In this document: positions 1 to 64,000 of the stretch, piece after piece
How positions within the stretch are numbered: position 1 is the stretch's first letter
Layout: the number at the start of each line of letters is the position of its first letter
Source of the DNA: Saururus chinensis
Lineage: Eukaryota; Streptophyta; Magnoliopsida; Piperales; Saururaceae
Assembly (NCBI GenBank): GCA_035235625.1
Contig: CP141143.1
Span: 25,279,092 to 25,343,091, forward strand
DNA length: 64,000 nucleotides
Reading direction: 5' to 3'
The notes under the pieces: model-generated
The model's database searches: none
Seen by the model: only the letters and a program-made list of their open reading frames with translations
Told to the model about the DNA's origin: nothing
Made by a program: the position numbers and the translations under genes

Positions 1-370
1 AAAGGACTATTTTTCTTGTAAGCATTCAGGAAAGGGACGTGCTTCTCCATCCCTACTTTGTAGCCCTCCATGAGCACCCCCTACCTTCTCTGCTACATCG
101 TCATATTTTTTTTTCTTCCCCCTTTCCTGAAGGCATAATTCTTATATAACTTCACAACAAGGATGAACCCATTACTCATTAAGTACTTGTATAGGAATGC
201 AACCTTATATATACATTAAATGGGCACCTAATTTCTAATTTTTAATATATAAAGAAAATTAAGTGGCGTATTATTTTTGTCAAATTTTTTATATTACTCT
301 TTCTTTTATAATTTTATTATATATAAAATAAATTAAGTAAATATAGAACTTTCTTTTTCATACTATTTTA
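1..370. other. AT-rich intergenic DNA
   Basis: The sequence is AT-rich with long T and A runs. I see no coding signal and no recognisable repeat edge. Confidence 0.5.
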
Positions 371-1720
371 CCTATATTTTTTATCCTTAATTCTAATTTT
401 ATCTATGTTTTATATCTTTATACCCTTTAATACAAGTTTTAATTATTATATAATTTGAGGATATTTTATCAAAACTATTTATTAGCATCCTCTTATATGC
501 TTATAATATGTTAACTTCACAGTTGACATTATTTTTTTATTTTAACTTTGTAATTTTATATCTTATAATCTCAAACGTAATTTCTTATATTCTTGATAGT
601 GTTCCAATGCTCTTGACGAATTCTATCAAAAGAGATTTTATTTATATGATACATGTTCGGATTTGTGTATATTTTAATACCCTTAGAAAATTCCTAAAGA
701 GTTTATTAAATAAGACTTAGTGTCATACTAGTCCTAAATATGAGTACATGCTCCACGGTACAAAGTCATATGATACAACTATCTTTGAGATTTAAACTCA
801 TAATTACCTATAATGAGTGTATTTGAGTAAATATAAAACTTGTATGTATAATTTACGATTATTATAATCTTAAAAGCATATATTGTAACTATAGCTTGTA
901 CGGGAGAGCTTTGTTCAATATTTTTTATATTCAGACATGTAATGTGAGTGCATTCTTGTTAGTGCTATATAAAGCCAATTCGATGATACTAGAATTTTTA
1001 TATAATATATATTTAAACATGTAATGTGAGTGCATTCTTGCTAGTGCTACATAAAGCCAATTCGATGACACTAGAATTTTTATATTCGGACAATTATACC
1101 TATTTTTTATCTTTAATTCTTATTTTACCCATATTTTATATACTTATTTTTAATATAAATTTAAATTGGTATGTGATTTGAAGATATTGTAGTAAAATTA
1201 TTTACTTAGATTTTTTTAGATGTCTTACCACGTTTCAACATAATACTAGGAGCTAATATAACGTGAACCCTATGTTTCAGGTTATGTTGATTTTAATTTT
1301 GTAATATTATATCTTGCATTCCCTAACTTAGATTTGTGCATTTTTTGTATTTATTAGAAAGCTCTCAACAAGTTCTATCAAATGAGATTATATTTGTATG
1401 TTTTTTCAAATTTTTTGTAAGCCTCATGTGTACAACACACTTTTTGATAATAATTTTTTTTATTTTTACCTATATTATACATGTTGGGATTCACATATTT
1501 TGTATGCTCTTTAAAAATTCCCAAAGAGCTCTATCAAATGACGCATACCATCAAAGCAGTCCTAAATATGAATAGCATGGTTTAAAGCACAAAGTCCTTC
1601 GATACCATTGTCTTCACCGAACTATGACATAATATTTAGCCTATGAGATTTAGAATTGTAGTGGTTGATTACAAATGTATTTAAGTTAATACAGAATTTG
1701 TATATATAATTTCTAATCAT
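371..1720. repeat. Diverged duplicated AT-rich repeat with an internal 82 bp direct repeat
   Basis: Two diverged copies of a several-hundred-base unit lie in the same orientation. Shared blocks include the poly-T opening at about 372 and 1,099, and the phrase CCTAAATATGA at about 732 and 1,561. Between them an 82 bp direct repeat starts at 935 and again at 1,017, each beginning ACATGTAATGTGAGTGC and ending in AGAATTTTTAT. The small open frames here (508-720, 1,336-1,575) are AT-rich and are mirrored between the copies, so I do not treat them as genes. Confidence 0.55.
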
Positions 1721-2229
1721 TAGGGGAAAAAATTTTAAGCAGGAAGGTAAAAAAGTTAACTAAAATAGGCATGGGTTTTGTAAAAGAAAACCAAATTAGA
1801 GATAGGTTCTATAAAAGAAAACCAAAATGGGTTGCATTTAGTGCAAATCACACTCATACGTGTGAGAGATGATTTGAAAACATGGCACATATACCCTTTA
1901 CACAAAGAACTGCCATTGTGCATAGTGAAGAACCACGACTCCTCCCATCATAACCTGTGCCATTGCCACCCATACTCCATTGAAATCTCTCCATCTTCTA
2001 CCACAACAGCCAGTCCTCCTGCATCAGCTACCTCTCCAAATTGGAAACACCTCCACCTTGGCTTCCTCTCCTTTCCGACTTCCATCTGTTTTCCGGCTCC
2101 CGTCTCCCACAGCAGCAAGAGGAAGATCCAAATGTCATTCAACAAGCAAGTAAGCACCCTCAATGATAGCTTTAGCTTTTCAATTTTTCATGTTGATCTC
2201 CTTTGAAAGAAGATCAATTTGTAATGCAT
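1721..2229. other. Unassigned intergenic DNA
   Basis: Mixed-composition sequence. Open frames exist on both strands across 1,832-2,206, but neither resembles a protein I know and the two overlap each other. No repeat edge was recognised. Confidence 0.35.
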
Positions 2230-2470
2230 TTGCGATGGATTGAGAGGGGAGCTGTGATGTAATTGTGGTAGGTAGGGATGATTGTGCTGCGATGGGGGCA
2301 ATGAGGGTTCGATGGGGATTGGGGGCAGTGATGAAGAATGGGGGATGGGGGCTGCGATGGGGAATGGGGGGTTGGGGTAAGGGGGGCTAGGGGGACTATG
2401 ATGCGATGGGGGTAAGGGGAGCTAGGGGGATTATGTTGCGATGGGGACAAGGGGGTGTGATGGGCAATGG
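2230..2470. repeat. G-rich imperfect minisatellite
   Basis: Runs of four to six G separated by AT, TGAT or AATG recur many times on the plus strand, in variants of GATGGGGG. The strand asymmetry is extreme: the minus strand is almost pure C/A/T, giving a spurious Pro/His/Ser-rich open frame at 2,214-2,552. The run spacing is compatible with G-quadruplex folding. Confidence 0.6.
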
Positions 2471-4100
2471 AACCTAAGTTAAAGCGCAAATTTAAAATTA
2501 AATAAAATTGCCTTAGTTGTGATGGCCTCTGGGTGGGTAGGCCACCCCCCAATCCCTATTATAAACAAGACCCCAAGCTGGATTGTTGGTGCTCTACAAC
2601 CAAATTCGCACAAGAATTTTTACGTAGAAACCCAACCAAGGAAAAATTGTAGGAGACTTTGTCTAGATTAATTATGCACTATGTGAACCTGATATTACAA
2701 AATTACCGATTACAAAGACAAAAGACTTCTTCATTTTCTTCAAATGGTTGGTTCTTCACCTCAGTCTTGAATTATAAACCCACCACTCCTTGATTGTTTA
2801 CCGGTCATAGCTTGATCTTCTCCTCCTTTTGTATTCTTTTGATCAAAGCCAATCTTTTACCTCCTCCTTGGAATGAATCTTCAATTCATTTTATCTTCTC
2901 AACAATAACCTTCAGCAAACACCATGTCTCTTATGTGTTTTGCATATTAATCTCACATCTCATCACTTTTTTGTATTTACGGTTAAGATTTTCTCAATCT
3001 AGAAGACAACTCTTTCAAAACTCTATTAGAGTAACAACTCCACACAAGCACTCTAGGTTTTCTGTCTTCCTCTATCACGTTCAAATTCCTTCTTATACTC
3101 TCAAGCCCTAAAAGGAATAAAACTTCAACTAGAAATCTAAATCAAACTAAAACATCTTAAATTAGATAACATGCCTCTCCAGCGATCGATCATTTTCATA
3201 GGGTGATTGATTACTCCCTGCATTTTTCCTCATGACTATTCCATTTGATTGATCCTTTCACCTAGAGATTGATCACTAACTCTCATCTTTGTTCTATACA
3301 TAGTATTTTTGGGTGTCAATAGATCATTCACAAAAGTGATCAATCGTTCTTACAGTTTTCAAAGATTTAGCTACAATTCATCAGTGATTGATCGTTCACA
3401 CCTGGCAATTGATTGTTCTAACCAAATTTCTTATTATTAAATATTCAAATCTCCAAACCTCTTCATTCTTTCACCAAAGGTCTCGTTTACTCTAAAGGGT
3501 GTGAATGTGATGTGTATGCATGTTTTTACCTATCAAAAACATGGATTTGTGTCTTCCTTTCATTCTACCTTCATAAATCATTCATTAGACTATAAATTAA
3601 CTCAAAATACACGTTAATGACATTATTTTGATTACCAAAATAAGTCAATACATGACATAAGGACAATATGTTCTTACAAAGGAGTTGTGTTAGAGTCAAA
3701 ACAAAGGTTGGTTTGTTTGTGTCATTGTAATTGTCTTACTTGCTAGTAGTGCATTGATTTGGCTCCTTGTTGGTACTAATGTGGTTTTTTACCCAAGTGT
3801 TTTCACATTAAATGGTTGTGTGTTCATGTGTGGATTAAATGCATTAAGTTTGATAAATTGATTCATCGTGAGTGCGCATAGAGATTAGTTTTATTATTTC
3901 TGCTCTATAAGAAAATTCTGCACAAAGAAGTCATATCTCGTAGTCTTTATCTTTGTTAGATAATCGGACTAAGGGCAATGTAGTGATCCGCTAGATTGAG
4001 AGATGGATATTAAACTCGCAACTCTTGGATCTACCCTTAATTTATGTATACCCTCATTGCCAATCTGCTATATGTGGACCAATCAGGCTTCACATTTAGT
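2471..4100 (+). repeat. Dispersed repeat, family A copy 1 (probably LTR-retroelement debris)
   Basis: A block at about 3,170-3,720 carries repeated GATCGATC/GATTGATC motifs, then a conserved string around 3,505-3,540 reading GTGTATGCATGTTTTTACC. The same series recurs at 12,130-12,560 in the same orientation and, in reverse, near 46,690. About 2,590-2,660 resembles the non-coding part of an LTR element. No terminal repeats or target duplication could be fixed. Confidence 0.4.
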
Positions 4101-6470
4101 ATTTTTGGGAAGACGGCCTCCTTCTAGTCATTAAACGTTACCCTCTTCCTTGGTCTTCCCATGAATGAGCTGAGGGATGGGGATTCAACTGAATAGTACT
4201 TCATGTACGATATCAAAGAATGATAGTGATATTTTGAACAAGCTCAAGGCGAGGAACACATGAATGGAGGACAAACTGAGGCTTGCTCTACTATATATGA
4301 TAGTTGTATTCCTCCTCGACAAAGCAAAGGGGGATAGATGACTTGAAGTATTGGCTCTTAGTGGAGGAGGAGAGACTCAGATTCTTCAATGCCCACCCTT
4401 GGGGGAAGATGGTCTACCAAGCCTTGAGGCAAGCAATGAGGAATGAAGACGATTCATTATACAAAAATAGGGTAAACTTATTTGGATGTTCAGAAGTTTT
4501 ATAGGTATGTGTTTCTTAAATATATTTGTATGACATAACTTACTACTTTTACTACTTACTTGCATATGATTTTTACTTTTCACATGAACTTTTGGTATGT
4601 CTTTCCCTTTCAATACTAGTACTTTAACATATCTCCTTCCATTGTGGGTATCGAGCAGTGCACCAATGAGTGACCAAGAATTCGGCAATGGAGTGTGTAT
4701 ATTGTGCATTGGATATAAAGCAAAACATCTGAATGATGTAAGAGCAAGTTGTCCACTCCATTAAAGTCATCAATGAACAGGAGCAAATGTTTGTTGTGAC
4801 TAGGGCCCTAGTAGTGTTGGAGAAGATAGAGGAGGCATGTGATTTAGAGGATAGGGGCGATGAGGCATCATCTATACCTCCTACACCTCCATCATCTTTG
4901 AAGAGAGCATGTGATGAGGCATCCCGCCCCCATGATCCCCTCGAGAAGACAACATGGGCCAGTTGGAGTGGAGCCCTCCTTGAGACATGAGCCCTCCTCC
5001 ACATATGCATGAGGCGGCATCCCATGACTCCCTGCCATGGAGGATCTTTGCTGAACCCATGAGCCTTCCCACCTAGCTGCAAGAAAATGCATCCCTTGAC
5101 TCCTAGCCAAATAGGACCCCTCCTGTAAGCATGAGCACCCCAAGACATGCATGGGGAGGGATCTCTCAATGTTCACAACCCATGGGGAGACATGGTGCCA
5201 AGGTTAATAGAGGTCTGGGTCCCACTTTCAAAAGGAGGGCTATAACTTTGGAGGCTCATGAGGAATTGATACATTAGCTGTTGGAGACCTTTTAGTACAT
5301 TTACCATGGCAACATGTGGCTGAGGGAGGAAAACAGCAAGCTAAAGTACAAACAATAGAGGGAAATCTACTCCCTAGAACAATGGTGTAGGGTGCTTGAG
5401 AATGCCTTTCAAGTGAAGATGGCTAGCAAAGCAATGACCCCACGGCTAACACATGTGCATAGTGATGAGCCATTTTCTCCTCACTTGTCAAACACCCGCT
5501 TGAAGAAAAAAGAAACAAAGTCATTATTGTAGTAGAGGATTTTTTTTTTTTACATTGTTGAGATAGCTTCCTCCCCTCACCTCCCTCATGTTCCGGTTTC
5601 CAGTCTAGACAATTTGAAAGAGTGGCATCCTCTACCACTGACCAACCTTGCATCCCCCAAAATGAAGAAGGACAGAAGGATATGCCCCCTCCAGCGAAGG
5701 GACCCGGAACCAATGGCAAAGAACTTCGACTACTGGATCAGCTTATAGTTGACGTTGCAACATAGGGTAAGGAGATTACCCCTTGGTGAGATTATGTGGA
5801 GATCGAGGGTAAGGCCTCTACTAGCTTGCCTTCGGTTATTGCAATTCCATTGGATTCTACATATGCCTGATTAGTCGTTGTGTCCATCATTGACCTTAAG
5901 GCACTTTTGGTAAGCTTCTTACAACCTATACAAAATGGAATTTCAATGCCCTCTTTATTTAGATTAGAAGCATCAATTTCTATCACCCTCTTTTATTTTG
6001 CAGGATGGATATGAACAATAACAAAAGGATTCTTCCAAGCCAACATCCTATGCCAAGGGCATTGTTGGGGCCCAGCCATCGAAGCACTTTCTTTTGTGAT
6101 CATGCAGTGAAGTGCAAGATTAGGGAAGGCCCAGAGGATGAGTTTCACATCCTCGACAAAGATGAGACCTTGTGGATCTCATATAGAAAATCTTGCAGGA
6201 GCTTAGATTCCACAATATAGGGTTGTTGGGGGCTTACTTGTCACTATCGCTAACTTACTGAGGATAAGGTGGAGAGGGAATGCTGGTGAGGAGGATATGG
6301 GGGATGATGTAGGTTTGTTTGACAACTTTGTTGTCAATGCATACATTGCGCTGCTCCAGAATTATGTGGAAGAAGGGGAGTTGGATAATGAAAGGCATCC
6401 CAAAGTTTATATTTTGACCCACATTTTCTTGCAAGTATTGGGCCATCTAATCATGCTTTCTCTTTATCTT
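4100..6470 (+). pseudogene. Decayed Ulp1-transposon-type protein gene
   Basis: A frame at 4,304-4,504 reads as a short domain containing RFFNAHPWGKMVYQAL. This Trp-Gly signature is typical of the N-terminal DUF1985-like region of plant proteins that carry a C-terminal Ulp1 peptidase and usually belong to Mutator-like elements. About 5,290-5,520 gives a Lys/Glu-rich linker. At 6,005-6,220 comes DEFHILDKDETLWISYRKS, and at 6,297-6,506 VNAYIALLQNYVEEGELDNE, which resembles the start of the Ulp1 part. The pieces are in different frames with stops between them, and the catalytic Cys box is not found. I read it as a relic of the same class as the gene at 16.7-21.2 kb. The family call rests on motif memory and is moderate. 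Confidence 0.5.
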
Positions 6471-6866
6471 TTTTCTCATTTACCTACTTTGATTTGTACT
6501 TGCTAGAAATTTCAAATTGGATTCATCAACATGTGACCAATGCGTACATGTGACAAATGGTTTGATTTGTGCCTTTTAGAGTTCACCTAAATATTTTTCT
6601 ACACTATTAGTGTAAGGTCCCTAATTTTTCTACGATTTTCTATGATTTTCCTGCTATTTGTTTGGTCATTTTCGGCAGGAAAATGTGATTTTTCAGTGTA
6701 TGTGTATTTGTATATTTTACCCCATATTTATACCCGTAGAGTCGGGTGTGGGGCTTAGTCGTAGGCCATGGGCCTTGCTGCACGCTTACGGCGCGAATTT
6801 TGGAGGTTCGACGCGTAACGAGTGAGTTAATGCGCGTTGAGTATACGTTTGGAAAAAAAAAAAAGA

Positions 6867-6892
6867 GGGATCGGGATCGCGATCCCGATCCC
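6867..6892. repeat. 26 bp perfect palindrome built from GGGATC/GATCCC
   Basis: Bases 6,867-6,892 are identical to their reverse complement, centred between 6,879 and 6,880. The arm is GGGATCGGGATCG. It follows an A12 run and opens the GC-rich block of the giant LTR. The second LTR copy lacks it. Confidence 0.9.
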
Positions 6893-6899
6893 GATCCAC

Positions 6900-8700
6900 T
6901 GGATGGTGAACAATGTGCCGCCCCCCTCCTTTGCATCTGTTCCCTGTGCCCGGCCGCTGGCAGGCCGCAGGACGCCGGCACAAGCTCTGCCCCGGCGGTG
7001 CGACGCCGAGGGGCCACTGCCCCGGCCGCCCACGGCCGCGCCGCCTCCTCCCCCGATTTGCCCTCTCTCCCCTCTGTTTCATTTGCGCCGCCGCCGCCGT
7101 GAGCTAGCGAGGGCCAGACGGCCGCCCACAGCTCCGCCATGGGCTGGCGACGGCGGGAGGACACTCCTCCCGGCCCCAGACGGCCTCTGCTCCGCCGTCC
7201 CGCTCCGTTTTCCCCATTTGCCTCTGTTTTCCGCCCCCTCTGTATCGTGCCGTTCTGCCGCCGCCATGGGCCGGCACGGCCTGACCGGCCAGCCACGGCT
7301 CCGCCCTGGGCCGGCGACGGTGGGAGGCCATCCCTCCCGGCCCGGTGGGCCTCCATTCCGCTGCCCCGTCCTCATCCCCCTCTCTGCCCTGTTCCGCCAA
7401 CGCACTGTTTTGGGTAAACAGTGGCCGTCAGCGGTGATCTGTGGCTGACACAACCTTCCTCCAGCCTCGCCTTGCTCCGACGAAGGCAGTGGACTACACC
7501 TCTATGCCCGGTCCCGCCTCCGCCCTCCCTCTTTTCTCCGGCCAGTACGTTTTATCGTACGATTTTCCGGTGGGTTGTCACCGTTACCGTTGGCTTGTGA
7601 GGGCAGCCCGGCTGCTGTGGGCTCCGCCCCGGCCTGGCGATGGCCCAGGGACGACCCCACCCACCTGGACCGATTCAGCCTCCGTCCCCATGGCTGCTCC
7701 GCCCTTATGGGTTTTCCCCAGTCAGCCCCTTTGTGTTGGCTTTTGACGCCATCGGCATTGGCCGATAGTGGCCGAATGGCCACCGAGGATTCCGCCTCAG
7801 TCTAGTAACGACTAGAGACGGTCCCACCTCGCATGGTTTGATTGCCTCTGACCTGTGCCTTTCCTTGTGGCCCGTAGCCACAAGTAGTTCCATCTTACCG
7901 ACACGTTTGCCCGTTGACCCCTCTTGCCCATTTTATGCCGTCGGTACCGGACGGCCTCTGGCAAGAGTTTGTATGACTTACTTTGACAGAAGGTGGACGA
8001 GTTCACCTGCACAAGCCTTGGCTAGTGACGGCCTCGTGGCCTTTGCTCAACCCTGAACCTTCCCCTTGCCCAATACCGTGCGAGATGCACAGCTACCCGC
8101 ACCATTAGTTTTGGTTGTGGGTAGTGATCGGCGATGTCGCCGCTTAGATTGGCCACCGCTAGGGCCTTAGTCCTGTTGGCCTTTTGTGGGCCTTGGGTCG
8201 TCTTCGTTCAGCCCTCTCCCCCGCCCCTTTGGGTCGTGTGTGCATGTGGCCACGCGTGTACTTCTGGGTTAGGCGCCGCATTCGCGCCGCCTGACCATCG
8301 GTTGGCTTTGCCACCAATTGGAGTTGACACAGAGCCGTCCTCCACCTCTCCTTTGTCCTCGAGTGTTGCCCCACGCTCTCCGCCCATATGTGGGCCCTTG
8401 TTGACATGAAATCGTCGCCGTTGGGTGCTGTCCACGGCCGATTTCGAACGTCTTGTGGCTGGTTGAGCACGTCTTAGCCACCGGCCCATCTTCAGTGAGT
8501 ACACCATCGACCTATGGTCGCACCGCCACTTATGTTGGCATGATATTTCTCCCGGCCACCCTAGTGTGCCGCCATGGATCACTTGTTTTGCCACATTGAT
8601 TTCTGACACCCTGTTTGGCCGTTATTGTTTCCGGCACTTCCTAAATCCTCGGGACAGCAACTCTCTCAGCCAGGCAACGGTTTTGACCTCCAACTCTGCC
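6900..8700. other. GC- and CpG-rich block inside the giant LTR
   Basis: GC content rises sharply against AT-rich surroundings, with many CCG, CGG and GCC words. Several long overlapping open frames occur on both strands (for example 6,640-7,356 minus and 6,837-7,448 plus). They are low-complexity Arg/Gly/Pro/Ala translations with no domain and are a composition effect. A matching but shorter block lies at about 51,600-52,960 in the second LTR copy. Confidence 0.6.
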
Positions 8701-8941
8701 GCCGATGCCGCCACCATCGTGTGCTCGCCATCGAATGTCATGATTACAAGGTAGGGGAGCTTTGAACTCGTAAATTCATGATAGCATGCTTTGAATGAGT
8801 AATAGCATGCTAGGATTGTATGATTCCATGCTTTGGATGTTAAGTAACGATATGATTACATGATGTATGTGTAAGCATGATTATATGATATGTTGAAATG
8901 CATATGACATGCATGTTGGCTGTAAGTATGTTGGATGTATG

Positions 8942-9125
8942 TATGCATGTGCTAGTGATGGCTAGCGTGCATGTTTAGAGTATGTTTGGATTATGCATGT
9001 GCTAGTGATGGCTAGCATGCATGTTTGGAGTATGAATGAATTATGCATGTGCTAGTGATGGCTAGTGTGTATGTTTGACGTATGTATGCATGTGCTAGTG
9101 ATGGCTAGCGTGCATGTTTGTAAGT
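8942..9125. repeat. Tandem repeat, about 50 bp x 4
   Basis: The core ATGCATGTGCTAGTGATGG recurs at about 8,943, 8,993, 9,043 and 9,086, giving periods of 50, 50 and 43 bp. The same array is found at 53,113-53,345 in the second LTR copy. Confidence 0.85.
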
Positions 9126-9870
9126 TACATATGTATGACCGTATGTGTATGTTATACGTATGTTTGAGACATACATATGTATGATGGCTATTGCTTATGA
9201 TATGGTTATGTGTAAGTGTATGTGGGCAGAGGTATGGGCGATGGACAGTAAGAGGTGGTAGAGACTTTGTCTGAATTTGGATACGGTTGTGTAAGTGTAT
9301 GACAGAGGATAAGAGTATGACGGGCAAGGATTAGAATGGATCGGTTTGGGTTGGATTGTATGTTGGGCGTTTGTCAGACAGTAAGAGTGTTCATAATTGT
9401 ACAAGCATAACGTACAGATTATGAAGTGAAAAGTAAGTATAATAAGTGAGATATAAGTAAGAGGGCGACAACTGGGTTGGCTCTGAGGAGCGTTATTTGA
9501 GGATGTTAGTGTAAACTGATTTGGCCATAAGATGGATGGCGAAGTATGTAAGACTGTAAAGGTTTGTTGTACGGTGAGTTTTGTCCATGATGTGGACGGG
9601 TAAGTGAAGTCTGTTGCCTTGACGAACTTGGGTTTCGAATCGGGCTCAGCTTCGGTTTGACCAGTTGAGGACTGTGAGGTTGTGTGGCATAATTGTACCG
9701 TATAATGTACTTAATTCAAACTTGAATTATAAGCACAGCTAATGATAGCGTTGTGAGTTTGAGACCTGAGGGTTCGACGGATTAAGTTCCGTGTTTGTGC
9801 TAGCCGATAATGAGTCGGCTGAGCTTTTCTCATGTCTTGCCATGCTGTTTATCCTGCGGGATGTTGTTTG

Positions 9871-10130
9871 TGTGCTGTATAGAGCACTGGACGTCTGATG
9901 CTCTGTTGAGAGCGACATATGTTTCTAATTTGGTCTGTGTGCTGTATAAGCCCAGACGTTTGATGCTCTATTGAGAGCGATGTACGTTTCTGACTTTGTC
10001 TGTGTGTTGTATGAAGCCCAGACATTTGATGCTCTATTGAGAGCGACGTATGTTTTCGATTTGGTCTGTGTGCTGTGTAAGCCCAGACGTTTGATGCTCT
10101 GTTGAGAGCGTTGTATGATTCCGCCCAAGA
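9871..10130. repeat. Tandem repeat, about 64-67 bp x 4
   Basis: Four units begin TGTGCTGTAT or a close variant at about 9,871, 9,938, 10,002 and 10,069, and each contains TTTGATGCTCTATTGAGAGC or a close variant. Minus-strand open frames across the array (9,849-10,218) are repeat translations, not genes. Confidence 0.85.
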
Positions 10131-10332
10131 GTGGCATTGTATGTTTCTGCCCAAGTGGCACTGTATGTTTTCTGCCCAAGAGTGGCATTGGCACTATAAG
10201 ACCCATTATGGTGGGCAATTCTCTGGCACTATAAGACCCATTATGGTGGGCAATTCTATGACACTATAAGACCCATTATGGTGGGCGATTCTATGGCACT
10301 ATAAGACCCATTATGGTGGGCAACTGTATGAC
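10120..10332. repeat. Two short tandem arrays
   Basis: At 10,122-10,190 the phrase GCCCAAGAGTGGCATTGTAT appears three times with variation. From about 10,190 to 10,332 a 36 bp unit containing CACTATAAGACCCATTATGG is repeated four times with only a few differences, so this array is young or homogenised. Confidence 0.85.
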
Positions 10333-10554
10333 CCCTTATGTGTGGGTGTTTATGTTTGCGCGCTCAGGTAAGTAGTATCATGGATCTACTCTTACCTATT
10401 TGATCCAGTGCCCCATGAGCATTGGTGTGCCTTACCTTCGGAAAAGTCCATGGCATCTAGTCACTCCCCGGAGGTTAAGGTGTTGCCCCAATGGCATTCT
10501 TTTCCATTTCGATGCTGGAGCTTATTAGTTGTAATGAGCTTCAGTGGTCGTTGA

Positions 10555-10945
10555 TATGAGTACGACTGTATGAGTATGAGCACGACTGTAAGCGTATGAG
10601 TATGAGTATGACTGTAAAAGTATGTGTATGATCACGACTATAAGAGTATGAGTATGATTATAAGAGTATGTTTCTGAGTAAGACAGTAAGTGTGATTTTG
10701 TGTAAGCTGTACGAGTAAGGTCGTACGAGTATGATTGTACGAGTAAGGTCGTACGAGTATGATTGTACGAGTAAGGTCGTACAAGTATGCGTATATTTTA
10801 TGAGTAAGCGTACGGTGGTATGAGTAAGTTTGTAAGACCCTGGATAAGGGTGTTTGTGTAAGTTTGATTTGATAGTATGATTTTGGCATGATGGTGCCTT
10901 TGGTATGATTTTGGCACGATGGTGCATTTGGTATGTTTGTATGCG
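10555..10945. repeat. GAGTATGA/GTACGAGTAAGG tandem repeats
   Basis: Degenerate GAGTATGA units at 10,555-10,690 pass into a regular 27 bp array at 10,709-10,790 containing GTACGAGTAAGGTCGTACGA. A two-copy repeat of ATGATTTTGGCATGATGGTG follows at 10,876-10,935. The minus-strand frames at 10,638-10,999 are shadows of these repeats. Confidence 0.75.
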
Positions 10946-11593
10946 TATGAGCATGATGATGATATGCCTATTGTTCATCTTTGCGTTGCTTGAACACATG
11001 TATTTATGAACTTGATGAGTTCACCGTTTGGGTTTTCCCCTACTGGGTATTTTTCTACTGAGTATGAAAATACTCATCACCCTACTTTTTAGCCCCGTTG
11101 TACGGGGGGGTTTGCAGGTTTGTGCGGAGAGCTCCTAGAGATGGATGCTCATTTCAGCGGTGGATTGATTCCCATTGACTCAGGTATATGCTTCACTCAC
11201 TGCAAGTTTATTTGTGCCACGATCTCTTATATTGGGTGAGATGAGAAGTTAGATGTTTATTCTGGACTTTCATTTGGATCAGTCAGTGGACTATTATGGG
11301 ACTTGCACTCAGGGATGCCTGGGAGGGATTTGTATTTAAAGTCTATGATCATAGCAATTTCTTCGTACGTGTGTTTTCGAGTAGCGCCTGATGATATTTG
11401 CTTTGGCCGTACGATGTTTAACCATATGATGAAAATATTTAGATGGAAAATGGATGTTTAGTGTTTTGAATTATAAACTGTTTTATCAGGTTTTGATTTC
11501 GTCATTTTTCCTCCGATTTACAGACATTATATTGAAAAAATTTCCCGTGAATTTTAAGGAAAATGTGTGAAAAATCTCGGGCATTACAGTTAG

Positions 11594-12560
11594 ATTCGTT
11601 TATCTAGTGAATTATCTAAGTACTTAGAATAGTGCTTTTTTTGGTCCTAAGTTCTTTAAAGAATATATTATAGGAGTTTCAGTGTTTAATAACAAGCTAC
11701 TTTCCAGAAAAAAAAAAAAAAAACTATTTATAAGGAGCACATCTAGTATTTGGTAGATGTACAACTAGTTGCCCATTCAATGCTAGCTATTATAACATGC
11801 TAAGAAGTTTCCTTCTTCTATTGTAAATGAAGGGAACACAAATTTTGTTCTTTTTGTCTTCTTTATTTGTTGATTTAGGTAGTATACTTGGTTCACCATT
11901 GATAGCACAAGCTATAAAAAGTGCTAAATTTGTTAGTTGTTAGTGAGGGTTGAGCTGCCCATTATGTGAGTATGGAATGTTTATATAATAAGATGACCTG
12001 CCCTTTTTCCTGGAGTATCCTTTTAGTTATTTTGAATCCTTCATTCTTTTAGCTTGAGTTCACCCTTTTTCATCTTTGACAATATTATCAAGTTCAAGAC
12101 AAATGCTTTCTCACAAGAGCTTCAAAGTCATGAGTTAAATCTTAAATTTGGCAATCTGCTGCTCTAGCGATAAATCATTTTCACAAGGCAATTTTTCCCT
12201 GTATTTTTCCTCACGACTCTTTAGCTAATCGATCACTAACTTTTAGCTTCGTTTTACACATAGCAATTTCAGGTGCCAATCGATCAATCATGTTGTCATT
12301 TTTTTTTAAAGTTATATTTTTCACTATCTAAATCTCTAATCTTCACCATTCTTTCACCTAACTTCTCTTTTACCCTAATGTGTGTGAATGTCATGTGTGT
12401 GCATGTTTTTACCTAAAAATATACGGATTTGAGTCTTTTTTTTGTTCCACCTTCATAAATCCATATTCAGACCGTAAACTGACTCAAAAATTCATATTTT
12501 ATGACATTGTTTTGATCACGACAATAAGCCAATATATGACATAAGGACACTTATGTTCAT
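11594..12560 (+). repeat. Intergenic DNA and family A copy 2
   Basis: From 11,594 to about 12,130 I see only AT-rich sequence with a poly-A run at 11,706. From about 12,130 to 12,560 the sequence matches the 3,170-3,720 block (GATCGATC motifs, then GTGTGCATGTTTTTACCTA), confirming a dispersed family. Confidence 0.45.
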
Positions 12561-12790
12561 ACAACTAGCTGTAGTTGTGGTAATGGTGGTGGCAGTGGCG
12601 GGGAAAGTGGTGGTGACGGTGGCTGTGGTGGAGGTGATGGCAGTAGCAAAGGTGGCAGTGGAAATGGCAATGGCGATGGTGGTGGTGGCAGTGATGATTG
12701 AGACAGTGGTGGCGGTGATGAAAGCGACGATGGTGGCAGCAATGGCAGCGACAATATCGACACTAGGAATATTAAAGGCATAAGTATTTG
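12561..12790 (+). other. GGT/GGC-rich triplet tract with Gly-rich frame
   Basis: Imperfect GGTGGTGGCAGT triplets run for about 200 bp. One plus frame reads Gly/Ser/Asp-rich with in-frame stops; the 12,553-12,783 frame reads Val/Ala/Met-rich. Neither has a domain. The tract directly follows family A copy 2. Confidence 0.4.
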
Positions 12791-14079
12791 ATGTGTTGAT
12801 TTTCTCCCAAAATCTATGGGTTGAGAAGTTTTTGGGCTAATTTTCTGCTCATTTATACTCTAATTTCTCTTTCCCAGTTGCACCAAAGAGTGGGAACTGG
12901 GGAATTTTTAAAAGATTAATTTCCTTCCACTTTCCACCAATCCAAACAGAGCCTAAGATCCCCCCCCCTCCCCCCACCAAACCAAATCTTTTCAACCATG
13001 TTTTGATCCAATTTTCAAAAGGGAAATTTCCAAGATACACTAGCTCATTGCCTATTTAGGTATCCATTGCCAATGGATAGATTCAACGCATCTCCGCCTC
13101 TTCACCCGCCCACTAAACTATATACCCGCTTATTAGGGTTTTCATTCCCTTTTCCCATTTCATTTAAACTGCTAATAATAACTTTGATAATATGTCTAAG
13201 TTATCTTGGGCCCATGACTGCATTCAGTTCACTATGTCTTAGACATGTACATCAGTCCTCTTAATAGTCTAAGTTGGACCCTCACATCAAAGTATATTCC
13301 ATTTACCCTTTTAGAACTTTTAATCAAGGTAATCTAGTATTTTTCTTAGCCAAATCGACTGAGTTGACTTCTAAGGAAAAATCACTCCTTTAGTCTCATG
13401 CTCTTGGCCAAACTTAGAAAGTATTGTCCACTCCTCCTAGTGGTCAATAGTCGAAACTTCCGTACTCCCATAATGGCTCAAGTTAACACTACCGCTAAAT
13501 CTCATGTTCGAAACTTTTATTAAATATAGAATAAGAAGAAAAAAATCAGAAGAATTTTGGGGTGTTACATTTATATGTCAATTATATTTCACATATTGTG
13601 CTTTATGGATGCTTGTACTTCTGGGGGAGGCTGGCGGTGTTGAAATACATATGGGGCCTATCCCAACTGCCAATGGTCTTTTGAGGTAGTCCCTAAGCAT
13701 TAAAATCCCAGTCCCATGGCTACCCAGCATATATCCCCCTTTCATATGACTGCCTATGATACTTCATAGCAAAAAAAATGTATAAAAATGGTATAAATTT
13801 GAATTATTTATTCATCAATATTTAACTTTGGAGAAAATGCTATTTTTGAATTGTGAGAATCTAACTATTTTTTTGAAATGTTGAACTAGTTTGAGACTGA
13901 ATTTCGCAAGCTAGTGTTGTGTTACATAGTTCATTTTTTTTATGGAATGCTAAATAATTCACTTGAGCTACTTACTATTTAAGTTGTCATGAGAAGCACG
14001 TAATGTAGCCTCTCAAATAAAGAATCTAATTTCTTCTCCCATTAGAGGTATGGACTAACTTTCTAAAGTAATTAAAGAA
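12791..14079. other. Unassigned intergenic DNA
   Basis: No coding or repeat signal I can name. Notable only for a C-rich tract at 12,957-12,978. Confidence 0.35.
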
Positions 14080-15831
14080 GAATGTGCCAAAATGACCCTT
14101 AAATATAATGTATCGCACAAAATATTTTCAACTTTCAAGTAATACACAAAATGGCCCTATGCACATGTAAACCTCTCTACACATGGCTTGAATTATTTAA
14201 AAAATTAATTTCTCATTTATTTCTTTTTAACTTCAACAACTCACTATTTTTCATTTTTACCACCTTTGGCTACACCACCTCTACCACAGGCTCTGCCACC
14301 TCCACTACCAACTTCGTCATCTTCACCGCTTGCTTCATTTCATCTGATTTTGTCTTCACCTTCTCCACTACTGTCACATTCCCCCCCCCTTTTTTCCACC
14401 TCCACCTCTTCTTTTTCCTCCTCACCTCCTCCTCTTCCTCCCCCTCCCTCGCTCCACTCCTACTCTTTCTCTCTCCTCTTCTCCTCCTCCTCTCCTCCTC
14501 TCTATCTACCTCCCATTTTCCTCCTCAGTTACCTTCTCTTTCTCCCTATCGGAATCTAAAAGTGGATCTATTAAAAATTAGATTTTTTTTATCAACAAGC
14601 TCAAATCTTAAAACTACAAGTGGGTTTTATTTATACTTGATTATGATCTTTCTGTAACACTAACCCAAACCTCGTAATCACAGTCGATATTCAGATTTGC
14701 TGCAATAAAGGGAATATAAGGTAACATTATGAGTGATAATGTTTTATGAACTATCTTAACAAGCTACATAGATAAAATAAAAAATAAAGCAAATTTTAAA
14801 CATACAAATGTTGACTATCGATTGTTAGATGTCGAATGTCTTGACTATTGACTATCATGCATTAGTAAAAGATTGTTAGAGCTAGAGAATAAGTTTATCA
14901 ATGCTGACACTGGAGAAGAAGGTGGCCTTCAGTTTTGGATGTTATGACAGTCAACAGTCAGGATATTCAATAACTCACATTCAACAGTCAAGACAAACGA
15001 CAATTTCATACTTAATTTTTTTTAATTTTTTTTATATATGTAATTAATTAAGATAGTTCATTTTAAATACTAATGGAGATATTGTCACTCATAATATTGT
15101 CTTATATCCCCTTTAGTGCAACAAATCTAAATGTGGATTGTCCACAGTCGACAGTAACTACAAGGTTTGGGTCAATGTTAGAGAAAGTGCAAAGTCAAGT
15201 ATAAATAAAACTCATTCTTAGTTTTGATTAGTTTAACATGTTTATGGGGTCATTTTTTAAGATTTGATCTTTTAGATAAAAAAATCAAATTTTTAATAGC
15301 TCCACCGGCTAGTTTATAATCGGTCTTGTTAGATTCTAGTAGGGAGGAAGAGCAGGCAACCAAGTAGGATAGAGAGGAGGGGAGGAGGAGGAGAGAGGAG
15401 AGAGAGGAGGAGAAGGAGGAGGAGAGGAGGGAAGGAAGAGGAGGGGAGGGGAGGGGAGGAGAGAAGGAAAAAGAAGAGGGGGAGGTGAAGAGAAGGAAAA
15501 AGAAGAGGAGGTGGCAGAAGAGGGGAGTAGGACAAGGTGACAGTAGCGAAGAATGTGAAGATGAAATTGGATGAAATAGAGCCAGAGGAGAAAACGACGA
15601 AGTTGGTGGTAGAGGTGGCGAAGCTGGTGGTGGAGCTGAAGTCGGAGGTGGTGGAAATGAGAAATAGCGAGTTGGTGAAGTTAAAAGGAAAGAAATGAGA
15701 AAGGGGTACTTTAGATAATTCATGTCACATGTGTAAAGGTTTACATGTGCATAGGGCCATTTTGTGTATTACATGAAAGTATGAGATATTTTGTGTAATA
15801 TATTATATTCAAGGGCCATTTTAGCACATTC
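14080..15831. mobile_element. Fold-back element with arms of about 700 bp
   Basis: The left end GAATGTGCCAAAATGACCCTT (14,080) is the inverted counterpart of the right end AAGGGCCATTTTAGCACATT (from 15,811). The match continues inward: ACACAAAATGGCCCTATGCA at about 14,144 is met by its reverse complement near 15,765, the pyrimidine-rich tract at 14,270-14,540 by a purine-rich tract at 15,370-15,640, and a segment near 14,650-14,745 by one near 15,080-15,180. Only a few hundred central bases are unpaired. The two Ser/Pro/Leu-rich open frames (14,151-14,657 plus; 15,250-15,723 minus) are mirror images of each other and not genes. No transposase is present. No clear target duplication was found. 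Confidence 0.8.
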
Positions 15832-15867
15832 CTCATATTTAAATGATTGTCAGAAGAGTTATTAATA

Positions 15868-16070
15868 TTCCCTCCATTCTAAATTAATATCTCCATTTGG
15901 CAAAAAAGTTTGTTCTATACTAATAGCTCCATTTGTTCAATTTAAGTGGTTGGGTACTTAAAAAAACGTATCATAAGCTTATTTTCCCTTCTCTTAGATG
16001 TGAGTTTCACCATTCGATAAAAACTAATATTTTTTTAAATATAACTATTAATATGGAATAGAATGAGTAT
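15868..16070 (+). mobile_element. Stowaway-like MITE, copy 1
   Basis: A block of about 205 bp opens with TTCCCTCCATTCTAAATTAA and ends TATGGAATAGAATGAGTA, the CTCCCTCC-type terminal repeats of Stowaway/Tc1-mariner MITEs. The interior has CAATTTAAGTGGTTGGGTAC, which recurs in reverse at 31,371-31,572. Confidence 0.7.
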
Positions 16071-16699
16071 TTAAACAATGTATCCTTGGGGAGAATTGCG
16101 TTTGCACCCGCACTCAATGGAGAGTTGTTTGTTGGCTTAAACCTCAAATACAAAGTTGCAATTCAGGTCATTTTGGAAAAATTTAGAAAAAAAAATTGTT
16201 ATTATATTTAAGACATAAATAATTAAAAAATTAATTAATTAATTAAAATTATAATAAATTATTATTTAGAAAATAGTAATGTGGGACAGTGGGATTATTA
16301 GTCTATTAGAACATAGATGAACACAAGATTTATACAAGAGGTAAAAACTAAAAGGCTTGTTATAATGAGTTCAGGTTCATGTGCGACTATGTGAACTATG
16401 CATCTTAGGCCATTAGATTTTAATCTAACGGTATATGATACTCAAGGGGCAAGTAGCCTTAGATAATTTACACCATTGGATCAAGATCCAATAGCGAGCC
16501 GAGGGGTAAAATTATTACGAGTTTTTTCCATATTACCTAGCTGAAGAAGTGAATATTCCATATTCCCTAGTTTTTTTACAAAAATACCACTAAAGCCGGA
16601 CTTACACGATATTAGAAATTTTTTGAATAGAAATACCCCTGGGTTAAGGTTTAGGGTTTTATATTGTGTAAACTCATTACACTATTGCATTTACACACA

Positions 16700-19600
16700 G
16701 ATGGCCACACCGACCGGCGATTTTGAAAGTCTGATTAGTGATATGCTAATACACAGTGTGAGTTTTGATTTTCAACCCATCCCACCAGGATTTCCAAAAA
16801 GTGACAATCGATTTCCAAAGTGCAATTAGTGAGACGTGAAAAACTCCGCAACGTCCGGTTTTTCTTGTTTATGATAGGCGATCTTGAAATTTTCTGCCTC
16901 ATAGCGAGTTTCAGTCGTGAAGTAAGGTTCTATCCGAGTGTATGCTGATGCGATCCCAGTAAAACAGTGAACTTTGACGAAAATCATCAGCCGATGGAGG
17001 GATTAATCCGGCTCGAATCAATTTCATGGTAAGGGCTTTCTCTAGCTCTAAATCGTATATTCGTATACACAATTTTTCATATATTGTGTTATGGAACACA
17101 CGACATAGTAATTTCATCTTGTCAGTAGTTTTTCATGTTATCAAGTATATGATATGTAATATATCGTGTTATCAATAATATGATATACGATATAGATGTC
17201 CTCCTATCGTGTATGCATAGCATACATAACATGCTATGAATATGCAAAAGAAAACATTCAATTATTGTGCTATCATGTCTAAGAAGGCATCATATCTTGT
17301 ATCCGATAATACGATATATGAATTTAGCATGCATTTGGTTGTTAGTTACATAATGTGAATGAACGCGACTCTTTGATTTTGGTTACAACCCATTGTTGAT
17401 ATATTTATGTATAACATCTTTTACAGACGAAGAGCTATAACAATACAGTCAAATAGCAGAATCAGTGAAGGTATCAAAAGAGAAGAAAGGAATTTATGGG
17501 AGGAGACCAGCTCTGGGAACTAACAGTTTCCCCGTTGGACTTAGACTATCAAAAGACCTCGTTGAATCGAGGCAATCTTGGAGGAGACTGGGTTCTACCC
17601 AGTATACGATTGCGAGTTAATAATTATCTATAGGTCGCTCCTAGACATTCTAATAGGTGAGTGTTGGGACGACTCACAAGAAGTTTTCAATATTCGGGGC
17701 AAAATACTACCCCTTGCAATCAAAGAAGCCTCACTAATAATGGATGTAAGTGCGAAAGAGAACCCGTTGAAGTTGGATAGTGTTGATGGGAAGGCTGCCC
17801 AAGGCAAAGGGCAATTCTTCAAAAAGTTCTTTGCAGGGAAGCAGCCGGAGAAGAATCTGATTGAAGTAATTTTGAAAGAAGTGGCAGACAACAGGCGAAT
17901 TGTCTCTAACAAGGACTTAGCACTGTTGGCCATCATGCATATGGGGGTCCTCGTTTTATTCACACAAGGCAACATATTTGTCTCCCCATCTCTGTGTGAC
18001 TTCATAGATGACATGACAGTTGTGGGGAGGTACAATTGTGTGGGGGTCATTTATAACTTGTTGATTCGAGGCATATCATCAACCCACCGAAAATCAGGAG
18101 TAGACGAGTACTCTACCATTGTCAAAATTCTCGTTGGGGCTTCATTTGTACTTCAGGTAAATATCGTATTATCCATAATACAATGGCTACAATGAGCATA
18201 CTATGGATAACATGATAGCATATACACACTTTAGGTATATCATCATATGAATCACACAATAGTGTACATATCATGTTTAAGAAAACACACTATGTAACAT
18301 GAAAGTGTACGTATCATGTTATCGGTCAGACGATGAAGTACTATATCGTGTATAGTCAATTACATGATGTGAGAATTGCGTGTAATCGATGACACAATGA
18401 GTTTAAAAATGTGTTATCCATGACATGACATACATGACATATGATCACTATTAACAAGATTGTTTTTCCTTGTCCACTAGGTGTGGTTTTCTTAGCATAC
18501 TTCTATATGGGCTCCTAGTTCTCCTCCATGTAGCCCAAAGGTGCAAGAGGTGGCCCAGGTTTATGCAACTGATGACGGACATGGAGAAGGCTGCAAAACT
18601 TGTCCCAACCGATAAAAAATTGAGGAAGAAGCTATTGGCTCATCACAGGAAGAGGAAGTGGTATGAGGAAATACTCGTTCAGCTCAAGGCAAATTCACAA
18701 GTGGTTATACAAATAATTTTGATTGCCGAAGAGGCCCACTTGACTGATGGCCACACATACCACAATATAGAGGACAACGGTTATCGTTCAAGCCCATCGT
18801 AGCCAAACATCAGGGCAATTCCAATCCGGCAAAGATGTCATTGACAACTTTGTCATGCTAGTGGATGTCATGGCCGGGATCGTTGACATGGTATTGGAGA
18901 AGGCCATCTTGTATGGGGAGCAAGGTTGGAGCACTGACAGTGTGCAAGTTGCACTCCAGAGGGTTAAAAATGCTCTCGAGGTGGCAACGAGCTTATTAGA
19001 TCAATTGCAACCCCCACTTGAACCGGAGAACAAGTAGTCGCACGAACCCCCTCAACCAGAGATCTTACATACAACAACCCCTCTACCAACAACTAAAGGA
19101 GAGACATCAGTTCGGGTCAAGGCCAAAGCTTCCAAATCAATTGAAGCTATTCACCAATCTACTTATAAAGAGCAAAGAAAATATGTCCCTTAGTCTATTG
19201 ATGAGGATTTTATTTTGCATAAGTATATTTTCGATTACACGATATTTTCTATTATCGTGTTAGTTTTGAGGTCATCATGTCATCATTCACATGCAAACAT
19301 ACATTGTCATTTTATAAGAAAACGATATGGTAGTGGTCATGTGAGCGATAACACGATCCTATATATTAACGTATTAGTTTCAATATGATAGGTTGACATG
19401 TGTTATCAATAACACACTTTGTTTGCATTTTGTGTATTTACTAATACAAATTGTTACATGTTATATGCAGAGAAAAGGAGCTGAAAACTGGCTCCCCAAA
19501 GAAAAAGAAGTGTCTGAAGGTTGAAAGGACAGTAATTATCAGATTTCTTAGGAAAATTAACGAGGAAGTGGTTCAATCTCGGGAGAAAAAATTAGGTTAA

Positions 19601-21190
19601 GTTTGGGAGGAGGAAGCGATGCACTAAAGTAAATAAAATTGAAGATAAAGAAGCGGAATGCTTCAGATGCTAGCCCCATCATACCTTACTACCCCCCATG
19701 CCTAGGAGGACGAGGTATACAGTGGCTAATCCACCTGATCATGCATCAAAGGGGGAGGAACCAACCAAGAAGGTGGCCGCTAAGGGTGCAAAGAAACCAA
19801 AGGGATATAGTAGCTACATTGCCAAGAAGATTGCAAAGATGTCTTGGCTAGCAAGGGAGGAACAGAAGGCAAAGTCAGGGGATGAAGTTCCATTGGCATC
19901 CGTCCCTTCCCCACATATTATCCCTCCACCAGAGGCATTTTCTACAAAGTCTCTAACCCTAAAAATGGTGAGATCAAATGTTGCTTTCAAGAGTGCCACT
20001 ATATTTTATAATACTGATCAAGTTGATCAGGAACTACGACAAAGTATCTGACATGTGATAGACATGGAAGAGCACATCGAGCAGCAAAAGACAAGGAGGA
20101 GGTCACTATGGTGCCACACATCTCCTTGATCTACAGATGGTGTTCCACATGGAGATTTTATGGGGTGAAGATTAGGAGATCATCTAGGACTTTTGGCATA
20201 CCCACACAAGGAATGGCTCATGGTGACGCTTCTCCACACTGATTATGTGTCTCTGCTTAGACAGGAGTGCATAACGAATGAGGTAATAATTAGTGAATAG
20301 TTAATTATCATGTTCTTGAACATACGTTGCATTATACAGCGTGTTATTAATCACATGATAGGTAAAAAGTGGCAAAGGCCACTTCTTTTATCCCATTATT
20401 GATAATACGAATCATCCACATCATTATATAAATAACACAATATTTTTAAAATGATATTCTTGTGTATAACTAGCGTATTTCTGATTACGTGACATATTTT
20501 ATGTTGTGTTCAAAGATAAATTCATAGGTCATGATTGTACTGACATAACGTATCGTACATCATGTTATCACTAACACTAATATTTTGTTGATGATTTTAG
20601 GTCATAGACGTCTTTAGCCAACTTCCAGAGGAGCGCAATATTAGATACCCCATACTTTATCCCAACTATTTTTTAGGGAGATTCGTGATCTAGCACTACT
20701 ACAACATTGGGAAGCAGCAGGCAAGGAGGAAATGTGCCCCAAAATCGTTGGAAACATGATGAAGAGGCTAAATGTTAACACCGAGAGTGGTTTCATTCTG
20801 ATCTACATCATTGACAATTTTCTTTTGCTAATTGCCCGATGCAGGGAGAAGTGGTTTAGGTGGTATAACCCACTGAAGGGTGACCACAATCACCACTTTG
20901 CAAAGGTGGACCATATTTGGAAATGTGTTGCCATAGAAATAGAAAGAGTCTTGCACATAAAGGGAACAACAAAGTGGCCATTGACGAAGATCAACAAATG
21001 CCCATATCAAGAGACGAATGAAGAATGTGGTGTGTTACTCATGTATTATGTAGCAAAGCTAGCTAGAAGAGTTCTTCAACCAAATTTTACCCAAGCAGAG
21101 ATCACAAATTTGGTCAGGCCATAGAATTGTGCGGCCATTCTTCGTAGGCAAATCAATCAGGAATTCAATCCAAAAGCGGATGAATTGTAA
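16700..21190 (+). pseudogene. Ulp1-like protein gene of the Mutator-like element
   Basis: A possible start is the ATG at 16,700 (MATPTGDFESLISDM). The frame at 17,578-18,195 has SNKDLALLAIMHMGVLVLF and STIVKILVGASFVLQ, resembling the N-terminal region of plant Ulp1-transposon proteins. Further pieces at 18,470-18,802, 18,855-19,037 (coiled-coil-like, GIVDMVLEKAILYGEQ) and 19,698-20,051 (Lys/Pro-rich) are joined by introns or broken. The last piece, 20,732-21,124, contains YQETNEECGVLLMYYVAKLA at about 21,004-21,063, matching the Gln...Asn...Cys-Gly-Val box of C48 cysteine peptidases. Stops and frame changes between pieces suggest decay, though some breaks may be introns. If active, such a protein would cleave SUMO-like conjugates; that is family knowledge, not shown here. 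Confidence 0.6.
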
Positions 21191-24100
21191 TCTGTTTTAC
21201 TATTTTTTTAGACTCTATGACAATACACAATTTATTAATTTCACTCAATTGTTTTAATTTCATTCCCTATCATGTAATCTATGGTAGTCAATTGAGTAAT
21301 CAACTATGCAACTTGACGTATGTCATGTTAGGAAAATGACGATCATCCAGTTGGTCGTGTAACTGAGAACATGACAATACATTGATCGCGTCACCAATAA
21401 CACAAGTTAAAGACAAGTCGTTTTAATTTCAGTCGTGTAACTACTAACACGTACTCATGTACGTGTGTCTAATATAGGATTCATATTGTGTAATCAGCAT
21501 GACACATATACGTAAGTCATGTTACTAATAACTTGAAGCCATATATAGTCGTCTAATATAGGTTATAGCTCGTGTAAGCACAACATACCAAGGTGTATGT
21601 CGTGTCATCATTCATATGACCGTTGTTTACGTCGTGTTAGGAAAAACACGATCTTCTAGTTGGCCGTGTATCCGATTAGACAAAGTATATTTAGGTCATG
21701 TCATATTAGTGTAATGATCGTGTGAATGAGAACACGACTATACGTTGATCGTGCCACCGATAGCGCGAGCTTCAAACAGGTCATGTGTCATATAGTGCAT
21801 ATCGTGTCACCGATAAAGTGTTACATGCCATGGTTTGAAACTTTTTCATGAGTTGAAAAATAGGAGACCCAAAAGACAGTTGTAGGGGAAAACACTTTCT
21901 TTTATTAATATTACTTGATGAGTTCATTACATAAACAAAATGACCTCAGTATATGCCAATGATACTATTCTTTACAAAACATAAAAAAATAAAAAAATAC
22001 ATCAATAGACCACCATCCATTCACTAAACACAATACTAAAAATAGCAAATTGTACACCAAGTAGATCTCTCTCATCATACACACTCTATCTAAAAGTTTC
22101 AGCATTTGTCTCTTGGAGGGTTTGCAGGCGCTCCTCCAGTTCCAATTGCAAGTGAAGGATTAATCATAGTCAATATAATAGACAATGAAAGTCAAATCTT
22201 TCTTAAGAAGATTGTACACCAACTATCTCTATGACCATAGCCTGGTGAGACATCAAGTAAAATGTGATTAGACAATTAGAACATTGAAATAACGCCAGAT
22301 TATGAGTCGTCCTCCCCAAAGGCAGATGAGGACTGCACTAGTCTCCTTATCTGCCTCATAGGGTGACGAAGTTAAGATTGGGTATTATTTATATGTCCAG
22401 ATTGCCCGGCGTTTTGCCCAGACAGCTAACCATACTATGCTCATGGAGACAGATGGTGTTTGATCTGTCCCAGTGGTGAAGTTCCCCATGGGTGCCAAAT
22501 GGTAATAGGAGGTGTAGATTTATAATTGCTAGTTTGGAAATGGATGCATCGAAAATTAGTGATGACTCCTCACAAATTGGTGATTCATACTTATGGAGTC
22601 TATGCTAGAAAGTGGATTGACTCTTCAGTAAATGGTGATGTCGAAAATTAGACTGACTCTTCAAAAATTGATCATTTATTTAATGTTATTATCATGTTAT
22701 CGATATTATGACGTTAATGATATCGTGTAATTGGAGACAAGTAGTTTAGAAAAAAAACATTATCTTCATTGAAGGTCTTTTCTTATCATGTAACTAGTAA
22801 CACATAAAGCCTTTGGGTGTGTTTCCAATTACATGATATGTATATAGTATAAAATGTTTACAAACAAAAAATCAAAATATCATGTTATCGACATCACGAT
22901 CCTTAACTTGGTCATGCTATCGATAACACAATACATAAACAAAATCGTGTTGCTAAGAACATGATTGTACAATGGCATTTCCTCCAATTAGTTAAAGAAA
23001 GGGGTAGAAAAGGCAACCCTGATTGGTGTTCTCCTTCCTTACATCGTTTTCCTACTCTTTTAGTTGCCCTCCTTCAACTTACACTTGGACCATCAGATAC
23101 ATTCAGAGGGTCCTCTTGTCCGTCGGTACAACGTTTTTGGTTGTGACCTAACTGCCCACATGCTCCACAATTGCATGGGGCTTTGACCTTTGGTTGTGAC
23201 TATCCAGTTTTCTGTGGACGTCCCTGCTGCTTGAGTGGGATAGGTGGGTTGAATGTAAACAGAACTCCAGTTGGTGCCCACTAGTGACTATCTATCATTG
23301 GGTATAAAGGCTCTCAATATGTCATTCTACCATTTTTTGCATTACTCAAACACAAAAGTGTTTGTTATTAATTGTTGTAATTGCATGTTTACACAAAAGT
23401 GTGGTTGTGTGCTCCCTTGTATGCTCAATTAACCAAGCTATAGACATTGACCTGACTTTTTTTAACATTGCATTAGCACTTTTAGACCTGCTTGAGCTGA
23501 GTGTTCTATATATTTTTCTAAGAAATGCAACATTGGTCCAGTGCTTTGAACCTATCTTATTTAGCCAAGTAAATGCTTCAAGATTTTGTTCTTTAATGTT
23601 ATTCATTGTTTCATCATACACATTATGTCTGAAAGTTTCATCTATCACATGGAGCTAGTTCTTTAGGTGGTTGCCTTTGAATCTATCCAACATATTTGCT
23701 ACCATATAATAGATGCAATATTCATGGTGTGTATAGGGAAAATACTGCTTAATAACATTTGCCAAGCCCTTCATTCTATCAGAACAATTGTATCCAACTC
23801 GGCTGGAGGATCAGAAAATAGATTATTTTTAAGCAAATTAAGAAACTAGCACCATGTTTTATCACACTCGTTCTCAACATCTACAAATGTGATGCATAAC
23901 ATATTATTGATCTTGTCTAGTGCAGTTGCTATCAATAGTTGACCAAGATACTTTCCTTTTAAGAAAGTCACATCTACCATTAGCAATAGCCTCAATGTTG
24001 TTCTGAAGGCTCTTGTAACCGGCTCAAACATCCCAAAGACTTTTAAAATCGTATCCCCCCATAGGTCCAGGAATATCACATGATCTAATTAGAACAACTA

Positions 24101-25450
24101 CACTTCTTGGGTTAATCGTTTCTATCTGAATTCTGTTGCAGGAAGTATGTGATAGGATTCATCTGGGTCCCTATCTATTAAATCAGTCGGTGCTTTACAT
24201 GCATGACAGAATATTAAGTTGTTAACATTCTAATAAAGGTTATACAACAAGTTAATATGTCGTGTTCCCAATAACACGACAATGTTCATAGTCGTGATTT
24301 TGTAAACCTGAACTGTTTTAGCATCATGTTCATGTTAACACGATAGGTAATTAGGTCGTGTTGTAAGAAAATGTGATGTAAGCTTTGCATGTGATCGTAA
24401 GCTCTACATGTGCCCGATAACATGTCATATTTAAATGTCATGTTACGGAACACACGATGCAAAAAATCTCATAAGTTTTCTTTACGTGTGTGCCAACATT
24501 TCTTGTAGTTTGCAGCAGTGTTTTAAAACCGGCCCGGACCAGCCGGTTGGGCCGGGTTTAACTGGACCCAGTTAATAATCCGAACTAGTTCATCTAGTTC
24601 AAGGGGTCAACATGACCCGACTGGGTCAATACAACCCGGCCGATTGAACCGGTGACCCGCTGACCTGAGTTGGTCCAGTTTATTGTTCTGTGATGAAAAA
24701 TTTTTATGTTTCAAGCGGGAGTTCACTCTCGCCCTATTAAATATATTACTAATACCTAAACCCACTGGCTACCACAATTTTGCTTTAAACATCTAACACA
24801 ACTATTTTATTTAATGCATATTTATCTACTTTACAACTATAACTTCAAAACGGTAGGGGAGGGATTCATACTCCAGATGTCATGCAACTGATTTACCTAC
24901 ACGACCCGCTGCGCTACAAAGATTTTGTGTATACATCATTATATTTAATCTAATATATAGGAAAACTGGGTCAACCCGGGTTGACCCGCGGTTAAACCCA
25001 ATTGACCCAACCCGGTGACCATTCCGGGTCAATGGCCGGGCTAGTTTTTAAAACTAGTTGGCAGTTATACCCCAGTGCTTCGAAATATATCTTGCTATAT
25101 TTTTCGGTGTAATGTCTATTGAATTCTAGAGGATGATCTCCTATGTTTGAAGCCCTTATGTAACAATTACAAGACTGATTGGAGCACTTTGCGATATATG
25201 TATTCCTGTTCTCATCCATAACACGATAAGTAAAATTCACCTTTGTTGCTAGGTCGATCAAAACCCTCTTGAAATGTAAATAATATCGTGTTATCGATAA
25301 CACACTTGTATACAGGTCGTGTTATTACATCTACGCTAAAAAGAATTAGTGTTATATTGCATATGTATTTCATATAATTAGTTATACGATATTATAAATA
25401 TCATATTTTTCTTCACACAATATTCTTTGAACTAAACACGATACGTTAGA
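17130..25450. repeat. Field of short palindromic TCGTGTTATCGATAACACGA-like motifs
   Basis: Introns and spacers of the Mutator-like element are packed with variants of this 20 bp inverted motif. Clear cases are 17,164 (TCGTGTTATC), 19,345 (GCGATAACACGAT), 19,400-19,415 (GTGTTATCAATAACAC), 24,260-24,279 (TCGTGTTCCCAATAACACGA) and 25,288-25,303 (GTGTTATCGATAACAC, a perfect palindrome). Further variants lie near 18,163, 18,318, 20,338, 21,432, 21,647, 22,690, 22,885, 22,918, 24,357 and 25,437. Copies are irregularly spaced and absent from the recognisable coding pieces. Confidence 0.75.
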
Positions 25451-25990
25451 TATCGTGTGATCGAGCACACAATAAACCCCCATACAGTCATGTAATCTAA
25501 AATTGATTGTTACATGACAATTTCAAAAGTGAATTGTGTATAATTGACTCCCATCTGCAATCCAAAGTTAGAGTTTGGCCAGCCATTACCACCGGTGATT
25601 TAGTTTTATTGCATGTTTGGTTCCTTTATAATGATGGTGATTTGTCACTGTTGTCGGGCATTTTCATCTTGGTATACAATGATAACATCTCCTTATTTGC
25701 CTTCTTATGAATGGAAAACAATGATTGCAAGTCCTCATTGTCTTCTAATTTATATAAAATGGATGATTGGAAAGATATAATTAAAAATTTCAAAGTTATG
25801 TTACTATTGACGACAAGTAGTTCTTTGACTTGAAGCAGCAGCAGCTTGTCAAACCTCACCGATGAATCAATGTTCATCAACTGTGTATTTTCACTTATAT
25901 ACACGTTATTATTATCTACCTCTCCATTGTAATATATGTAAATACCAATGCTATCTATTATGGGGGTTAAAGGGTGATTGGATCTACTGA
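22970..25990 (-). pseudogene. Mutator-like (MULE) transposase, broken
   Basis: Read on the minus strand. The N-terminal part (25,904-25,626) has NEDLQSLFSIHKKANKEML. The next piece (25,303-25,060) has a MuDR-type region with CSNQSCNCYIRASNI. The core (24,079-23,846) has DVTFLKGKYLGQLLIATALD, the first catalytic Asp block of MULE transposases (usually DGTFLK). The second Asp block follows at about 23,795-23,700 as CSDRMKGLANVIKQYFP with HHEYCIYYM. Then comes NIKEQNLEAFTWLNKIGSKHW (23,600-23,540). Near 23,180-23,130 is a zinc knuckle, CGACGQLGHNQKRC. Frames change and stops occur (one near 23,655), and a MITE interrupts the second piece, so the gene is dead. Confidence 0.8.
24519..25055. mobile_element. 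Fold-back MITE inserted in the transposase
   Basis: The left end GTTTTAAAACCGGCCCGG and the right end CCGGGCTAGTTTTTAAAAC are imperfect inverted repeats, followed inward on both sides by GGGTCAA/TTGACCC-type words, so the arms are well over 80 bp. The interior is non-coding AT-rich sequence. It splits the transposase frame at its FEALGYNCQ end. Flanks TTTGCAGCA and GTTGGCAGT might be a degraded 9 bp duplication. Confidence 0.7.
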
Positions 25991-26526
25991 AATAAAGGCT
26001 TTCAAGTCCTAAACAACTCTTGGAGGGTAAAAAAATGGGTTTTTATTGAACACCAAAACTCGCTGGTGAGTCATTATCTGTCACTTCCCGCCGGCGACTT
26101 TTGACTGCCCCCATGAATCCTCCCCACCAGAACGATATCACACTGTTTAGTGTTCATTTATTATAATATGTATGATTTCATCCCAAAATAGATAATATAA
26201 CATTTGTGTTTAAAATCCACATAATATAGAATATTTGCTTTAATATAGCAAAAACTCAATTGTTACAACAAAGTAATGGTGGTAACCTTTGCCGTTTCCT
26301 ATTAGTTTTTCGTTTTCCGGCTTGGTTGCCACGAATTTGACCGGCCCGAACCGGCAACCCAGTCGAGAAAATCTTGTAAATCGAAAGCTCATGAACTGCA
26401 GCGCGCCATCTTCCCTGCATCATCACCTTCTATGGCACGAAATCAGGGACGGCTGTATCCTTTCTGTTACAAAAAGTCTTTTTTTTTCTGAATGAAATTA
26501 CAGTTAAAATTCCTCTGTGACAAGCC
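25991..26526 (+). other. Upstream region and 5' leader of the prolyl 4-hydroxylase gene
   Basis: No open frame of note. The sequence changes from AT-rich element border to a GC-richer stretch from about 26,280. No convincing TATA box was found at a definite distance. Confidence 0.35.
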
Positions 26527-29500
26527 ATGGAGCCTCTCCTCTTTGTTCTTCTGTTTTTGGCCGTTTCTCCATCTTCTGCCATAAGGTGAGGCTCTGTCTC
26601 CGCTTCCTTGGTAGTTTTTTGTTGAGATTTCTTCTTTGTTTTGGTTTAAAATTGATGGGTCGTCATGATATTGATCTGAGAAGCATTACGTACTAGAAAC
26701 TTGTTTGCGTACGGGAATCGTTATGGGGTGGTTGATATTGAAAGCTTTTGAATTTTGAACTTGTGGTGTTTGTAAATTGTGATTCACCGTGGAATGTTTG
26801 CTCAAGGGCTTCTGTCGAAATGCTTACTAGAACATTCTGGAATAAAGATGGTTTCTTAAAAGGGGGAAAACTTGGTAACGTATGCTCTGCCTAATTCTGT
26901 GCGTATACTTGGAAAGAATGATGTATTATTTGGCTGAATTTTGGTAAATTGTAAGCTTTGATGAAAGAAATAACAGAGAGGTAGAAGAGGAATAATGTGC
27001 AAGTTTTGCTAAAACATATGGCCGTGTAAACAATGACTTGCGCTTTGCAATAGTGTTAGTTAGCCAAACGCTTATGGTTAGTAATAGAAGCATGTACACT
27101 TCTTTTTCTTTCATTGAGGTTTTGCTCTTGTATGAGACTATATATATATATGGGAAAAGAAAAAGTGCTTTGAACATCCAACAATCCTTCAGAGACTTGT
27201 ATATGTCATTCCTGATGCAGTACATTAGAGATACTTCTGCCTTCATGGGTATTGCCCTTTTCTGCTTTAGCTACCTAATGGGATAGGTGGAAATGAGCTT
27301 GTGCACCAGGAAAGAATGTAGATCTGTCTAAAGAATGTGAACAATATCTATTCTCAATTGAACCACATAATTTGACTGTATGATGCAAAGTATCTGTTAT
27401 ACAAATTGCATAAACATGTCTGTACGTTTGTTTTTTCTCCACTGTAGGAAAATTGGGGATAAAAGTCAGGATGTCATATTGACATTGGTTCACTCAAGTC
27501 AACCGGATCAAATTGATCCTTCACGAGTGGCCCAACTATCACGGAAACCAAGGTTACCTTCTATAATAAATTGTTTCTGTCCCTGGGTCATGGCATGAAC
27601 TCGGTTAGTTTGCATATGTTTTATTTATAACATGTTTTCATTCTTTATGTCTAGTAGATCTTTTGTAGGCTGTTGATTCCTTGTATTTAGTCAAACATTC
27701 TGATGATTTACTCTTGGTCTTTCAATAATTATATTTTACAGATTGCATTGCAAATATCTTCTTCCTTTTCCAATTAAGTGTGCATTTCATGGGTAGATAT
27801 GTAAGCCAAAACTTCCTCAGGGTTAAAAGAAAGATTAACGTTTGAAAATTGCAAATTAATTATATTTGTAGTCTTTGTTAGTGATTTTCTTGCTCAACAT
27901 GTGAAACACAGGGTTTTCATCTATAAGGGTTTCCTTTCTGATGAGGAATGTCTTCACCTAATTTCTCTGGTACTACTCTTCAACATCCTGTATGTGAAGT
28001 GTTTCTTCATTTGGGATTTGTTTTCATCCATTTATAATCTCACGTTATTTTACAGTTATATGGTTATTCATGACAGACACATGGTAAGCCAGAAAAGTCC
28101 ATGGTGGAAAATAAAGAAAAAAATACTAAAACTGCAATCCGCACAAGTTCAGGGACATTTTTACAATTAGACCAAGTAAGTGAGTCGCCTTCCCCTTTGT
28201 CTTTTTCAACATATTATTAATGTTCATGTTTGCTTAATTTATGTGAACGCTGTTAATTTTTCTTTGTGGTGACTATATAGAGCTTTGCCTAATTTTGAGC
28301 TGTATATAGTGATTTTTTTAGTAGAATCTTTCTAGTGATTGAGGCAACAGCTTCACAAATATGAAATAGATATGTCTTTGGAATATTAGAGGCATTTCAG
28401 CAGGAAAATATAGGTCATTGTTTTCCTTAAAAGATGAATTCTTTTATGCTTAGTTTGATTGTTCGAGGAAAGAGAAACAGATAGATATGTCCTCTGTAAT
28501 GAATAGTTTTTGGTAACTTGAGAACAGACATGTAATTGGGACCTTTAGCCAAATAAAAAAGGAATTATGATTTGGACCTCCTGATCCTATTGAAAGGCAA
28601 TTATATGAGTGGGGCACCAAAGGCACCTTCGTTGGACTTCATGGTGATAAAGAAAATCCACTTAAAATGAAATGAAGATAGTGGTGACTTAGGAGGTTAG
28701 GATGGATGGATGAAAATTTTAGAAACTAGTTTGTACCTAGTTTATAACTATATAACAGGTAACAAAAAATAATTTCGAATAAAATATTTTAGACTGTAGC
28801 ACCATGCATAGCAGAGCACTGCCCAATACTCCCGTAACTCCGAATATCGTTAGTTGGTAACAACTGAGCAAAGAGATTTTGTACCGCTCATAAGGAGATT
28901 GATTCAATCGGCAGCAACCAGGGAATGGTCTGGTTTGGTGCTTTTCCCCATTTTCCTGTCCTTCAGAATTGAAGATATGGTAACTGTTGTTAAAGATATT
29001 AGTATTTAAAGTTGAACAACAAATCCCCAGGAAAAGCAGTCACTCCAAAGCTCACACCTTCCCAGTTTGATGAAAATTTTCAACTGTTCATATAAAAATT
29101 AATGATTATTTCACTAACTGATAATTGTTCGTTGTGAAAACAAAATGGAGGAGCTGAATTGTTGGTGTCAACCTAAATGGTTTGGAGAATGTGTATAGTG
29201 ATGATTGTGTTAAACTTTTAAAGTAATTGTTGGTTCTCTTTATACCTAAGCAATCAGGTTGAGTGTTATTCTGGCAAAATGGTGTTGCATTTTCTTATGC
29301 AATTTTGCAGAATTTAAAGCTTTATTTTCTTGTGAGCATGTAATGTTGACTTTGATTTTGAACTATTTTTTACATTTAGAAGTGGTTAATGATCTTGATT
29401 CCGCCACAGGCAATCAGGATCAAGCTATGTGCTAATTGTTGGTGCACCATCAGTTACTGAAAGTTGATGATTGATATTTAACATCTGTTGATTTATTATA

Positions 29501-30736
29501 CTTTCCAAAACTTTAATGTTATATTCATATATTTGGGAAGTAGATTAAATAGACATGCTCATCTCCATTTGGGACAGACTGTTAACTTAGTTTTCAACTA
29601 CCTCATGGCAATACATATGCTAACTTATAAAACTCCAGGTCCCCCAAGAAGATTGAAGACTTCTATACATGTTTAGTTCGTTATTTATATTTTTTTCTTA
29701 CTTATTCATTTACACTCTCCTTGCATTGCCAGGATAAGATTGTGTTGAAGATTGAAGATAAAATTGCTGCATGGTCTTTACTTCCAAAAGGTTTTTTGTG
29801 ATTTTTTTATCCCCTTAATATGCTAATTTGGTATGCAGTTCCTTCACTGATCACTTAATCATTGAGAATTTCTTTATTTTGGTTTTGTTAGAAAATGGCG
29901 AACCTCTGCAAATACTGCATTATGGGGTCAATGAGAAGTACCAACCACATTTAGATTACATTAAGGATGAACACAGTGTGTCTACCACGGGACAGCGAGT
30001 TGCAGCAGTCCTGATTTTTCTGTCTAATGTTACTCGTGGTGGTGAAACCATTTTCCCAGAATCAGAGGTAAGAGAAGACTTGTCCGTAATTATACACCCA
30101 ACTTAACTAGTAGATGGCACAAGTAGATTCCTTCTGTCACTTAGAAACTAATACGCCAATGATATTGTTTCTCTCAAGTAATAATCTGAAATCTTTTGGG
30201 TATTGAGCATAACTGAGAGATGTAGCACTACTTGTTTCCTGAACTAAAAGATATTGGAGTCGTGCCCAATGATATCTGCCTGTTGGCTGATAAGTCTAGT
30301 AAGACTCTGAATAGGGTCCTGGTAATTTATTTGTTGCCTTCTAACCAGATGAATTGTTTATTTTTAGGTTAAAAACCCAGCTGTGAGCAAGGAGTCCATG
30401 ACTCCTTGTGGGGGCAATTATTATTCAGTGAAGCCCATCAAAGGAGATGCCCTCCTTTTCTTCACTCTGCACCCTAACATGACAGCAGATGAGAGTAGTG
30501 TTCATGGAAGCTGCCCTGTGCTCGAGGGAGAGAAATGGTCTGCAACCAAATGGATTCATACAAGACCATTTCGTCATAATCGATCACCATACCCACAAAC
30601 ATCAGATGACTGCACTGATGAACAAGAGAATTGCCCTCTTTGGGCAGCTCGTGGTGAATGTGAGAGGAATCCCGTGTTCATGGTGGGAAGTCCTGATTAT
30701 CAAGGAACATGCAGGAAAAGTTGCAGTGTGTGTTAG
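26527..30736 (+). CDS. P4H: Prolyl 4-hydroxylase with C-terminal ShKT domain
   Basis: Seven exons join in frame: 26527-26585, 27448-27552, 27912-27969, 28077-28175, 29733-29790, 29892-30067, 30368-30736, all with GT-AG borders, giving 307 aa. The start is the first ATG before a hydrophobic signal peptide (residues 1-18, MEPLLFVLLFLAVSPSSA). The catalytic double-stranded beta-helix spans about residues 55-250: iron ligands His146 and Asp148 (YQPHLDY), distal His231 (VHGSCP) and 2-oxoglutarate Lys241 (GEKWSATKW), with the same 10-residue His-Lys spacing known from plant-type P4Hs. A six-cysteine ShKT domain occupies 267-307 (Cys 267, 274, 283, 300, 304, 307). Family role: 2-oxoglutarate- and Fe(II)-dependent hydroxylation of proline in extensins and other cell-wall glycoproteins in the ER/Golgi. 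All key residues are present, so it is probably functional. The largest intron is 28,176-29,732. Confidence 0.93.
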
Positions 30737-31203
30737 ATAGCTTTTGGACTATCAGTGAGATTTTCATTATGGAGCTATAATGTTGGCCATTGAATTCTTA
30801 TTCTTTTTTTAGGTACAACATTGAGTTCATATTCACTACAACTAGGGGTATTTGAACGGGAATGATGGGTGGAAACGGATTGATTCTGGTCATATTGTTA
30901 GATTTCCAAATTTCCCCATGGGACTTTTAGTTGCTGATTAAAATGCCCCTTAGACATTGGTAGATGCCTGATTCAAGTACTACAAAAAAGGGAGAAAAAA
31001 GAAAGAAGTTGCTTGGACGAAGGAGGTTGAGATTCTATCTTTTCACTGTACCCAACCAACAACAAGCAATGCATATACCAAGGACACAGGGGGATTGTTC
31101 CTGCACCATGACAAGCCCTAAGAATGAGATACTTCACTTGTCCAAAATGGATCCGAGGACTGGCCATGTTTCTATCAATGAAAATGCTGAAGAAAATGAT
31201 AAT
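30737..31203 (+). other. 3' flank of the prolyl 4-hydroxylase gene
   Basis: Contains the probable 3' UTR. No canonical AATAAA is obvious close to the stop. The minus and plus frames at 30,964-31,338 overlap each other and the downstream hairpin and are not supported as genes. Confidence 0.4.
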
Positions 31204-31332
31204 GGCCCAATAAAACCCTCCAAATGTGAGGTGGCAGGTTTTGGTTGGACAGAGGAAAAGTGACCAAGTGAGACCCACTTTCTCTTGTCCAACAAAAACC
31301 TGCCACATCATAGTTGGAGGGTTTTGTTGGAC
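31204..31332. repeat. Long imperfect hairpin, arms about 55 bp
   Basis: GGCCCAATAAAACCCTCCAA at the left pairs with TTGGAGGGTTTTGTTGGAC at the right, continuing through GGTGGCAGGTTTTGGTTGGA and its counterpart, with a loop of about a dozen bases around ACCAAGTGAGAC. It looks like a small fold-back MITE. Confidence 0.7.
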
Positions 31333-31370
31333 GTACATTACCTTCTATAGCTGAAGTCTTTTACATTTAT

Positions 31371-31572
31371 ACCCTCCGTCTTATATTAATAGTTACATTT
31401 AAAAAAATGCTAGTTTTTATCAAATGGTGAAACCTAAATTTAAGATAAACAAAAATAAGTTTATGATACTTATTTTTAAGTGCCCAACCACTTAAATTGA
31501 ACTAAAAGGAGTTATTAATATACAATAAAATTTTTTTGCCAAATGGAGTTATTAATTTAGGATGGAGGGAAT
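31371..31572 (-). mobile_element. Stowaway-like MITE, copy 2
   Basis: Opens CCCTCCGTCTTATATTAATA and ends TTAATTTAGGATGGAGGGA. The inner phrase GTGCCCAACCACTTAAATTG is the reverse complement of that in the 15,868-16,070 element, so this is the same family in opposite orientation. Confidence 0.75.
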
Positions 31573-32085
31573 ACAATACTTGCATTGATGGCGTAGGATC
31601 CATGCTTGGGCCCATGTGGGAGCTGTGCCATTAATGCAAGCTTGCTATGAGTGGTTACTAATCTTCTATTGTGTTTTTTTTAAGATTTGTCAACATGTAG
31701 CTATTATTCTAAGGGAATGTTACCACATGTTGATAGTTATCACAATATTGGCATTTAGAAGTTTATTATAATTGAGTGGAATGTGTCAATGGGGGTGACA
31801 AAATACAATCCTACTCCCTCTCCAACTAAAGGTAATATGAACTATAGTTTCCTTTTGGAAATGATACAGCAAAGGATACATAAATGGGGTGGTCTATCTC
31901 ACTTGATTAAGATATTTTAGGTTAAAATAATAATAATAAAACATCTATGGCAAGATTAAGTTTTTTTCTATTACATCACTTTCTCTTAACAAAATTATTG
32001 ACTTTATTTTTTAAATTGGGAACTTTCCTTTGTACTCTCACAATCATAGAATTAGAGCTCACAACAAAAAATAATGTACTGAGGC

Positions 32086-32432
32086 ATAAGGGATGCCATT
32101 GGGGTCGGATATATGGTAAAACCCAACTCGACCCTAATGGGTTGGGTTTAGATTTTTGAATTTAACCTGAATAATTATTCGGGTCGAATTTGGGTTTACC
32201 ATATCTTAAATGGTATCAAGTTTATGTTTGGTAAAACCTGACCCGAATAAGGTTATAAATATAAATTTTTTATATATTTTTTTATATTTTAATAAAACCT
32301 GACCCAACCCTAATGGGTTAGGTTTGGGTTTTCAAATTCAACCTAAATAGCTATTCACGTTAGATTCAGGTTTACAATTTTTTAAATGGTATTGGGTTTG
32401 AGTTTAGCAAAACACGACCCGATGACATCCCT
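32086..32432. mobile_element. hAT-like MITE with 8 bp target duplication
   Basis: Ends AGGGATGCCATTGGGGTCGG and, at the right in reverse, AGGGATGTCATCGGGTCGTG are inverted repeats. Flanks are ACTGAGGC (32,078-32,085) and ACCGAGGC (32,433-32,440), an 8 bp duplication with one mismatch, the hAT size. Inside, two diverged halves each contain CCTAATGGGTTGGGTTT or a close variant. Confidence 0.75.
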
Positions 32433-32440
32433 ACCGAGGC

Positions 32441-33203
32441 AAACACAAATAAAACACATTTTCTTATTAACAATATACCATACAACACGGGAACAAAATA
32501 TACAACCTTCTTGCATCTCAATTATTAAACGGAAAACAATGGTGTTGATGGCAAAAATACAGGAGACCACCTCCATGGGGTGGAGTTTTCACCATCCCTA
32601 ATATTCTCTCCAGCATGGTGATCCCCCCTTTAGGCAATGCCTATTGTAGGTACTTTCACTATTGGGGGTAGCCAAGTATATAACTGTGAACTATAAAACC
32701 ATATATGTTAACAGTCCAAGGATGACTAGCTAGAATTTCAAGAGCCAATTTGTTTGTACTATATGGACCAAATTGAATAAGAAAACCGTTGTTCTGCAAG
32801 AATGTTTACTGATATCATCTTCAAATAATTTTTTTAATATCATGAACTGCTTTCATTCTAAAACATTTTAAAGTAATCTACTTATTATTATTCAGCTTAT
32901 ACAAGTTCTTATATTTATCTCTGTGTATGTTTTTCTCAACAAGAATAATTTCAACCTGTTTAGGTGCGTTAAACCATTGAAGTTGAAGTATTCTACACAT
33001 TGATCCGATTACCCGATTAGAAGCTTCTCATCTGCTTCTCACAGTGATCGGTGATCGATACTCTCAGCCCACCAAAGCTGGAAATACAGCGGCCTCGACT
33101 GTGCTGGAAGAAAAAGCTTGTTTTTTCTGGACTCGTTAAAATCTCAGTTCTTCTTCTGTCAACTGCTGACTGTTGCCTCGGCTGCTGGTCGTTTGCGATC
33201 GAA
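32441..33203 (+). other. Spacer and leader of the b5 reductase gene
   Basis: AT-rich spacer, becoming GC-richer from about 33,000 as the 5' leader of the next gene begins. No further feature could be supported. Confidence 0.35.
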
Positions 33204-36200
33204 ATGGCTCTTCTCCTCAAAAGGGTCGCGAAATCTGCCCCTCTTGCATTCAGACATGCATTTAAAGGGCAAGAGAGTTCAAGTTCCAAGTATCGGATCC
33301 CGTTGGGAGCAATGGCTGGGGTGTCTGGCGGAGCTGCTTGTTTTTTCTTCTGTTCTTCGGCTAGCGTGGTAATTATCTGCGCTAATTTCAATTATTTGAG
33401 AAATGGGTCGTTGTTGGTTTGATTGATAGTAATTTAATGTGCACGTTATGTGAGAATCTACTCATGCATTTATTCCATATGACGATAGTGGATTTCTGTG
33501 CTACATTATGGGTAGTACATGATGTTCTTTAGATCGTCAATTTTTTCTTTTTTAATTTGATGTTTACATATAAGTTGTTTGTTGCAATCATTGCATTACA
33601 GGCAGCAATGTGTAAATTAAGTATTTGAATTTGGATTGGTGTGTTATGTGTAGACATGAAATGAATTCGTAGCCGTTATGGGTTATGAATTTGAATTTGT
33701 AAGTGGTTTGTTTGGTTAAACTTTGGCGTCATCTGCTTAAAAATTTCCACATTGGGCCATTTGGAGTTTAAGTTAATCTCCTCTTCTAGTGTTTTAGAAT
33801 CGTTTTGACCATTATGGGTTCTTGAACTTATTGTTATGCGACTGTTAGTGTTGTGGGATGTCATTTAGTTATTAAGGAAACTTATGGTGTTTGCCTGTTC
33901 ATCTCTATAAGCATTGATTTGTTTCTTAAAGTGATACAACAGATCACACAGTTGAATCTCTGAGACGCATTAAAATAGAAATGATCTAGAAGAGGAAAAT
34001 TTACTAAGATATGAGTGATGATAACTGTACTCCTTTATTGGTATAAAAAAATAGCTTAAATAATTTAGCTTTGCTTCTTATCGAAGTGTTTTTCTCCTAG
34101 TTTAGTTGTTGTATTTTCTTTAGAATAGCTTAATAATTTGAGTTTTACATCAATCTTATCTAATATTTAAGCTTATATACACATAGACGGTAGTCAGGAC
34201 TGATGTTGAGTTTTTTGCAATTAAATGACATGCGTCTCCTGAAAGTCGGTCATTTGAGTCCATTTTCATTTTGGTTTTATGAACTGGCTATACTCTTTGC
34301 GAAACAACTAATAAACCTAGCATTAAAAAGGGGAAAAAAAACAAGAAACCTTCCTCTACTTGGTTTACTAAAACTGTGGATCAAAACTACATGGTAAATA
34401 GTTTGAAGAGGACCCACATTCTTCCCAGAAATCATTACTCACATAATAACACGGTTTGGCTCTTGACCTCTATGTCAAAACAATGTGACGCTATTTCATT
34501 TTGCAGTAAACATGTTTTACCTTCAAAAACTTTGATTGCTTCAATGATTCTTTCTGATCCTAAATTATATTCCTTTACCCATTTCTAGGCTTATCTGGAA
34601 CAAGAAAGTGAAGATGTGACTCCAAGAGTAGGTGAGTTTGTCCTTGCTCCTTATTGTGCTTTGAAATCATAGCACCTGATGAATATACGAAATAGCGGTT
34701 TGGTAGAGTTTTGTTTTTAAGTACATATTCTTTTTTTAATCTTCACCAAATTACATCTCCTCTAGTTGTTATGGGTGAATTACTTTGTAGGCATAGACCC
34801 CCTCATCTTTTAGAATTACACTTACCCCCATTGACCTTTGTCAAAACTAGCAAAATCTACACTCACAGCCCCTGATTTCTTCATAAGACAAAAATGGCCA
34901 ACCCATCCACAACTGTCTTTTCCCATCCCCTCCCAACAGCGACCCACCTCCCCACTTGCCTCTGTCCCGTGTGTGACCAGGGGTGGTTAATGAGTGGGAT
35001 GGGTATTTTTGTCTTTTGACAAAACATAAGAGGTGTAAATGTAATTTTTAAAAGGTGAGGGGGTCCATGTCTAGTTTTAACAAAGGTTTTCTGAAAGGTG
35101 ACAGAGTCTTTTGTCAAAGGTCGGGGGGTGTAAGTGTAATTTGTGTTTTATTGTATCTTCATGTAAACTGTAATAATACCAAAAGAACATTTTATATCAT
35201 CCTCTCATCATCCCATTTTAGTAGTCTTAACTAGAAAACCAAAATGAACTAGTTTGAGTTCATTTTGGTGTTCTGATTAGGACTATTAAAGTGGGACGAT
35301 GGGAGTAGAAAAGTAGATGGAGAATGCAAAATGCAAATATTGGAAGGTTTCATTCCTAGTTTAAGCCATCTTGTTTTCCTGGTTCCTGGGAGTCACCTGT
35401 TTGTTTTTGCTTTTGGCATTGCAAAAATTCAGCACAAAACTGGGTTCTAAAAAGAATTTTCTGTCTGCAAGATAACTTTACTGAACATATATTAGGATTG
35501 GAAAGGGTGAAATTATTAAATGTATTTCAGATATTACAGAAAAATAATGAAGCATTTAGAAGTAAGTCAGTTAAAAACCAAATACTTTAGATAGATCCTC
35601 TCCTAGCATCTTGAAGAAGAACAATGAAACCTCCAAGCTGAGATTGTAACAAGAATTTTGAAATTCAGAACTGTTGGAGGTTGAAAATGTGAATTTTTAG
35701 CTGAAATGGAAAATTTGGTTGATTTGCGTAATGCTATTTTATGTCCTAAATATGGGCATTGCTGAATGTTTGGCATTGTATCTCTTTCTCACCATTTTCT
35801 ATGTAGCTTACTCAAGGTTTTTCTTGATATGTTATCAGCACTTGACCCAAACAAATGGATTGAATTTCAGCTGCAAGATAAAGCACAAGTCAGCCATAAT
35901 ACGCAGCTGTTTAGGTAATCCAAAGCACATTGATAAAAATCTAAAGGCTCTTATGAAAAAAGGATAATATTTGTTTAATCAGAAGAACTTCGTTGAGACT
36001 TTATTGTCCTCTGCTATGGTTTCTTTTGCAGGTTCTCATTTGATCCTGCAGCAAAGTTGGGTCTTGATGTTGCTTCATGTATTCTAACAAGGTATAATGT
36101 AATACACTATCTTTTGGCGTCCAGCAAGTAATTTTTGGAGCCAAATAAAAATTATTCAAAACTTTGAATTACTTGAAGAACTAAGTCTTACAGGTTGCCT

Positions 36201-38997
36201 GTTTCATGAACCATAAAAACCACAGGGCCCCACTTGGAAATGATGATGAAGGGAAAACAAAATTTGTTATTCGTCCGTAAGTATATTTTCCATTCACGTC
36301 ATGTTCTAACAGTATATGTAGATTACTCTTGCAATTTTAGTTGTAATAACAACAAGATAAAAATTGCTGTTGCTGCTACACTACTGCTGCTACAATCTTG
36401 TAGTAATGGATCTATCAACAGAGATTTTCCCATCAGAATTATTTCATCCATCCATGGATGTAAATAAATTTGTATAGGTTAATTTGTTATCCTCAACATG
36501 TGAACTTCACTGAAGTAATAAGGCGGCATGAGGGGCAGCTTTTTGACAATGTTTAGTCTCTCGCTCTCGCTCTCACACACACAATTGGAGTACAGTTTCC
36601 TCACACTTTGTATTACTGCCACCTTTGAAAGTGTCCATAACTGTGAGCATATCTCAAGCCGTTCATAAAACAAAAATATTATAAAAAACATTTAATTAAC
36701 AGAAAAGGGCATCTCAAGTTATTTAAGATTACTAAAGATAGTAAGTTATAGCCTCTTGATAAAAACATTGGAACCCACTATATAGCTGTTTTCGATGAGA
36801 TAACTATAATAGAATTGAAAATTCAGAACCGCTGGAATTTGGAATTAGTGTTTTTCATTGAAATGGAAATATAATTGATTTTTTCAATGGGGCTACTGTT
36901 TAAATGTCATGGTGTTTCATCACCATTTGTGATATATCTATTACTGGCCAAATTATTATGAGATAAAACAAAAGTTTATGTCTCGGGCCTGTGAAAAATC
37001 ATAGAATGGAGTAGGGATAAGAAACTGGAAATAACAGCCAGTAACAATGAGCTAAGACTTTAAATTTTCTTTTTAATTATATGGTGTATACTGATACAGC
37101 CATCAATTTCTTATGTTACAGCTATACTCCCATCTCTGACCCAAATGCAAATGGATACTTTGATTTGTTAATCAAGGTAAACCATTACATGGAAATGCAT
37201 CATCTTTTCTCCTCTTCTTATAACCAAGCATTTGTGTGTGCATGATTACTTTATTACCTTAAAATGTTTTAGGTTTACCCTGAAGGAAAAATGAGTCAAC
37301 ATTTTGCAAGTTTAAAGCCAGGAGATGTAGTGGAAGTCAAAGGGTAAATAACCAGCTTAATGTGCCACGTGCTTTGGAATTAGAGGCCTAGATATTTGAA
37401 CTTACGGTTCATTTGATTAAATTACCAGGCCAATTGAAAAGCTCAGGTATAGCCCCAACATGAAAAAGCAAATTGGCATGGTAAGTGAAGCAATCATTTG
37501 AGGCCACTCATATGAAACATCAGAATTATTCATTTGCACTACTATTGTTGAATTTGACATCTCTGATAAGCTGTCTACAGATTGCTGGTGGAACAGGTAT
37601 TACTCCAATGCTGCAGGTCATTGATGCAATACTCAAAAACCCAGATGACAACACTCAGGTAGGGGGATTTCTGCATATTTTTCTTGAAATGGATTGAAAT
37701 TACTATTTTAGTATTAAGATCAAATGCCACTAGAACCAAACTGGTTCCAACACTTATGTTCTATTTCTTTTCAGAGAAAAATTGTAGAAACCACTTCCTA
37801 GACCTTCTCTTCTTAGGCCAAAAGAGAAACAGGTGGATGATGTAGAAAGTATTCTACATGTTGAATTATTGTCGAGATAGTTTTCAGATAGGTGTACACA
37901 ATCGTAGGGATGTCTGCTTTAAGGGGGAATGGATAACAATCATTGAACTTGGTTTTCATGGCTTATGCTCCCTCCCTCCATCTAGATTTAGTAGCCTGGA
38001 TTAGTTTTTTCCAATGAACTACTGGTAAAACCAATCCAGACTATTAAATCTGGACAGAGGGAGTAGTATTTTCCAACTTAGCAATTGTGATTTGGATTTC
38101 TTTTTAGGTTTCATTACTCTATGCCAATGTTTCCCCTGATGACATATTACTCAAACGAAAGCTAGACATGCTTGCTACAAGTCATCCAAATTTGAAGGTA
38201 GTTTCTCTTTTGAATTCTCAGTTAGAACTCCTTTCTCATAGAGATGTACCAGGTTTATTTCATTCATAGAAAATCTTATTTTTTGTCAATTTTCTATGAT
38301 CAATATACCAGGTGTTTTATACTGTTGATAATGCATCAAACAATTGGAGAGGGGGAACCGGGCACGTATCAAAGGATATGGTGTTAAAGGGCCTGCCAGC
38401 CCCAAGTCATGACACACTTATTCTCGTAAGCCCTAAATTTAAGTTCAAGATATAGGATTACTTGGTTTAGGTCAGTTGAGCATGCCTAGATGTTAGACAA
38501 TAGTATTTCTTATCTATATTTTGATGTGGATGGTCAAACAAACTGTTCTCTAAACATTTTTGCCCTTTGATTTATATCGTATAATAAGTCTTTTTATCAT
38601 TGTAATTGACTTGCACTGTTCAGTGAATTAAAAGTTCCTATACTAAACATGAAACTGAATGTTAGTTGAAGAACCCAGTCCAATTCCTCCAGCCTCTGAT
38701 TTTGTTTATGTCCAGGTTTGTGGCCCACCTGGGATGATGAAACATATATCTGGAGACAAGGCCAAAGACTATACGCAAGGGGAGGTACATGAACCTATAG
38801 TCAATGCTGAATTGACATGTGCGAATTTCTGTTCTCGTTACCCATTTGGTTAGACAAGCCTACGCTAAAGATCCCGAAGGATCACTTGTTAGACTTGGCT
38901 TGTATTTATTCATGGCTTAAAATATTTTTTGTGTTTGCAGCTCTCAGGACTACTCAAGGATCTTGGGTACTCTGAAGAAATGGTGTACAAGTTTTGA
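33204..38997 (+). CDS. CBR2: NADH-cytochrome b5 reductase-like protein, mitochondrial
   Basis: Thirteen exons join in frame: 33204-33368, 34589-34631, 35839-35914, 36032-36091, 36226-36276, 37122-37176, 37273-37343, 37429-37480, 37581-37658, 38108-38197, 38312-38425, 38716-38784, 38941-38997. They give 326 aa, close to the length I recall for the Arabidopsis mitochondrial protein CBR2. The N-terminus is a basic presequence ([20 protein letters not shown]) followed by a hydrophobic anchor at about 32-55. The FAD site is RPYTPIS (131-137) with GKMSQHF (155-161). The NADH site is GGTGITPML (194-202) and CGPPGMM (287-293). The protein ends EMVYKF. Family role: electron transfer from NADH through FAD to cytochrome b5 or another acceptor in mitochondria. 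All motifs are intact. MITEs sit in introns 2 and 9. The gene is convergent with the next one. Confidence 0.94.
34790..35142. mobile_element. Inverted-repeat MITE in intron 2 of the b5 reductase gene
   Basis: GAATTACACTTACCCCCATT near 34,813 is mirrored by GGGGGTGTAAGTGTAATTT near 35,124, with TTGACCTTTGTCAAAACTAG and its inverse just inside. A second inverted pair, ACCCCCTCATCTTTT and AAAAGGTGAGGGGGT, suggests an internal rearrangement. Edges are approximate. Confidence 0.6.
35207..35307. mobile_element. Short hairpin MITE in intron 2 of the b5 reductase gene
   Basis: CATCATCCCATTTTAGTAGT pairs with ACTATTAAAGTGGGACGATG, and AACCAAAATGAACT with AGTTCATTTTGGTGTT, so almost the whole 100 bp folds back on itself. 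Confidence 0.7.
37968..38064. mobile_element. Short Stowaway-type MITE in intron 9 of the b5 reductase gene
   Basis: Opens CTCCCTCCCTCCATCTAGAT and closes ATCTGGACAGAGGGAG. The arms (GATTTAGTAGCCTGGATT against AATCCAGACTATTAAATC) pair over nearly the full 97 bp. Confidence 0.75.
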
Positions 38998-39106
38998 TCG
39001 GGATGTATAAAAGCACTCCTATCAGCTCAAATATAACTCGAGAGTGCAGAGTAGCTGAATTTCGTTTTGTTCTCATAGGTGCTCGCCAAAATCTCAAATA
39101 ACATGT

Positions 39107-39112
39107 AATAAA
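39107..39112 (+). terminator. Probable polyadenylation signal of the b5 reductase gene
   Basis: AATAAA lies 110 bp after the stop codon and about 90 bp before the stop of the opposing gene, so the two 3' UTRs probably meet or overlap. Confidence 0.5.
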
Positions 39113-39197
39113 CAAGTTCATAAAAATCCAAAATGGTTCAATGTAATGAATGAAAATGCAAAATAACAAAAGACTGTTACATTCAGTTGCATTTAAC

Positions 39198-40553
39198 TCA
39201 TTGCAGTTTCGACTTTGAAGAGCGCTCTAGTGGTCTTGCGATTGGCCGAGTTGAACTACTTCTTACTGCCTTCTTCACATCATGTTTTATGGAGGAGAAG
39301 GCACAAACTAGTGCAATCAACATGGTGGGGTACATGTAAACTGCTTTTGATGGATCTGTGTTCACAGGCTTTCCTAGAATCCCTTCCTTGACAAGGCCCC
39401 AAACCACCAAAAGTGTGCCAAACATGGTCATCCTACCTGGCTTCAGTAGACCCACCAGAGATCCTGCTACACAAAAATAACTCCCAGCAAGGACCTGGTT
39501 CAAGAGCATACATTAATAAGCTCACGCTCGGGAGAAAATGCAAAGCAGAGAAACCATATTGATAGGATGACAAACCTCAAGCCTCTGGAGATCAGTCACA
39601 GCTGATGCATTCTTCACATCGGTAAGGTTATATATGTCAAACAGACTGTTCCACCCCGGAATGGTTCTGTGTAGAACAAGCCCGTGGGCTACAGCTCCAG
39701 GGTAAAGAAGGGCTTTCACCACCGGTGCCGGAAAGATCTCACTGGCAACTAGTTGTGAGGATGTCACCTCCACGGGCGTCGTGCACAACCCCGACCGGCA
39801 TGGGACCCTGAAGAACAAGAAAAACATGTCAAGCAACATGGTCATAAATTCTCCAACAAACACCACAGCCAAATTTATCCCAACTCCCAAGTGGCGTAAA
39901 GAAGTAAAGAACTAGTGCTTTAAACAGGACCCAGACTGATGCCCCTCCCCTCATCTGTATATGTGTCTTTTACGTATTTGCCTGTTACTGCCTGCTCTGT
40001 CCCCTGGCCCCCCTTCTCTATTACATTTTTTTTCTTTAAAAAAAAAACACTTTCTTCAAAGATATTATCACGAGAAAAATCCAACAGCAAATAGAGAGGT
40101 TTAAGGAATGGCATCGAGTTTTCGACTGAAGTTACATTCAATTTCTTCATGAGAGAGAAAGAGATATGAAAATAAAAGAGACCCAGATAGTGGAAAGCAA
40201 AAATTTATCTCACATATTTCAGGTGATTGTCAGACTATGATCGTCTGCATCAGACTCAAAACACACAACCCGAATAATCGGAATGCAAGGTGACGATATC
40301 AAACGCAGAGACACCACAAAGGAAGGCTATCCAATTCAAACACGAAAGAGCTACATCTGCAAAGCTAGGTCGATTCCAATTCACACTCAGATAACGAGAT
40401 CTATGACAGATTTATCATTTTTTGTTTGGAAAAGAGAATGATTGTGAGGGGGAAGAAGAAGCACCTGAAGAGAGGGATCTGCAAGATGATGAGGAGGAAA
40501 AAGACGCGGGAGGCGATGGTGGGGAGGCTGCGGGTCCATCCGGTGGAGGCCAT
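39198..40553 (-). CDS. Conserved plant membrane protein, function unknown
   Basis: Three exons on the minus strand join in frame: 40553-40465, 39807-39576, 39494-39198, with GT-AG borders, giving 205 aa. Exon 1 encodes MASTGWTRSLPTIASRVFFL and an N-terminal hydrophobic segment (16-29), a signal peptide or anchor. A soluble stretch follows (residues 30-107, starting VPCRSGLCTTP, with the paired cysteines 33 and 38). Three further hydrophobic segments lie at about 108-124, 132-147 and 161-175 (YPTMLIALVCAFSSI). The tail is basic and Ser-rich, ending SKSKLQ. I recognise the general look of a small conserved plant protein but no named domain, so no function is given. The clean introns and open frame argue for a real gene. 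It is tail to tail with the b5 reductase gene. Confidence 0.8.
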
Positions 40554-40947
40554 GACACAAGTACAAGCGCGAGAGAGATGATTGATTGATTGTCCCTAGC
40601 CTGCAGTCCGCACCGCTTTCTTTCTTCTACCTTCGCAGCACTAGAATTATTACTTCTCTTTGGTCTGGTTATATGGATTATGGAGTATGTCATGTGCCGG
40701 CCCAAATATCCTTTATTGACGGAAATGTCCTTGGAGATTCAGCTGGGAGAATGTCTTGTCCTTTTATATATCTCCCTCCCCTCTCATTAATTAATAATTT
40801 TATTTAATTTATTTAAATAAATTATTTTTAAAAATTAAATAGAGCTATTAATTTGAACGGGGGAGTACTTTATATTGCCCTTTGAGACGAGGCTAGGGAT
40901 GAAACTTTTATAAGAAGGTAATCACACAAACTAGTTTAGATTCTCAG
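40554..40947. other. Upstream region of the membrane-protein gene
   Basis: About 400 bp between this gene's start and the LTR at 40,948. A MITE end-like stretch, GAACGGGGGAGTA, occurs at 40,855-40,867 after an AT-rich run; its partner end is missing. Overlapping plus frames at 40,586-40,807 are antisense shadows. Confidence 0.45.
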
Positions 40948-43900
40948 TGTCACGCCTTGGCATTGCCCGACCCGAGCCGAACTCGGTCCAAGGGCCAGTC
41001 AAGCGTACGGGGGCGATAAGGGGAATTGAGATACGGTTTAGCGGAAGACTTAACCCTAATTACGGGCGATCTAATAGAATTACGGAGTATGCACACCACT
41101 TTGAGTAAGAGTAAATAAGTAGAAATGAAAGAGTTACTTTAACTCTAAGATAAACAAAAGTCTCAAACCTACATACTTAGTTAAACCATAGCCCACTCTA
41201 CACTCTAAAATAGGTCTTAAGCAACACAAATGTATAATGTAATATAAACCAAAATAAGATCCACACACTCCAGGGTTCTAATCATAAAAGCATAAACAAG
41301 GAAACAAGTCACATAAGGGGTCTCCACGATCACTCCCACGTCGTCTCCGACCTTTCCTCATAGAGGAGATCCTGTCCATCTGCGTGTCACGCTACGCAGC
41401 CCCAAAGCAAAAACACAAGAAAGAGGGGTGAGTTTAACAAACTCAGCAATGATTTTTAATATAACTATAATCATCGGAAACACGACGGTATCACAATTCA
41501 GATCAAAGATTGACAAGATGTATCATTTTCTGATCACACATACACATCACCTAAACCTACATCATAGTGTATAATTCACATAGTGTCATTCACATCATAT
41601 CAACCTGCATGAGATGTATCTCTAACATATATTTTCGATCATGTATTAACATCACATCAACCTATATGAGTTGTATCTCTAACATATATTTCATATCATG
41701 CATCAACATCATATCATCCTGCATGAGATGTATCTCTAACATACATTTCAGATCATGCATCAACATCATATAAAGAATGCCTCCATCAAGGAGTAATCAC
41801 AATTTAATGTCACACAGATGGGAACACAGACAAGGCCACAAAGGCGTGTCATAGTCCAAATTCTACACAAGAATTTAAGAGGTTCGGGGTTGTCAATCTC
41901 TAAAGCTGCTCGCCCCAAACGATCCTGGCCAAAGATGTCATATTCTCACGAAGAGAATCTAGAGCAGGGGTGTTCGCCCTGAGACATCTCCTGTAATGGG
42001 GAAGAGCCCGAGTTCCCACATAGGAAACCCTAGAACACATGGTAGTTGGTGCACAGAGCATACCATACTAGATTCTCAGGGTCCAGAAGACAATCATAAT
42101 AATCCCAAATCGCAAGACAAGTACGTAACTCGTCCCCTACATAATTCCATTTAACTAGACTCAACCCGGGGAGTGCACATGTTCCACAAAGGAACTCAAA
42201 TCAAAACATGTCATTTTGGACTAATTAAGTTTCAATTAAGCCACGATTGATTAATCCGGCACGCAATTTCACTACATTGCATCCAATCGATCAAATTCGA
42301 TTAATCTCAATAAAGCCTCTAATGGAAATCCATTTTCATGATGCATGCAATATGGTACATACGTGGGCAAGGTATACATGAATCCTAATTTATGATAAGT
42401 GCTCTCATCAGCCCCTCATGCATCATTCATAATCATAATATCAATGTTCATCATCATCATTAAACCCCACATGTGTGTGTACCTAGTAGAAGCACTTCAC
42501 ACAATGCATATCAACATGCTTGTAATTCACTCACCATCACACTACACATGTGCATTAACATCTAATCATGAATTCCAGCGGAAATCATAGGAGAAGAATC
42601 ATTAAAATCATATCTCAAGTCAAAGCCTATCCACAAGCTAAACATATATAAGATCATTCAATTCATACTTGAGCCATGACATTCACTAACATTTTTACAT
42701 CAATTAACCACATCCTAACATGATATATCAGTCCGTTAGTATGCTGTAGCTCTACTGAAAATATACTTAACCATAGAGAATCAACCATTCATAACTTCAA
42801 GATGGCAATTCCAACATCATATATCCAATCACAAGCCATTCCACATAACTCTAAATATATACCACAACTTCATAACCTCAATGGTATACCCTTCCAGTAG
42901 CATACTATAGCTCAAAACACTCCACATACATATGAAAATGATATATCAAAGTGGAATCACCGAAATAAATATAATGCAAATAATACAAAATCTACTGTGT
43001 AGCCGTTCGAACACCCAGTAGGGCCGTTAGATCGGCTAAACGGGAAATCTGTCGAATTGATAGTGTTTCCGTTTGAACGCCCAGGAGGGCCGTTCAAACG
43101 CCAATTAGGCAGAATCGACCTTCTTCTCCATCTCAAAATTTCAAACCGAAACTCCATTGATGAAACTTAAAATCTCCATCTAACAACCTAAATGCCATTA
43201 AAATTCCACCATAACTTCCAGAAAGCTAATCTACATCATAACAAGATAAAACCCTATGAAATCGGGATTAAATGTTACCATTTACTAATCATACCATTAA
43301 AACACTAAATCAAGTAAATCCACTCAAAATAAACCACAAAATCAAGAGTTTTACCATAGGAAGACTGAAATTTCGAAAGTCCATTACCTTATCCCTTGAT
43401 TAGGCTTGGATTTGATGGTCATCCTTCTTGAAAACCTTACAATGACATAGAGTTTAAATTAAACTCCATTAAAACCGATTTAACATAGAAAACCCTAAAG
43501 AAAAACTTAGATCTATGGCTTGTTGAACATAAAAATCGGATTTTTAGATCTAGGGTTTGAAGTAAAGATGCAAATCAGTAGTTTTGATGTTTAAAAACGA
43601 ATCAAAATAAAGGGGAAATGATAGATTTAGAAAGGATTAGGAGAAAATCTAGGATTTAAGGCTTAATTACAAGAGACTTACCTTAAACACCTTTTAATCC
43701 GGGCTTAATTGAGAATTAGGCCTAACCTCCCTTTCCCTATCTATTCCCAAAATGGAAATGACTTAGGTCATTCTATTTATAGTAGGGTTTGGGGTGTGTA
43801 TAGGTAATTAGTGGGGTATTAATAGAAAAATGGGCTAAAAATAGGTATTTTGGCTATTTGAACACTAATTAAACCTGAAAACATTATGAAAATTTTTATA

Positions 43901-44329
43901 AAGGCTTATGTTGATGTCTGGGTTAAAAACCCTAATTTTTGAAAAATTAGTAAAAAAATCAGAAAAATCCCAAAAATTCAGATTTGACCCAAAATCACTT
44001 TAAAACAATATTTGTAAAGTTGATTTTGATTAAAACCATAAGAAATACCATCTATCTTTAAAACCACCGAATTAATAAAAAAATGAGTTAACCACGCAAT
44101 AACTGATAATTAAGAAGAAACGAAAACCGGTCTAGAAATGAGAGTCCTTATACTCAATCCACGAGTGTCTAAATAGTTTATCTTATTATATTATTTTGAT
44201 CTTTTTACACTGAACAGTCAAGGACGGAAATACACCCAAAAGGGTTGCAACGAGGCTAAGGATTATTCATTAGTTGTCGAAAGGTAGCAACCGACTATCG
44301 AGAACCGAAACCACCCTATACTAAGGACA
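40948..44329 (+). mobile_element. LTR of about 3.38 kb (gypsy-type), followed by primer site
   Basis: Opens TGTCACGCCTTGGCATTGCC and ends near GGACA just before a primer-binding site. Related, diverged sequence occurs at 49,761-50,490 (TGTCATACCCCGGCGCC start) and in reverse at about 48,580-49,420; shared inner words include GGGGCTGC/GCAGCCCC next to a Gly/Thr-free stretch and AGAGGGGTGAGT. No gag-pol domains follow, so the element is non-autonomous or truncated. Many small frames inside are not genes. Confidence 0.6.
41590..41775. repeat. 57 bp tandem repeat x 3
   Basis: CCTGCATGAGATGTATCTCT or a close variant recurs at 41,604, 41,661 and 41,718, followed each time by AACATATATTT. The open frame at 41,567-41,773 only translates this array. 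Confidence 0.85.
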
Positions 44330-44334
44330 ATGAT

Positions 44335-44347
44335 GTTGGTTCCAGAG
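44335..44347 (+). other. Probable retroelement primer-binding site
   Basis: GTTGGTTCCAGAG resembles the tRNA-Met-type primer site TGGTATCAGAGC and lies 5 bp beyond the CA that ends the LTR. Confidence 0.5.
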
Positions 44348-45889
44348 TTTGATGCCCATGAAAAAGGGAGTTGGGGGCGTGATTACAGATCGACGGGAGA
44401 GGAAGAGGGGGACAAGGGTGGTAGTGGCTGGATACAATTCTTGGCAAGGCCAACTAGCCGCCGAATAGCTCAGAAACATGTTATCACAACCAAACTTGGT
44501 GAAAAAAGTGAAGGGGAAAACGAAAAAAAAGGTCATAGAGGTGAAAAGGGCATGGGGAGGGAGGTCTTGGCCAATGATGGGGAGGAGGATGTGGTGAGCC
44601 GAAGACAACCCATGGTGGCTACGAAACGACCCTCTGACAGCCAAATAGTGTTGCCAACAAAAAAGAAAGAAACGAAGAGGGGAGGGCAAAACAACGGCGG
44701 AGAGGGAAAAAGAGGGGGTGGGGAGGAAGATCTGGGCCATAGGTGGGGTGGAGGAGCGGCTACCAAAAACGGCTCACAGTGGCGACCGAAGCGGCAATTT
44801 TCGTAAAAAAAAGGCAAAAATGGGTGGGAGTCTGATAGACGCTAAGGTGAAGGTAATGGTGGCCACACTGGCATCGCCTAGGCTGTGGCAGCTAGGCAGA
44901 CCCAAGTCTGGTGGAGGGTGGCAGCAGCAGCACACAGTGCCAAAGGCCAGAGAAAGGGGGGTGGGATCCAAGCAGTTCCCAAAAGATGAACCGCGGCTCG
45001 GTCGAGTCGCGATCTAGTTTTATCACTTTTTATTTTTTTTCCATTGGCCACCTTTACCGGTCATACCTCCAATTTGTGCACCGAAACCATTCCCTTTCAC
45101 ACCAAACCCCGTTCAAGCACGCTGAATCATCCTTTAACCACATTGATGCATTCATTGAAACCATCCAATACATGTCAATGCCCTAGTTTAAGCGCCAAAG
45201 ACCTATTTTTCGCATTGAACCCTCTTTTATGCATAAAAGCCCTTGATTATGCACCAAAACCTCAAATTTTCCCATCGAAAAATAAGCAAATAAATAGCAA
45301 AAAGGTCACATAAAATTACCGAAAACAATAAGGGTCCTCAATAGAGAAGCTTTGCTCCAAAAGTTAATTGATGAATCCACTAGCTTTTGGAATTCAAATT
45401 TGTTAGAAATGTTTCTCCCCCGCAACGTAAATGCAATAAATAACATTCTTATTATGTTTAATTCTTCATACTCATTGATGTGGGCAATGACGAACCATGG
45501 TTTTTTCTCAGTTTAAAGTGCCTACTATATGGCGTTGAGGCTCACAAGAGGCAAAGCTTAAGGAGGAAGACAAGGGGAGGGTAAAGCGATTCTACAAGTG
45601 TATGGAATTTAATGTTGCCTAAAAAAAATAAACATCTTTATGTTGTTTTCTTGCAAAAACATCTTACTGACTAATCTTAACTTGACCAGAAGAAAGATTA
45701 TCCAAGAGCCTTACTAAACTCTATGTGGGAAGAGTTCTGAATCTATTCCCCAATTGTTTTGGCTTTGTGAAAAGGTTCAACAAATGTGGTCTGATAAGCC
45801 ATGTTTTGAATAGAAGTTCAATCATTTGCGTGTCATGAACGTACATCATTGATTTTATTTCAAGCCATAAGGACCTATTATCACTTGAA
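44348..45889 (+). other. Retroelement leader and unassigned sequence
   Basis: 44,350-45,020 is purine-rich and supports open frames on both strands (44,330-44,806 plus; 44,321-44,740 minus). The plus frame is Lys/Gly/Glu-rich without any gag or zinc-knuckle motif, so I cannot support it as a protein. 45,020-45,890 shows nothing recognisable. Confidence 0.35.
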
Positions 45890-46310
45890 AGTGGTATGAA
45901 CTATTGTTTGGCTTGTTTCCTTGTTGCTTTGGTCTATGCTTTCCCCACTTGTTGGAAAGATAACTTTGATGGAGCCACAAATCCAATTTTGGAGCTATCC
46001 ACATCCTTCTTGTGTCGGTTCCCCCCTCCCTCGATCATTGGAAAGTTAAATTTGATGGGGCTACTTTTGACTCAGTTTAAGTCAGGAGCGAGGGTACACA
46101 TTAGAGATTGGAACGACAAGGTTTGCACTTGTCTCAGCGCACTAGAGAAAGAGTTTTTCATGCAGTGGAAACTAAATTTTTTGCCATTTCTCATGCCACC
46201 AGGTTGGCCTCAGAGTTGGGTATCTCCAATATCATTGTGTTGGGGGACTTTGCATAAGTGAAATTTGTTTGATTCTAAACTGTCTTCACGATTCCAACTA
46301 TAAGGAATTA
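45890..46310 (+). pseudogene. RNase H-like relic of a non-LTR retrotransposon
   Basis: Fragments in different frames read KVKFDGATFD (about 46,042), HIRDWNDKV (about 46,100) and, shifted, SHATRLASELGISNIIVLGD (about 46,189-46,248). These correspond in order to the KLNFDGA, IRDW and ATRLA-ELGI-NIIVEGD blocks of the plant RVT_3/RNase H domain found in LINE-type and related sequences. Frameshifts and a stop separate them, so it is dead. Confidence 0.6.
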
Positions 46311-48579
46311 TCCTTTTAAGGCATTTTTTTATCTTTTTTCTTTTAGGACAATTTCCTTTGCTCCATGTCTCACAATGGCAATGGGTTGTTCATGCTCTTT
46401 CCAGACAAGCTTTTTTAGAACATATATAACCATATGTATTATATTGACTAATTTTTGTTATCAAAATAATGTCATATGTGCGTAAATTTTGAGTCCTAAT
46501 ATTCTTGAAGATCATGTAGCGCATATAGGGGTGCTAACTAGCCAAGCTAAGTCGAGTTTTGGGTTAGCTTAGCTCGAACTCATAGTTTTGGGTATTGGCT
46601 CGAGCTTGACTTGAACTCAATCAAGCTACCAAGCATCTAGCTTGAGCTCGGCTCAAGCACAACATCCCTAGGTGCAGATAAAGTAAAATAGATGACTCAG
46701 AACTAATTTGATAGGTAAAAATATGCACACACATCACATGCACACACATCATGTTTACACACTTAAGATGTTGAGATTATGATATTAGAGTGAAAAAGAG
46801 TGTTGGAGATGATTGGATGAAAACTGTATTTTTGTTCATCAGGGATCGATCGACCTTAAATACCATTTAGTTAAGTTACTGCAAGGTTCTCCAGTAACTT
46901 AACTAAATGATTACTAGGTTGTAAGATTGATCGGTATGTTGATCGGAGAGTTAAAGAAGTTTTAACAATCAAACTCTTGCTTAGTTGATTGATCGATCGA
47001 TCACACAGATCAAAAGGAGTCCAGTAACTCAAACAAACGATCGTACCTAGATGGATAAACTTCAATAACTTAATCAATAGGTTGTTTGAAAAGGGGATTG
47101 ATCAATTGAGTATCTGCATTTAAATAGAATAAAGACCGATCAATTGCCCTATGGAACGATTCATTGCTTCTATGCGCAATTCCTCTAAATAGGCTAATCA
47201 TAGTGGAATTAGATTCTTATTATGAGTCAAACACCTAAACTAACTTATCTATTTGAAGTGTTTTGGACGTGGGAAAGACACAAGGAAGTCATTGTTAACA
47301 TGAAGAGAGATTAGTGAGTTTGCTCTATTGAGTTTTGAGTGACAGTACTCCCCACTAGGTATATGCTTTGAAGATCAATTCAATTAGCTAAAAAAATATC
47401 CATCAATTATTCAAATCATGAATAATTGTTGAAGAAATATTTACAACACAACATTTGCTGAAAGAATTCTTCATAAAAGGGACCTTGGAAAAGCTATGAA
47501 GATCCAATTGAAGAAGGCTTCAATTGGTGGCTATGCTATTGAAGGAAGACAAAGATCAAGCTCGAAAAGAAAAACATCAAGGAGGTATCTTGCTTGCCAA
47601 AAAATTGCTAGACAATGGACTTTTAGTGAGTTGAGAGGTTGTTAGTCTTGAGTCTTGTAAGTTTTCATTTTTATAGTGCATTGATACAAACCGAAGGGTC
47701 TAGTTGGCCATTGTATTTTCCCGATTTAGATTTATGCGTAAGAATTAGTGTGTTAATTGTGGTTTCATGTTTGATAGATAGTTGTTTGATAATTGGTTTG
47801 CATTAGTTTATTCCGCTTTGAACTTGTTATGCATCAAGGCCACAACTTGTAGTTCTTTACCTTAACTAGGTATTTAGACCAAAGACAATGTGGTATTCCT
47901 CTAAGTTTAGAAGGATATTGAACTCACAAACCTGTCATCGATTAGGCCATGCAGTGAATTGAAAATTGTCCAATTAATTTATTTTTTGGTTTATCATTGG
48001 TTTTAGATTATCTCCCTATAAGGCTAAATTGGGTCAGATCAAGTCGAGGCAGAGTTGGGCCTTACTCTAGCCTATCAACATATTTCCAAGCCCTAGCCCT
48101 AATGGGCTTTTAAAAGTCTAGCCTTAAGTAGGCTAAGGTAAGGCTAGGCCACATTTTTTTTATTAAATACTTATTTAAAAAATTATAGTATTTGGGTGGG
48201 GTCTCACTCATTGACATGAAAGACACAAAATTATATGCCTTTGGCCTTTAGTTGGGGCCCTTCATAACTAACTATGTTGGCTTATGAACTTAAAATCTCT
48301 TAAATATAAAATATATAAACTCCTCTTTTTCTGATTCTCTTTCAGCCTACGTAGGACTATAGAAAAGGGTAAAAATAAATTTTCTATAATTGAGGAGCCC
48401 ATCACTTTTTACCTTTAGCACAAATTTATCTAAGACAAACATAATTTTTTTAAGCCCAACCCTAAAATATCTCAACATTTTTAGGGAGAAATAAACCGGC
48501 TAACTAGGGGCACTTCCAATTAGGATTTGCCAAACTGCTTAGGTCTTCTTTTTTAGGATTTCTAAGTAGTCTTATGCTA
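46311..48579. repeat. Mixed repeat debris including a reversed family A copy
   Basis: 46,520-46,680 is a small repeat with CAAGCTAAGTCGAG and GCTTGAGCTCGG words. About 46,690-47,170 has TTGATAGGTAAAAATATGCA and GATCGATCGATC, the reverse orientation of family A (3,170 and 12,130). 48,010-48,180 has GGCCTTACTCTAGCC/GGCTAAGGTAAGGCTAGGCC inverted words typical of a small MITE. No genes were found. Confidence 0.4.
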
Positions 48580-49420
48580 GGGTGAGCAGAATCAGTATTT
48601 TTGAGTATCGAGATTTCTCTATTATGAGACATTCATTGTGCTATTTATACATTTTGTGTATGAATTATAATTCTCATTTACATAGGTTTTGTGTAGGGAG
48701 AATGATGCTTATGTTTACATAGGTTATGTATGGATTATGATATTTCATCATGTAGAATGTGTAAAGATTATGATACTTGACCGTGCAGGATGAGTATGGA
48801 TTGTGATATTTGACTATACAGGATGTGTATGGATTATGATACTTAAATGTATAGGTTGTGTATGTGGATTATAAAATATAATTGAGACATGATGCATAGG
48901 TGTTGCTTATAAATATGTGATACATGAATAAGATATTTCTTACAGGTTGTATGTGTGAGGGATTTGATGTGCAATTGTGTTGTTAACACTAGTTTGCATA
49001 AGGTTTATGTTATGATTCTTCAAGATTATATTTTGGTGTTAATGTAAGTTCTATGTTTTCAAACCTTTACTGAACTAAGCTCACCACATTTGTATGGTTT
49101 TGTTTTGGGGCTGCATGATTGTGTCATGTAAGTTCTTAGAATTATCTTTTTTAGGAGAATGGATGTGAATAGATGCATGGAGTGTGGGATAGTTCATTTG
49201 TAATGGGATAGACTTATGTTTAATTTCTATGTAACTTTGATATTTTACATATTTATGGAGAGCCTTGTTGATAGCTTTGACATGTTATTGCCTTTTAGGT
49301 TGAGACTTCTTATGTTATTTTGAGACTTATGTGGGTATGTGAATGACTAAGAGACTTTAATTAATCTCTTCTATCTTCCGTTAATTATTTTTGCACAAAG
49401 AGACGTGTTGTGTATTTCGA
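48580..49420 (-). mobile_element. Reversed LTR fragment with about 42 bp tandem repeats
   Basis: From about 48,680 to 48,870 a diverged unit containing GGATGTGTATGGATTATGAT is repeated about four times. The stretch TTTGTTTTGGGGCTGCATGA at about 49,100 is the reverse of the matching part of the 40,948 LTR, so this is a minus-oriented relative. Confidence 0.45.
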
Positions 49421-49422
49421 TT

Positions 49423-49760
49423 AGGGATGACAAAGGGTCGGCCCAACCCAGCCTGCTCCTAAAAGCCTCGGACCTAGGCTTGGCCCGGATCCCTTATTTA
49501 AAGGGGCCATGTCGGGCGCAAAATTTGAGGTCTAGCCCAATCGCGATCTGGGCCCAGTTGTGGCCCATAGGAACAACCCTCCCTCAGGCCCAATGGCCGA
49601 TCGATTAGCCTTGCTTATTGGGCCTTATGCGGCCTTCCCATAAGGCCTTATGAACCAAATTTTAAAAAAATGTCAGGCATAAGTGTCAGCCCAAGGACTA
49701 GCTGGGAGGGCCCAAGGGTTGTGTCGGGCCCAACCAAGCCGACCCAAGCCCTAGGATTGT
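49423..49760. mobile_element. hAT-like MITE fragment, cut by an LTR
   Basis: Starts AGGGATGACAAAGGGTCGGC, the same terminal style as the 32,086 element, and has many GGCCC/GGGCC words. It stops at 49,760 where the LTR start TGTCATACCCC appears. Confidence 0.5.
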
Positions 49761-50490
49761 TGTCATACCCCGGCGCCAGCCCGACCCAAGCCGAACCCAA
49801 TCTAGGCACCGGTCAGAGCACACGGGGGGAACGAGACAACATTGTAGAATATTTTAACCCCTTAATCGGGTATTTAACACATACACGGAGTCGTGCACCT
49901 TTCATCCTTTGAGCAAGAGAAATAAGGTAAAATAAAAGAGCATATTAACTCTGAAATAAATCCTCAAACTTAACCCACAAACTTAATATCTTGAGCTGAC
50001 ACATGGTTCGAATCAGAAAATCTCAGACAAGTCTAAAAGTAGAAGATACACACGAGTCAGATACATACTAACCCACACAAGGTGTTCTATGATCACAATA
50101 GTATAAATCAGAAGACAAAATAACATCCGGTTGCATCCATGCTTAATCCCACGCATATCCCGGTTGTCCCTCCATATAGGGAATCCTGTTCAACTGCATG
50201 TCGTATCATGCAACCCCAAAACAAAACACAAAAAGAGGGGTGAGTAAAACTTAGTAAGGTTTGAAATACGGTAACATTAATGAAAAAATAACCACGACAC
50301 ATTAACATGGTAATTCAGATCCACATTTCACATAATATTCACATTTCTAATTAATTCCCTTACCATCCCCCTATTTACCCATAAGTAGTCAACTTGCATA
50401 CAAGTATCTCATTCATACTAATCATGACATGTATAACCACATTATGGCAAAAACTCATCTTGCATAATAAGTGATTCTCACACAATCACT
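49761..50490 (+). mobile_element. LTR fragment related to 40,948
   Basis: Begins TGTCATACCCCGGCGCCAGC and includes GCAACCCCAAAACAAAACAC and AGAGGGGTGAGTAAAAC, parallel to the 5' part of the 40,948 LTR. It ends where the next LTR begins, so its 3' part is missing. Confidence 0.55.
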
Positions 50491-51283
50491 GCTGTGCACG
50501 TTCACCCGGGCTCTCTTTTCACTTCGTTGACTCTTTTATTTACTTGCATTAGGCTACTTTGTTTATGTTAAGCGTTTGTAATAATTAGAATAGCAAGGAC
50601 ATTATATTAGTAAGTTGTAATGGGCCAGCTAGTGCCCCTGCGGATTAGTCGGGCCCACTAGCTGGCATGATTCCCAAGGAAGAAGCGCAGCTCCCTATAT
50701 GGGTCATCTTCCTCATTCCTTATTTTGGTTATGCAATAGAATATTCATTTCCTTCGCTCTTCTTCCTTCTTTCTTCCTACTTCCTTGCGTGATTCGTGCG
50801 AGGTACCACTTGTGCTTACACTGGGCACAACATTGGTATAAGAGTCATCATGATCCCCGGCCATGGCGAGAGGCAAGTAGCCTGCCACGGCCCTTGAAGT
50901 TCAGCCTGAGAAGGAGAACGAGATCTCAGCAGACAGCCCCAAACCATCCCCTGAGACCGTTAGCCCTCATGTACTCGCGCAAATCGTGGCCAAATTGGAG
51001 TCCTTGTCCATGGCCGTGGCCCAGCTTCAAGCAGCGCCCCCAGCACCCTTGTTGCCCCGACCTCAACCAGCCCACATGGAGAAGGGAGAGTCGTCCTAGG
51101 CCCAGGAGATACGCTATCCCAGCCTTCTGACGTCAGCAGACAGAGATGCGCACCCGCCCTAGCCTTCTATGCATTTTGGAACATTCGAACAACCCAAGGG
51201 AGGGGGACACCAGGGCTGGGATATGCGAGGCCTGCCATGTGTTTGGGAAAATGCCCCAATGGTGCCGCCACCCAGAAACCTAT
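50491..51283 (+). mobile_element. LTR, primer site and gag start of a retrotransposon
   Basis: An LTR of about 340 bp seems to end ACAACA at 50,832 and is followed at once by TTGGTATAAGAGTCATCATG, a tRNA-Met-type primer site. The gag-like frame starts at 50,863 (MARGK, then a stop) and continues LAQIVAKLESLSMAVAQLQA with a further stop at about 51,098. The element breaks off at 51,283, where the second giant LTR begins. Confidence 0.6.
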
Positions 51284-53680
51284 TGTAAGGTCCCTGATTT
51301 TTCTACGATTTTCTAGGATTTTTTTGCTATTTTTCTAGTCATTTTCGGCGGGAAAATGTGACTCTACAACATATTCGTATTTGTGTATTTTCTCCCCATA
51401 TTTATACCTTTAGAGTCGGGTGTGGGGCTTAGGCGCAGGCTGCGGGCCTTGCTGTGTGCTTACGACGCGAATTTTGGAGCTACAACGCATAACCGGTGGG
51501 TGAACGCGTATTAGGGACATAGATATAAAAATTAAAAAGATTAACTATATATATATATTTCCACCCATCAGATTCCACAGAACCGACATTCTAGAAATGT
51601 TTTCACGTCCAGTAGTTTTTGTGAGAACCCGAGCTTGATTCCGGTCGCTCCGTTCTCCCTCCTCCGTCATCGAATTCCTTCGATTCTTGTTAGGATCCAC
51701 TTTGCCTCACCGCCACAAGTCCGTTGGTACCGGCTATGACCGCCGCCACGGGCTCTTCACTCCTCCACGAGGTACCGAACTTTTCTTCGGGTTTTTCTCT
51801 CCTTCAATCCCGTTTTTGAATTATGGGTGTACGATTTTGACATTGTTTGCGGCTGCTCTCAACTAGACTTATGTTTAGTTGGCCGCTTGGAACCCATAGG
51901 CACTGGCTAGAGCCGCCGCCATGCTTTCTTCGCTCCACTATGAGCTACCGGCACTTTGGTCGGGTTTTTATTCACATTCTCCATCTCACTGTCCGTGGCA
52001 TTATTTTGACGCTGGTGGGTTTCCAGTTGTCGTCTGGCCACCGGTAGGACTCCGTCCAGCCTACCTCGACCTGGTGTTGGTAGGGGTTTGCCATTTCCGA
52101 CCCCGCCTCGCCCCTATTGCCTTGCTCCGCCCGATTAGACGCTTTGGGTGCGTCTTGGGTCATTGGCATCGGCGAGCCGTGGGCCATTTGGCCATCATGG
52201 GCTCTGCCCCAGCTCGGTGACAGTGAGGGTCAGCCCCACTTGGCCCGATTATTCTTCCGCCCGGAATGGGCCGCTTGTCATTGCCGTATACCGTGCGAGA
52301 TACACAGCCGCCCGTACCATGGGTTTTGGTTGTGGGTGGCGATCAGCGATGTCGCCACTTTGATTGGCCACCGCTAGGGCCTTAGCCCTGTGAGCTTTTG
52401 TGGGCCTTGGGTCGCCTCCTTTCAGCCCTCTCCCCCGCCCCTTTGGGTTGCGTGTGCATGTGGCCACGCGTGTGCTTTTGGGTTTAGGCTCCGCATTCGC
52501 GCCGCCTGACCATCGGTTGGCTTTGCCACCGAGTGGAGTTGACACATAGCCGTCCTCCACCTCTCCTTTGTCCTTGAGCATTGCCCCACGCTCTCCGCCC
52601 TTATGTGGGCCTTTGTTGACACGAAATCATCGCCATTGGGTGCTGTCCACAGCCGATTTCGACGTCTTTGTGGTCGGCTGAGTACGTCTTAGCCACCGGC
52701 CGATCTTCAGTGAGTACACCCTCGACTTCTGGTTGCACCGCCATATATTTGGCACGACATTTCTTTCGGCCACCCTAGTGTGCTGCCGTGGATCACGGGT
52801 TTTGCCGCATTGACTTCTGACACCCTGTTTGGCTGTGATTGTTTCTGGCACTTCCTAAAATCCTCAGGACAATAGCTCTCTCAGTCAGGCAACAGTTTTG
52901 ACCGCTAACTCCACCGCTGACGCTGCCACCGTCGTGTGCTCGCCATCAAACGTCATGATTAAGAGGTAGGGGAGCTTTGAACTCGTAATTTCATGATAGT
53001 ATGATTTGAATGAGTAGCAGCATGCTAGGATTGTATGATTCCATGCTTTGGATGTTAAGTAACGATCCGATTGCATGATGTGCATGTAAGCATGTTTGAA
53101 GTATATTTGGATTATGCATGTGCTAGTGATGGCTAGCGTGCATGTTTGGAGTATGTATGGATTATCCATGTGCTAGTGATGGCTAGTGTGCATGTTTGAA
53201 GTATGTATGAATGTGTGTGCATGTGCTAGTGATGGCTAGCGTGTACGTTTGACGTATGTATGCATGTACTAGTGATGGCTAGCGTGTATGTTTGACATAT
53301 GTATAAATGTGTATGCATGCTCTAGTGATGACTAGTGAGCATGTTTGTAAGCTGCGTATGTATGACCGTATGTGTATGTTATATGTATGTGTGATAGACA
53401 TACGTATGTATGATGACTATTTGTCTATGATATGGATATGTGTAAGTGTATGTGGGCAGAGGTATGGGCAATGGACAGTAAGAGGTGACAGAGGTTTTGT
53501 CTGGATTTGGATATGGATGTGTAAGCGTATGACGGATGACAGAGGATAAGAGTATGATGGGCAAGGATTAGAATGGATCGGTTTGGGTTGGATTGTATGT
53601 TGGGCGATTGCCAGACAGTAAGAGTGTGCATAATTCTACAAGCATAACGTATAGACTATGAAGTAAAAAGTAAATTATTA
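51284..53680 (+). mobile_element. Truncated second copy of the giant LTR
   Basis: Begins TGTAAGGTCCCTGATTTTTC, matching 6,611 onward. It follows that LTR through the primer-like GAGTCGGGTGTGGGGCTTAG stretch, a shortened GC-rich block, and the 50 bp tandem array, then loses similarity near 53,680, which corresponds to about 9,440 in copy 1. The GC block differs by large internal deletions or substitutions. It lies inside the gag region of the 50,491 element. Confidence 0.75.
53113..53345. repeat. Tandem repeat matching that at 8,942
   Basis: At least five units with CATGTGCTAGTGATGGCTAG or a close variant. The copy number differs from the first LTR copy, so the array has changed length since the two diverged. 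Confidence 0.8.
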
Positions 53681-54185
53681 AAATAGGTTGGAACGAACAA
53701 AGTTTTGAATGGTCAAACATATTGTAGTAAAATTTTGAACAGTTAAGTTTTAATTAATTTTTTTTAAATTCTGAAAAAACTTACAAATATTTTTTTATGG
53801 CTGCACCAGAAAACGGAAATTGAACCTGACAGGGTAAAACCGAACCAAAATTTAGCGGTTCAGTTTCTTATTCGGTTTCGGTTTGATTCTTAAAAAATAA
53901 CTGAATTAATTTCGGTTCGGTTCGGTTTTAAGAAAAAAACCGAAACCGCTAAAGTATCTTTTGTTTTTTACATTGTTAGAGTATATTGTCCTGCTGGAAC
54001 CACAATTTGATGATTGATTTTCTCCTTTTGAAGCATCTGCAAATTTTTAGAAGAGAGGGGTGGTCAGTATCCAGTGTGGTAACAAAAGGGAAACTTTCTT
54101 TGTTACGGGATTTTTTAGCCTATATGTAAAAAGATGCACATCGGTTGCCTCCTAACCCTAAGTCCGTGTTACAAATCTTCATCTC

Positions 54186-55605
54186 TGTTGTAACGTCTGA
54201 ACTAAGACTATGAAGAAGTCAAATTCAGATTTTTTACTTGCCAATTGTAGTAGACAAGGTCGATCCATAAGGAAAGCCTTGTGCAACAAAGAAAATGGTT
54301 ACGAAGATATAGAGAAAGGAAAAATTAAGAAAGAAAGAGTAGAAGAGTATTGAGGCAATATAGAGTCAAGAAATCAAGATGAGAAAACACTAAGGCATTA
54401 AGGATCATTATAACATCTAATGATGTTCTTCATGTATCATGTTATCTTAGTTAGAATCGAATGAAGATTCTATCTAACCGGAAGATATGAACATTAAAAT
54501 TGAAATTAAAGATAGAAAATACTTTGGATACATGAAGAATAAAAATAATTGTTTCTTAAAGATTTCTATGTATCCAAATCACAAAAGATCAAAAGGGAGG
54601 GCCTTTAAGCATCTTATGTATCCAAATCACAAAAGATCAAAATGGAGGGCCTTTAAGCATCTTATGTATCCAAATCACAAAGAAACAAGAAGAAGAACAA
54701 TAGTAAATAAACATAACTTCAAATAAACAATACTTACTTGAAACCATTGATGAAACATAAATTGAACTCCATTAGATTGTTACAAATCACCTCTAGCATT
54801 AGCTTGAGAGCTCCAAAGAGGAGGGGATTATTCATCTATCACGTTCACCCCTCTATTTATAGGAATAGAAGGGGTTGCTTCAAAGAGGAAAGTGAAATCA
54901 TATCTCTAGATTGCATCCTGATTGATTGCTTGATTGGTTGCTTCTTTGGTAATGATTAGAGTCTAAATCAATTACATAAATTAATGATTTATTTAGCAAA
55001 TAAGTATCTTTAAATCTTCCTTTAAATATCCAATCAGCCTCATTGTCTTTCCTTATGTGTATCAATCATAATCAATGAAAAGATTTTCCATGTACTAGCC
55101 TCGGGTTAGTTTACTTGCTGTCCATTTGCATGCCGAATTTGATCTATACATCTTCGGAATTTGGAATTTCTTTCTAAAATAATAATTGTAGCTACGGATG
55201 TCTTCTTTCCAATGCCACTAGAATGATATCAATCCGAATTATATATAGAAAAATATGGGCGAAATACTAAGTCTATGTCAATCTGTCCGAATCAGCTTAT
55301 TTCCTAATTTAGTTCTCTTCATACAAAACTCAAATCAAACGGGTCCACAAGGTTGTGTTTGACCATTCTATGCATGTTTAGACCATTAGGAGCCCATTCT
55401 TGACTTTTAAATATCTTTAGATAGTTGGGCTTAACTTCCTCTTCCAGTTGGATCCTGTTGAAGCCTGTTTAGACATATAAACTCAATTAAGGTCCAACTA
55501 ACCTATTCAAAACATAAATATCCCAAATCAGCAATGAATTAACACAAAATAGGATTGTAATTCAAGATTTAAAAACATTTAATTGAATATTATTTTAGTG
55601 CATCA
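54186..55605 (-). mobile_element. Solo LTR, 1,420 bp, perfect 5 bp target duplication
   Basis: The inserted block starts TGTTGTAACG and ends GTGCATCA, flanked on both sides by ATCTC (54,181-54,185 and 55,606-55,610). Removing it restores the tandem unit exactly. TG...CA ends and the 5 bp duplication mark an LTR. A TATAAATAG box at about 54,853-54,861 reads on the minus strand, suggesting minus orientation. There is no primer site or coding sequence inside. Confidence 0.85.
54568..54680. repeat. 48 bp tandem repeat inside the solo LTR
   Basis: ATGTATCCAAATCACAAA starts at 54,568, 54,616 and 54,664; the first two units are nearly identical and the third is partial. The open frame at 54,487-54,726 translates it as a repeated MYPNHKRSK and is not a gene. 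Confidence 0.9.
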
Positions 55606-56645
55606 ATCTCCTCCAAGGCTCCAACTCCTCCCCCATTAACCCACCAATGCCCTATTTCGCTCTCTACTGTTGTACGAGTGGGAGGGTCCTCGTTCGCTAG
55701 GTGTGTAAAACTGAAACTGGACCTAACAGGGTAAAACCAAACCAAAATTTAGCAGTTCGTTTCTTATTTGGTTTCAGTTTGATTCTTAAAAAATAACCAA
55801 ATTAATTTCGGTTCGGTTTTAAGAAAAAAACTGAAACCAGTAAAGTACCCTTTGTTTTTTTACATTGTTAGAGTATATTGTCCTGCTGGAACCACAATTT
55901 GATGATTGATTTTTTCCTTTTGTAGTGTCTGTAAATTTTTAGAAGAGAGGGGTGGTCAGTATCCGGCGTGGTAACAAAAGGGAAACTTTCTTTGTTACGG
56001 GATATTTTTAGCCTATTTGTAAAAAGATGCACATCGGTTGCCTCCTAAACCTAAGTCTGTGTTACATATCTTCGTCTCCTCCAAGGCTCCAACTCCTCCC
56101 CCATTAGCCCACCAATGACCTATTTCACTCTCTACTGTTGCGCGAGTGAGAGGGTCCTTGTTCGCTAGTGTGTAAAACCGAAACTGAACCTAACAGGGTA
56201 AAACCAAACCAAAATTTAATAGTTTGATTTCTTATTCGGTTTCGGTTTGATTCTTAAAGAATAACCGAATTAATTTAGGTTCGGTTTTAAGAAAAAAACC
56301 GAAACCGCTAAAGTATCCTTTGTTTTTTACATTGTTAGAGTATATTATCATGCTGGAACCACAATTTGATGATTGATTTTCTCCTTTTGCAGCGTATGTA
56401 AATTTTTAGAAGAGAGGGGTGGTCAATATCTGGCATGGTAACAAAAGAGAAACTTTCTTTGTTACGGGAATTTTTTTAGCCTGTATGTAAAAAGATGCAC
56501 ATCGGTTGCCTCCTAACCCTAAGTCCGTTTTACATATCTTCGTCTCCTCCAAGGCTCCAACTCCTCCCCCGTTAGCCCACCAACGCCCTATTTTGCTCTC
56601 TACTGTTGCGCGAGTGGGAGGGTCCTCGTTCACTAGGTGTGTAAC

Positions 56646-57855
56646 GCCTTCCCTGCACTCCGGTTTGCTCTCTCAACTTATTTTGAAGTTTTAGCACTTT
56701 GTTTGGTGAAGAGTTTTTTTTTTGTTGCTCGAAAAAAGTTTTTTTATTTTTATATTTTTTTTCTGCTTGTCCTCTGTGAATTTTTGTATCTGGGTCTGAG
56801 TCGATTCTCTGGGGGAATGCGGTGGGGGTTGGTGGGGAAGAAGATGAATCTGTATGTTGGGGGTTTCGGGTGTATTGCGTGCTGAGACTGAGAGGGGTAG
56901 GGAAAGGTGTCAATGCTTAGAATGCTAGTTTTGAATTTGTCAAAAATACTTCTACGATGCTGTCACCAACGAAAATAGATAGGCATATCAACATGCATAT
57001 TCTAATAACATGTGGATTTCATCAATTTTTATTTTTTACTAATTTCTAATGTAAAGAGGCTATGGCAGACTACATGAGTAACTGATTGAAGTTTTCGATT
57101 TTATTTTACTTTTTCTTCCTTGGAAAATTTAACAAAACTGTGAGTGGAGTCTCTTTATTTTTTCTTCCTTGCAACATTAAGCGGCGGCTTATGGCTGATC
57201 TTTGAAATACTTTTTCTCTTTTTAAATATTAGGAGAATTATTGACTTGAAGGTGCAAAGCTCAAGTTTTCCCCCATTACAAAACTTAAAAAACATGTAGA
57301 AATTGTGACTTAAATGTCGTATTGAGTGGATCCTCTAAAGGAGACTCATCTTTTCTTTTAGAAGACACCACATATTCTGCACTCTCTAGACAGACTTTTG
57401 ATGAGGCAGAAGAAAGACTTTTAAATTTTTATATATAAATATGTATGATAAATGACTTAGGTTGCAACCTTAGCAATTTTGTATTATTTAATCTAATTTT
57501 AATTAATTTAAATAATTTAATTAAAATGTTCGATTTTCATTCGGTTTCGGTTCTTATATCGGTTTGGTTTTTATACTTCGGTTTCGGTTCTTATGTTGGT
57601 TTCGTTTTTATACTTCGGTTTCGTATTTCGGTTCGGTATGCTAAAAGCCTAAAATCCCCCTTTCTTCGCGCTTCCAGACACACAGGGACAGAGACGAGCG
57701 GTTGAGGAAGGGAATCCAGCGACATTAGCAAGGAGGCGAAGAGGAGAGTCACGACCTACTTCATCACCCTTCGTGTTCATTCAATTCCCGTGAAGGGAAG
57801 CAGACAGGAGGGAGAGAGCTTCCTCTTCTTTGGAAGAAAATTTTTCTGTTCAGCC
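56646..57855 (+). other. Spacer and 5' leader of the CCCH gene copy
   Basis: AT-rich spacer with TTCGGTTTCGGTT words at 57,530-57,640 that echo the 470 bp unit. From about 57,660 the sequence becomes the leader of the CCCH copy. No gene or promoter box was identified. Confidence 0.4.
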
Positions 57856-58572
57856 ATGTCGGAATCTTTAGATCCCTCCCCAGCTGAGCCCGGTAAGTAT
57901 CTACTTTCTTTCCAAAACCAATTTCTTGAGTCATCTTATCATTCGCGTGTACTAATTTAGTTCTTTTATGGATCAGTTTGCAATTTTTTCCGAAAGCTGA
58001 GGAACAAGAACATTAGAAGGCGGACCAGTGAAGATGATGATGACGAGGATGAAAAATTTGAGCCCACTCTTCTCCCAACGAAGAAAAAGCCTCAAACAGT
58101 GGACAATAAACTGCGCTTCTCATCGGCCAGCTCCTTGTCGAAGAGGGTGGCGTCTGAGGAAGCTGGTTTGGAGCCGGAGAGCGTCTTCCACTTTGGATCC
58201 TCCAAGGAAATCCAAGTCCAGAATGACAATCGTGCTACTGCCACGCTGGAAACTGAGACAGAGTACCATAAAGATGCGCGTGCAATCCGAGAGAGAGCTC
58301 TCAAGCAAGCGGAAGAGAATTTGAAGGGTAATCTCAAGTCTGGCGAGAAGGTTTACAGAGGGATTCATGGGTACACGGATTACAAAGCTGGATTTCGTAG
58401 GGAACAGACTGTATCGACTGAGAAGGCAGGTGGATCTCATGGGCCGTTGAGGGCATCTGCACATATAAGAACTTCGGCAAGGTTTGACTACCAGCCGGAT
58501 ATATGCAAGGACTATAAGGAGACTGGATATTGTGGTTATGGTGATGCGTGCAAGTTTATGCACGATCGATGA
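57856..58572 (+). pseudogene. CCCH zinc-finger splicing factor copy (CWC24/RNF113A type), RING lost
   Basis: Two exons, 57856-57892 and 57977-58572 with GT-AG borders, encode 210 aa: MSESLDPSPAEPVCNFFRK, an acidic region, then [20 protein letters not shown] and [20 protein letters not shown]. The zinc finger has Cys189, Cys198, Cys204 and His208 (C-x8-C-x5-C-x3-H). Plant CCCH protein 1, RNF113A and yeast Cwc24 share this order and continue into a C-terminal RING finger; the plant proteins run to about 320-345 aa. They act in spliceosome activation. Here a TGA follows CKFMHDR, yet the same frame continues WQMEREWEEAEKA before homology ends near 58,615. The RING region is absent. This is a truncated copy: probably a pseudogene, though the remaining frame is clean and could make a short protein. 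Confidence 0.75.
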
Positions 58573-58912
58573 GGCGGCTGGCAGATGGAAAGGGAGTGGG
58601 AAGAGGCAGAGAAAGCGGTGATAGGTAGTTATGTTAGTGTTCACGTTTCTTTTGCTTAATATTGTTTTAATTAGTGCTTAGTACCTATGTAGTAGGTTAG
58701 TTATTTCTATGTAGCCCATTGGGCAAGATTAGCCTATTTTAGGCTGGTTCGTTGTAATTAGGGATTAATGAAGAATTAAGCTTTTTCTCCTTCTCTTTGT
58801 CGACTTCCTCTTCCCGATCTCCTCTCCAATTTCAGCATCGTACTTGCCAAAAGGTTTAAAACATAGGATTTAAAACTCTGCTGTGAACTGACTAAAAAGA
58901 CTTGTACCTGCA
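58573..58912 (+). other. Junction between two gene copies, possibly LTR-derived
   Basis: Homology to the CCCH gene stops near 58,615 and the primase pieces start near 58,913. The sequence between, with GGGCAAGATTAGCC, GTAATTAGGGATTAATGAAG and a pyrimidine-rich stretch, has the look of an LTR 3' part, but I see no defined ends. Confidence 0.35.
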
Positions 58913-60102
58913 AAAGGTTGAGTAATGAACAAAGAGCAGCAGTTGCAGATTATTTTCAAGTATACAAGGTATTACTATAAACTTTTTATGCATTAAGTGC
59001 TATTCGCTCTTCTCTCATGTCTTTGTTTTAAATTTTAGGGAAGTGAGAACAATAGGAAATAGATGTCATTGGTAGGTCATCCATTTTTGGTGTAAGTATC
59101 TTTTATTTTTTAATTGAAAGCTTCACTTCAGAAAGCAGATATCTTTTAAGTTTACATGGTTTGCAGAAAGTCATATACAGATGTTCTAAAACTTTTTTTT
59201 GAAGAGAAGGTGCTAGTCAACCAGAGTCTTGCAACTTGCAACTGAAGAAAGATATGAGAAGGTCCTTGAAATGATTCCTGATGCAGGTCATTGCTGTCTT
59301 TTTGTATGCCCAAGAGATCAAGTTCCAGTCAGACATATTTGACTGTATTTATGTAATTTGTGCAGCTATTGTTTCTGAGCTTTGGAGTAGATGGCAGGAG
59401 CATGGGCAATCATCCATCTCCAAAGACATGGAAGGACCAATTAAAACATACGCTCCAGAATGGGAAGCAAAAGGTTTGACATACTTTCATTCTATTTACA
59501 CAAGTGGTCCCATGTCTATTAGTAGGTGTTGACATGTATCTCTGGTTTAGGCACAGGGTCTTCGACGGTGTGTAGAAGAAATTGTTTTCTCATATACATA
59601 CCCCAGATTGGATATTATGGTTCGGTAAACTAGTAATCTATGCTTTCTTTTTCATGGAATCTTTTTTACTATTTTTAAAATATTGTCTTATATTAGGTCA
59701 CAAAACAACTGAATCATCTGCTGAAGGCGCCTTTTTGTGTCCATCGAAAAACAGGTCTCTAGTGATGCTGCTTGGTGTGTTTATTAGTGTAATATTTGTC
59801 TCTTGCTGACCCATCATGCCCATCAGATAATTGTTCATTCCAAGTTTGTCATGTAGGTCCTCCTATTGACCCTAATCGCTGTGAGGATTTCAATCCCATT
59901 TCTGTACCCACACTATCAAAGGTAAGCATGTATTTGGAAAACTACTTCCTTTGTGGAGCTAAATGAATTCTGCATTCTATTTGGATGGAATGCTTTGAAA
60001 CACCTGAATGAACCGCTCTGACACCGATGCAAAACACTTATTTGCTTCATATATTGTCTTGAGCCAATTTACATTTTTTGCAGCTCCTTCTCTACTTGTA
60101 TA
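58913..60102 (+). pseudogene. PRIM1: DNA primase small subunit, broken partial copy
   Basis: Exon-like pieces in the right order, most with splice borders: 58,913-58,968 (RLSNEQRAAVADYF), 59,039-59,090 (GSENNRK, stop, MSLVGHPFL), 59,165-59,285 (SYTDVLKLFFEEKVLVNQSL, then ERYEKVLEMIPD), about 59,370-59,476 (ELWSRWQEHGQSSIS, then shifted DQLKHTLQNGKQK), 59,551-59,623 (QGLRRCVEEIVFSYTYPRL), 59,697-59,756 (LNHLLKAPFCVH), 59,857-59,921 (PIDPNRCEDFNPISVPTLSK). These match the middle to C-terminal half of eukaryotic primase p48, which makes RNA primers with DNA polymerase alpha. Damage: TAG at 59,060, a 7 bp tandem duplication (TTGCAAC twice, 59,229-59,242), and a frameshift in the 59.4 kb exon. The 5' half is missing. 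The next exon, starting 60,084, is cut at 60,103 by a transposon. Confidence 0.85.
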
Positions 60103-60333
60103 GGGGGTTAGTCAATTAGGATTTGAAAATAAAATGTTCGTATTTTATAATATCCGGTTAGTCATTTAGAATTCTCTGTCATATTTACAATCCAGCGTTA
60201 TTATATTGACATTTAAAATTTAATATTTTAAATATAATGTTAGTAGTTAAAAAATTGATTCCTGTATTTGAAATATAGAGTTAGTTAAAAATCTTAGAAT
60301 TTTGACTTAAGAGGATTTGGCCAGATCCTTATA

Positions 60334-60363
60334 AACAACACCACCTCCGGAGGTGGTGTTGTT
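60334..60363. repeat. 30 bp perfect palindrome
   Basis: Bases 60,334-60,363 equal their reverse complement, centred between 60,348 and 60,349; one arm is AACAACACCACCTCC. Confidence 0.95.
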
Positions 60364-60619
60364 AAATCTTAGAAAGCTTACAAAGAAAGGCTGTCCAACG
60401 TCTGGAGGACACCATTCTCACCGCACTCTTAGAGGAGGCTGCGGCGACGGAGCTTATCCCTGCCGGAGGTAACATCTTCTTCATCTCCTCTCACCCTCCG
60501 ACCGCCGCTCTGTCTTCCTTTCTCTGTTTTTGATTTTTTTCCTCCGCATACCATCTTGCCTATTCCGCTCATGGCCGCCTCTCTCTCCGACCTGACCTTG
60601 GCCATCCTCTCTTCGTGCG

Positions 60620-60800
60620 TTTTGATCTGATTTTTCCCACTGTTTTCGATCTGGCATTTCTACACTTGCAATCTCTACGCTTTTCGGCGATTCTCTGTTC
60701 AGGAATCAGTTGCAAGCATAGAAAAACCAGATTGAAAACAGTGGGAAATTGCAAGCGTTTCGATCTGGTTTTTCCCACTGTTTTCGACGGAAAATCTACA
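60620..60800. repeat. Direct and inverted copies of a TTTTTCCCACTGTTTTCGA motif
   Basis: TTTTTCCCACTGTTTTCGAT occurs at about 60,632 and, ending CGAC, at about 60,770. An inverted version, AACCAGATTGAAAACAGTGG, lies between them at about 60,724. TTGCAATC/ATTGCAAG words accompany each copy. Confidence 0.75.
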
Positions 60801-62149
60801 AGCGCAATGAGCAAAGGGCGATTGCAGTGATCTGGTTTTTCCCAATGTTCTCTATTCTTGTCCTTGAAATTGACCACCGAAACCCTTCTGTAGTGATGGT
60901 CTACCTGCTAATCCTCTCTCTGATCAGTTTTTTATGTGTAATTTTCTATGTAGTCTTCATTATCTTAAATTCCTTTCTCAAAAGGTCATTTCTTTTGTAT
61001 TAAACACATACGGATCTGGAAATATCATAATGGTTTTTTTGGAGTTAAAATTGTGCATTCAAATTGTCTTTGCAAACTTTTTACAAGGTGCTTTATTCTG
61101 TTCTGAACAGGTGGGACGTTAGAAAGGTCAAGATCAATTATGCTGATTTCTACAGCAAGGTTTGGCCTCTGTTTTGGCCGGGTGAGTTAGGTGTATGCAC
61201 TTCATGCTATGCTTATCCATATTGGGATTGGAATTAGATGGGATTCAGTACTTCTCATTGGTTTACAGGCATCAGTTACCATAATGCATAGTGATCGGAT
61301 GTTTGACACCTTTGCACCTAGATCATGTGTCCAAGCTGGCTTGAAGATTGTAATCATAGATGGACTAAATTTAGCATAATTATTTTGATACTCTTTTTTT
61401 TTGTAGAAGAAATTCTTTTGTTTTTCAGTTGTGAAACAATTGTTTGCAAGTAAGCTATTAAAAATTTCTTATGTTGAGCTATTCGATCGTCATGTCATCT
61501 AATGGCAAGTAAATATCATTTATAGCAAAGACATTTGGGCACACAAATATCAAGCTGAAGCAGCAGTAGTAGATATGGAGTTTAAAGAGCTGCCTTGCAG
61601 CATATTCAAAGAGTTGCCATCCAGATTGTGTTGCTGATAAACTTTTAATCCAAGTACATTTTTCAATGGATGAACCCTTCAACTGAGAGTGGATAGATTT
61701 CTCGCTTCTCAGTATTATCTGATCAAATCTCTGCGGAGATTGAGGGCAATTTGAGGGGTAGCACAAGCAATGCTTCTCCTCCTTTCTAGACGAGCTTTCA
61801 ACGCATTCTCTCTCTATCAGAACAAATTTCTCTATAACAGATTATTATTATGAGCTTCTAAAACTGATCTGAGACCCAACTGCTGTGTTATGCTATTGAC
61901 ACAATTTATCAATTTGGTTCGGGTCATACATAAAAATAATTTGGATAGCCTTGAGTATGCTTGATTCCGTTTTATTCGTGCTTGGGGAGCAAATTGCCAC
62001 AGAATTAAATTTTTTGATTTTATTAGCTTTTGCCCTGACCCCTTAAAGTCAGTTGGATAGCTTATGGTCAACTGACATGGAGATCTCTTCTACAACAAAT
62101 CTCCTGTGCTTCCAAAGTCAAGTTTTGCAAATCTCGTGTCTTATGGTCA

Positions 62150-62669
62150 ACTGACATAAGGAGATCTCTTCTACAGCTCTAAGAGCTGCAGCAGCAGCTG
62201 TGAAGCAGGAGGATGACCGAAGGCTCTTCCACAATGCTGCACTTACAAAGTGAAGAAAAGAAGTGGGTGAACATATGGAATCATTGAAGAGGCTTAACAA
62301 GGTAACAATTGTGAATGAGCATATCTAGAGATATTTGAATCTATTCATTTTTTTTGTACGCACTTGTTTAGGTTTCATTCATTAAAAAATTTACTACAGG
62401 AGTTTGGCTTTTTGCAGGAAAATGTAGAGATGGCTCCTGATGGGGACAACTGAAGACACCACAAGGGGGTCCAGTACCCATTTGCAGTAAATGAGAAAGT
62501 ATTAATCAAGGTGAGTTTCTTACATATGTTTTCTTTTGAATTTAAAAAAGTATAATCAGAGACAGCAATTTCAAATGGATAATTACTATGCAGGGTAACA
62601 GGAGAACTCCTGACAAATTTGTTGGAAGGGAGGCAGTAATTACGTCCCAATTCCTAAATGGGTGGTAAG
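62150..62669 (+). pseudogene. Exon fragments of an unnamed conserved plant gene
   Basis: Plus-strand pieces read ALRAAAAAVKQEDDRRLFHN, then a TGA, then RKEVGEHMESLKRLNK (to 62,301); next ENVEMAPDGDN, a second TGA, then KGVQYPFAVNEKVLIK (62,419-62,511); next GNRRTPDKFVGREAVITSQF with LNGW (62,594-62,668), ending at a good GTAAG donor. Splice borders fit between the pieces. The last piece looks like a conserved C-terminal domain of a plant protein whose name I cannot give. Both stops are TGA preceding or replacing an Arg-type position, which fits decay. It lies inside the 3.86 kb transposon and is probably captured and dead. Confidence 0.6.
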
Positions 62670-62689
62670 ATAATTTTTGTCATGATACT

Positions 62690-63955
62690 AATAAAATTGA
62701 AGCAATGAAACAGTTTACCGGAAATGCAACAAAATTTTCACTTGTAATATTTAGACCTTAACTAGTCATTTCTGTCCTGTTTATCCTCAATTGTCTTTTT
62801 TCCCGAGGGTTTTCCTCTGGTGTATCCTATAGGTATGGGAATTTGTTTTTTTTTTTATAAAGTCTTTGGCAGTTTTAAGTTGTGGTCATTTACTTCTTCT
62901 ATCACTTTATTCCTTCGTTTTTCTTTATATCAATGGTTCTCTTCCTACTTGCTCATAGACTGACTGTCCGTATCAATTGTTGTTGTCCAATCACAAAGTA
63001 TTATTTAATTCTGCTGGCTACTTTAATCCCATAGCCATGACGCTGTGTAATGCTGCCATTAGTTGTCAATTAAGGAACCAAATTGGCATTTAATAGACAT
63101 CTTTAATCGTCTCATTTAGCTAGCAATGTTTCCCCCTCTCTAAAGAATATCTGTTTGTCTTTGTATTTGCAAATTTCTTGCCTAGGCAGAGGTGGAAGGA
63201 TCAGTGAAATATGGATAGGCACTTTGGAAGCCTAGGACCTGTCTGCAAATTTCTTTTCTTGTATTTGCTTCTATCAAAACATCATGTAAAAGAGCTCTGC
63301 TAAACATATGAGTGGGAATTCTCAAAGTTATTCCGCAAAAAAAAAAATGTAATGAGAAAGGGATTGTAGCAATCATTTGATTTTTTTAATATGGAGTATT
63401 GTTCATTTGATTGAATTATTCAGTGACACTATGATATTCTTAATCTAATTATGCCATGTCCATGTGTTGCGTGTGTATTTAGGTGTGATGTATTGTGTTA
63501 CTTCTTAACATGGTGTATGTTAGTTTTAATAGCGGCCACATGTATCTTCTGTTACAATAATTAATTCGCCTTTGCCCTCTCCTCATGGAGTCTCTTGTGC
63601 TCTAATTGCGCTAAATTTAGTATCTCATGATTTAGTAGTTTTAAGCATTATTGTATGTAATTTTTTTATTAAAAAAGTTAATTTTATAATATTAATATTT
63701 TTATTTGATATGTTAATAACATGTTTGAAGTTACTTAACTCTAATAAATTGTGTAGTAGTCACATTTGAAATATGTAGATTAATTTTTTAAGAGTCAATT
63801 ATTTTGAAATCCAACAATTTAAATCCTGGGATTCTAGCAATATAAGATTTGGGCATCCAAATATTTAAAAATCTGACAGCTCAAATCCAAGAATTTGGCT
63901 TATATTCTAAAATTTTATATTTTAAATCCTGTATTTTAAAATTTTGATTGACTAA
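62690..63955. other. Non-coding right part of the transposon
   Basis: AT-rich sequence without supported frames. The last 180 bases contain repeated AAATCC/GGATTT-type words in the sub-terminal region. Confidence 0.4.
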
Positions 63956-63960
63956 CCCCT

Positions 63961-64000
63961 GTTAGAGAAGACAAATAGTAATTTCATTAACATTTCATGC
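63961..64000. other. Right flank of the transposon
   Basis: Forty bases of unassigned sequence. The missing primase exons, if present, would lie beyond the window. Confidence 0.3.

Follow-up and report, generated by a model that had tools for sequence, protein, structure and literature searches.

Within the 64-kb window (the whole stretch of DNA that we analysed), the non-coding DNA of one Mutator-like element is filled with copies of a long palindromic motif. We propose, with a probability of roughly 0.7, that these palindromes are cis-acting binding sites for a sequence-specific anti-silencing protein which the element encodes, its DUF1985-Ulp1 product of the VANC/KAONASHI type being the likeliest candidate. 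A chromatin signal fits best because the motif occurs throughout the family, sits in non-coding DNA and is in phase with the helix, because another DUF1985 family in the genome has its own motif, and because the arrangement is VANC-like.

A palindromic motif field in one Mutator-like element

The element spans 16519-26257 (9739 bp), as set by its termini and target-site duplication. Its inverted ends read GAGTTTTT(T/G)C(C/T)ATATTA, and the terminal inverted similarity is clear over about 17 bp. TIRs that are absent, or short and degenerate, are given as a mark of VANDAL-type MULEs in the available part of PMC6446971. The window element has short degenerate ends of this kind and a 9-bp target-site duplication matching at 8/9 positions; the 9-bp duplications of its relatives L046 and L047 match at 9/9. 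A DUF1985/Ulp1 gene on the plus strand converges on a mudrA-type transposase gene on the minus strand, and the same convergent pair is present in relatives L036, L038 and L039. The features are as follows, with a strand given for exons.

16510-16518, left target-site duplication, AATTATTAC
16519-26257, whole Mutator-like element (basis: homology to most relatives begins at about 16519, inverted ends, target-site duplication 8/9)
16519-17048, left terminal zone, motif-free; first site centre 543 bp inside the element
17049-17317, 5 motif sites upstream of the DUF1985/Ulp1 gene
17380-18156 (open part 17566-18156), plus strand, DUF1985-type first exon of the VANC-like gene; tblastn 54% to L036
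18160-18431, intron 1, with 8 motif sites
19219-19452, later intron, with 5 motif sites
20304-20582, motif field in the intron preceding the Ulp1 exon, 6 sites
20645-21121, plus strand, Ulp1 (Peptidase_C48) exon; E 0.0023, 18.3 bits, under cut-off; 65% to L035
21319-22967, spacer separating the two convergent genes, with motif fields of 16 sites in all; 21825-22687 is empty
23001-24217, minus strand, mudrA-type transposase exons; MULE domain 23849-24088
24256-24460, mudrA intron, with 4 motif sites
25133-25222, minus strand, MuDR-type DNA-binding-domain exon; DBD_Tnp_Mut E 1.4e-4, under cut-off; 87% to L036
25282-25475, mudrA intron, with 5 motif sites that include the perfect palindrome (25288-25303)
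25476-26257, right terminal zone, motif-free, containing the mudrA N-terminal exon; last site centre 795 bp inside the element
25581-25841, minus strand, mudrA N-terminal exon; 65% to L036
26258-26266, right target-site duplication, AATTGTTAC

The family combines DUF1985, Ulp1 and MULE domains, several of them recognised more firmly in relatives than in the window copy. The MULE domain scores 29.8 bits in L036, above the cut-off that marks a Mutator-type transposase, and 17.3 bits, under it, in the window. Peptidase_C48 is above cut-off in L035 (E 4.9e-9, 36.8 bits), and in the convergent pairs the Ulp1 domain runs opposite to mudrA. In L035 and L036 the first exon is free of stop codons. A Pfam search of the window's DUF1985-type exon gave no DUF1985 match. 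The DUF1985 protein of a VANDAL-type MULE is instead seen in family members, namely L036, under the Pfam cut-off (25.2 bits, E 1.8e-5), and nine places above it (for example C7:29065657, 43.5 bits) that coincide by genome position with the family's list, their sequences lying outside the loci fetched. Structure prediction for the DUF1985 exon returned a mean pLDDT of 34.

The motif is a dyad of 20-26 bp that carries three CpGs, with the consensus ATATCGTGTTATCGATAACACGATAT in a symmetrical weight matrix and a perfect copy, GTGTTATCGATAACAC, at 25288-25303. Scored with the symmetrised matrix at a threshold of 9 bits, the element holds 49 sites (centres 17062-25462), none of them in its recognised coding DNA when exon queries are trimmed at splice sites. 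The original prediction that an inverted motif fills the non-coding DNA and avoids the recognised coding parts is thus borne out. Its claim that the motif occurs nowhere else in the window holds at up to three mismatches to the core, where all 13 matches fall inside 17086-25470; the matrix adds one weak site (12.6 bits, at 42826) in the remaining 54 kb. Dinucleotide shuffles of the window gave a mean of 0.20 such matches and a maximum of 2, which confirms the enrichment. The extent originally given, 17130-25450, falls short of the element's limits.

One motif across a large family, another in a second family

The motif is restricted to one transposon within the window, as originally claimed, but genome-wide it belongs to a large family. 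We counted 829 copies of its 16-mer core in the genome (516 Mb), against 0 for the reversed control and 1 for a permuted palindrome. All 29 relatives retrieved with a DUF1985 exon carry the motif outside that exon; with the window copy this makes 30 exon-centred loci, each with 1-11 sites at up to three mismatches and none within the exon. Absence from other copies, which would have counted against the prediction, was therefore not seen, and neither was an equal density in random DNA (0 sites in two random 5-kb genome stretches, a small control). As in VANC systems, where the motif is dense in the non-coding DNA of cognate elements only, nine coding elements with trimmed exons hold 330 sites in 59,402 non-coding bp versus 3 in 28,099 coding bp. 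An untrimmed count had placed 25 sites in exons and 308 in non-coding DNA; most of the 25 were reads past splice donors, and 3 remained after trimming. At least 150 relatives were scored in the genome, with 2034 first-look candidates, and one long palindromic site is kept wherever examined. A genome-wide DUF1985 scan gave 957 first-look candidates. Both motif and spacing persist between elements whose DUF1985 exons are about 60% identical. A literature search, with most subscription papers outside its range, turned up no plant study that contains the motif core; three papers had the 12-mer, all listed as being on bacteria or yeast, and none had the 20-mer.

The same genome contains a second DUF1985 family (L056-L059) that resembles the window family in joining a DUF1985 exon to a dense, periodic, family-specific motif. 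Its motif, AAAACTATAAAACTGG, is directional with steps of 8, 16 and 32 bp, whereas that of the window family is palindromic, and the four loci hold no palindrome sites. AAAACTATAAAACTGG has 380 exact places in the genome versus 0 for the control. Among 100 places listed, 51 have a scored DUF1985 exon no more than 2.5 kb away (random mean 0.12), and all 51 of these exon-near places among the matches listed are upstream of the exon and co-oriented with it. A further DUF1985 locus, L060, showed no clear array within 3 kb and 1 weak palindrome site. As to the host plant, a plastid rbcL fragment matched several plant Rubiscos in the PDB about equally well, and a putative accD-like frame next to rbcL in L050 would speak against a grass.

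These data bear on whether the element has recruited a host factor, such as a transcriptional activator or a replication or silencing protein. The dyad, with its 20 bp and three CpGs, could be a fitting target for a dimeric host factor, but the two random 5-kb stretches hold no sites and the window outside the element holds one weak site. Because another DUF1985 family uses another motif, an element-encoded binder fits better, and we consider a host factor very unlikely.

Spacing, spacers and site-free ends

Most neighbouring sites lie 31-32 bp from each other, and the remaining gaps tend to steps of about 10.55 bp. The best period was 10.50-10.80 bp in 16/16 stretches (range searched 8-14 bp; z 3.1-13.8 versus gap jitter); related loci are not independent of one another. 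Exact cores behave alike. When 18-48 bp was allowed between them, 50/50 pairs among the matches listed were 30-32 bp apart (400 pairs genome-wide; backward control 15), and when 49-79 bp was allowed, 47/50 among the matches listed were 61-64 bp apart (223 pairs genome-wide; control 3). In the window alone, off-lattice pairs hold the 10.55-bp phase (50 pairs, P 0.0001). The strictest motif set (cosine -0.02 over 37 pairs) lacks this off-lattice signal, as do the single stretches L040, L041, L048 and L049 (cosine -0.05, 0.08, 0.07 and -0.32). A register artefact of the weight matrix was rejected as a cause of the 10.5-bp steps, the consensus scoring -24.8 at shift 10. A 2022 study by Sasaki in EMBO J of anti-silencing across eudicots is reported to have found that the domains DUF1985, DUF287 and Ulp1 come and go among VANC proteins, and that specificity depends on the sequence, density and helical periodicity of the motif. 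If this is so, phasing in the window family is to be expected.

Regular arrays might also be a functionless, satellite-like repeat spread by slippage and gene conversion. The short non-autonomous elements look the part: their spacers are tandem (identity 0.76-0.79), Tandem Repeats Finder reports periods of 31, 62 and 316 in L047, and slippage explains such arrays. Purifying selection alone could, moreover, empty exons of the motif. Coding elements behave otherwise. Few tandem repeats are detected in the window element, and the 11-12-bp spacers of coding elements are as alike between elements as within them, only slightly above the shuffled level (within-element identity 0.45/0.39 and 0.48/0.39 in two groups; shuffled 0.40/0.35 and 0.35/0.35). 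Slippage explains coding elements poorly, because their spacers are no more alike within than between elements and yet the spacing is kept, even across DUF1985 exons of about 60% identity. In intron 1, half-site columns are conserved at 0.729 versus 0.658 for the rest, a value reached by 3 of 308 shifts, zero shift counted. As a general account, a satellite-like origin seems to us unlikely.

The palindromes could alternatively bind the mudrA transposase, like the subterminal repeats of other DNA transposons. The motif is indeed family-specific and is retained in non-autonomous elements with the same ends. All 16 measurable element ends, however, are site-free over 475-795 bp while introns kilobases away are filled, which is why we disfavour transposase binding and consider it very unlikely. 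Of the three readings originally offered, the chromatin signal fits best, transposase binding is disfavoured, and slippage accounts for the non-autonomous arrays but poorly for the coding elements.

An anti-silencing reading and its known relatives

If the palindromes are anti-silencing sites, each would be bound by a symmetrical (dimeric) protein, and units lined up along the same side of the helix may cooperate over the arrays. Binding would free cognate elements, whether autonomous or not, of DNA methylation and silencing marks, after which the transposase could act at the separate, site-free ends. More tentatively, this might be a palindromic VANC-type system, in which dyads every 31.5 bp (three helical turns) make the half-sites TCGTGT/ACACGA alternate in direction at intervals of about 15-16.5 bp. 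A dimeric, possibly methylation-sensitive DUF1985-Ulp1 protein could then coat one DNA face in an unbroken array and remove silencing marks as well as SUMO-dependent ones; minimal non-autonomous elements would serve as natural reporters.

Such a system would be a transposon-encoded, sequence-specific anti-silencing mechanism built on a long palindromic site that the examined relatives share, in a genome where a second DUF1985 family has an unrelated motif. Two families in one genome would offer a natural test of protein-motif co-evolution. Short natural elements such as L046, L047 and L004, which consist of two ends plus an array, would be ready substrates for testing targeted demethylation.

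Among known systems, the nearest is the sequence-specific anti-silencing of VANDAL elements by VANC proteins in Arabidopsis, which takes in KAONASHI types that bear Ulp1. In VANDAL21, VANC21 binds a short motif that is concentrated in the non-coding parts, and VANC21 and VANC6 bring about demethylation of their own targets (PMC5735166). The window family shares with VANC21/VANDAL21 and VANC6/VANDAL6 a Mutator-like element, a DUF1985 protein and part-tandem arrays. In both, the motif crowds introns, spacers and the non-coding DNA towards the ends while sparing exons, and non-cognate families have other motifs. The VANC21 motif, YAGTATTAY, is 9 bp long, co-oriented and without CpG (PMC5735166), unlike the 20-26-bp dyad with three CpGs described here; the main text of Hosaka 2017 (PMC5735166) makes no mention of palindromes, spacing, intervals, periodicity or helical phase. 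Unlike VANDAL21 and VANDAL6, the window family has non-tandem spacers in its coding elements, motif-free terminal zones, and one motif common to elements with diverged DUF1985 exons. According to the available part of a review (PMC13317346), VANC elements with Ulp1 act on elements like themselves. KAONASHI (KI) MULEs, in the available part of PMC2528002, are high-copy, non-TIR elements with a Ulp1 domain opposite to mudrA; the window family resembles them in these respects but has short degenerate inverted repeats at its ends and a motif field, a feature that part of the source does not describe. We read the motif field as putative binding sites of a VANC-like protein, a palindromic variant with CpGs of a kind already known.

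The element and the placement of its palindromes

Homology between the window and most of its relatives sets in sharply at about 16519. The features are:

Window, G000:C4:25279092-25343091, in a 516-Mb, 11-contig genome that its content, plastid-like rbcL DNA included, suggests is a plant's
Element, 16519-26257; its two ends read GAGTTTTT(T/G)C(C/T)ATATTA, inverted relative to each other
Plus strand of the element, one gene whose first exon is of DUF1985 type and which also has a Ulp1 (Peptidase_C48) exon
Minus strand, mudrA exons encoding MULE and MuDR DNA-binding domains, convergent with the DUF1985/Ulp1 gene

The flanking duplications, AATTATTAC and AATTGTTAC, are 8/9 identical. The window copy looks decayed from its sequence, because its domains score weakly, under the cut-off, whereas the relatives L035 and L036 pass it for Ulp1 and MULE. 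Within a mudrA intron, a stretch (24516-25060) with GC-rich, roughly inverted sequence at both ends (AACCGGCCCGG type) contains no palindrome sites and is probably a nested insertion. Separately, minus-strand open frames at window 6640-7371 and L036:8166-8465 have in common a stretch that reads approximately SKIRAVS.Q.GP.PTTKPHTRLYGYKY; it may be a further repeat found around elements of this type.

The motif is real and well above chance. Its 16-mer core has 13 matches in the window at up to 3 mismatches, every one within the element (shuffle mean 0.20), and the exact 16-mer occurs 829 times in the genome, against 0 for the reversed control and 1 for a permuted palindrome. A symmetrised matrix (consensus ATATCGTGTTATCGATAACACGATAT) trained on 33 stretches finds 672 sites at 9 bits in those 155,783 bp and 8 after they are shuffled once, a count that is optimistic on training data. 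Most information lies in the outer half-sites TCGTGT/ACACGA, with less in the central ATCGAT. The core holds three CpGs, and most deviations from the consensus are C-to-T changes (0.21-0.29 for each C:G pair, all cytosines pooled; other changes at C:G at most 0.043, any change at T:A at most 0.097), an excess that would be expected for methylated DNA.

The original prediction held the motif to be non-coding and restricted to one transposon. The first part stands: nine coding elements, delimited with trimmed exon queries, carry 330 sites in 59,402 non-coding bp versus 3 in 28,099 coding bp. The second is true of the window, with 49 sites inside the element (17062-25462) and 1 elsewhere, but not of the genome, where the 16-mer is abundant and all 30 exon-centred loci (the window copy and 29 relatives) carry 1-11 sites each at up to 3 mismatches, none of them inside the DUF1985 exon. 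Two random 5-kb stretches had no sites; four plastid-like loci had none in three and one weak site in the fourth. The loci L050 and L051 hold plastid rbcL DNA copied into the nucleus, followed downstream by a frame that we take to be accD-like. Nine array loci were examined, representing 8 of the 24 clusters among 50 matches listed on contig C1 plus one from the exact-core pair listing, and all nine are family members. Seven, counting the short elements L046 and L047 themselves, have long terminal or internal matches to L046 or L047; L045 has a weaker match (157 bp, 75-76%), and L044 has a Ulp1 exon.

Element ends, spacing and origin of the sites

Transposase binding had been offered as one role for the motif. 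Among 12 elements with recognisable termini, all 16 measurable ends are site-free, the first site lying 475-795 bp inside; L048 has one site beyond its end. The short non-autonomous elements have the same plan, with site-free ends of 475-650 bp:

L046, 1910 bp, perfect 9-bp duplication, two site-free ends and an array
L047, 2228 bp, perfect 9-bp duplication, two site-free ends and an array
L004, both ends recognised, no duplication shown, two site-free ends and an array

The site-free ends therefore argue that the motif is separate from transposase recognition, and the short elements suggest that a dependent copy needs ends and an array.

Adjacent gaps of up to 120 bp in nine coding elements are 30-33 bp in 109 of 263 cases. 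The 147 gaps of 36-120 bp favour a 10.55-bp period, with a mean cosine of 0.455 where 5000 uniform draws reached at most 0.217, and the best period is 10.50-10.80 in each of 16 stretches (scan 8-14; z 3.1-13.8). Three helical turns already make up the 31.5-bp main lattice, so the real test of phasing lies in off-lattice pairs. At up to 4 mismatches these give a cosine of 0.33 (150 pairs, 34 coding loci; null 99.9% 0.07), and the window alone gives 0.27 (n=50, P 0.0001); no phase is seen at up to 3 mismatches (37 pairs, cosine -0.02) or in L040, L041, L048 and L049, each taken singly.

Slippage or gene conversion had also been proposed. Exact-core pairs fall at 30-32 bp in all 50 listed (2, 28 and 20; 400 in all, backward control 15) and at 61-64 bp in 47 of 50 listed at longer range (others 67, 67 and 73; 223 in all, control 3); to judge by the spacers displayed, tandem arrays are the likely source of most of these pairs. 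The array loci are indeed tandem, and the proposal fits them; it fits coding elements poorly, as spacers there are hardly more alike within than between elements.

Spacer likeness (11-/12-bp spacers)
Array loci: 0.79/0.76
Window-like coding group: within elements 0.45/0.39, shuffled 0.40/0.35, between elements 0.50/0.42
Diverged coding group: within elements 0.48/0.39, shuffled 0.35/0.35, between elements 0.46/0.40

Tandem Repeats Finder detected no more than small arrays in the window's element, and periods 31, 62 and 316 in L047. Across 30 aligned copies of intron 1, identity is 0.729 in half-site columns versus 0.658 elsewhere, a half-site value reached by 3 of the 308 mask shifts, the unshifted mask being one of them. 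Because coding-element spacers are near shuffled likeness and half-site columns are better conserved, motif and spacing are kept while spacers drift, which is compatible with a tandem origin in the ancient past followed by selection.

Family size and a second DUF1985 family

Searches with the DUF1985 exon (58-73% identity, self excepted) and the MULE exon each gave at least 150 scored matches, the best of 2034 and 1703 first-look candidates; as scoring was limited to the best, 150 is a minimum, and the candidate totals are unproven. Nine places among the DUF1985-exon matches coincide with Pfam DUF1985 matches over cut-off, and a tenth coincides only with its neighbours. Some DUF1985 exons have identical scores and long open frames (e.g. 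C2:398799, C6:17378832, C8:21687598), which suggests a recently amplified group. L060, from this group, has no clear motif in 3 kb, only one weak palindrome site. Tandem 48-bp repeats (16 codons if coding) at L040:3655-3800 and L060:1878-2027, possibly in a variable part of DUF1985 genes, are reminiscent of the repeated peptides of VANC proteins.

The four loci that score best for DUF1985, L056-L059, belong to a second DUF1985 family. Their 13.5 kb contains no palindrome site. They have 25 ACTATAA words, 24 in gene direction, as part of AAAACTATAAAACTGG in 8/16/32-bp steps, a directional motif that differs from the palindrome. Genome-wide there are 380 copies of the 16-mer AAAACTATAAAACTGG, against 0 for the control. 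Of 100 listed places, 51 lie within 2.5 kb of a scored DUF1985 exon (15 of 44 exons on C1-C3; random mean 0.12), and all 51 are upstream of the exon and co-oriented with it. None of 50 palindromes listed on C1 lies within 10 kb of its 16 scored exons.

Comparison with known anti-silencing systems

Helical periodicity is said to be a VANC rule, the account being that of Sasaki 2022. The literature searched, which did not cover Sasaki 2022, showed no match for the long CpG-bearing dyad, for a 31.5-bp lattice with unrelated spacers, for a motif common to ~60%-identical proteins or for a genome with a second motif family. Arabidopsis VANC21 occupies VANDAL21 non-coding regions and binds YAGTATTAY in vitro, methylation is removed upon its expression, and VANC6 differs in its motifs and targets (PMC5735166). 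RdDM is active on the same regions (PMC10398659). The match to VANC/VANDAL extends to the genes carried, the field in non-coding DNA, the specificity for a family and the non-autonomous copies; we therefore take the palindromes, by analogy, as putative sites of a VANC-like anti-silencing protein encoded by the element. Such a protein would bind the palindrome, presumably as a dimer, and its binding would lead to demethylation. As a kind, the system is a known one.
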